A DNA stretch of 39,060 nt from Candidatus Poribacteria bacterium (GTDB lineage Bacteria > Poribacteria > WGA-4E > PCPOR2b): the NCBI GenBank assembly GCA_022567695.1, contig JADFGN010000005.1, positions 1 to 39,060 of the forward strand. The letters run 5' to 3'. The notes beneath the pieces were generated by a model that had not been told where the DNA came from, did no database searches, and saw only the letters and a program-made list of their open reading frames with translations. Each line of letters starts with the position of its first letter. The first letter of the stretch is position 1. Both the position numbers and the translations under genes were made by a program. Of the stretch, positions 1 through 39,060 are shown piece after piece.

Positions 1-1108
1 TGGCTCGCAAGCCCATCATGGAATTGGATACACCGTCAAAGTATGAGTGCGGAGCAAGCTTATCGCCGCCCAAGTCAAGCGTGCGTATAACAGTTACCTC
101 TGGACTTACTCGCTCGACCACATCTCGGTAATTTGCGAAGAGCTCTTCTTCCGAAGGCAAGCGATTCTGGTCCATATAAAAGTATTCAGTTCGGTAAAGC
201 CCAATCCCTTTGGCACCGTGTTTCTCAATGAGTTCAACCTCTTCGGGAAATTCAATGTTCGCAGCGAGTTCAATGAGTTGCCCATCGATCGTCCGGAGAT
301 CGACCATTCGTAAGGCAGAAAGCTCAACCTCAACGGCGTGATATTTTTCTCCCTCAATCTGATATTCCCGAATCGTTTCGCCATCTGGATGTAAGATGAC
401 GTATCCGTGCGTGCCATCAATGATGACTCGATCGCCCGTCTCTGCCTCCGCGATAGCACTTCCAATTCCAACGACTGCTGGAATGCCAAGTGAACGCGCT
501 AAAATTGCCGTGTGAGAAATCCGCGTACCGACCTCGGTTGCAAATGCAAGAACTTTGGTCCGACGCATCAACGCCGTATCTGATGGCGTCAAATCATGCG
601 CCAAAACAATAACCTCATCATCCAAATTTGAGAGGTCGAGTCGTTCTTCTCCAGTTAACACAGAGATGATTTGTCGCACGAGGTCTTTCACATCCAGTGC
701 TTTTTCACGCAAATATGCATTCTCCGCCTGAGAAAAAGCGTCTATGAATTCATCACCAATGTCAGCAACAGCGGCTTCGGCATTGACACAGTGAGTTTCT
801 ATGTGGTGGCGAATTCGCTCGATAAACATCGGATCTTCAAGCATCATGATATGCGCTTGAAAAATGTCGGCATCATCACGATGGATATCTGTGAGAAGAT
901 GTTGCCGAATCTCACTTAAATCGTTTTTGACCTGCTCCATCGCATGGTGGGATCGATGAATTTCAGCTTCGGTCCGATCGGGTGAAATTCGATGTCGAGG
1001 GGTGTCCACTCGATCGTGGATTCGGAATATTTCTCCAATAGCTACACCAGGAGAAGCTCCGAGTCCAATAAGGCTTATAGATTTTTTTGCGGTTGACTGC
1101 GGTATCAT
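1..1108 (-). CDS. ptsI: Phosphoenolpyruvate-protein phosphotransferase (PTS enzyme I), 3' end cut by window edge
   Basis: Manual minus-strand translation starts MIPQSTAKKSISLIGLGASPGVAIGEIFRIHDR and continues through LAHDLTPSDTALM, EVGTRISHTAILARSLGIPAVVG and AKGIGLYRTEYFYMDQNRLPSEEE, which are enzyme I motifs including the phospho-His region. The frame is open to position 1, so it is absent from the ORF track. Confidence 0.95.
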   Translation of the reverse strand, partial: MIPQSTAKKSISLIGLGASPGVAIGEIFRIHDRVDTPRHRISPDRTEAEIHRSHHAMEQVKNDLSEIRQHLLTDIHRDDADIFQAHIMMLEDPMFIERIRHHIETHCVNAEAAVADIGDEFIDAFSQAENAYLREKALDVKDLVRQIISVLTGEERLDLSNLDDEVIVLAHDLTPSDTALMRRTKVLAFATEVGTRISHTAILARSLGIPAVVGIGSAIAEAETGDRVIIDGTHGYVILHPDGETIREYQIEGEKYHAVEVELSALRMVDLRTIDGQLIELAANIEFPEEVELIEKHGAKGIGLYRTEYFYMDQNRLPSEEELFANYRDVVERVSPEVTVIRTLDLGGDKLAPHSYFDGVSNSMMGLRA

Positions 1109-1277
1109 GGTTGGTAACCCCACTTTGCAGAGCCGATTGAACAGGCTAATTGAGTTAAAACTCGCTTTTGCCACAGGCTGGCGGCACACTCATACTTAAT
1201 TAGATGATGGGATAAAATCGGGACTAATACAGGAGAGATTGCTTTGGGAAAGGTTTGTCGTTAGCTGCGTCGGAAGG

Positions 1278-1547
1278 TTAGCACGATTCTTCAAATCCGT
1301 TCTCTACAAGGGATACCAGCTCTTTGATTGCTTTTTCTTCATCGGGACCATCTACGGTAATTGTGAGTTCTGTACCTTTACCAGCTGCCAACATCATGAC
1401 GCCCATGATACTTTTTGCGTTGACTTTCATAAGCCCCTTTTGGATGTAAATATTAGATACAAACCGATTGGCGGCTTGGGAAAACAAGCCCGCCGCTCGC
1501 ATATGTAAGCCGAGTGAATTGCGGACGATAACCATTTTTTCAAGCAT
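1278..1547 (-). CDS. ptsH: Phosphocarrier protein HPr
   Basis: 89 aa; NSLGLHMRAAGLFSQAANRF contains the active His and KSIMGVMMLAAGKGTELTI the regulatory Ser region. Confidence 0.95.
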   Translation of the reverse strand: MLEKMVIVRNSLGLHMRAAGLFSQAANRFVSNIYIQKGLMKVNAKSIMGVMMLAAGKGTELTITVDGPDEEKAIKELVSLVENGFEESC

Positions 1548-1634
1548 GAAAATCTCACCAATTGTTAGGTGACTCGTATGAAGGGAATTGAAGGTGATAT
1601 GTCATCAAACGCCGGAGAGTGCAAAATGTATTTG

Positions 1635-1806
1635 TGGATTTGTTAATTTGCTTCTATAATGCCCGATCTGCCGCTTTCGCATGCACAGGTTGCCAAATCG
1701 TTGAGATTTAATTCAGATGGTGGGTCAGCACTTTAAATAACATGGGCAAATTGAGACCGCTAACGACTCGGATACGCTGATTGGTGAATAGGGCGCGGCT
1801 AATTTA
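1635..1806 (-). pseudogene. Remnant of a mannose-family PTS EIIA domain (C-terminal part only, frameshifted)
   Basis: Minus-strand translation RALFTNQRIRVVSGLNLPMLFKVLTHHLN, then after a frame change LNLNDLATCACESGRSGIIEAN*. This resembles the EIIA-Man C-terminal motifs (V.xG.NLPML.k.l ... L..la..a...Gr.GI). The N-terminal phospho-His part is not visible. Confidence 0.7.
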
Positions 1807-1818
1807 CAATGAATTTCT

Positions 1819-2826
1819 CTAAATCTCTGGGTGTTCTGAATGAACAATTTCGGGATGAAGCGTTTCTTGTTGCCATTCGTCCATAATGGCTTCACTATTC
1901 TCATGACGCATCATCTTGATGAGTTCTTCATCTAACTCTTTTGCCGCATAGATGCCCAATTTCTTGCCCCATAGGTCCATTGCTGCGGCTTCTATAAGGT
2001 TTGAAATGTTCCTACCGGGACCGACGGGAATGACAACGTGAGGAAGACTTTCGTTATGAAAATTATACACATCATCAACATCGGTGCGGTTATACGGCTT
2101 GTTTTCGTCCCACGGTTCAAGGGTCACAACCAGCTCAATCTGTTTGCGATTGCCCACAGCAATCACCCCAAAGAGCGCGACGACGTCGATAACTCCCAAC
2201 CCCCGGACTTCCATGTAGTGCCTCAAAGGGCGTGGGCGGATTCCAAAGACACGGTGTCCTGACATCCGTTTCAATAGAACGGTATCATCAGCAATCAGGC
2301 GGTGTCCCCGTTGCAAAAGCTCTAGAGCACACTCGCTTTTGCCAATTCCGCTTTGACCAAGAATCAAAACGCCAACGCCAAAGACATCAACCAAATTACC
2401 GTGAACATACTCAGAGGGATCGAATTCATCTTCAAAGAAGAGAAGTAGCCGAGTGGTAAAAACGGCAGATTCAAAGGCGGTTTTTAAAACCGGAATTTTG
2501 TTCTGGTTCCCACTCGCAATCAGTTCCGAAGGTATGTGTAAATCACTCGTGACAACAACGCAAGGTACCGGATATGAAAAGAATTCGCCTAACACCTCAG
2601 ACCGCACCGAAGAGGTGAGGCTTTCTAAGTAACCTATTTCGCCATATCCGAAAATTTGAACACGGTCATAGCCAAAATGCTCGTAATATCCACACAGCGC
2701 GAGGCCGGGTTGATTTGATTCCGCGGCTTTTATCTCTCGGTCTATCCCCTCAATGCCAGCAGCAACCTCTAGCTTGAGTTCGTAACCTGCGTATTTAATT
2801 AGCCTATGGACGGTCATATTTGGCAT
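1819..2826 (-). CDS. hprK: HPr kinase/phosphorylase
   Basis: VLILGQSGIGKSECALELLQRGHRLIADD (Walker A) and MEVRGLGVIDV signature. Confidence 0.96.
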   Translation of the reverse strand: MPNMTVHRLIKYAGYELKLEVAAGIEGIDREIKAAESNQPGLALCGYYEHFGYDRVQIFGYGEIGYLESLTSSVRSEVLGEFFSYPVPCVVVTSDLHIPSELIASGNQNKIPVLKTAFESAVFTTRLLLFFEDEFDPSEYVHGNLVDVFGVGVLILGQSGIGKSECALELLQRGHRLIADDTVLLKRMSGHRVFGIRPRPLRHYMEVRGLGVIDVVALFGVIAVGNRKQIELVVTLEPWDENKPYNRTDVDDVYNFHNESLPHVVIPVGPGRNISNLIEAAAMDLWGKKLGIYAAKELDEELIKMMRHENSEAIMDEWQQETLHPEIVHSEHPEI

Positions 2827-2904
2827 AAAACGAATCTCACACGCTCAATACAAATTTCTAACCCGGAGTTTAATCATCTGGGCAACACAAGATGCCACCT
2901 TGCG

Positions 2905-3474
2905 TTATGTGAAGTGCGGTTCAACCCACCCATATGTTTCACCATCTGTCTCATAGAGCAGGTTAATCTGGTTAGTTTCGGAATTCAAAAAGAGTAATAA
3001 CAAATCACCGGAAATTTGCAATTGCATCGCGGCATCTTCTACGGTCATAGGCTTAGACGCGAACTTCGAAGGTGTCCTGACAAATTGAAGGGGGGCGTCT
3101 GTATCCACTTCTGCGAGTGGCAGTTCTTCCTCGTCATGAAGTTGAGTGATAGCATCGCGTTGGGGCTGCCGATGACGCCAATCTTTCACTCGTTCTTTAT
3201 GGCGGCGAATCTGTTTTTCAATCTTATCCATCACCGTGTCAAGTGATATAAAAAGGTCGTAAGTTTCGCTCTGTGCATGAAACGTCGCCCGCCGCATCGC
3301 AAGTGTTATTTCCGTAAAGTACCGATTCTTTTCATGTTCGATAACGATGTGCAAATCAAGAATCGAGCTAAAAATTCCTTGAATTTTGCTGGCACGCTTT
3401 TCAATATGGCTCCGAATATCGTCTGTAATCTGGAGGTGTCGACCGGTGATATTTATTTGCATACATACCCTCAA
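2905..3474 (-). CDS. hpf: Long-form ribosome hibernation promoting factor (HPF/RaiA); start probably at internal Met MQINITGRHLQ (3462)
   Basis: MQINITGRHLQITDDIRSHIEKRASKI N-terminal domain plus C-terminal dimerisation-like domain (KPMTVEDAAMQLQISGDLLLLFLNSETNQINLLYE). Confidence 0.93.
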   Translation of the reverse strand: MRVCMQINITGRHLQITDDIRSHIEKRASKIQGIFSSILDLHIVIEHEKNRYFTEITLAMRRATFHAQSETYDLFISLDTVMDKIEKQIRRHKERVKDWRHRQPQRDAITQLHDEEELPLAEVDTDAPLQFVRTPSKFASKPMTVEDAAMQLQISGDLLLLFLNSETNQINLLYETDGETYGWVEPHFT

Positions 3475-3540
3475 GCGTATTCAAAATAGATTGATGCTTT
3501 GACGAAACTGCCTTAGAAATTCTGGCAATATTCAACTTCT

Positions 3541-5505
3541 TTACCACTTCCGCTTTCTTTTGTTTGATGAAAGTATTCCTATTTCTTCGCGGTATTTGGC
3601 AACAGTACGTCTCGCCGCGGTAATTCCTTGGGCTTCCAAAGTGTTAGAAATCCCCTGATCGCTCAATGGTTTTGCCAGATTCTCGTTTTGGACCATTTCT
3701 TTAATCTTTTCTTTGACGACTGTTGCAGATATATTCAATCCCGAATCGGTGGAGAGGTCACTGCTAAAGAAGAATTTCAACGGGTAAGTGCCTTGAGGCG
3801 TATCCACATATTTATTCGTTGTGACACGACTGACAGTGGATTCGTGCACGTCGGCCATCTCAGCGATTATTCTCAACGTTAAGGGTTTCAGACCTTTAAC
3901 TCCCTGCTCTAAGAAATCCTTTTGAATCTCAAATACGGCTTCTGTAACTTTTGTTATTGTTTTGCGACGCTCGTTAATACTGCTGAGAAGATCAACGGCT
4001 AGGCTCTTGCGTCTTTCCAACCATTGCTTGGTTTCACCATCTAAGCGGCCTCTACCATTGCGCATCATATTGACGTAAAATGGATTTAACCGTAATCGAG
4101 GCATTCCATCATCATTCGCAGTCACTGCGTATTCGCCTTCAACCTTCTCTATAGTGACCTCCGGTATGATGTAACGCGCCGAATTATTGCTTCTGAGATA
4201 CTTCGCATTCGGATCTGAGAAGTAGCGCCCAGGGTAGAGATCCAGAGTCCCAATCAATTTCCCGGCTTCAATCACCTGATCAATACTAACTTTCAGGTTC
4301 TGAGCAATACGCGGAATTTGATTATTTTTATAATCATCAAAGTGGTTTTCAAGAATCTCTTTGACAATCGGATTATCAATTTGAGCTTCTTTCATCTGAA
4401 TGAGCAGGGCTTCTGGAATTGTCCGAAAAGCGATGCCAGCTGGCTCGAAGTTCCGTTGAATGTAGTAAAGGATGTCTTCGACCTCTTCAACGTCACAACC
4501 CACTGCATTTGCAAGATCTTCAAAGGTAAGATTGTAAAAGTTGAGTTTCCCCTTTTCCTTCTTAATTGTGTAGGTTTGCGCATTGTCCTCATCGTGGAGG
4601 CGCCAAACACTGTCTACCTCTTCCACTGTGAGGGTCGCATCCGGCGAAAGTATACTCTCATTACTTTGAAGGAAAATATTAAACTTTCCATGCTCTTTCC
4701 GAATGAGGAAAATCTGTTTATTATTCTCACTGGATATTGTCCACTCTTTTTCCTTTTCCTTAATCGAAACGGTTACATTTTCAGAAAGTGAAATTGCAAT
4801 CTTTCTAAATTCCGGATGCAACACCTGCGGGATGATTTTGCGGTCTAAATCATTCTCGATTTCTGAATCTATGCTAAACAGCAACCTTCGAGATTCGTGA
4901 GTGAATTTAAGTTCAAGTCTGAGTTTCTTGTCAATTTCCTTCCAAAGACTTTCTGTGAGTTCCTCGCTATCTAAATTATTTTGGAATTTCGGAGAAATGC
5001 TGAACAGAGGCATCTTGAGTTGACCGTCACCATTAAGATTGCCAATAATCTGTTCGCCAATTTTCCGTTCAAGTTCTGAAAAAGGGCTCACAGCCAGTTG
5101 AGCAAGCAGGAACTCTTGTAGGGATTGGGACTGAGAAACATCCGATTGCGGCCCATCCACGTTGTCTGGCTGTTCGGAGACCACTTTTTCGCTTGGACGC
5201 ATCATATCATCAAAACAGTTTTCCCAATCAATATCGGGCTCTTTATCTTCACGGTCCAAAATCTCCTCACGCTCATTCCACTCCGCATCAGGATCCAAAT
5301 CGTCCAAGCTACCTAATTCCTCAAGATCTATTTCTTCTTCTAGAGTTTCTTCTAGCAACGGATTCTGTTGTAACTGTTGGGTCATAAATTGCGCAAGTTC
5401 CAGCCTCGGCATGAGAAGCACTTGGATTGCCTGTTGCAACTTCGGCGTCATGATAATCCGTTGTTGAAGTTGTTGGGTCTGATACAGCCCTAGACCAAGC
5501 CTCAT
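3541..5505 (-). CDS. rpoN: RNA polymerase sigma-54 factor
   Basis: N-terminal region I LGLYQTQQLQQRIIMTPKLQQAIQVLLM, HTH HESTVSRVTTNKYVDTPQGTYPLKFFFSS, RpoN box AARRTVAKYREEIGI. Confidence 0.97.
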   Translation of the reverse strand: MRLGLGLYQTQQLQQRIIMTPKLQQAIQVLLMPRLELAQFMTQQLQQNPLLEETLEEEIDLEELGSLDDLDPDAEWNEREEILDREDKEPDIDWENCFDDMMRPSEKVVSEQPDNVDGPQSDVSQSQSLQEFLLAQLAVSPFSELERKIGEQIIGNLNGDGQLKMPLFSISPKFQNNLDSEELTESLWKEIDKKLRLELKFTHESRRLLFSIDSEIENDLDRKIIPQVLHPEFRKIAISLSENVTVSIKEKEKEWTISSENNKQIFLIRKEHGKFNIFLQSNESILSPDATLTVEEVDSVWRLHDEDNAQTYTIKKEKGKLNFYNLTFEDLANAVGCDVEEVEDILYYIQRNFEPAGIAFRTIPEALLIQMKEAQIDNPIVKEILENHFDDYKNNQIPRIAQNLKVSIDQVIEAGKLIGTLDLYPGRYFSDPNAKYLRSNNSARYIIPEVTIEKVEGEYAVTANDDGMPRLRLNPFYVNMMRNGRGRLDGETKQWLERRKSLAVDLLSSINERRKTITKVTEAVFEIQKDFLEQGVKGLKPLTLRIIAEMADVHESTVSRVTTNKYVDTPQGTYPLKFFFSSDLSTDSGLNISATVVKEKIKEMVQNENLAKPLSDQGISNTLEAQGITAARRTVAKYREEIGILSSNKRKRKW

Positions 5506-5523
5506 TATGTTAGCTCCTTTTGT

Positions 5524-6276
5524 TCATGAATTTAACCTAACTCGTTTGAAATCAAAATCATGTCCGAAGTAAAGTTCTTTTGCCATCTCATTTTCGAGTA
5601 GTTGCTCAGGAGTGCCATCCAACGTGATTTTGCCATCTGTGATTAAGTAGGCACGGTCAACGATTCCAAGCGTCTCTGCGGCATTATGATCTGTAATCAA
5701 TATCCCAAGATTTCGACTTCGTAAGTGGAGGATAAGCTGTTTAATGTCCTGCACGGCAATTGGATCAATGCCTGAGAACGGTTCATCAAGCAAAATAAAA
5801 GATGGCGTGGCAGCGAGGGCTCGTGCAATTTCTGCTCGACGACACTCTCCGCCTGAAAGCGTATACGCCTTACGTTTCGCCAATTCGGAGATCCCCAACT
5901 CTCCCATGAGTTGTTCAACCCTTTGCTGACGTTCCCCTTTGGACATGTTCAGTCCTTCTAGAATGGCCGCGATGTTTTGCTCAATCGTCAACTTGCGAAA
6001 GATGGAAGTTTCTTGGGCAAGATAGCCGATACCAAGTCTAGCACGTTTATACATTGGCAAAAAAGTTATGTCTTGACCATCATAAGTAATCCGTCCAGCG
6101 TTCGGATTAATTAACCCGACGACCATATAGAATGTGGTCGACTTTCCCGCACCGTTTGGTCCAAGCAGACCGACAATCTTGCCCGTTTCAACCTCAATAC
6201 TTACTTGATTGACAACAGTGGGGCCTCGCCTTGTATATCTCTTAACGAGATTATGGGTTTGGAGTTTGATTGACAC
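5524..6276 (-). CDS. lptB: LPS export ABC transporter ATP-binding protein
   Basis: GLLGPNGAGKSTTFYMVVGL Walker A, LSGGECRRAEIARALA signature; between rpoN and lptA. Confidence 0.96.
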   Translation of the reverse strand: MSIKLQTHNLVKRYTRRGPTVVNQVSIEVETGKIVGLLGPNGAGKSTTFYMVVGLINPNAGRITYDGQDITFLPMYKRARLGIGYLAQETSIFRKLTIEQNIAAILEGLNMSKGERQQRVEQLMGELGISELAKRKAYTLSGGECRRAEIARALAATPSFILLDEPFSGIDPIAVQDIKQLILHLRSRNLGILITDHNAAETLGIVDRAYLITDGKITLDGTPEQLLENEMAKELYFGHDFDFKRVRLNS

Positions 6277-6321
6277 GACTTTTCTTCCTCTGCGAATTGG
6301 CGGCTGGACGAATCAAGACGC

Positions 6322-7260
6322 TCACTTTTCTGCGTCCGTATTGCCCTGTTTCGTTTTCTTGCCTTCCTTGTCTTCGGCTTCCGGTTTCGTGCGTTTCACA
6401 CGGACTCTAAACTTAACTTCGCCCTTCCCGGTTTGTTCACCAGTATTCTGATTATAAGTGAAATGCTTTGTTTCCAAGCGATCTTCACCCTGAATCACGA
6501 CGACATTTTCACGGAGGTCTACAGTTTCGTCAATGTGGTTTAGAGTGGCGTGATCACAGGTCGCAAAAATATTCTCATCGCGAAGTTCAACGTTGCCTTC
6601 GGCAACTGTTTGGATGAGTTCATCTGTTTCAACGTTTCTATACATAGTCACTTTATCGCCGTTAAGAAAGCCGGTAGCCCTGATGATTTTTACATTTCCT
6701 TCTGATATTTGCTTTCCAGTGCGGCGCTCATAGATCACATGCTTTGCAAGCAATCGATCTTCATCTTGGGTGACGACGACATTTTCACGCAGATCCACAA
6801 TATCCTCAATGTGGTACAAAATCGCATAATCACAAGTCGCCAAAGCTCCCTTGTCTTGGAGCTCAACGTGTCCTTCAGCAACCGTTTTAACGATGTCACC
6901 TGTCTCAGCATCTTCGTAGAGAGTAGCTTTATCTGCGTTTAGAAAACCACTGGGCAGATTAATTTTTACATGACCAATCAGTATTATTATTCCTTCTTTT
7001 TTCTCATAACGGTAAAAATCTGCGGTTACATCAATGACATCTTCGTCAGCCAAAGTTGCTTTTGCCTGCTGCGGTGTCAATATGTCTTCTTCGGATGCCG
7101 CAGCGACATACTTAAGCGAAAAAGAAATAAACATCAGCCCAAACACACAAAAGAACAACAATTCTGTCGGATGGGTAACGCGTATTATCTTATGGATGGC
7201 TCTGTTGAATATTGCCCTCTCTACCACTGGATGGACTTTTGGAAGCATCACTCTTCTCAT
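6322..7260 (-). CDS. lptA: LptA/OstA-like periplasmic LPS transport protein
   Basis: OstA-type repeats (GHVKINLPSGFLNADKATLYEDAETGDIVKTVAEGHVEL...), N-terminal hydrophobic segment, position next to lptB and lptC. Confidence 0.85.
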   Translation of the reverse strand: MRRVMLPKVHPVVERAIFNRAIHKIIRVTHPTELLFFCVFGLMFISFSLKYVAAASEEDILTPQQAKATLADEDVIDVTADFYRYEKKEGIIILIGHVKINLPSGFLNADKATLYEDAETGDIVKTVAEGHVELQDKGALATCDYAILYHIEDIVDLRENVVVTQDEDRLLAKHVIYERRTGKQISEGNVKIIRATGFLNGDKVTMYRNVETDELIQTVAEGNVELRDENIFATCDHATLNHIDETVDLRENVVVIQGEDRLETKHFTYNQNTGEQTGKGEVKFRVRVKRTKPEAEDKEGKKTKQGNTDAEK

Positions 7261-7906
7261 CCTTTGTGTAAAGTTTAAATTGGATATTTTTCATGGTTAC
7301 AACATCAAGTGAAGGACTGGCTTCCAGTTCTTGACCCACCATCGTTGAATCGCCTCGAACGATGGTTGATTCGTTGGGTGCGTAAAGTTTACCATCCCGA
7401 TTGAGCCAATGGAGTTCATCGGTATAAAGTTTTCCATCTTGGCTAACTCCGACAACGTCATCATAAACTTTAATATCATTGGTTGCTTTGATAATCTCTC
7501 CGCGCTTGCCAGTGATTGTCGATACCGCTTGACCATTTTCAAAAATTTGGACTGTCGGATGCTCAACCCGTACGACATCTGTGAAAAACTTTGCTTTATC
7601 ACCAATGAGTACCCACTTCATGATGCCTGCTTCGGCGTGACTTGTCGAAAAACCCTGTAGCGTCTGTTGAGGTACGCCTTCGGTGGGTTGAGTAACGTCT
7701 TGATTTTCTTTGTTGCAACCGATCGCCTGTAGAATCAGAATAAATGCCGAAGCGATCGACAACAGACGCCTTGAGTTTTCAATCTGCAAAATGATTCGCA
7801 GGATTTTGAGGTTGCGTTTTCCAACGTTCATGCATCCAAATCCATTGCTCTGGGTAGCGACTAATATAAGATTCGATAACCTTAGTGAACTTCTGGGTAT
7901 TGGCAA
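7190..7906 (-). CDS. lptC: LptC-like LPS export protein (start probably internal, e.g. MNVGKRN)
   Basis: N-terminal anchor LLSIASAFILILQAIGC; KGRFFTD-like QVSTITGKRGEIIKATNDIKVYDDVVGVSQDGKLYTDELHWLNRDGKLYAPN; synteny lptC-lptA-lptB. Confidence 0.8.
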   Translation of the reverse strand: MPIPRSSLRLSNLILVATQSNGFGCMNVGKRNLKILRIILQIENSRRLLSIASAFILILQAIGCNKENQDVTQPTEGVPQQTLQGFSTSHAEAGIMKWVLIGDKAKFFTDVVRVEHPTVQIFENGQAVSTITGKRGEIIKATNDIKVYDDVVGVSQDGKLYTDELHWLNRDGKLYAPNESTIVRGDSTMVGQELEASPSLDVVTMKNIQFKLYTKDEKSDASKSPSSGREGNIQQSHP

Positions 7907-8729
7907 TCAAATCCTGTCGTTTATTTCCGCTCTGTTCCAATACGAGTGGTGGCTCAACAATCGCACGATGCGAATCATCAGGCTGGCGAATAATGAAAGT
8001 CGGCAAAATCGTTGCACCCGTTTTCAGCGCGATTGCTACAGGGCCATAAGGTGTATAAGCCGGACGACCAAAAAAATCAACGAAGACCCCATCTGTTTTG
8101 GTGTCCACATCGGCGAGGATACCGATTAACTCATTTTTTTTGAGGCAACGTAGCGCACCTCGAATTGCTCCATCCCGATTGATGCCCGGATAACCAGCCT
8201 TTTCACGATAGGTACTGACAAGCGCATCTAGTCGTTTAGAACGCAACTGACGAACGAGTGGTCTCAAAGGATACCCATTTGCAACGATGCTCGCGGCGAG
8301 AAGTTCCCAATTGCCGAAATGTCCTGTCAGAATAATTGCGCCGTTACCTCGAGCGAGTGCTCGATCGATATGCCCTCTTCCCTCAAAAGCGACAAGCTGG
8401 TGAATCTGCTTCGATGACATCCCCGGCAGCCGCATAAACTCCACAAGGGTTTTCCCCAGATTTTGAAAGCATTGTCGGACAAGCTGTTCAATCTCTAGCG
8501 TGTCTCTCGAATCCAAACTCAAGGCAAGATGCTTGTGGGCAAGCTCTCTTTCATGGGATACAAGCTTAAAGGCAGTTACCGCCAAGGAAGCCCCGATGGA
8601 TAACGCAACCTTCCGAGGGAGCCGAGCAACGCATTGGCTCATCAATCTCGCTGTTAATCCGTAACCGTAGTCTTTCAGAGAACGCCACATCTTTCGACTT
8701 ATTATAGCAAATTCCACACCAAATGACAA
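7779..8729 (-). CDS. Lipid A biosynthesis (late) acyltransferase, LpxL/HtrB family
   Basis: ILTGHFGNWELLA motif, RGAL.CLKKNELIGILADVDTKTDGVFVDFFGRPAYTPYGPVAIALKTGATILPTFIIR. Confidence 0.92.
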   Translation of the reverse strand: MSFGVEFAIISRKMWRSLKDYGYGLTARLMSQCVARLPRKVALSIGASLAVTAFKLVSHERELAHKHLALSLDSRDTLEIEQLVRQCFQNLGKTLVEFMRLPGMSSKQIHQLVAFEGRGHIDRALARGNGAIILTGHFGNWELLAASIVANGYPLRPLVRQLRSKRLDALVSTYREKAGYPGINRDGAIRGALRCLKKNELIGILADVDTKTDGVFVDFFGRPAYTPYGPVAIALKTGATILPTFIIRQPDDSHRAIVEPPLVLEQSGNKRQDLIANTQKFTKVIESYISRYPEQWIWMHERWKTQPQNPANHFAD

Positions 8730-8862
8730 GACATTTTCTCATATCCTCACCGCCTTGCAATAGATGAATACTGGCTCCAGATTAGATCGGAGTTGGAGTG
8801 CAAAACTTGCTTTGCAAAATAAGGATTGAAAAATCTTGAAAATCCTGTTAGGTTTGAGTGGT

Positions 8863-9104
8863 TTGTTGCATCTGGATGGATGACGAATATATGGACAAAG
8901 GGTTCTGATATGCCAACCGCGAGGTTTGCTTTATAGACTAGCGGTTGTCGATAGGAAGATTTATGCCATCGATGGCACTGAAATTTGGCAAGCTCAAGCG
9001 ATTTCAAGAGTGGAAGCGTATGATACTGGATTCAGGGAACCCCAAAGCGTCAACCCGGTAGGAAAACTTGCTACGGTGTGGGGTAAACTCAAAGCAAGAA
9101 ACTG
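8863..9104 (+). pseudogene. Remnant of a Kelch-repeat protein gene (C-terminal end), frameshifted
   Basis: Plus strand: ASGWMTNIWTKGSDMPTARFAL then, in another frame, LAVVDRKIYAIDGTEIWQAQAISRVEAYDTGFREPQSVNPVGKLATVWGKLKARN*. W.k..dMPTaRf and KIYAIGG...vE.YD are Kelch motifs. Confidence 0.7.
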
Positions 9105-9251
9105 ACCAGCAACTCACTCAAATCCAAGCCCTATATGACTTCGGTTGCACGAGGCTTTTCTGTGCTATAAGTGTTGAGTTGAACAAAAATCTTGCCATAA
9201 AGTATGATATGAAAATGTCCTTCAGCCTGTTCGTCGGTGGGTAGCGCGGTA

Positions 9252-9929
9252 TCACAAGAGGTCGATTTCAGCGAATAGCCGATCAACATAACGAGTTATC
9301 GTCTCTGCGATGTGTTCCAGTGCAACGACGCTTGTCGGGATTCCCATTTTGATTACGGTTTGGGGCATTGATCGGGCACCTGCGGTTTCCGGATCTTGGG
9401 CAATCACCACACCACCGGATGCTGCCACGATTGCCGCTCCGCGTGAACCATCGTACCCCATGCCTGTCATTACAACCGCAAGACAATGACGTCCAAACGC
9501 CTTCGCCGCGCTACGGAAGAGCAGGTTCGCCGACGGAAAAATGAAGCCATCCGGTGGATTGTCGGCCAGTCGGAGAGTCAGTGAGCCGGATTCGATGAGC
9601 AAGTGCCGACTGCCGGGGGCAACGTAGATTTCGCCTGGCACAGCACGAACACCGTCTTTTGCCAAATTAACCTTCATCGTTGTTTTTCTTTTCAGTCGTT
9701 GCGCTAGCATCCACGCGGGTCCATGTTGCACCACGAAGAACGTTGCGCGGGATGTCGGGGCAAGCATATTAAAAACTTTCGTTAATGCTCCAGGCCCCCC
9801 AGTGCTAGCGGCCATAACGACGCCAACGAAAGGCAGGCTTTTCATTCTTCTCTCTTCAAGGGACGACGGATGGCTTCTCCTGGAATGCAGACTTGCGGTC
9901 GAAAAAGGTTCACAATTTTCCAGCATCAT
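9252..9929 (-). CDS. CheB-type methylesterase domain protein without receiver domain (start may be internal, MKSLPFVGVVMAASTGG)
   Basis: Catalytic-site motifs AASTGGPGAL, VVQHGPAWM, VVMTGMGYDGSRGA. Confidence 0.92.
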   Translation of the reverse strand: MMLENCEPFSTASLHSRRSHPSSLEERRMKSLPFVGVVMAASTGGPGALTKVFNMLAPTSRATFFVVQHGPAWMLAQRLKRKTTMKVNLAKDGVRAVPGEIYVAPGSRHLLIESGSLTLRLADNPPDGFIFPSANLLFRSAAKAFGRHCLAVVMTGMGYDGSRGAAIVAASGGVVIAQDPETAGARSMPQTVIKMGIPTSVVALEHIAETITRYVDRLFAEIDLL

Positions 9930-9938
9930 TTGCAGTTT

Positions 9939-10904
9939 CTAATAGTCCTTGATCTGATACGTTTCAAGATAGCGGTAGAGTTGCCGTCTTTGGACGCCAA
10001 GAATTTTAGCCGCATGGGTTTTATTATTTTTTGTTGCCGCAAGCACTCGAATGATGTGGGTTCTGATAACCTGATCCAGTGGGGGAAATTCAGTAATACC
10101 CGTTAGGGGCACGGGCGTACGTGTCTGAATATAGAGCGATGAAGCCGATAATTCATCGCCGGAGAGAAAAATCAGCGAGCGTTCGAGGACATTAAAAAGC
10201 TCACGCACGTTACCCGGCCAATGATAATTCATCAAATGCACATTGGCATCTTGAGTCACCTGAATCTTCCGATCCGGTGCATGCTTCCGAAGAAAAAATT
10301 CGACAAGGTCTGGGATATCTTCACGGTGTTCCCTGAGTGGTGGCACTTCTAAAGTCAGCACACTGAGCCGAAAGAAAAGATCCGCTCTGAATCTGCCCTC
10401 CTCAATCTCTTCACTCAAGGACCTGTTTGTAGCAGCAATCACCCGCACATCAACCCTGATCGATTGAGTGGAACCAATGGGAATAAATTCCATGGTCTCA
10501 AGCACTCGCAGAAGTTTGGCTTGATGAGATAATGGCAACTCACCGATTTCATCCATCAAAAGGGTGCCGTTATTTGTGATTTGAAACAATCCGGGTTTAT
10601 TTTGAGTTGCGCCAGTAAACGCTCCCTTTCGATAGCCAAAAAGTTCGCTTTCGAGAAGCTGCTCTTGTAAGTTGGCGCAGTTAATGGTAATGAAAGCCTT
10701 CTCTGAACGCGGACTGAGTTGATAAAGTGCTCGTGCAACAAGTTCCTTCCCAGTTCCAGTTTCCCCTTGAATGAGGACGGGTGAGTCACTCTCGGCGATC
10801 TGAGTAATTTCCTGCTTTAACGCCTCCATGCTCGGGCTGTGTCCAAGAATCAGCTTGTCTAGAATTGAATCTCGATCGCCAGTTTTATTCGTAGTTGTGT
10901 TCAT
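9939..10904 (-). CDS. Sigma-54-dependent AAA+ transcriptional activator without N-terminal receiver domain
   Basis: GETGTGKELVARALY, ESELFGYRKGAFTGAT (GAFTGA), GTLLMDEIGELP, C-terminal Fis-type HTH NNKTHAAKILGVQRRQLYRYL. Confidence 0.95.
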   Translation of the reverse strand: MNTTTNKTGDRDSILDKLILGHSPSMEALKQEITQIAESDSPVLIQGETGTGKELVARALYQLSPRSEKAFITINCANLQEQLLESELFGYRKGAFTGATQNKPGLFQITNNGTLLMDEIGELPLSHQAKLLRVLETMEFIPIGSTQSIRVDVRVIAATNRSLSEEIEEGRFRADLFFRLSVLTLEVPPLREHREDIPDLVEFFLRKHAPDRKIQVTQDANVHLMNYHWPGNVRELFNVLERSLIFLSGDELSASSLYIQTRTPVPLTGITEFPPLDQVIRTHIIRVLAATKNNKTHAAKILGVQRRQLYRYLETYQIKDY

Positions 10905-11098
10905 CAGATTGAATAAGATAGTAGATCTAACTCTGTGAAATCAAGGCTTTGAGGGAAGGTTTTTCACGTTTAAGGGGATTTGAACCCTAAGGGGTTCTGA
11001 GATTCTTGGAGCCGGTCATCAATATTTTGATTCTTGCACAAGCAGTATAGTCGATCTGTTCTTGATTGTCAATTCTTTTTTGCCGATGGTAATACGTC

Positions 11099-13513
11099 TC
11101 ATTCTTGTATTTCCTCTGCGATGTCCGCTAAAACCGATTGCCAGTCTCCCGGCCGACGTTGTCGAAATATCCGCATCGTGGGATACCACGGGCTGTCCTC
11201 CCGATCTAACAACCAACGCCAATCCGGTGCAAATGGCAAGACCATCCAAACCGGTTTTCCAAGGGCACCTGCCAGATGTGCCACGGCGGTATCCACTGCG
11301 ACGACGAGATCGAGTTGCATAAGCACGGCGGCAGTGTCTGCGAAGTCTCCCAGAAATTCGCTTAGATCGATGACCTGCCTATTGAGGTAATGCTCAAGCT
11401 CAGATTTTCTCTCCCCCTTTTGCAGACTAAATAATACAACGTCGGGGACATCCGCCAGCGGTCGGAAGTCGGACAGTGAGCAGGAGCGATTGTGGTCGTT
11501 TGGGTGCGATGGGTTGCCACCCCAAACGATGCCAATTCGCTGCACGCTCGAATGTGGTTTCAGCAGGGAATCGAGCTTTGGCGTGATTTCGTCGGGTGCG
11601 TGAAGATAGGGCACCTCATTAGGAATCGAACTCAGGCGAGTTTGAAGAATGTGGGGTAAGCTCATCAGTGGAGCGTGGAGATCGAAATCCAAGGCGTCGT
11701 CTTCTTGACAAATGAGTTGATCGATTCCCGAACAAGTTTTTAGCAATCGAATCAAAGGCTTCTGACACTCGACAATCACCTTGCCACCGCGTGTTTTCAC
11801 TTGCGGTGCATAACGCACAAATTGGATTGTATCGCCGATGCCTTGCTCGGCATGAAGCAGGATGGTCTTTCCTTCTAGCAAATCCCCATTCCACAGCGGT
11901 TGCGGAAATTGGCGAGGTGTGTTCTCTTTGAGTTTCCATCGCCATTCGTATCCCGACCACCCGTTTTCAAAGTCACCCATCAATAACTGGGTCAGCGAAA
12001 GATTGAGGTGCGCCTCGGCATGGTTTGGCGAGATTTCCAGCGCACGTTGAAAACAGGAGATTGCCACATCAAGTTGTCCCTGCTTTTTGAAGACGATGCC
12101 AAGGTTATTGTGCCCATCGACGTAATCTGGCTTAATCGCTAACGCTTCTTGAAAACATGCTGCGGCTTCATCTAATCGGTTCAAATCCCTGAAAACATTT
12201 CCCAGATTGTTGTGTGCCTCAACATAGTCTGGCTTGAACTTCAACGCCCTTCGCAAATTTGTTTCCGCTTCAACTAACTTTTTCTGATCATGGTATACAA
12301 CCCCGAGATTGTTGTATGGGTCGGGGTAGCTTGGTTGAATCGCCAATGCCTTTTGAAAGGACTTTACTGCCTCGTCGAGCCGATTTTTCTGCTTAAAAAC
12401 AACACCGAGGTTGTTGTAGGTATGGGAATAATTCGGTTGAATTTGTAACGCATGTTGGTAACTGTCTATTGCCCCGTCCAATTCACCTTGGGCTTGAAGT
12501 GCATTACCCAGAGCGTTATGAATTTCGGCAGCGTCTGGCTGAAGACGAAGTGCCTGCTTATAACACATGATTGCTTCGTCCAATTTCCCCGCTTCGAGGG
12601 AAGGCTTCGTGAAGGATTCAACCTGTTCTTTGAACACATTTCCCAAATTATAATACGCTTTGGCATAGTTGGGATTGAGCCTCAGTGCCTCGCGTAGCGC
12701 GGCGATCGATCGATCGATTTTTCCTAAATTCTTGAGTGCAACACCGAGGTTGTTGTACACTTCAGCGGAATCCGGTTTAAATTGCAACGCCCGCTGGAAA
12801 TTCTCTACTGCCTCCTCAAGCTGTCCCTGATTCTGGAGAACAACGCCAAGACCATTGTACGCCTCTGTGTAATCACCTCGAATCTGCAAGGCTTCGCGAT
12901 AATTGAAAATTGCCTCGTTTAAATTTCCGAGATCTCTCAGCACATCACCCAGCTTGTTGTATGTTTCAGCGTTACCGGGACGAATTTGTATGGCTCGACG
13001 AAAATACTCCACTGCCTCCGTCAACTTGTCAGTTTCGCTTAACACGCTCCCCAAGTTGAAGTGGGCTTCTGCAAAATCGGGCTCAAGCTGCAACGCTTTA
13101 CGGTAACACGTCACTGCCATATCCAGTTTATCTTGCGCTTTGAACGCATTCCCCAAATTGTTATGCGCAGTCGCAGTGTTCGGGTTCAATCGTAACGTAT
13201 GTCGAAAGCTTGCGATGGCTTCATCCAGTTTTCCGACAGCGAAATATGCTGTGCCGATATTGCTGTAAAATGCCGGATTTGAGCTGTTGAATTGAATGGC
13301 TTGGTTGATGTAGTCGATAGCGATTTCGTGTTTGCCGACTTGATGCGCGATTAACCCCAGAAGGTGTTTTGCATCGGCATTGGTGGGTTGGACTTCAAGC
13401 ACCTCGCGGTAGGCCTGCTCGGCTTGCTGGAGATTCCCGTCCTGATGATGTTTCAACCCGATTGCTAAGGCTTGATCAACGGTTACCATACCGATTTTCC
13501 TTTGGCGAAACAT
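11099..13513 (-). CDS. TPR-repeat protein with C-terminal glycosyltransferase-like (TPR/GT9- or OGT-like) domain
   Basis: About 14 TPR units (YNNLGVVLQNQGQLEEAVENFQRAL etc.), C-terminal GWSGYEWRWK...LLHAEQGIGDTIQFVRYAP...DTAVAHLAGALGKPVWMVLPFAPDWRW. Confidence 0.9.
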   Translation of the reverse strand: MFRQRKIGMVTVDQALAIGLKHHQDGNLQQAEQAYREVLEVQPTNADAKHLLGLIAHQVGKHEIAIDYINQAIQFNSSNPAFYSNIGTAYFAVGKLDEAIASFRHTLRLNPNTATAHNNLGNAFKAQDKLDMAVTCYRKALQLEPDFAEAHFNLGSVLSETDKLTEAVEYFRRAIQIRPGNAETYNKLGDVLRDLGNLNEAIFNYREALQIRGDYTEAYNGLGVVLQNQGQLEEAVENFQRALQFKPDSAEVYNNLGVALKNLGKIDRSIAALREALRLNPNYAKAYYNLGNVFKEQVESFTKPSLEAGKLDEAIMCYKQALRLQPDAAEIHNALGNALQAQGELDGAIDSYQHALQIQPNYSHTYNNLGVVFKQKNRLDEAVKSFQKALAIQPSYPDPYNNLGVVYHDQKKLVEAETNLRRALKFKPDYVEAHNNLGNVFRDLNRLDEAAACFQEALAIKPDYVDGHNNLGIVFKKQGQLDVAISCFQRALEISPNHAEAHLNLSLTQLLMGDFENGWSGYEWRWKLKENTPRQFPQPLWNGDLLEGKTILLHAEQGIGDTIQFVRYAPQVKTRGGKVIVECQKPLIRLLKTCSGIDQLICQEDDALDFDLHAPLMSLPHILQTRLSSIPNEVPYLHAPDEITPKLDSLLKPHSSVQRIGIVWGGNPSHPNDHNRSCSLSDFRPLADVPDVVLFSLQKGERKSELEHYLNRQVIDLSEFLGDFADTAAVLMQLDLVVAVDTAVAHLAGALGKPVWMVLPFAPDWRWLLDREDSPWYPTMRIFRQRRPGDWQSVLADIAEEIQE

Positions 13514-13519
13514 CTCGTG

Positions 13520-13774
13520 TTATTTCGCGTGAAATCGCTTGTACACCCCAGATAACTCTTTGGGGTTATCGACATACAACTCCGTGTATCCGCAGTCGCC
13601 GCATACCCAAGCATGAAGCGTGTAATTATGTCTTCCCTTGAACAGCAAGGCATCTGGCTTTTCATAGGTCTGAACGCTTAAATCTTTGCTTGTGCCCGGA
13701 TCATAGCGATCAATAACTCGTATCTTTGGAATCACATCATGAGACTCACACTTTGGGCAAATACCATTTTTCAT
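13520..13774 (-). CDS. Small zinc-ribbon-like protein
   Basis: 84 aa with two CxxC knuckles: GICPKCESHDV and VCGDCGYTELYV. Confidence 0.7.
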   Translation of the reverse strand: MKNGICPKCESHDVIPKIRVIDRYDPGTSKDLSVQTYEKPDALLFKGRHNYTLHAWVCGDCGYTELYVDNPKELSGVYKRFHAK

Positions 13775-13805
13775 TAGACATCGCTCATTTAATTCGTGGG
13801 TTTGG

Positions 13806-15398
13806 TTACTTTTCGTTCTTCAGTGCCGACACAACACGTTCAAAGACCGATTCCCAATCTTCCAGACGGGGTTGTCGAAAGAGCCGCATCGTGGGATACC
13901 ATGGGCTATCTTCCCGATCTAAAAACCAACGCCAGTCGGGTGCAAACGGTAATAGGACCCAGACAGGTCTACCAAGCGCACCTGCTAGATGTGCTACAGC
14001 GGTATCTACCGTGATGACGAGCTCTAGCTTCATTATTGCAGCGGCGGTATCCGCAAAATCACTTAAAAATGGACTTAGATTGATGACCTGATTGAGTCCA
14101 TCGCTCTCTAAGGTCAGTTTAGTCCTTTCCTCGGCTTTTTGTAAGCTAAATAACGCGACATCCTCCACTTCTGTCAACAGTTGAAAATGGATCAAGGGAC
14201 AGGAGCGATTCGCATCGTTTTGATGTTTCGGGTTGCCTGCCCAAACGATGCCGATACGTCGTTTTCCGTTGTGCGTTTTCAGAATAGCGTTGAGTGGCGA
14301 ATCGGATTCATCGCCAGCATGAAGGTAAGGAATACTCGCAGGAATGGTGTTGAGGCGAGTTTTGAGAATGCAGGGCAGACTCATCAGTGGAGCATGGAGA
14401 TCAAACGGCGGCAGTGAAGATCTTTCGGCAACCAAGAGATCGATCCCCGGACAGCTTCTAAACAACCGCATCAATGAGTTATCGCATTCGACAATCACTG
14501 TGCCGCCGCGTTGTTTGACCAATGGAGCATAACGAATAAATTGGATTGTGTCTCCAAGCCCCTGTTCAGCGTGGAGCAGAATCGTTTTCTCCGCCAGCGG
14601 AGAACCGTCCCACAGCGGTTGGCGAAACTCACGGGGCAAGCTTGCTTTGGATTTCCAACGCCATTCGTATCCCTGCCATCCTCGCTCAAAGTCACCCCGA
14701 AGCAGCATAACCAGTGAGCGGTTAAAATTCGCTTCGGCGTGGTTCGGATTGATTCGCAGTGCCTGTTGAAAACTTTCCATTGCTTTTTCTAATTTATTTT
14801 GAGCTTTATATGCGGTTCCGAGATTGTTGTATGCCTCGACATAGTCGGACCTGTGCAGAATCGCTCTTTGAAAACATTGGATGGCTTCATTGAGTTTTCT
14901 CCTGCGTTGGGCGTTTTCGGTACACGCAATTCCTGCAGACGTAGGTAGGCTCTGCACTTGAAACGCAATGCCGAGGTTGTTGTGCGCTTGCGCGTAGGTT
15001 GGCTGGAGTTGCAATGCTCGCCGGAAAGTGTCTACCGCTTCTTCTAATTTCCCTTGTTCTCTGAGTGCAACACCTAGATTGTGGTACGCTTCCGCATAAT
15101 CCGGCTTAAGCTGTATCGCCTCTTGGAAGCTAGTGATAGCTTGATCCGGTTTGCCCAAAGCTTGGTAAGCGACCCCGATATCACTACGGTAAGCCGGATT
15201 GGAGGGGGTGGATGCAATGGCTTGGTTCATGTAATCAATCGCAACATCGTTTCTTCCGACCTGATGTGCAAGCACGCCGAGGAGATGCAGGGCATCAGCA
15301 TTTTGGGGATTGATCTGAAGGATTTGACGGTAGATGTGTTCAGCTTGCTGGAGATTACCTGCTTGATGATACTTTAAGGCTTGATCAATGGTTGACAT
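13806..15398 (-). CDS. TPR-repeat protein with C-terminal glycosyltransferase-like domain (paralog of 11099..13513)
   Basis: TPR units plus GWQGYEWRWKSKASLPREFRQPLWDGSPLAEKTILLHAEQGLGDTIQFIRYAP; C-terminal half closely parallels the upstream paralog. Confidence 0.9.
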   Translation of the reverse strand: MSTIDQALKYHQAGNLQQAEHIYRQILQINPQNADALHLLGVLAHQVGRNDVAIDYMNQAIASTPSNPAYRSDIGVAYQALGKPDQAITSFQEAIQLKPDYAEAYHNLGVALREQGKLEEAVDTFRRALQLQPTYAQAHNNLGIAFQVQSLPTSAGIACTENAQRRRKLNEAIQCFQRAILHRSDYVEAYNNLGTAYKAQNKLEKAMESFQQALRINPNHAEANFNRSLVMLLRGDFERGWQGYEWRWKSKASLPREFRQPLWDGSPLAEKTILLHAEQGLGDTIQFIRYAPLVKQRGGTVIVECDNSLMRLFRSCPGIDLLVAERSSLPPFDLHAPLMSLPCILKTRLNTIPASIPYLHAGDESDSPLNAILKTHNGKRRIGIVWAGNPKHQNDANRSCPLIHFQLLTEVEDVALFSLQKAEERTKLTLESDGLNQVINLSPFLSDFADTAAAIMKLELVITVDTAVAHLAGALGRPVWVLLPFAPDWRWFLDREDSPWYPTMRLFRQPRLEDWESVFERVVSALKNEK

Positions 15399-15456
15399 GT
15401 TAAAAAGTGCCTAGAGTGCCTAGAGTTGGCAATTTGCGCGAGGATATTGCTCCCAC

Positions 15457-15481
15457 CCGAAGGGCATCCCCGTCCCTTCGG
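15457..15481. repeat. Perfect 8-bp inverted repeat, CCGAAGGG-N9-CCCTTCGG
   Basis: Read directly: cccgaagggcatccccgtcccttcgg. Confidence 0.85.
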
Positions 15482-15705
15482 CAGACTTAGGGCAAGCTCT
15501 AAAGGGCGAGGTTATCTTGCGGGGATTCTATAATTTCGGACTACGTAACGCGCAAACTTACTGAAACCTCTTTCTTCCACTTTGCTGATTCATCCAACTG
15601 GCTGGCTAATCTCAAAAAAGACTTGCAGCATTTATAGGTTGTCCTGTAAAATTAAAAACGTCAAAGTCAAGTTACCTTCCAAATTTAATCTTCATCTGAG
15701 TTCTT

Positions 15706-15710
15706 AGGAG
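15706..15710 (+). promoter_or_regulatory. Shine-Dalgarno AGGAG for the SelW-like ORF
   Basis: ttcttAGGAGaataagcgATG, 8-nt spacing. Confidence 0.7.
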
Positions 15711-15718
15711 AATAAGCG

Positions 15719-15937
15719 ATGGAACTGCAAATTGAGTATTGCTCTTCTTGAAACTATAAGCCCAGAGCCGCCAGTGTGGCGGACCAACTGAACGAAAAAT
15801 ATAACACCGAAGTTAAGCTTGTAGCTGGTAGTGGCGGATGCTTTGAAGTCACTTTTGACGGTAAATTGATCTATTCCAAACTGGAAACGGGTCAATTCCC
15901 GGCGATCGGCCAGATTACCAGTGCTATTGACGGATGA
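15719..15937 (+). CDS. SelW/Rdx-family selenoprotein, in-frame UGA (15749..15751) predicted as selenocysteine
   Basis: Manual translation MELQIEYCSS(U)NYKPRAASVADQLNEKYNTEVKLVAGSGGCFEVTFDGKLIYSKLETGQFPAIGQITSAIDG*. Rdx-fold features: IEYCxxU near the N-terminus, V.L..G.gG.FEV..dGkLI.SK...G.FP. Terminates with tandem TGA TAA. Confidence 0.87.
15768..15782 (+). promoter_or_regulatory. SECIS-like hairpin (CCGCCA-GUG-UGGCGG)
   Basis: Perfect 6-bp stem starting 16 nt after the in-frame UGA, G-containing apical loop about 22 nt after the UGA, the position expected for a bacterial SECIS. Confidence 0.65.
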
Positions 15938-16160
15938 TAAAAGCGAGCAGAAGGTTGGGCGTAAGCAGTGATGTTTGCGCCCAGCCATACGCTTGAGTAC
16001 CCAGATTCAGAATCCTACTGCAATTCGTTTCACATTGCGATTTTTCGAGTGCTCCAACCATTTCCCGCCCAGAGCAAACCTTTCGCCTATCCGTACCTTT
16101 GTTCCCCTTTCCACTCTTATCCCGCTCTCTATCGCCACTCGTCCATCCGTTCAGGTGGTC

Positions 16161-16310
16161 GCGCAAACTGACAGTTTGCGTTACAAGCGTAATCTACGGT
16201 TTGGGTGGGCGTAGCGCAATCTGTTAGATGCGCGAGGTTCGCGAGGTTCTTCCTCCCACCCGAAGGGTCTGCCCTCCCATCCGAAGGATTGCGTTGTCCT
16301 TCATTCGTTT
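16161..16310. repeat. Cluster of intergenic palindromes (REP-like)
   Basis: CGCAAACT-GAC-AGTTTGCG (16162..16180), GCGCAATCTGTTAGATGCGC just downstream, then CTCCCACCCGAAGGG / CTCCCATCCGAAGGA repeats resembling the sequence at 15434..15480. Confidence 0.6.
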
Positions 16311-16374
16311 TCATCACCTGAACAGTTACCCTTATCCCACCCACTCTCATCGTTTGTTGAGCATGTCTTGCTTT

Positions 16375-19002
16375 CTATTTGCCCGACTTCTTTTTCCCAT
16401 CCGTTCCCCTTAAATTGGTCACAGCAGTTAGATACTCATCATAGGTGATTGCACCAATCAACAGATCTACTAGATAAGCCTTAATCTGTTGTTCTTCTTT
16501 GGATAACGTATCTGGATCTGTTTTCAACAGATTTGAGGCATAAAGTGCCTCTCTCGGATCGAGAATCACCCGAAAGACTGTATCTTCCATGTCAATCTGA
16601 CTGACGATAGGCATTGTTGCAGTCAGCTTATCATTTAAAAGATGAGATCGCGGTTCCTGAAAAGCATTCCAAGTTTTCCTGACGTAGCTTGCCACATGAA
16701 TGGGAACATATAGCGCAAGTTCGGAAAAGGTCACCGCTCGATCGCCGGAGGTATCAGCCGCTCCCTCTAACCCCTTGATTAGAAAGTGCATGAATGCGCT
16801 GATCTTCTCGCCTTGCCGCCCATAAGGTTGTTGGGTGGGTGCAACAGAAAATAGAACGGAAGTCCGTTCTGTATTTTGAAACCCTCGATAATACTTTGGT
16901 GGAAGTGTATGGGGAATCGGTTTTCCATCTTTATCAATATGCATCCCGGCAAAACCCACGTCAAGAATCATCAGCACCACTTTGGCAGGAATTTGCTGAA
17001 GCTGCCGCTCAAGTTCGTCGGCACTAATCGCTGTCCGACTCAGATATGTGAGATTCGCATTCTGAGGAAGAAGATATGAAGTTAATGATTTCCCGGTCTC
17101 TTCAAAAGCACCGTTTCCCACAAAGTGAAATAAGACGAGATCTTCGCGTCTCGCCCGAGTTGAAAGTTCCACTAAGGCTTCCATGATATTTTGATCCGTG
17201 GGCTTTTTCTCTGTTTCACTCGTCAGCTTGATAACCCGGTCCGGATGGTATTTGCCTCCGCTGTCGCTAACGAGGAACGCCTCTAGCGCGTTTGCATCTG
17301 GAATAGCGGTATCCTGGGTTTTTAGAAAGATGCCATTCGACTGTTTTTCAATCTCATACTTTCCGACAGCAACAATTAAAGCCCACTTAACTCCGCGCTC
17401 AAACACTATCTCTGGTTCAAGCGTACCCGCTGATGGGACAGGAGGCGGTGCTTTCTTTTTTACAGTCAACATTGTAATCTGCTCATTACCAACGAGATCG
17501 ACAGCGTAAAGCTCGACCTCGCGCTCGTCACCAGCAATTGAGACAGTTTGCTGAATCATAAATGTCTCTCCGCTGAGAGAAACGGGGATCAGATCACTTT
17601 CTTCCGGAGGCATCAGCAAAATGGCAACGGCATCGAATGTGACCTCCTCCAAACCGATATTGTCAGAAACAAGCAATTTGAGGTTAACCGACTTGACGTC
17701 ATTTTCGACAAAGACAACAATCTCATTCTCCGATGATGTGACTTCAGCGGCTGGGTCGATGAGTTCAAACCAAGGCGGAGTTAGATCATCAGCGGGTGGG
17801 GATATCCACAGAATAATTCTTCCATCCGATATTCCTAATGCCCATAAGTTTTCATTTCCACTTCCTATGCCAAGTTCTAATGCGCCAACTGAGTTTTTAT
17901 TTGTTGAGAAGAGGGTTAGGCTATCCTCAGTTTGCATGTCCCAGATTTTTACGGTTGAGTAGGCTTTGGAAAAAAAGTAGCGATCGTCGAGTGTGAATTT
18001 GACACTCTGAACATTACTCATATGTCCCTTGAAAGTTCTCATCAATTTTTCCGTAATTAGATTCCATAGCATGATTGTCCCATTGTTGGTGCCCGCAACG
18101 AGAAATCTGCCATTGTCACTTATGGAAATTGATTCGATTTTTTGATTCGGGACCGTAAAAGTGCGTAACAGTTCTCCCGTCTCAACATCCCAGATTTTGA
18201 TTGTACCGTCCCAAGAACTTGAAGCAATTTTTGTTCCATCAGGTGTAAAAGAAACAGAAGTCACATTACGTTTGTGCCCTTTTAAGGCAAGCCACTCTAT
18301 ACCGGATGTAACGTTCCACAGACGAACAGTGCGATCCCAAGACGCATAAGCTAGGATATGCGAATCGGGATGGAACTCAAGATCGTTAATCCACCCACTG
18401 CGTCCTCGGATAACATATTTCAATCGTCCGGTTTGGGCATTCCATAACCGAATTTCCCCATCATGTGACGCTGAAGCAATCGTCCGATTGTCCCAACTTA
18501 CGGCAATGGCAGTAATTAAATTATTGTGTTTGGCGAGCGTTCGCATTTTCTTAAACGTACCCGCATCCCACACTTTAATAGTGCCATCGCGTGCGCCTGA
18601 AACAAAATAAGCACCGCCGGGGCTGAATGCAATGGCACTCACTTTTTCGGCGTGTGCTTGAATTTCCTTTATATTATCGCTCGAAATGGCGGGGAACTGA
18701 GCAATGGCAACCTGTGCCTGTACGATGAAGCAGAGAACAAGTGAGCAAATGAGAAGGTGAGGAAATGGAGAAATGGAGCCGGGAAAATATTTCCCACGTA
18801 GCGTGTGGAAACGAGCTATGATATGTGAGAAGGGAAAAAAAGGAGGTGTCAGAAGAGATTGAAGATTTGCGGTGCTTCGACCATTGAAGATTGAAGATTT
18901 GCGGCGCTTCGACCATTGAAGATTAACCCCACGAACCCTTAGGGTGGTGGGAAGAACCCAGCGCATGAATTCGGGGGCTTGTTTTTCTTCTGTCACTTTC
19001 AT
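16375..19002 (-). CDS. WD40-repeat protein with C-terminal caspase-like (peptidase C14) domain lacking catalytic His/Cys
   Basis: WD40 units (VSAIAFSPGGAYFVSGARDGTIKVWDAG, VTSVSFTPDGTKIASSSWDGTIKIWDVETG); C14-like KWALIVAVGKYE...DANALEAFL...REDLVLFHFVGNG...AKVVLMILDVGFAG. Secretion-signal-like LLICSLVLCFIVQAQVAIA suggests the true start lies downstream of the ORF start. Confidence 0.87.
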   Translation of the reverse strand: MKVTEEKQAPEFMRWVLPTTLRVRGVNLQWSKRRKSSIFNGRSTANLQSLLTPPFFPFSHIIARFHTLRGKYFPGSISPFPHLLICSLVLCFIVQAQVAIAQFPAISSDNIKEIQAHAEKVSAIAFSPGGAYFVSGARDGTIKVWDAGTFKKMRTLAKHNNLITAIAVSWDNRTIASASHDGEIRLWNAQTGRLKYVIRGRSGWINDLEFHPDSHILAYASWDRTVRLWNVTSGIEWLALKGHKRNVTSVSFTPDGTKIASSSWDGTIKIWDVETGELLRTFTVPNQKIESISISDNGRFLVAGTNNGTIMLWNLITEKLMRTFKGHMSNVQSVKFTLDDRYFFSKAYSTVKIWDMQTEDSLTLFSTNKNSVGALELGIGSGNENLWALGISDGRIILWISPPADDLTPPWFELIDPAAEVTSSENEIVVFVENDVKSVNLKLLVSDNIGLEEVTFDAVAILLMPPEESDLIPVSLSGETFMIQQTVSIAGDEREVELYAVDLVGNEQITMLTVKKKAPPPVPSAGTLEPEIVFERGVKWALIVAVGKYEIEKQSNGIFLKTQDTAIPDANALEAFLVSDSGGKYHPDRVIKLTSETEKKPTDQNIMEALVELSTRARREDLVLFHFVGNGAFEETGKSLTSYLLPQNANLTYLSRTAISADELERQLQQIPAKVVLMILDVGFAGMHIDKDGKPIPHTLPPKYYRGFQNTERTSVLFSVAPTQQPYGRQGEKISAFMHFLIKGLEGAADTSGDRAVTFSELALYVPIHVASYVRKTWNAFQEPRSHLLNDKLTATMPIVSQIDMEDTVFRVILDPREALYASNLLKTDPDTLSKEEQQIKAYLVDLLIGAITYDEYLTAVTNLRGTDGKKKSGK
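18857..18924. repeat. Two tandem copies of a 32-bp unit
   Basis: gattgaagatttgcgg(t/c)gcttcgaccattgaa x2 with a single mismatch, plus a partial third gatt. Confidence 0.9.
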
Positions 19003-19871
19003 TCCTCAACAACAATGGAAATCCCCCATCGGTCTGCTTGTTTGCAGAGCGCGTTTTTGTCCAAAATAAGTGTTCGATTGGCTTCGACTGCTAAAACACT
19101 ACCGCGAACTTTGTGCAGCACTTGTAGAGTTTCGGGCCCGACGGTTGGCATATCAATTCGGAAATCGTGATCGGTAGCTGCTGCCTTTGCAACAACGATG
19201 CCTTTGCCACCGAGTTTCCCCCCTCGCTGTATGGTTTCATCCGTTCCCTCGACGGCTTCAATGGCAACAGGGATTCGATTTTTGACAACTACGGTTTGTC
19301 CAATATCTAAATCCGCAATTTGGCGGGCGAGTGCGATTCCATATTTCAGATCTTCCCATTGAGATTGAGTTGGTTGCTTTTTGGTCAACACACCCGGTTG
19401 CGATAATAGGTTAGGTAAAAAACGATGTTGTTCAATAACCGAAAGCCCTTTTGATTCAAAGTAATCCATGACCGCTACAAGAATTGCCCGTTCTCCTCTA
19501 TTACGATTTACTGCCAAGATTTTGAGAGCAGTTGCATCCCATCGAAGCGGCCGGAAAAGAACATCCTTTTGGATTTTTCCGATCAGCACAATTTCCCGCA
19601 CCCCTAATCCGAGAAAGGTCCGTGTCACCTTTCGGATCTGTCCAATACCCATGGAATAAATTTCCGATGTGAGGTTGTCGAAATGCTGGGAAGGATTTTG
19701 CGTAATCTGAATGATGATCGGTTGTCGCCCATGCTCAAGGGCAACCCGAGCCAATAAGACAGGTAGTTCTCCTGTACCGGCGATTATCCCGAGTTTTTCC
19801 ACTCCTTCACTCCGTAGAATTGGCTGACCATCCCCCCAGCCTAAACCCGATACCTCGTTTGGAGTTTTCAA
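18999..19871 (-). CDS. lpxI: UDP-2,3-diacylglucosamine pyrophosphatase LpxI (DUF1009 family); likely GTG start near 19802
   Basis: EKLGIIAGTGELPVLLA, IGKIQKDVLFRPLRWD, GTDETIQRGGKLGGKGIVVAKAAATDHDFRIDMPTVGPETL. Confidence 0.92.
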   Translation of the reverse strand: MKTPNEVSGLGWGDGQPILRSEGVEKLGIIAGTGELPVLLARVALEHGRQPIIIQITQNPSQHFDNLTSEIYSMGIGQIRKVTRTFLGLGVREIVLIGKIQKDVLFRPLRWDATALKILAVNRNRGERAILVAVMDYFESKGLSVIEQHRFLPNLLSQPGVLTKKQPTQSQWEDLKYGIALARQIADLDIGQTVVVKNRIPVAIEAVEGTDETIQRGGKLGGKGIVVAKAAATDHDFRIDMPTVGPETLQVLHKVRGSVLAVEANRTLILDKNALCKQADRWGISIVVEE

Positions 19872-20631
19872 TAAAATTCAGGAGGTATTCCACGTCTTCG
19901 TTCGGTTTCACTTCAAGCCTCACCCGATCGATAGCGTCCTTGAGAGGGAGTTTAGAACGGAATAGGATGCGGTAAGTTTTCCTGAGAAGTTGAATCGTTT
20001 CAGGAGAAAGTGAGGACAAGGGGTTGATTTGTGAGGTACGAAGCCCAATGATGTTCAAGCTCCGAACACGAGCGGGATGCCCCTCAGAAAGCACAAATGG
20101 CGGGATATCTTGAACAATTTTGGAGCACGCTCCTGCCAATGCCATTTTACCTATGCGGACAAATTGATGTACCGCTGCATGGGCACCAAGCCGCGTATCA
20201 TCTTCGATAACAACGTGCCCAGCAAGCGTCGCAAAATTTGCCATAATCGTCCGACTTCCGACAACGGTATCGTGGGCAATGTTCACCCAATTCATTAACA
20301 AATTCTCATCACCGACGACTGTAGCAGCGTCTTCGGTTGTCGCTCTGGAAATCGATACATATTCGCGTAACACATTTCGGTTGCCAATTCGGGCATAGCT
20401 ACGCCAGCCGCCGTACTTGCGATCTTTTGACGGATTTCCAAGTGTACACCCGAAAAAGATCTGGCACTCCTCACCAATGATTGTCCAGCGATCGATTTGG
20501 ACATGCGGTCCGATTACCGTTCCTCGACCAATCTGCACGTCATCTCCGATAATCGAAAACGGCCCCACCTCGACATCTTCTCCCAATTCTGCTTTTGGGG
20601 AAACAATTGCCGTCGGGTGAATCTTTCTCAT
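19807..20631 (-). CDS. lpxA: UDP-N-acetylglucosamine acyltransferase
   Basis: Left-handed beta-helix hexapeptides MRKIHPTAIVSPKAELGEDVEVGPFSIIGDDVQIG; H..VGS.TI.ANFATLAGHV. Confidence 0.96.
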   Translation of the reverse strand: MRKIHPTAIVSPKAELGEDVEVGPFSIIGDDVQIGRGTVIGPHVQIDRWTIIGEECQIFFGCTLGNPSKDRKYGGWRSYARIGNRNVLREYVSISRATTEDAATVVGDENLLMNWVNIAHDTVVGSRTIMANFATLAGHVVIEDDTRLGAHAAVHQFVRIGKMALAGACSKIVQDIPPFVLSEGHPARVRSLNIIGLRTSQINPLSSLSPETIQLLRKTYRILFRSKLPLKDAIDRVRLEVKPNEDVEYLLNFIENSKRGIGFRLGGWSANSTE

Positions 20632-20692
20632 CTAACTTCTCCATTCACAAATGAGCGACGCGTATAATTTTACGCCTTCATTAGTCCATTTC

Positions 20693-22000
20693 CTATTCCG
20701 TCGGCGTCTGACCAAGAACAATTGTCAACACCCCTTCAGCGGCGAGTTCATCCCCAACATACGCTTTCCCCTCGATCCGCGCCAATCTCTTGCGACGTTG
20801 TAAAATTTTGGCTTCTAATCTGAGTTGGTCTCCCGGTATAACTGTACGTCGAAATCTGGCTTCTTCGATTTTTGCAAAATATCCGACTTGCCCTTCGGCA
20901 CCGAGTTCCCGTAGCAGTAGCCACGCTCCGAGCTGTGCCAATGCTTCTATTTGTAGAACGCCAGGCATGACAGGTTGTCCCGGGAAATGCCCTTGAAAAA
21001 ACTGTTCATTGTATGTGAGATTCTTAATGCCGACAGCGCGTTTTCCATTTTCATATTCGACCACCCGATCGAGCATGCACATTGGATAGCGGTGAGGTAG
21101 AACACGATAGATATCTAGAACTTCGACGGGTTCGGTTTGTCTATGTCGAGTTAATCCTTTTTCGGCCAGTGCTCGCACAAGTTGCGCATGCAAATCATGC
21201 CCAGACCGTATTGCGATGACGTGGGCTTTTGGAAGCCATCTGCCTAAATGAAGGTCTCCGATTAAGTCCAAAATTTTATGGCGAACAAACTCATTTTCAA
21301 ATCGTAAAGTATCACTTGCCTGTCCGTCATCGTCGATGACTACGACGTTATCGTAGTTCGCCCCTTTGCCGATTCCCCGCTCTCGCAGCATTTCAATCTC
21401 ATTGTTGAAACAGAAACTACGGGCTGGAGCAATTTCATTTGCGTAAGTCTCCGGATCGATCGCAAAAGTCGCCACTTGTGGTGGAAGTTGTGGGTGATCG
21501 TAGGTAAAAGATACTTGAAACGAATCTGAAGGGAGTAGAATGAGCTGTTTATTCGCTTCATAAACAGCGAATGGATGCTCGAATTCAATGAAATGACGCG
21601 GGGCATCTTGCGGAACAACCTCTGCCTCCTTAATCAGATTGACATAAGGCAAGGCGCTTCCATCTACCGCCGGGGGTTCAGAAGCATTGAGGTCGATTTT
21701 CGCGTTATCAACTCCAATGCCTGCCAATGCCGATAGAATGTGTTCAATACTACTGACCATTGCATCCCCACTACGCAAGGAGGTACAACGCGGAATCTCT
21801 GCTGCATAGTTCTCCGGACAGACCTCTACCCCAGGAACACCTGGGAGGTCTGTTCGATAAAAAACAATACCGTGGTCCGGCGGTGCAGGTTTGAGTGTTA
21901 GCGATACTGAATCGCCGAGCATCAATCCCTTCCCGGAGATCGTCACTTCATTCTGAATTGTCTGTTGCTGCTCCAAATCAACCCCCTTTGAATTAATCAT
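20693..22000 (-). CDS. Bifunctional LpxC-FabZ fusion (UDP-3-O-acyl-GlcNAc deacetylase / 3-hydroxyacyl-ACP dehydratase)
   Basis: N-terminal LpxC (SSIEHILSALAGIGVDNAKIDLN, FVRHKILDLIGDLHLGR) fused in one frame to FabZ (VLPHRYPMCMLDRVVEYENGKRAVGIKNLTYNEQFFQGHFPGQPVMPGVLQIEALAQ). Confidence 0.96.
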   Translation of the reverse strand: MINSKGVDLEQQQTIQNEVTISGKGLMLGDSVSLTLKPAPPDHGIVFYRTDLPGVPGVEVCPENYAAEIPRCTSLRSGDAMVSSIEHILSALAGIGVDNAKIDLNASEPPAVDGSALPYVNLIKEAEVVPQDAPRHFIEFEHPFAVYEANKQLILLPSDSFQVSFTYDHPQLPPQVATFAIDPETYANEIAPARSFCFNNEIEMLRERGIGKGANYDNVVVIDDDGQASDTLRFENEFVRHKILDLIGDLHLGRWLPKAHVIAIRSGHDLHAQLVRALAEKGLTRHRQTEPVEVLDIYRVLPHRYPMCMLDRVVEYENGKRAVGIKNLTYNEQFFQGHFPGQPVMPGVLQIEALAQLGAWLLLRELGAEGQVGYFAKIEEARFRRTVIPGDQLRLEAKILQRRKRLARIEGKAYVGDELAAEGVLTIVLGQTPTE

Positions 22001-22079
22001 GATAGTAGCCCTTAAACGCTTTTTATTGTGGATGACCCATCTTCATTGCACGCCTCAATTAAAAAGACGTTTACACGAG

Positions 22080-23141
22080 TCAGTTCACATGCCGAGATTT
22101 CGCTCCGTTCAATTTGCGAATCATTCTTTGATGTTCGGTTAATGTTCTCGAAAAATGGTGTCTCCCATCACCAATAGCAACAAAAAAGAGGTCAGACGTT
22201 TCCGCCGGGCGAAGAGCTGCCAAGATCGAAGCGAGACCCGGATTGCAAATTGGTCCGGGAGGAATACCTCTATGAAGATAAGTATTATAAGGAGAATCGA
22301 TCTTGAGGTCTGCTGTTGTTAACCGACGATGTGAATCGCCTAGTACATAAATAACAGTGGGATCGGCTTCAAGCCTCCAACCCCGTTGCAACCGATTATG
22401 ATAAACGGCTGAGATGAACGAACGCTCATCGTCAGCTTTTGCTTCCTTTTCAATAATCGAAGCAAGCGTAAGAATTTCGTGAGTCGAAAATCCGAGGGAT
22501 TCTGCTTCTTCATTCAATGCATGCGTCCATCGCCGATCGAATTCATCAAGCATCATCCCGATGACTTTGTCCGCAGGAGTTCCATCAGCAAATCGATACG
22601 TGTTTGGAAAGAGATAGCCTTCCAAAGTATTTCCCGAAATATTGTACATCTCACGCCAGCGGACATCGCGGGCAACACGGTCAAACGCCTCGGCTTCTCC
22701 TAAACCTTCATCTTCCCACAGCTGCCCAATCTGAACGAGCGTAAAACCTTCAGGGACAACGAAACGCCGAAGAACAACACTCCCCGAGCGGAGATAATCA
22801 ATAATCTCTACGAGACTCATCGCCTGACTCAACTGGTAAGTTCCTGCCTTCAATTCTCGGCTTGCGCCGGTGAGACGAACTACCAATTGAAAGATGAATG
22901 GGCTGCGAATCAGCTTTTCACGACGAAGTTGTGTTGCAATCGACTTTGCAGTTGTGCCCGATGCAATTTCAAAGTATGTCGGTTTAGCCGTTGGACGAAT
23001 CGGGGTGAAGTAAGACATCGCTATAAAAATGGCAATGATGCTACAGATTGCGATACTAAAGAAAGCGTAATACCGAATGCGTGAAATGTAAAATATGATG
23101 TGTGATGTGTATCTCGTAAAACGACCTTTCCAGCCTTCCAT
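22080..23141 (-). CDS. mltG: Endolytic transglycosylase MltG (YceG-like)
   Basis: TLEGYLFPNTYRF, LTLASIIEKEAKADDERSFISAVYHNRL, LQADPTV-like LEADPTVIY, SPYNTYLHRGIPPGPICNPG. Confidence 0.96.
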   Translation of the reverse strand: MEGWKGRFTRYTSHIIFYISRIRYYAFFSIAICSIIAIFIAMSYFTPIRPTAKPTYFEIASGTTAKSIATQLRREKLIRSPFIFQLVVRLTGASRELKAGTYQLSQAMSLVEIIDYLRSGSVVLRRFVVPEGFTLVQIGQLWEDEGLGEAEAFDRVARDVRWREMYNISGNTLEGYLFPNTYRFADGTPADKVIGMMLDEFDRRWTHALNEEAESLGFSTHEILTLASIIEKEAKADDERSFISAVYHNRLQRGWRLEADPTVIYVLGDSHRRLTTADLKIDSPYNTYLHRGIPPGPICNPGLASILAALRPAETSDLFFVAIGDGRHHFSRTLTEHQRMIRKLNGAKSRHVN

Positions 23142-23155
23142 CCCTTCTCCTTCGC

Positions 23156-23620
23156 CTATTCGCGGAATTGGCTTAGATACTCATCAAGTATGAGGACTGC
23201 GGCAACTTGATCAATCACTTTTTTTCGCTTCTTACCCCGTTTATTGATATTGCGCAAAATCTGCGCCGCCTCGACAGTCGTTAGGCGTTCGTCCCAGAAA
23301 CAAATGGGAACATCGGCAACCCGTTTCAGGCGATTGGCAAATTTTTGAACCTTTTGTGCCTGAATCCCGACCTCTCCATTAAGCCTGAGCGGTAATCCAA
23401 TGACGATTCGCTCGACTCCGTGTGTATCAATGAGATTGCGCAAAGCGTCCAAATCTTTCTTTCGATTTTTTCGGGTAATTGTGCAGAGCGGATGCGCGCC
23501 AAATCCGAGTTCGTCGCTAATGGCAACGCCAATCCGCACATCGCCGATGTCTAATCCGAGAATAATTGACATGATATATGGAACGTAATCCGTCGATAAG
23601 AGTTCAAGATTTATTACCAA
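23156..23620 (-). CDS. ruvX: Holliday junction resolvase-like protein RuvX/YqgF (start likely at MSIILGLDIG)
   Basis: LGLDIGDVRIGVAISDELG, ERIVIGLPLRLNGEVG, WDERLTTVEAAQIL. Confidence 0.94.
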   Translation of the reverse strand: MVINLELLSTDYVPYIMSIILGLDIGDVRIGVAISDELGFGAHPLCTITRKNRKKDLDALRNLIDTHGVERIVIGLPLRLNGEVGIQAQKVQKFANRLKRVADVPICFWDERLTTVEAAQILRNINKRGKKRKKVIDQVAAVLILDEYLSQFRE

Positions 23621-24067
23621 TCAAAGCTGTTCTTCAATCCAATCATCGCCATGAGCGGGATTGTAGATGAGTCCACGCTTGACGTCAATGCACAAATCCA
23701 GATGTTCGATAACTAAATGTCCGATGAGTACGGGCGCGTAATCTGGCAAGTCAGTGACCGTCATATAATCTGAGCGTCCTAAAAGCGTAAATTGTACTGG
23801 TGAATAAACTGTCCGTTCGATGATTTCATTTGCCGTTTGAGATTTTGCTTTATCAATGGGATCGAGACCCAACTGATCGATAATAGACTGAGGCAACGAC
23901 AAACGTGTGGCTCCAGTGTCAACCAATGCATCCTCGACGGTTATCTGCCGAATTTCTGAAGGCTTAATTACATTCATCTCTGCCCTAACAAGATCTTTTT
24001 GGTTGACTAACTTGATTTCCGCTGTGTATCTCATTGTATTTTTCTCCTTGGCATTAACTGATTTCAA
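23621..24067 (-). CDS. Retroviral-type aspartyl protease-like protein (start likely MRYTAEIK)
   Basis: ALVDTGATRLSLPQSIIDQLGL (D-T-G) and APVLIGHLVIEHLDLCID. Confidence 0.8.
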   Translation of the reverse strand: MKSVNAKEKNTMRYTAEIKLVNQKDLVRAEMNVIKPSEIRQITVEDALVDTGATRLSLPQSIIDQLGLDPIDKAKSQTANEIIERTVYSPVQFTLLGRSDYMTVTDLPDYAPVLIGHLVIEHLDLCIDVKRGLIYNPAHGDDWIEEQL

Positions 24068-24108
24068 TTAAATCAACTCCTTCCTCATTCAATACTCAAC
24101 TGCACCTA

Positions 24109-25797
24109 TTAAAACCGTCCCGACCGTAAAATTGAAATTACCAGTCCAAACCCAAAGAAGCCAGCCATCAGAAACCCCACAATACCCATCCACCACTTCG
24201 CGTCCCCCAAGCCCACATCTTTAAGGATAATTGATGAACCGATAATCAGCGCGCCAATGATGAGGCTGAATGATAGGCGATTGCTGACCCGATCGAGTTC
24301 GCCGATTAACCCATCTAGTCCCATGTGTTCAAGTTCGAGCTTGAGATTTCCTCTTTGTAGCTTTTGAAGAATTTGGTGAAATTGGAGGGGAAAATCTCGC
24401 GCCATTTCGGCGACATCTTCGACCAAACCAGACGCCTGTTTTGCCCAATGTTGCGGATGGGCTTGTTGGAGAAGAAGGCGAGCTACATAAGGTTGGCTGA
24501 AGTTCACGAAGTTGAAGTTGGGGTCAAGCTTCATGACGACTGACTCGATGGTTATCACGGTCTTGCCAAGCATTAGAAACGCTGACGGAAAATGAACTTG
24601 ATGGCGCAGTGAAGCGTTAAAAACTTCATCTAGGAGATGGCCAATGCGGATGCGATGAAGCGGCATATTGAAGTAGCGATCGAGGAAATCTGCCATATCC
24701 AGCTTCAACGCCGCTGTGGTTGTCGTATCACCGAGGATTCCCATGCGCATGTAAATCTTGATAACCCGGTCCACATCCCGCTCAAGGACAGCCACGAACC
24801 ATCCGCAGATATGGCGTAACATCTCGCCACTCAGTCGCCCCACCATACCAAAATCAACGATGCCAATCCGTCCATCTTCCAAAACGAAGATATTGCCTGG
24901 ATGCGGGTCTGAATGGAAGAAGCCATCGCTAAAGATTTGCTTGTAAAATAGGTCTACGAAATGTTCAGCAATCTGTGGGCGATTTAAATCAGCGTCGTCA
25001 AGTCTTTGAATTGCATCAATCGGAATACCGTCAATCCTTTCCAGTGTGAGGACGCGGTGGTTGGTATATTCCCAGTAGACTTTCGGGATTTTAGCATGCG
25101 GATGATCGAGGAAGTTTCGGTAGAAATAATCGGTACTTGCGCCCTCCATCGTGAAGTCAATCTCTCGCCGAATAGATTTGGCAAACTCCCGAACCAACTC
25201 TGTCGGCTTGTAAAGGCGACTTCTGACAACATGTTTCTCAAGCCGTTTTGCCAAATCCATCAAAAGGTTCAGATCCATACTGATATCTTCGGCAATTTTA
25301 GGGCGCTGCACTTTAACGACAACGGATTCGCCTGTATGAAGCGTTGCATAATGGACTTGGGCAATTGAAGCCGCTGCGAAAGGATCTGGTTCAAAGTTGG
25401 CAAAGACCTGGTCAAGGGGCTGATTGAGTTCGTTTTCAACAATTGCGCGGGCATCCGAGACGGAAAAGGGGGAAGCCTGACTACGTAGCTTCTTGAGTTC
25501 CTCGATCCACCCAAGGGCTTCTTCCTGACCGACCACCTCAGAAATCAAATCAGAACGTGTGCTCAAAAGCTGGCCGAGTTTGATAAACGTGGGGCCCAAC
25601 TCCTCAAAAGCCAGCCGCAAACGCTCGGGGCCAGATAGGATAGCGATGGGTTCAGCGTCATCAAAACGTCGAAGCCTAAAAAAGCGCCGCCAGCCAAGGT
25701 TCATTTGGGCAATAATATGTCCAAACCCATGTTTGGCGAAAACCTTGGTAATCTGACGCAGTCGTTTGAGAGTACGATTCAGGGTAAGAATCAACAT
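24109..25797 (-). CDS. ABC1/AarF/UbiB-family atypical kinase
   Basis: GPTFIKLGQLLSTRSDL, AAASIAQVHYATLHTGESVVVKVQRP, GFFHSDPHPGNIFVLEDGRIGIVDFGMVG, C-terminal TM pair. Confidence 0.95.
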   Translation of the reverse strand: MLILTLNRTLKRLRQITKVFAKHGFGHIIAQMNLGWRRFFRLRRFDDAEPIAILSGPERLRLAFEELGPTFIKLGQLLSTRSDLISEVVGQEEALGWIEELKKLRSQASPFSVSDARAIVENELNQPLDQVFANFEPDPFAAASIAQVHYATLHTGESVVVKVQRPKIAEDISMDLNLLMDLAKRLEKHVVRSRLYKPTELVREFAKSIRREIDFTMEGASTDYFYRNFLDHPHAKIPKVYWEYTNHRVLTLERIDGIPIDAIQRLDDADLNRPQIAEHFVDLFYKQIFSDGFFHSDPHPGNIFVLEDGRIGIVDFGMVGRLSGEMLRHICGWFVAVLERDVDRVIKIYMRMGILGDTTTTAALKLDMADFLDRYFNMPLHRIRIGHLLDEVFNASLRHQVHFPSAFLMLGKTVITIESVVMKLDPNFNFVNFSQPYVARLLLQQAHPQHWAKQASGLVEDVAEMARDFPLQFHQILQKLQRGNLKLELEHMGLDGLIGELDRVSNRLSFSLIIGALIIGSSIILKDVGLGDAKWWMGIVGFLMAGFFGFGLVISILRSGRF

Positions 25798-26603
25798 TAC
25801 CAGTCGTCTCTAGCTGGTAGAGGTTTGCTAAATAACCCCCATAGATTTCTGAAACTTCTCTTTGGGCGATATACCAACGGCTCTGGAAAAGAAACGCTAC
25901 GATTTTCGATCACGGCTCTCGGACGGTCTTCAACGAGACACGATGCCTCTTCCAGTCCAACGATTTCCGACAACGCTTCAAAGCCTTCCCCAAGGGACAT
26001 TGAGTTTGGGGAGTGCATATCGGATGCAACGATGTGTACCATTTGATGCGCCAACAAGATCTCGGTGGTTTGTTGAATGCGATTACCGTATCGCCCAAAT
26101 ATACTACCGATGTTGACCTGCATCAGACAACCAATTTCAATGTATTTGAGAGCTAAGTTGGGGTTAATTATAATATCGGCATAGCGTTCAATATGAGCAA
26201 GGATTGGGGTAATTCCCTGTACCTGTATGTCAAAGATCATGCGCGCCGCATATTCAGGAATCTCCTGCATAGGGAACTCAATTAGAAGATATTTTCCACT
26301 GTCATTGATCGTTAGCTTGCCGAGCTCTTTCTCATAATCGTAGATCTCGGGACTGAGGTAGGATTCCCGGCCCGAAATAATTTCAATCGGCAATTGACGC
26401 TGTTTAACTTCCTCTCGCAACTCCATTAATAGCTCATCCCGGTATGTGGTTGGTGCCATGTAAATCCCCGGATAGAGATGAGGCGTTGCAACGATGGCAT
26501 CAACTCCAGACGCAATGCTGTTTTCCAGCATTTCAATTGAGTCTTCCATAGACTCTGATCCATCATCGATATGAGGAAGAATGTGGGAATGAATATCAAC
26601 CAT
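25797..26603 (-). CDS. CpsB/CapC-type tyrosine-protein phosphatase (PHP superfamily)
   Basis: MVDIHSHILPHIDDGSESMEDSIEML, VATPHLYPG, PILAHIERY, HIVASDMHS. Confidence 0.92.
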   Translation of the reverse strand: MVDIHSHILPHIDDGSESMEDSIEMLENSIASGVDAIVATPHLYPGIYMAPTTYRDELLMELREEVKQRQLPIEIISGRESYLSPEIYDYEKELGKLTINDSGKYLLIEFPMQEIPEYAARMIFDIQVQGITPILAHIERYADIIINPNLALKYIEIGCLMQVNIGSIFGRYGNRIQQTTEILLAHQMVHIVASDMHSPNSMSLGEGFEALSEIVGLEEASCLVEDRPRAVIENRSVSFPEPLVYRPKRSFRNLWGLFSKPLPARDDW

Positions 26604-26725
26604 TTTGAACCCTCGCCAGCCTGAAAAGCAATTCTATCATAGCTTTTTTATGATAGCATTCAGAAAATTTGATGTCAAGGGTAACTGTTAAAAATACCGG
26701 ATCATGTCAAAAGCAAATTGCCTGA

Positions 26726-26808
26726 TATCGAGCGGGTGTAGGCTTTGCGCGTTTAATCTGGAGTTAGCCGTGCGCGAATTCCTAACCTCCACCCGCTTGA
26801 AACTCGAT
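26726..26808. repeat. Inverted repeat element, AGCGGGTGTAGG / CCTCCACCCGCT arms (11 of 12 bp)
   Basis: Left arm 26731..26742, right arm 26786..26797; flanking TATCG / CTCGATA extends the symmetry with a small gap. Confidence 0.7.
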
Positions 26809-26868
26809 AGTGTCTTGCTGTGCAAGCGAGTTGCAAAACCACAGCCGAGAAATGCGAGGTTTAGTAAC

Positions 26869-28596
26869 CTATTTTTTTTCACCCAAATGTTCCCCAATAA
26901 TGACGAGATCGAACACATCGACCGTACCATCGTCGTTTATATCGCCGCTTAAATCTGCCCCGCTTTGTCCAAATTGAGAGGCAACATCAACGAGATCGAG
27001 AATGTCAATCTCGCCATCCGAATTGGTGTCCCATGGATTCGTCTCCAAATCCTTCGCCGTGCCCTCAACGAGAGTGACCGTTTGTTTGGCGGTCTGTCCG
27101 AGAAAGCGTTCAACCAATCCTGAAGGCCATCTCACCTCAATGTCAACTCGCTGTCGATCCCCTAATCCAAATGTCAACCACGGGCTCTCCATTGACATCA
27201 CGCTCGATCCGGCGCGCACCTCTTGCATCTGTACGAAATCGTCTGCCATGACTTTTACACGAGCCCCGACGCCGTCACGGTTGCTTTGCGTACCAACGGT
27301 TTTGACGGTAATCCAGCTATTGGTATTGCCAACATTTTGGAGCAGCACAGGCTTCCCCAGTTCCAGAACTGTGCTGGTCACAATCACCAGATCTGGGAAA
27401 CCATTGTTGTCAAAATCCGCCACCGAGACACCGGAAGTGTATTGACTCTCAAGACCAAAACTCTTTGTCATAGAGAAGGTCCCATTCCCATTGTTCATGA
27501 ATAAGCGCCCCGGACAGCCACGTCCTGGACCGATGATGTGGAGCGGATAAGCTGGAGAACTTCCCGCAAAAAAAAGGTCCAAATATCCATCATTGTCAAA
27601 ATCAGCGAAGCTGGCTCCCCAGCCAAACTCCCAATTCACAAGACCTGCTTTTATGCCCGTGTGTGTGTACGTGCCGTTGCCGTTGTTTTGATAGAGCGCA
27701 TGTGGCCAAAGCCCGCCCACCGAGTTGCCAAGATTTGTAGAAAAAAGATCCAAATCACCATCATTGTCGTAATCACCGTGAGTAATCGCCATCCAGAATC
27801 CTTCTCGAGACAATCCTGCCTGTGTTGTAACATTCGTAAAGGTGAGGTCTCCATTGTTTCGAAAGAGTTCGATCGGTTCAGCATTGCAGTTTGCAACAAA
27901 CAGGTCTGTCCAACCATCATCGTTGTAATCACTGCAACCAACAGCGCATCCTCTGAAAGGGCTGTCTACACCGGACGATTTACTGATGTCCGTGAATGTC
28001 AGATCGCCATTATTCAGAAACAGCTTGTTATTGTAAAGCCTTCTAATTTTGGATTTATCCGTGAAGGTTACGAAAACATCGAGGAAGCCGTCATTGTTGA
28101 TGTCCACGAATGCAGCACTCATGGGAACTCCCGCAGTGAAAACGCCAGCCTGCGATGTAATATCAGAAAAGGTGCCATCTCCGTTATTGTGATAAAGTTG
28201 AGTTGCGCTTTGGGTAATCCCAAACACACCTCCCATGGCAGTCATAAAAAGGTCTACCCACCCATCATTATCAATATCCCCCGCGACAACACCGTGGTTG
28301 CCGAGACCATTGGTGACACCCGCCTCCTTAGCAACATCGGTGAAAGTACCATCGCCGTTGTTGCGAAAAAGCCCGTTTGGATTTCCCATCCCGTTGGGGA
28401 TAAAAAGGTCCAAATATCCATCATTGTTGTAGTCGAACCAGGCTGCCCCCGCTGCTCCGCCGTTTGTGCGAGCAAAATCGATGCGGTTGGAGACATCGAC
28501 GAAGAGATCTGACTTCGTTTGAGAGAATAGGAATTGAGGCATTAAAAAAGATAGGGTTGTAATCAACGACAGTATGATGACCTTGTTCCATTTCAT
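26869..28596 (-). CDS. Secreted FG-GAP/VCBS repeat protein with ASPIC/UnbV-like C-terminal region and dockerin-like EF-hand pair
   Basis: Repeated DYNNDGYLDLF-type motifs, N-terminal signal peptide, GVGARVKVM...VDIEVRWPSGLVE, DTNSDGEIDILDLVDVASQFG...GDINDDGTVDVFDLVIIGEHLGE. Confidence 0.93.
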   Translation of the reverse strand: MKWNKVIILSLITTLSFLMPQFLFSQTKSDLFVDVSNRIDFARTNGGAAGAAWFDYNNDGYLDLFIPNGMGNPNGLFRNNGDGTFTDVAKEAGVTNGLGNHGVVAGDIDNDGWVDLFMTAMGGVFGITQSATQLYHNNGDGTFSDITSQAGVFTAGVPMSAAFVDINNDGFLDVFVTFTDKSKIRRLYNNKLFLNNGDLTFTDISKSSGVDSPFRGCAVGCSDYNDDGWTDLFVANCNAEPIELFRNNGDLTFTNVTTQAGLSREGFWMAITHGDYDNDGDLDLFSTNLGNSVGGLWPHALYQNNGNGTYTHTGIKAGLVNWEFGWGASFADFDNDGYLDLFFAGSSPAYPLHIIGPGRGCPGRLFMNNGNGTFSMTKSFGLESQYTSGVSVADFDNNGFPDLVIVTSTVLELGKPVLLQNVGNTNSWITVKTVGTQSNRDGVGARVKVMADDFVQMQEVRAGSSVMSMESPWLTFGLGDRQRVDIEVRWPSGLVERFLGQTAKQTVTLVEGTAKDLETNPWDTNSDGEIDILDLVDVASQFGQSGADLSGDINDDGTVDVFDLVIIGEHLGEKK

Positions 28597-28742
28597 AGAA
28601 TCACTCCTTCAATTTACTAATCCGTGTGGTCTTTGAAAAAACGTATTGGCCGCACTACATCACCTATATTTCGTAATATGAACTAACTGTGCATCATGCG
28701 GATCGGGCAAGGGCTGTTTAGAGCGCCATTCGTCGAAAAAGC

Positions 28743-29306
28743 TCACTTGGTGAACACAACTGACAGTACCTTGTTGGATTGCCCCTTGATAAGGTTCTTC
28801 TGAAACAGTGCGTGGTTCCAGTAATGTATAAGTGATTTGGACAGTTTGCCGATCTTATTATATGCAGCGAGCTGCTTTTCACTCAATGGAGTGAGGATGC
28901 CATTCCCATCATGCAGCAAACCAACAGAGTTCGAGAAGCCGTAATGAATTGCCCTCTCGGAAACGGTAATCGCGTCTAGTGCCCGTTCATCGCTGATTCC
29001 TAATACGGAGTTGATATTGACCCTAAATTCAGCATAATCTGCCAACAGTTTCAGTTTTCGATCTAGAACCTTCAGGCTTTTGTAAGATACTTCATCTGGC
29101 TTGATATTATCGATGCTAATCTGTAGCGACTGTAATCCTGCCTCATTCAGTTTCTTGATTCGTTCTTCAGTCAACAAGTAACCGTTGGTGATTAGCGTTA
29201 CAAGAATACCGTGATGACGAATCTCACTAATGATCTCTGCTAAGTCGGGATGTAGAAGTGGTTCACCACCCGTACAGGTTATCATTGCTGTCTTGAGATT
29301 CGCCAC
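28743..29306 (-). pseudogene. Radical SAM protein fragment lacking the N-terminal CxxxCxxC cluster motif
   Basis: CTGGEPLLHPDLAEIISEIRHHGILVTLITNGYLLTEERIKKLNEAGLQSLQISIDN; no cluster-binding cysteines upstream in frame. Confidence 0.75.
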
Positions 29307-29320
29307 GCCTCTTCATCGCG

Positions 29321-29626
29321 TCAAGCGGCACGGGCGGGGAAACCTTGTCGTACTCGTTCTGGTTGCCACAGCCCTCCATCGATTCCGAGATCTGTGAACG
29401 ACAGCTTGACATTTTCACTAACCGTTTTGAATTTGAATGCAAAGCGATCCAAAGGGTGTTCCATTGTCTTGGATTTATCCCAAGGCTTACCCAGAAGTCC
29501 AAGCGTAAAAAGAGATTTGAGCAACTTGGGTACATCAAAGGAATGTTCATGTCCTGTTGCCGCATTATGAGAATGGGTACTTGCACTCCCTAGGGTTGCA
29601 CCAAAATCAAGCAGGTAGTGCTTCAC
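29321..29626 (-). pseudogene. Fragment of an unidentified protein, truncated at its 5' side by an in-frame stop and abutting the radical SAM fragment
   Basis: HYLLDFGATLGSASTHSHNAATGHEHSFDV...GLWQPERVRQGFPARAA*; only a GTG start, with an in-frame TAA just upstream; different frame from the radical SAM fragment. Confidence 0.45.
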
Positions 29627-29825
29627 GTAACTCGTTTCTTATACTACAATAGATACATAATGAAGCGATATAATGTATACTTGTCACTTACCTTTCGCTT
29701 ATTTTTCAATCCATTTCTTAAATTCGTTTCTCGTGAGTGGTGAGTAGTGAGTGGTCAAAAACGGCCCCTCCCCTAATACGAATTTGGTTGCATAAAAAAG
29801 GAAATTCAGGCAGACTTCTGCAACT

Positions 29826-30240
29826 ATGGCAGAACTCACAATACACACCGAACGTATAGACGATATCCCTCTGCTGTTGCAGCAGCAGGAAAAGATGGGA
29901 ATTGCAGAAGTTATCGACGCAGTAATTGAGCCGCATGGTAACCGACAAGGATTGAGCGTGGGAGAGTTGACCACGTCTTGGATTTCTTACATTCTGTCCG
30001 AAGTGGACCACCGCATGGTTGAGGTGGAACCCTGGGCAGAACAACATATCGAGACCTTGTCGGCAGGGCTTGGAAAACCGGTCAGCGTCAAAGACTTCAC
30101 CGATGACCTGCATTTTTTCTCCGATGATGATGTCTGGGAGGAGGTGGAAACCCAACTGAGTCAGCAGTTGATAAGGGTGTATAATCTCAACCTGGAACCG
30201 ATACGCCTTGATAGTACGACCGCATCAGTGTATCATGAAA
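29826..30240 (+). mobile_element. IS1634-like transposase, N-terminal fragment (DUF4277-type)
   Basis: HTERIDDIPLLLQQQEKMGIAEVIDAVIEPHGNRQGLSVGELTTSWISYILSEVDHRMVEVEPWAEQHIETL...RLDSTTASVYHE; homology-like sequence ends there, with no catalytic core downstream. Confidence 0.8.
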
Positions 30241-30634
30241 TCTCCTTTTCCGTCACGGACACAGTAAGGACCATCGCCCGGATCTGCCACAATTGAAGGG
30301 TGTCATCGATGAACGTAACCGTATACCGAATCGCCTTGCCAGTAACACGGAAGGGCAGCCTGACAACAGTGTAAGGCCAAGCCACAATTCGTTGGGCAGT
30401 GTTTTTCTTGGGCATTTGCTGCCTTCTGAGTCGTAAGCCATCTTCGTCTGACATCTGGGCATAGGAAAGTGAAGCTGCAAACGTACAACAGGTCAATGTA
30501 TACAATAAGGATAATCTCCCTATTGCAATCCAGCGGATCAATTTCGGTCTATGTAACAAAGAAATACCTCCTTGATGAAATTTATGGGGTTGCCAATTGT
30601 TCAAAAGGTATCCCAGCATACCTGACTGTTGCAA
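30233..30634 (-). pseudogene. N-terminal fragment of a secreted protein apparently interrupted by the transposase fragment
   Basis: Signal-like RLSLLYTLTCCTFAASLSYAQ followed by RIVAWPYTVVRLPFRVTGKAIRYTVTFIDD; the reading frame stops exactly where the transposase-like sequence begins. Confidence 0.4.
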
Positions 30635-30694
30635 CCGTCCAATTCAACTCTCTCCGAATCTTCAAAGCTGCTGCCGATAGTTCGTCAACACATC

Positions 30695-31489
30695 CTAATT
30701 CCCTGATTTCCGTTCTCCGGATTTTTTCGCTTTAACGCTATACATAGGCCAAGCGAAATAGAAATCATTATCATCTCTGCGAACAGCGTAAATTTCTTCC
30801 TCTTCCTGGGTGAGTTCATCAAAAGCGGTACGGAGCTCTTCGATCAATTCTGTCGGATTTCCTGCCCGCTCTGACCACCACGAGAATTGAATCTCGGCAT
30901 TTCGTGTGTCCGATTCCCTTACAATTTTGAATCCCGTTTGTGAAATCATCTCGCGCCATTGGGAGGGTGGATAGCCCCACACATGAGAGGGGTCCCGCAG
31001 TTTTTCCACGCGATTCTGCCATTCGATCAACCGCCTTGATTCAGGGCAAGTAGAATCAACCATGCAGAACAACCCATTTGGACGCAATACCCGGTGGGTT
31101 TCTGTCAGAAATCGAGGGACATCCTGAAAGTGGTGAGGAGCAATACGACATGTAACCAGATCAAACGACTCAGATTCAAACGGCAAGGACTCAGCTGTGG
31201 CGACTTGGAAATCGATATTTTGTAACCCACGCTCCTGCGCAAGCTCACCTGCTTTGTCTAGCATCGCAGGTGTCAAATCGGTTGCAGTGACGTGATGGAC
31301 CAAAGGGGCAATCGCAAACGCCATGAACCCAGTTCCTGTTGCAATATCCAACACCTTTTCGGTGCCCTTCGGTTCCGCGAAATCCACAATAATTCCCAGT
31401 GTATCTCCTTCGCCGTGGACGGTGCTTCTGGCATAAAACTCGGCGTGCCGACTAAACTGTTCACGAACAGCATGGTGAATTTGGCTCAT
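30695..31489 (-). CDS. Class I SAM-dependent methyltransferase (UbiE-like)
   Basis: EKVLDIATGTGFMAFAIAPLVHHVTATDLTPAMLDKA, FESESFDLVTCRIAPHHFQDVPRFLTETHRVLRPNG. Confidence 0.93.
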   Translation of the reverse strand: MSQIHHAVREQFSRHAEFYARSTVHGEGDTLGIIVDFAEPKGTEKVLDIATGTGFMAFAIAPLVHHVTATDLTPAMLDKAGELAQERGLQNIDFQVATAESLPFESESFDLVTCRIAPHHFQDVPRFLTETHRVLRPNGLFCMVDSTCPESRRLIEWQNRVEKLRDPSHVWGYPPSQWREMISQTGFKIVRESDTRNAEIQFSWWSERAGNPTELIEELRTAFDELTQEEEEIYAVRRDDNDFYFAWPMYSVKAKKSGERKSGN

Positions 31490-31908
31490 TATTCTCCTCG
31501 TGAGATTGTAAATGATTGCAAAAGTATATCAGATCTTTGCAAGATTGTCACTCGTTTTTACATATCTACTAGGGGCATTTAATTTGGGAGATCGAGAGGC
31601 GAATAAAGAGTAGGGGCTGACAATACGACGAATCCTCATTCCCAAAATTCTAGTTTGCCATCAAAAACCTTCCGAAGGTTAACGGACATATAGGTTTTCC
31701 TTTCCGAGAGTCGATGAAAACTACATTTCTGAAAAACTGAAAATGGCTGTACTTTCGACACTTGAAAGGAAATACGACTCAGTTATAATGCGAGTTCCAG
31801 AAAACTACACTTTTAAACCATTGTCCTTGGGCTTAGGCCACATAAGGCTTTCTAGAAATATAAAAAATTTCCGTTAAGTTAAATAGCTCTATTTTCACAT
31901 AAAATTCC

Positions 31909-31938
31909 TTGACAAAATATGAAGCAAGCATGTATAAT
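31909..31938 (+). promoter_or_regulatory. Sigma-70-type promoter for tRNA/ribosomal cluster
   Basis: Consensus TTGACA (31909..31914) and TATAAT (31933..31938), 18-bp spacer, 14 bp upstream of the first tRNA. Confidence 0.85.
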
Positions 31939-31952
31939 TCACCTCTGCCTTT

Positions 31953-32024
31953 GCTGGCGTGGCTCAATGGCAGAGCAGGTGATTTGTAATCACCAGGTTG
32001 GAGGTTCGATTCCTCTCGCCAGCT
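31953..32024 (+). tRNA. tRNA-Thr (TGT)
   Basis: GCTGGCG acceptor paired with CGCCAGC; anticodon arm GGTGA-TTTGTAA-TCACC; CCA appears encoded. Confidence 0.96.
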
Positions 32025-32034
32025 CCATAAATCT

Positions 32035-32116
32035 GGGGGTGTACTCAAGTGGTCAACGAGGGCAGACTGTAAATCTGCTGGCAATGCCTGCGGTGGTTCG
32101 AGTCCATCCGCCCCCA
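32035..32116 (+). tRNA. tRNA-Tyr (GTA)
   Basis: Anticodon arm GCAGA-CTGTAAA-TCTGC; long variable arm; GGGGGTG/CGCCCCC acceptor. Confidence 0.95.
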
Positions 32117-32140
32117 TTCCCTATTCTTTGAGAATGAGAC

Positions 32141-32213
32141 GCGGGAGTAGCTCAGTTGGTAGAGCATTGGCTTTCCAAGCCAATCGTCGCGGGTTCAAGT
32201 CCCGTCTCCCGCT
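32141..32213 (+). tRNA. tRNA-Gly (TCC)
   Basis: GCGGGAG/CTCCCGC acceptor; anticodon arm TTGGC-TTTCCAA-GCCAA. Confidence 0.96.
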
Positions 32214-32230
32214 TAGTAGGTTTCCTATTT

Positions 32231-32303
<73 letters not shown>

Positions 32304-32343
32304 CCACTTTATTATTCCCTTCCTCTTTATTGAGATACTTGTT

Positions 32344-32496
32344 ATGCCAAGAGATATTGTGACGTTAGCCTGTGATGATTGTAAGCAGCGGAATTATGTG
32401 ACGACAAGAAACAAGAGGACCCAGCAAAATCGCTATGAATTCAAGAAATATTGTCGTTTTTGCCGTAAGCATACGCCACACAAGGAAATTCGATAG
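32344..32496 (+). CDS. rpmG: 50S ribosomal protein L33
   Basis: Manual translation [50 protein letters not shown]; below the ORF-track length cutoff. Confidence 0.95.
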
Positions 32497-32545
32497 AATC
32501 TCAGCGAGATTCTTCTTAAAAAATTAGAACAATTCTTTATCTTGC

Positions 32546-32619
32546 AGGCCAGTAGCTCAACTGGCTAGAGCATCGGTCTCCAAAACCGAGGGTTGGGGGT
32601 TCAAGTCCTCTCTGGCCTG
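32546..32619 (+). tRNA. tRNA-Trp (CCA)
   Basis: AGGCCAG/CTGGCCT acceptor; anticodon arm TCGGT-CTCCAAA-ACCGA; precedes secE. Confidence 0.96.
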
Positions 32620-32631
32620 TCTTTTTGCTTT

Positions 32632-33006
32632 ATGATAAACCGTATTAAAAAGTACATCAGAGATATTCAGCTTGAATGGCAGAAAGTTTCTAAGCCGGAT
32701 TGGAAATCTGTCCAAGGCAATACCCTTGTGGTAATTGTAGCGTGTCTAATCTTGGGCGTTTTTCTGTGGCTTGTTGATGGGACGGCTGACTTTCCAAAGT
32801 GGTTTTCGCCGTTCGGCCTAATTTTGCTGGTTGTCGTTATCCCACTTTGTGTCTACTTCATCACAAGAAATAATACGCCTCAATGGAAGATTGCAACCTT
32901 GGTTTCGTTCTCTCCATTAGCAATAGTGCTGATCTTACATTTCGTCTTCGATTACTCCCCTCATGGCTTCGGAATGGTTTTACTTCGCAGTTTGTTCCTT
33001 CGTTAA
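32632..33006 (+). CDS. secE: Preprotein translocase subunit SecE with C-terminal extension
   Basis: IKKYIRDIQLEWQKVSKPDWKSVQGNTLVVIVACLILGVFLWLVDG; position between tRNA-Trp and nusG. Confidence 0.88.
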   Translation: MINRIKKYIRDIQLEWQKVSKPDWKSVQGNTLVVIVACLILGVFLWLVDGTADFPKWFSPFGLILLVVVIPLCVYFITRNNTPQWKIATLVSFSPLAIVLILHFVFDYSPHGFGMVLLRSLFLR

Positions 33007-33088
33007 CTTATGGAACTCAGTGAAGTGTTGTCCTACCCTCAGCTAACGTTGTCAATCCATTATTAAATTCAGTAAATTAGGGAAGCTT

Positions 33089-33655
33089 ATGGCTGGCTAT
33101 TGGTATATTATCCATATCTACTCCGGGCATGAAAAGAAAGTCAAAGAGAACCTAGAACATCGTGTGCGGGCGATAGAATTACAAGATGAAATTTTGCAAG
33201 TTACTATTCCGATGAAGGAAGTGGCCGAAGTTAAAGACGGCAAAAAACGGGTATTTGAACGTCCTTCCTACCCGGGATATATCCTTGTTCAGACCACACA
33301 TGAACTAAGCGCAGAGGCGGAAAACGAACCTTCTCGGAAAAGCTGGTATATCATTCGGGAAACACCGGGAGTGATGGGGTTTTTAGGGGCGTCAGGTTCA
33401 ACCCCCACGCCAATTAGTGAAGCTGAAGTCCAAAATATCCTAGACCTATCAGCTTCTACAGAGCAACAGAAGCCAATTCAGACTGTAGAGTATGTTGTTG
33501 GAGATACGGTTAAAGTGATTGAGGGACCGTTTAAGGGATTTCCCGCTGAAGTCAAGGAAGTCGATGAGGAACATGGGCGATTACATCTCATGATTTCGAT
33601 TTTCGGCAGGCCAACGCCGATTGAGATTGAATTTCTTGAGGTCGAAAGGATTTAG
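33089..33655 (+). CDS. nusG: Transcription termination/antitermination protein NusG
   Basis: WYIIHIYSGHEKKVKENLEHR, YPGYILVQ, GDTVKVIEGPFKGFPAEVKEVDEEHGRLHLMISIFGRPTPIEIEF. Confidence 0.97.
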   Translation: MAGYWYIIHIYSGHEKKVKENLEHRVRAIELQDEILQVTIPMKEVAEVKDGKKRVFERPSYPGYILVQTTHELSAEAENEPSRKSWYIIRETPGVMGFLGASGSTPTPISEAEVQNILDLSASTEQQKPIQTVEYVVGDTVKVIEGPFKGFPAEVKEVDEEHGRLHLMISIFGRPTPIEIEFLEVERI

Positions 33656-33767
33656 TCCTAAAGAAGTATGTGTAGTGCTCGATTTGTTCTGTTTGGGCAA
33701 CGATATACAAATTCAAACGTGCAAGAAGCTTAAACAGGAAACAGGCTTATTTTCCGGAGAGATATAA

Positions 33768-34190
33768 ATGGCAAAGAAAGTTATTGGGGAAGTCAAACTT
33801 CAACTTGTATCCGGGCAGGCGACACCAAACCCTCCAGTTGGTCCAAGCCTCGCCCCATACATGATTAACATTCCAGAATTTATTAAATCTTTTAACGCGC
33901 AAACCCAAAATCAGACGGGATTAATCGTTACGACCGTGATCGCCTGCTACGCAGACCGTTCTTTTTCATTTCAGGTTAAATCACCGCCAGCGGCGGTTCT
34001 ATTGAAGCAGGCAGCAAAGATTGCTAAGGGATCTGGTGAACCGAACCGGAATAAAGTTGCCTCTGTGACACAGGACCAAGTTAGAGAGATTGCACAAACT
34101 AAGTTGTCAGATCTAAATACAACAAACATTGAATCGGCAATGAGAATGATTGAAGGTACCGCGCGGAGTATGGGAATTACAATCAGTTAA
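33768..34190 (+). CDS. rplK: 50S ribosomal protein L11
   Basis: [38 protein letters not shown]. Confidence 0.97.
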
Positions 34191-34205
34191 TCATCAAAAG
34201 GGAGC

Positions 34206-34907
34206 ATGATGAAAAAAAAGGGAAAAAGATACCGTGAAATCGCAAAGCTAGTTGATCGCTCTAAGCTTTATAGTTTGAGCGAAGCGGCACCGTTGCTCAA
34301 ACAAACAGCAAAATCCAAATTTGATGAAACTATTGATTTGGCTGCACGTCTTGGAGTAGACGCGCGGCATGCAGATCAGAATATCCGTGGCACGGTTGCA
34401 TTGCCTCATGGCACTGGGAAAAGTATGCGGGTTGTTGTCTTTGCCCAAGGCGAGAAAGCACATGAGGCGGAAGAAGCTGGAGCTGATGCCGTCGGTGTAG
34501 ATGATTTGGTCGATAAGATTGTCGGCGGATGGCTTGATTTCGATGCAACAGTCGCAACACCTGATTTAATGCGAACAATTATGCCAAAGTTGGGGCGTAT
34601 TTTGGGACCAAGAGGGTTAATGCCAAACGCCAAAGCTGGTACTGTTACAATGGATGTCGCAGCAATTATTCGCAATATCAAAGCGGGACAAATCGAATAT
34701 CGAGTTGAAAGAGAGTCAGGAATTGTTCATGTTCCTATCGGCAAAGTTTCATTCGATCCAGCCCAGATTACGGAAAATGTTGAGGCGATAATGTCCGCTT
34801 TGGTACGGGCAAAACCTTCATCGGTAAAGGGAAGGTATTTGAGAAGCATTGCAATCTCATCAACGATGGGGCCAGGAATTCGACTAGATCCGCAACAATT
34901 TAGCTGA
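34206..34907 (+). CDS. rplA: 50S ribosomal protein L1
   Basis: KFDETIDLAARLGVDARHADQNIRGTVALPHGTGK, LGRILGPRGLMPNAKAGTV. Confidence 0.98.
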   Translation: MMKKKGKRYREIAKLVDRSKLYSLSEAAPLLKQTAKSKFDETIDLAARLGVDARHADQNIRGTVALPHGTGKSMRVVVFAQGEKAHEAEEAGADAVGVDDLVDKIVGGWLDFDATVATPDLMRTIMPKLGRILGPRGLMPNAKAGTVTMDVAAIIRNIKAGQIEYRVERESGIVHVPIGKVSFDPAQITENVEAIMSALVRAKPSSVKGRYLRSIAISSTMGPGIRLDPQQFS

Positions 34908-35186
34908 AATTTAATTTCTTTGAACGCAGTCGTAGACAGTAGGTGCAATTTGCTTAAATGAGAATTCAGCCTACCGAGGCTTGTATCAGGATGTCGTGGT
35001 TCATTTATATAGGGTAATGATTTTTCGCTTCATTTAAGATGGCAACAACTTGCCATTCGGAGTGAAACCAAGAACCTACATGAGTTAATGAATCACCGAG
35101 GCATTAGGTATTAGATTATTTGGTAATCCAAGATCGCATCTTGGGCTTTAAGCATAGAATACCTTTTGTCGATTTATGAAACCAAG

Positions 35187-35213
35187 CCTCCAATTAACTG
35201 GAGGTTTTTTTTT
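35187..35213 (+). terminator. Intrinsic terminator/attenuator in the rplJ (L10) leader
   Basis: CCTCCA-ATTAAC-TGGAGG followed by nine T, upstream of rplJ in a ~340-nt leader. Confidence 0.75.
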
Positions 35214-35250
35214 GCTATTTCGATGGCACTGTGGAAGATTGAGGTGAGAG

Positions 35251-35817
35251 ATGCCTAGCCAAGAAAATATTCAACAAGTTGAACAGATTCGAGAACGTCT
35301 TCAAAACTCGGATGTTGCTATTCTAGCAGCTTATCAAGGACTCACTGTCGCTGAAGTGGGCGAGTTACGAGAGCAGCTTCGCGCAGCTGATGTTCAGTAC
35401 ACAGTATTTAAGAATACGCTTATAAATGTTGCCGCGCAAGAGTTAGAAATCGAAGGTTTGGATTCTTATCTCCGAGGGACAACTGCCATAGCGACAAGTG
35501 ACAATCCTGCAACTTCTGCCAAAATCTTAATGGATTTCAGCAAAGAACATGAACATTTGCAGATTAAGAGTGGAATCTTAGGAAAGCGGGTTATCGATGC
35601 CGCTGGAGTTGAAGCGCTTGTTGATATGCCATCGAAGCAGGAGTTAATTGCTCGTGCGATCAATGGTATAAAAGCACCACTCTCTGGTCTCGTTAATGTT
35701 TTGCATCAAGGTTCACCATTGACAGGGTTGGTCAATGTTTTGAGTGGTACGATTCGGCAAGTGACGACTGTATTACAGGCGATTGCCGATCAAAAAAAGG
35801 AAGCCGAATCGGCTTAA
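35251..35817 (+). CDS. rplJ: 50S ribosomal protein L10
   Basis: LRAADVQYTVFKNTLINVAAQE; between rplA and rplL. Confidence 0.96.
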   Translation: MPSQENIQQVEQIRERLQNSDVAILAAYQGLTVAEVGELREQLRAADVQYTVFKNTLINVAAQELEIEGLDSYLRGTTAIATSDNPATSAKILMDFSKEHEHLQIKSGILGKRVIDAAGVEALVDMPSKQELIARAINGIKAPLSGLVNVLHQGSPLTGLVNVLSGTIRQVTTVLQAIADQKKEAESA

Positions 35818-35847
35818 TTTCATTCTAATTAAAGAAAGGAATAGAAC

Positions 35848-36249
35848 ATGGCTGAAGTTGAAAAACTGATTGAAGAAATCAGTAATATGACAGTCCTTGA
35901 GCTTTCCGAGTTGGTGAAAGCACTAGAGGACAAGTTTGGCGTGAGTGCCGCAGCGGCACCAGCGATGATCCCCGGTATGATTCCAGGAATGGCCCCAACG
36001 ACAGGCGCAGCTGAAGAAGCCGCTCCGGAAGAGGAAAAAACCGAGTTCGATGTACAATTGAAAGAGATTGGGGCAAAGAAGATTCCCGTGATTAAAGAAG
36101 TACGCGCCATCACAGGGTTGGGCTTGAAAGAAGCAAAAGATAAAGTTGAGTCTGCTCCAACTGTCATCAAAGAAGCCGTTAGCCAAGAAGAAGCTGACAA
36201 GCTTAAAGAGCAGTTAGAGGCTGTTGGCGCAACGGTAGAAATCCTCTAA
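35848..36249 (+). CDS. rplL: 50S ribosomal protein L7/L12
   Basis: [46 protein letters not shown]. Confidence 0.98.
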
Positions 36250-36270
36250 ATGTACTTTAAAGTTACCCGA

Positions 36271-36307
36271 AACCCATTGTGGTCGATCGACTACGATGGG
36301 TTTTTCT
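36271..36307 (+). terminator. Intrinsic terminator after rplL
   Basis: AACCCATTGTGGTCGATCGACTACGATGGGTT hairpin followed by T-rich tract. Confidence 0.8.
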
Positions 36308-37163
36308 TTTTCTATTGAAGGTTATTTATATGGTTCATGTGTTCTATCTCGTATTCAGCCAACTAGCAATTGGTGGTTTTGCCCTACTTCTTCTTGTGCC
36401 AAAGGGCTTGGTGGGGCGTGGCTTCTATCGCCTGATGGGTGGAATTTATCTGCTTTCCATCACACTAACTCGACTGGCTCATCTACCAATCAATGGTCAT
36501 GCAATTAATTTCAGAAATTTCTTCTTTGCGTGGAGTGGACAGGATTCCATCTTTACTCTACTCTCTTTTCTGTTGATTTTAGGCTACATGGTGAGTTTAT
36601 GGCTTAAATCGCATATTGTTCATCGATACTTACTCTTTGCCGGAGCCGCTTTGGGCGCAATAGGAATTGTGTATAGTGCTCAACCTTACTTAGGACGCAT
36701 TAATCTTCCGGCGGAACAGTTCTTGTTGCCCTTCCAATTTCTGGTTTCAGCGGTTCTGCTCGGAGCGGTAAACAGCGGCATGTGGTTTGGACATTGGTAT
36801 CTTATTACGCCTCGGTTGCCCATCATTTACCTGAAACGATTTAACCAGATTTTTCTCTTTTCCCTCCTTCTTTCGATTCTTCTATTTGCCTTGAACCTCT
36901 TTTTTAGATCACAAGCCACCGATGCTGTGCCTTTAAATATCTTCTATTGGATTGTATTGGGAATGCGTCTTGTGATTGGGTTTGGCGGTTCTTTGCTCAT
37001 GTATTTCGTTATATGGGACTGTTTGCGAGATAAATCTATAGAACGTGACGCCGTTGGGGCAACACGCGCAGCGACAGGGTTTCTTTACATTGCAATGATA
37101 AGTGTGTTTATGGGAGAGTTTTCTGGTCGCTTGCTGCTTTTGGAAGTGGGTTTCATCTTGTAG
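36279..37163 (+). CDS. Polytopic integral membrane protein of unknown function (start probably MVHVFYLVFSQ at 36330)
   Basis: Multiple hydrophobic segments; no recognised family motif; the ORF-track start overlaps the terminator. Confidence 0.75.
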   Translation: MVDRLRWVFLFLLKVIYMVHVFYLVFSQLAIGGFALLLLVPKGLVGRGFYRLMGGIYLLSITLTRLAHLPINGHAINFRNFFFAWSGQDSIFTLLSFLLILGYMVSLWLKSHIVHRYLLFAGAALGAIGIVYSAQPYLGRINLPAEQFLLPFQFLVSAVLLGAVNSGMWFGHWYLITPRLPIIYLKRFNQIFLFSLLLSILLFALNLFFRSQATDAVPLNIFYWIVLGMRLVIGFGGSLLMYFVIWDCLRDKSIERDAVGATRAATGFLYIAMISVFMGEFSGRLLLLEVGFIL

Positions 37164-37170
37164 GACACTT

Positions 37171-38820
37171 TCACTCCCGCAGTCGGTATATTCCAATCTC
37201 CGGATGCAGCAATGCCCGCATAGGAAACGGTGCGCCGCGATCTGAGATGGGTAAGCCTAGAAAACTAGGACGTCTCCGAAATGTCTTCACCAGTTCGTAT
37301 GGGCTATCGGCTCTAAAAATCCGCTCGTAGAATTCTACTAATGATTCCAGATCGGGTTCTTCTTCCAGTGGATGCCAGTCGATTGCGGAATAGCTCGCCG
37401 GGTTTTCTGCATATTTCATGAAGACCTCTGCATTTGGCATCAGAACAAGCACCCACGTTGCGCGTTCATCAGTGTAGTCTCGATCTAACTCTGGTAAGAG
37501 CCAATCAAACAGAATGTCGGGTTCACGCTCAATTTCCTCCTCTGGCGGGATGTTTGCTTCGATCCATTCGGTGGCTTCAATCATTGTCGGGGGCGTTGCC
37601 ATAATCTTAGCAAATGACGCCGTGTAGGCCAACGAATAGGTGAGAACAGCACAGACAACGGCAATCACAACGCTTTTTCCCCACTTCAGTTTATGGCTAC
37701 TACCACGCATAATGAACGGAGATAGAATATCCCAAATCTTTCTTGCACTTGCCGCAGCACATATCGTCAGTGCCGGATAGATGGGTAACAGATGACGAAC
37801 AAACTTCAGCTTGTGTGAACCAACAAATAGCAGATAGGGCAATACAAACGCAAGAAGGATTTTATCACCGTGCTTCCGGTCAGCGATTGCGACGCAAAGA
37901 CCGACAATTGACAGAAGTGCCAAAGGGACTCCCATGCCCCACCGAAGAAGTGTCCACAGATATGTCAATCGATTTAACCAGTTGATTTCCTCGGTTGCGA
38001 ACAACCCAAAGTGCCCTTTGCGGTAATGCGAGGCTTCATAGAAGAACGCATCAAAAAACCTATTCCATTCCGGCGAAAAGAGATCAATCAACCAATAAGG
38101 ACAGATTGCTGTAAATGAGACCGCCGCGACCCCGATTACGATTGCTAATTTCAGAGCACAGAAATCCTGTTTGCGCAGAGATGCTCCCACAGACAACCCG
38201 GCGAAAGCAGTTGTAAACTTCACCGCAAAGCTCATTCCCGCGACACCACCGAGCCAAACGGCTCGTCGAAATGAGACCGATCGGTCTTTTGCACAAAGCC
38301 AGAGTAACAGCGTCACGCAAAATGTGGCAGGAATATCGACGAGTGCAAAACGCGATTCGTTCGTGGCATGCAGCATTGTCACAGCGAGGAAGGCTGCCGC
38401 GATTCGCCCGACAGAACGGCTGTAGAATCGGATGCCGATCTGGTACGTCAGCCAGATTGTCACCGTTGACAGCAGGACATTTATGAATCTCGCCAGCCAA
38501 ATGATGTGCGAAATCGTGAGATTCAACCCGACGATTTCTAGGCTTTTCCCAAGCACAGCAATGAGGTAGAACCACGCTGTCCCAGGCCAATTGTAAATCT
38601 CCGGAGGGGCTTTGAGGTGGATGAGGTTGAGAATATCCTGTGCAATGAGTGGTTCGCGGGGGTCGGGATAGTCGGGTAGGCCGACGCCGATTCCGATCAT
38701 GCGGAGTGTGAAACCGACTATGAGCGTAGAAATAAGAAAGAAATCAATTTGGGAAGGGCGGATCATTCTAATAGAGGCGGTGAAGAATCTCGACGGCATC
38801 TGTTGTTGTCTTTTTTTCAC
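37171..38820 (-). CDS. GT39/PMT-type (ArnT-like) polytopic glycosyltransferase
   Basis: DYPDPREPLIAQDILNLIHLKAPPEIYNWPGTAWFYLIAVLG, ESRFALVDIPATFCVTLLLWL, multi-TM topology, PYLLFVGSHKLKFVRHLLPIYPALTICAA. Confidence 0.85.
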   Translation of the reverse strand: MKKRQQQMPSRFFTASIRMIRPSQIDFFLISTLIVGFTLRMIGIGVGLPDYPDPREPLIAQDILNLIHLKAPPEIYNWPGTAWFYLIAVLGKSLEIVGLNLTISHIIWLARFINVLLSTVTIWLTYQIGIRFYSRSVGRIAAAFLAVTMLHATNESRFALVDIPATFCVTLLLWLCAKDRSVSFRRAVWLGGVAGMSFAVKFTTAFAGLSVGASLRKQDFCALKLAIVIGVAAVSFTAICPYWLIDLFSPEWNRFFDAFFYEASHYRKGHFGLFATEEINWLNRLTYLWTLLRWGMGVPLALLSIVGLCVAIADRKHGDKILLAFVLPYLLFVGSHKLKFVRHLLPIYPALTICAAASARKIWDILSPFIMRGSSHKLKWGKSVVIAVVCAVLTYSLAYTASFAKIMATPPTMIEATEWIEANIPPEEEIEREPDILFDWLLPELDRDYTDERATWVLVLMPNAEVFMKYAENPASYSAIDWHPLEEEPDLESLVEFYERIFRADSPYELVKTFRRRPSFLGLPISDRGAPFPMRALLHPEIGIYRLRE

Positions 38821-38837
38821 TTATTTTCAATTCTGTT

Positions 38838-38975
38838 TCAAAATGGGGATTCCGTAATCAATTTGAAGTTGTTCTCCGTGATCTGGGTATACCCTTTCCG
38901 AAGTGCAATTGCCCAATATGCCGTGTTTTGTACAAATGACAGCTTTTCAATCAATGGCTCGATTGGAACGTCCAT
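38838..38975 (-). CDS. Small ORF, unknown (45 aa)
   Basis: MDVPIEPLIEKLSFVQNTAYWAIALRKGYTQITENNFKLITESPF*; protein-like composition only. Confidence 0.35.
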   Translation of the reverse strand: MDVPIEPLIEKLSFVQNTAYWAIALRKGYTQITENNFKLITESPF

Positions 38976-38983
38976 ATCCGTGA

Positions 38984-39060
38984 CTATAGCACGTTAAGTT
39001 TCGTTTCCAGATCTTCTACCGCTTTTATTGTGTCGTCGATCTCTTTTTTGACGGTGGTAA
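38984..39060 (-). CDS. C-terminal end of a CDS entering from the right edge
   Basis: Open minus-strand frame TTVKKEIDDTIKAVEDLETKLNVL*. Confidence 0.35.
   Translation of the reverse strand, partial: TTVKKEIDDTIKAVEDLETKLNVL

Follow-up and report, generated by a model that had tools for sequence, protein, structure and literature searches.

In-frame TGA in a short reading frame of Candidatus Poribacteria

The locus raises the question of whether a TGA triplet in the eleventh codon of a short reading frame is a selenocysteine (Sec) codon of a functional gene or a stop codon within a broken one. The window, i.e., the whole 39,060-nucleotide stretch of DNA that was analysed, is one contig (C110) of a 7.3-Mb Candidatus Poribacteria assembly, which is 91% complete with an estimated contamination of 6.7%. 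With the TGA at 15749..15751 read as Sec, positions 15719..15937 of the plus strand encode a 72-residue SelW-like protein whose residue 11 is Sec, and the frame ends in a TGA stop (15935-15937) directly followed by TAA (tandem stop, 15935-15940). The TGA, which is conserved in the orthologues, is the last codon of a CxxU redox motif (TGC TCT TCT TGA, 15740..15751, plus strand). A Shine-Dalgarno-like AGGAG (15706..15710, plus strand) lies 8 nt 5' of the ATG, and AGGAG-type sites at similar spacing were found in most orthologues. These elements agree in every position with the original prediction, which was made from the sequence alone. On the evidence assembled below, the locus is almost certainly a working gene, in which UGA is read as Sec and which provides this bacterium with a SelW-like selenoprotein of the Rdx family.

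The prediction had also proposed a promoter, TTGCAG-N18-TAAAAT. Its letters are present at 15623-15652, but the -35 element has only three of the six consensus bases, and a consensus promoter scan of 15400-16400 returned no promoter, this one included. The proposed promoter is not supported beyond chance. A terminator scan gave a single terminator-like site (16283), no more than expected by chance, and an Rfam scan of 15400-16300 gave no match above the gathering score. UGA decoding in bacteria depends on the selenium supply, and the peptide upstream of the UGA has only 10 residues. Sec decoding could thus act mainly as a selenium-sensing switch, with termination after 10 residues prevailing unless selenium is plentiful. 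We consider this very improbable, as the selW locus shows no sign of regulation, and we retain the reading of a gene whose full-length product is the selenoprotein.

Rdx family membership and predicted fold

For the profile searches the TGA was read as Cys. The window protein matched Pfam Rdx (PF10262) over residues 3-70 with E = 2.6e-21 (76 bits, cut-off 22.6), NCBIfam NF041051 (SelT/SelW/SelH family (seleno)protein; 93.8 bits, cut-off 88) and TIGR02174 (66.6 bits, cut-off 34.2). The family similarity anticipated by the original prediction therefore lies on both sides of the UGA and continues through the end of the reading frame. An Rdx search of the whole genome revealed the window selW as the sole locus (E = 6.9e-18), and among named organisms the protein has its closest relatives in Candidatus Poribacteria.

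The AlphaFold2 model of the protein (pLDDT 94.8, pTM 0.81) has the predicted order strand-helix-strand-strand-strand-helix and places the CxxU motif where the first strand ends. A PDB structure search using the model revealed bacterial SelW/Rdx chains as all of the best 21 matches (TM about 0.9), followed by MIEN1 and mouse SelW; thioredoxins ranked later. A PDB sequence search returned the same families. The modelled fold is shared with the bacterial Rdx structures 2fa8, 2obk, 2oka, 2p0g, 2ojl and 3dex (TM about 0.9 to most of them) and with mouse SelW (2npb, TM 0.72), and the solved Rdx/SelW structures have about 24-35% sequence identity with the window protein. We are confident in the prediction of a SelW-like, thioredoxin-like fold. 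The window protein lacks three residues found in close relatives, in the gap between helix 1 and strand 2 (window 15812-15826).

Conservation of the TGA and selection beyond it

In a phylum-wide search, 79 of 86 Candidatus Poribacteria genomes had an Rdx match, and in 79/79 the match contained one TGA and no more. An alignment of 48 sequences, the window among them, covered nine families of the phylum, and the TGA fell in one column, the second redox position of CxxU, in all 48. Two patterns were used to scan 85,462 species genomes. One of them demanded a Cys codon at the UGA position, so that UGA was not favoured. Among its best 80 matches, 77 were scored and 77/77 had TGA at the CxxU column; two of the three unscored matches were UxxU copies, which are described below. 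No Cys form was found among these nearest relatives (the 77 scored of the best 80 matches). The alignment at the Cys/Sec column for which the original prediction had called thus revealed TGA in every orthologue examined, which excludes a sequencing error.

Past the UGA, pairs of related sequences gave dN/dS ratios of 0.04-0.15, and comparisons of the window with its unsaturated relatives gave 0.15-0.31, as estimated by a simple counting method that is saturated for distant pairs. Judged by these ratios, the region beyond the UGA is under purifying selection. The locus could instead be an Rdx gene of the CxxC type that is broken or was misread, with TGA in place of TGC or TGT, since TGA is one base away from either and an in-frame stop is typical of pseudogenes. 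However, the same TGA stands in 48/48 sequences from nine families, in assemblies made by many groups, and selection continues past it. The conservation of the TGA in orthologues refutes this explanation, and the chance that it is nevertheless correct is negligible.

SECIS-type hairpin 3' of the UGA

A bacterial SECIS-type hairpin was found at 15768..15782 on the plus strand, with the stem CCGCC/GGCGG and the apical loop AGUGU (15773-15777), in which G is the second base. The distance from the UGA to the loop is 21 nt. If numbering starts with the U of the UGA as 1, the stem is formed by positions 20-24 and 30-34, which enclose a loop of five bases, the second of them G. Among 23 distinct sequences, standard pairs made up 93.9% of the cells, 10 cells carried changes on both sides, and a covariation score of 0.315 was obtained. 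None of 500 shuffles matched these pairing and covariation values, and the signal was lost when the partner was slid by 1-3 columns. Shuffles can be inflated by related sequences, which gives weight to the codon evidence. Across the hairpin, three successive codons are nearly frozen among synonymous choices (GCC 38/38, AGT 46/46 and TTG 42/43), unlike most other selW codons, which vary. The single-sequence fold gave z = -2.7. The invariant pairs and the loop provide no covariation evidence, and their conservation could partly reflect amino-acid constraint. By this comparative sequence evidence, a conserved SECIS-type hairpin with compensatory changes is present 3' of the UGA. The window gene thus carries the hairpin expected of bacterial selenoprotein genes, just 3' of the UGA and with a G in its small apical loop.

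Selenium machinery in the genome and the phylum

The original prediction had asked for selA, selB, selC and selD in the genome. The genes for tRNA-Sec, SelB and SelD were found, and selA was represented by a C-terminal fragment at a contig edge alone. All of them lie on contigs other than the window, in an assembly whose estimated contamination is 6.7%. The tRNA-Sec gene (selC, C238:3118-3207) scored 76.1 bits (gathering score 47) and has the anticodon UCA. It adjoins selB (C238:1160-3052, 367 bits), whose product has the SelB winged-helix domains. The SelA fragment, covering profile positions 417-452 of 455, lies 1 kb before selB, and other SelA matches in the genome were far below the cut-off. 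Because the fragment sits at the very start of C238, selA was probably cut by the contig end. The selD gene (C43:10271-11041, 339 bits) reaches the contig end and itself has an in-frame TGA (...TVECAGU...). None of the findings that would speak against a selenoprotein, namely missing Sec machinery, a Cys or Trp codon in place of the TGA, or missing Rdx similarity, was made.

Genome-wide reassignment of UGA, e.g., to Trp or Gly, would also produce an open frame in an ordinary gene, but UGA ends the selW frame itself with TAA immediately after it, serves as an ordinary stop in other window genes, and occurs here at the catalytic Cys/Sec site in a genome with Sec machinery. Normal stop usage and the Sec machinery refute reassignment, which the original prediction had rightly held unlikely and which we regard as having virtually no chance of being true.

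Across the phylum, SelW, SelB and SelD were all absent from two genomes of one family, G003 (76% complete) and G004 (95% complete), and from G010 (61% complete). Four genomes had SelW with no SelB match, and their completeness is just 80-81%. The co-occurrence fits a selenium-dependent gene lost along with its machinery, in few events. Genome G018 (95% complete) has SelB and a Sec-type SelD, and SelW was not found in it; its genus mates have SelW. SelD has one in-frame TGA in 77/77 phylum genomes with a match, and is a second phylum-wide selenoprotein. A partial second SelB match (positions 1-269) was observed at G054:C50:157864-158679, at a distance of about 2.5 kb from the complete selB gene, possibly a fragment or duplicate.

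Proposed function and genomic neighbourhood

From these features we infer how the SelW-like selenoprotein gene might be expressed. Ribosomes would begin at the ATG at 15719, and SelB bound to the hairpin just 3' of the UGA would bring Sec-tRNA-Sec to residue 11, with SelD supplying the selenium and SelA loading it. Sec readthrough at this residue would yield a 72-residue CxxU protein rather than a 10-residue stub. The product is predicted to fold as a small thioredoxin-like domain with a Cys8/Sec11 pair ending the first strand, and is most likely a thiol/selenol oxidoreductase that acts on a partner. The neighbourhood of selW, in the window and the 18 relatives examined, contained no gene pointing to such a partner. 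The genes flanking the window selW on both sides are on the opposite strand. The lpxI gene is near selW in 6 of the 18 relatives; in the window it is one gene further away, past a WD40 protein gene. An ABC-transporter ATPase gene adjoins selW in three members of family f7. A search of viral contigs revealed no relative.

Comparison with known SelW-like selenoproteins

CxxU SelW-like selenoproteins are already known in bacteria, and the window gene adds another member. Those described (PMC1088965, PMC1794560, PMC2398784, PMC9312934) share with the window gene and its product the Rdx domain (PF10262), the CxxU motif and a bacterial SECIS after the UGA with a G in the small apical loop; 427 SelW-like proteins are given for the GOS data in one of the reports (PMC2398784). 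The mechanism of bacterial Sec insertion is established (PMC1794560), and by analogy would apply to the window gene. In Campylobacter jejuni, UGA readthrough in selW (CJnc60) was proven by ribosome profiling (Ribo-seq) and proteomics (PMC11955535). The C. jejuni protein, from a different phylum, has 80 residues versus 72 in the window protein.

In a sponge metagenome study, SelA and SelB were enriched in symbiont bins of several phyla and occurred together in most symbiont bins (PMC5649159). The literature searched contained no description of selenoproteins of Poribacteria, which does not prove that none exists. Two of the proteins served by the Sec machinery in Poribacteria are SelW and SelD, and the window gene links this group to the use of selenium. 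Genes of this kind are truncated or overlooked by standard gene callers, so annotation can easily lose a protein present in 79/86 Poribacteria genomes. As regards selenoproteins at large, these genes represent more members and no new principle.

Putative double-selenocysteine branch of the SelW family

Among the matches was a Verrucomicrobiales metagenome-assembled genome with TGA at both SelW redox positions (L143, L144), and selB was found in this genome. A search of the order and the family revealed such UxxU SelW orthologues (L143, L144, L172-L177, L181, L192-L198 and L201), mostly UGMU and otherwise UGQU, UGVU or USKU; they come from 14 genomes, all belonging to one Verrucomicrobiales-related family. 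Twelve of these genomes carry copies with at least 57% identity to the query (UGMU, UGQU and UGVU), and two copies are more distant (L181, UGMU; L201, USKU). The two UGAs are 9 nt apart, with a single SECIS-type hairpin 3' of the second. That the double UGA recurs in 14 genomes speaks against a sequencing error. In the papers found, UxxU is listed for Prx-like families only (PMC2398784, PMC9312934). Judging from these sequences, the SelW family probably includes a double-selenocysteine branch, in which an internal diselenide could form. Unlike this branch, the window gene has the ordinary CxxU form, which also occurs in other members of the UxxU-bearing family.
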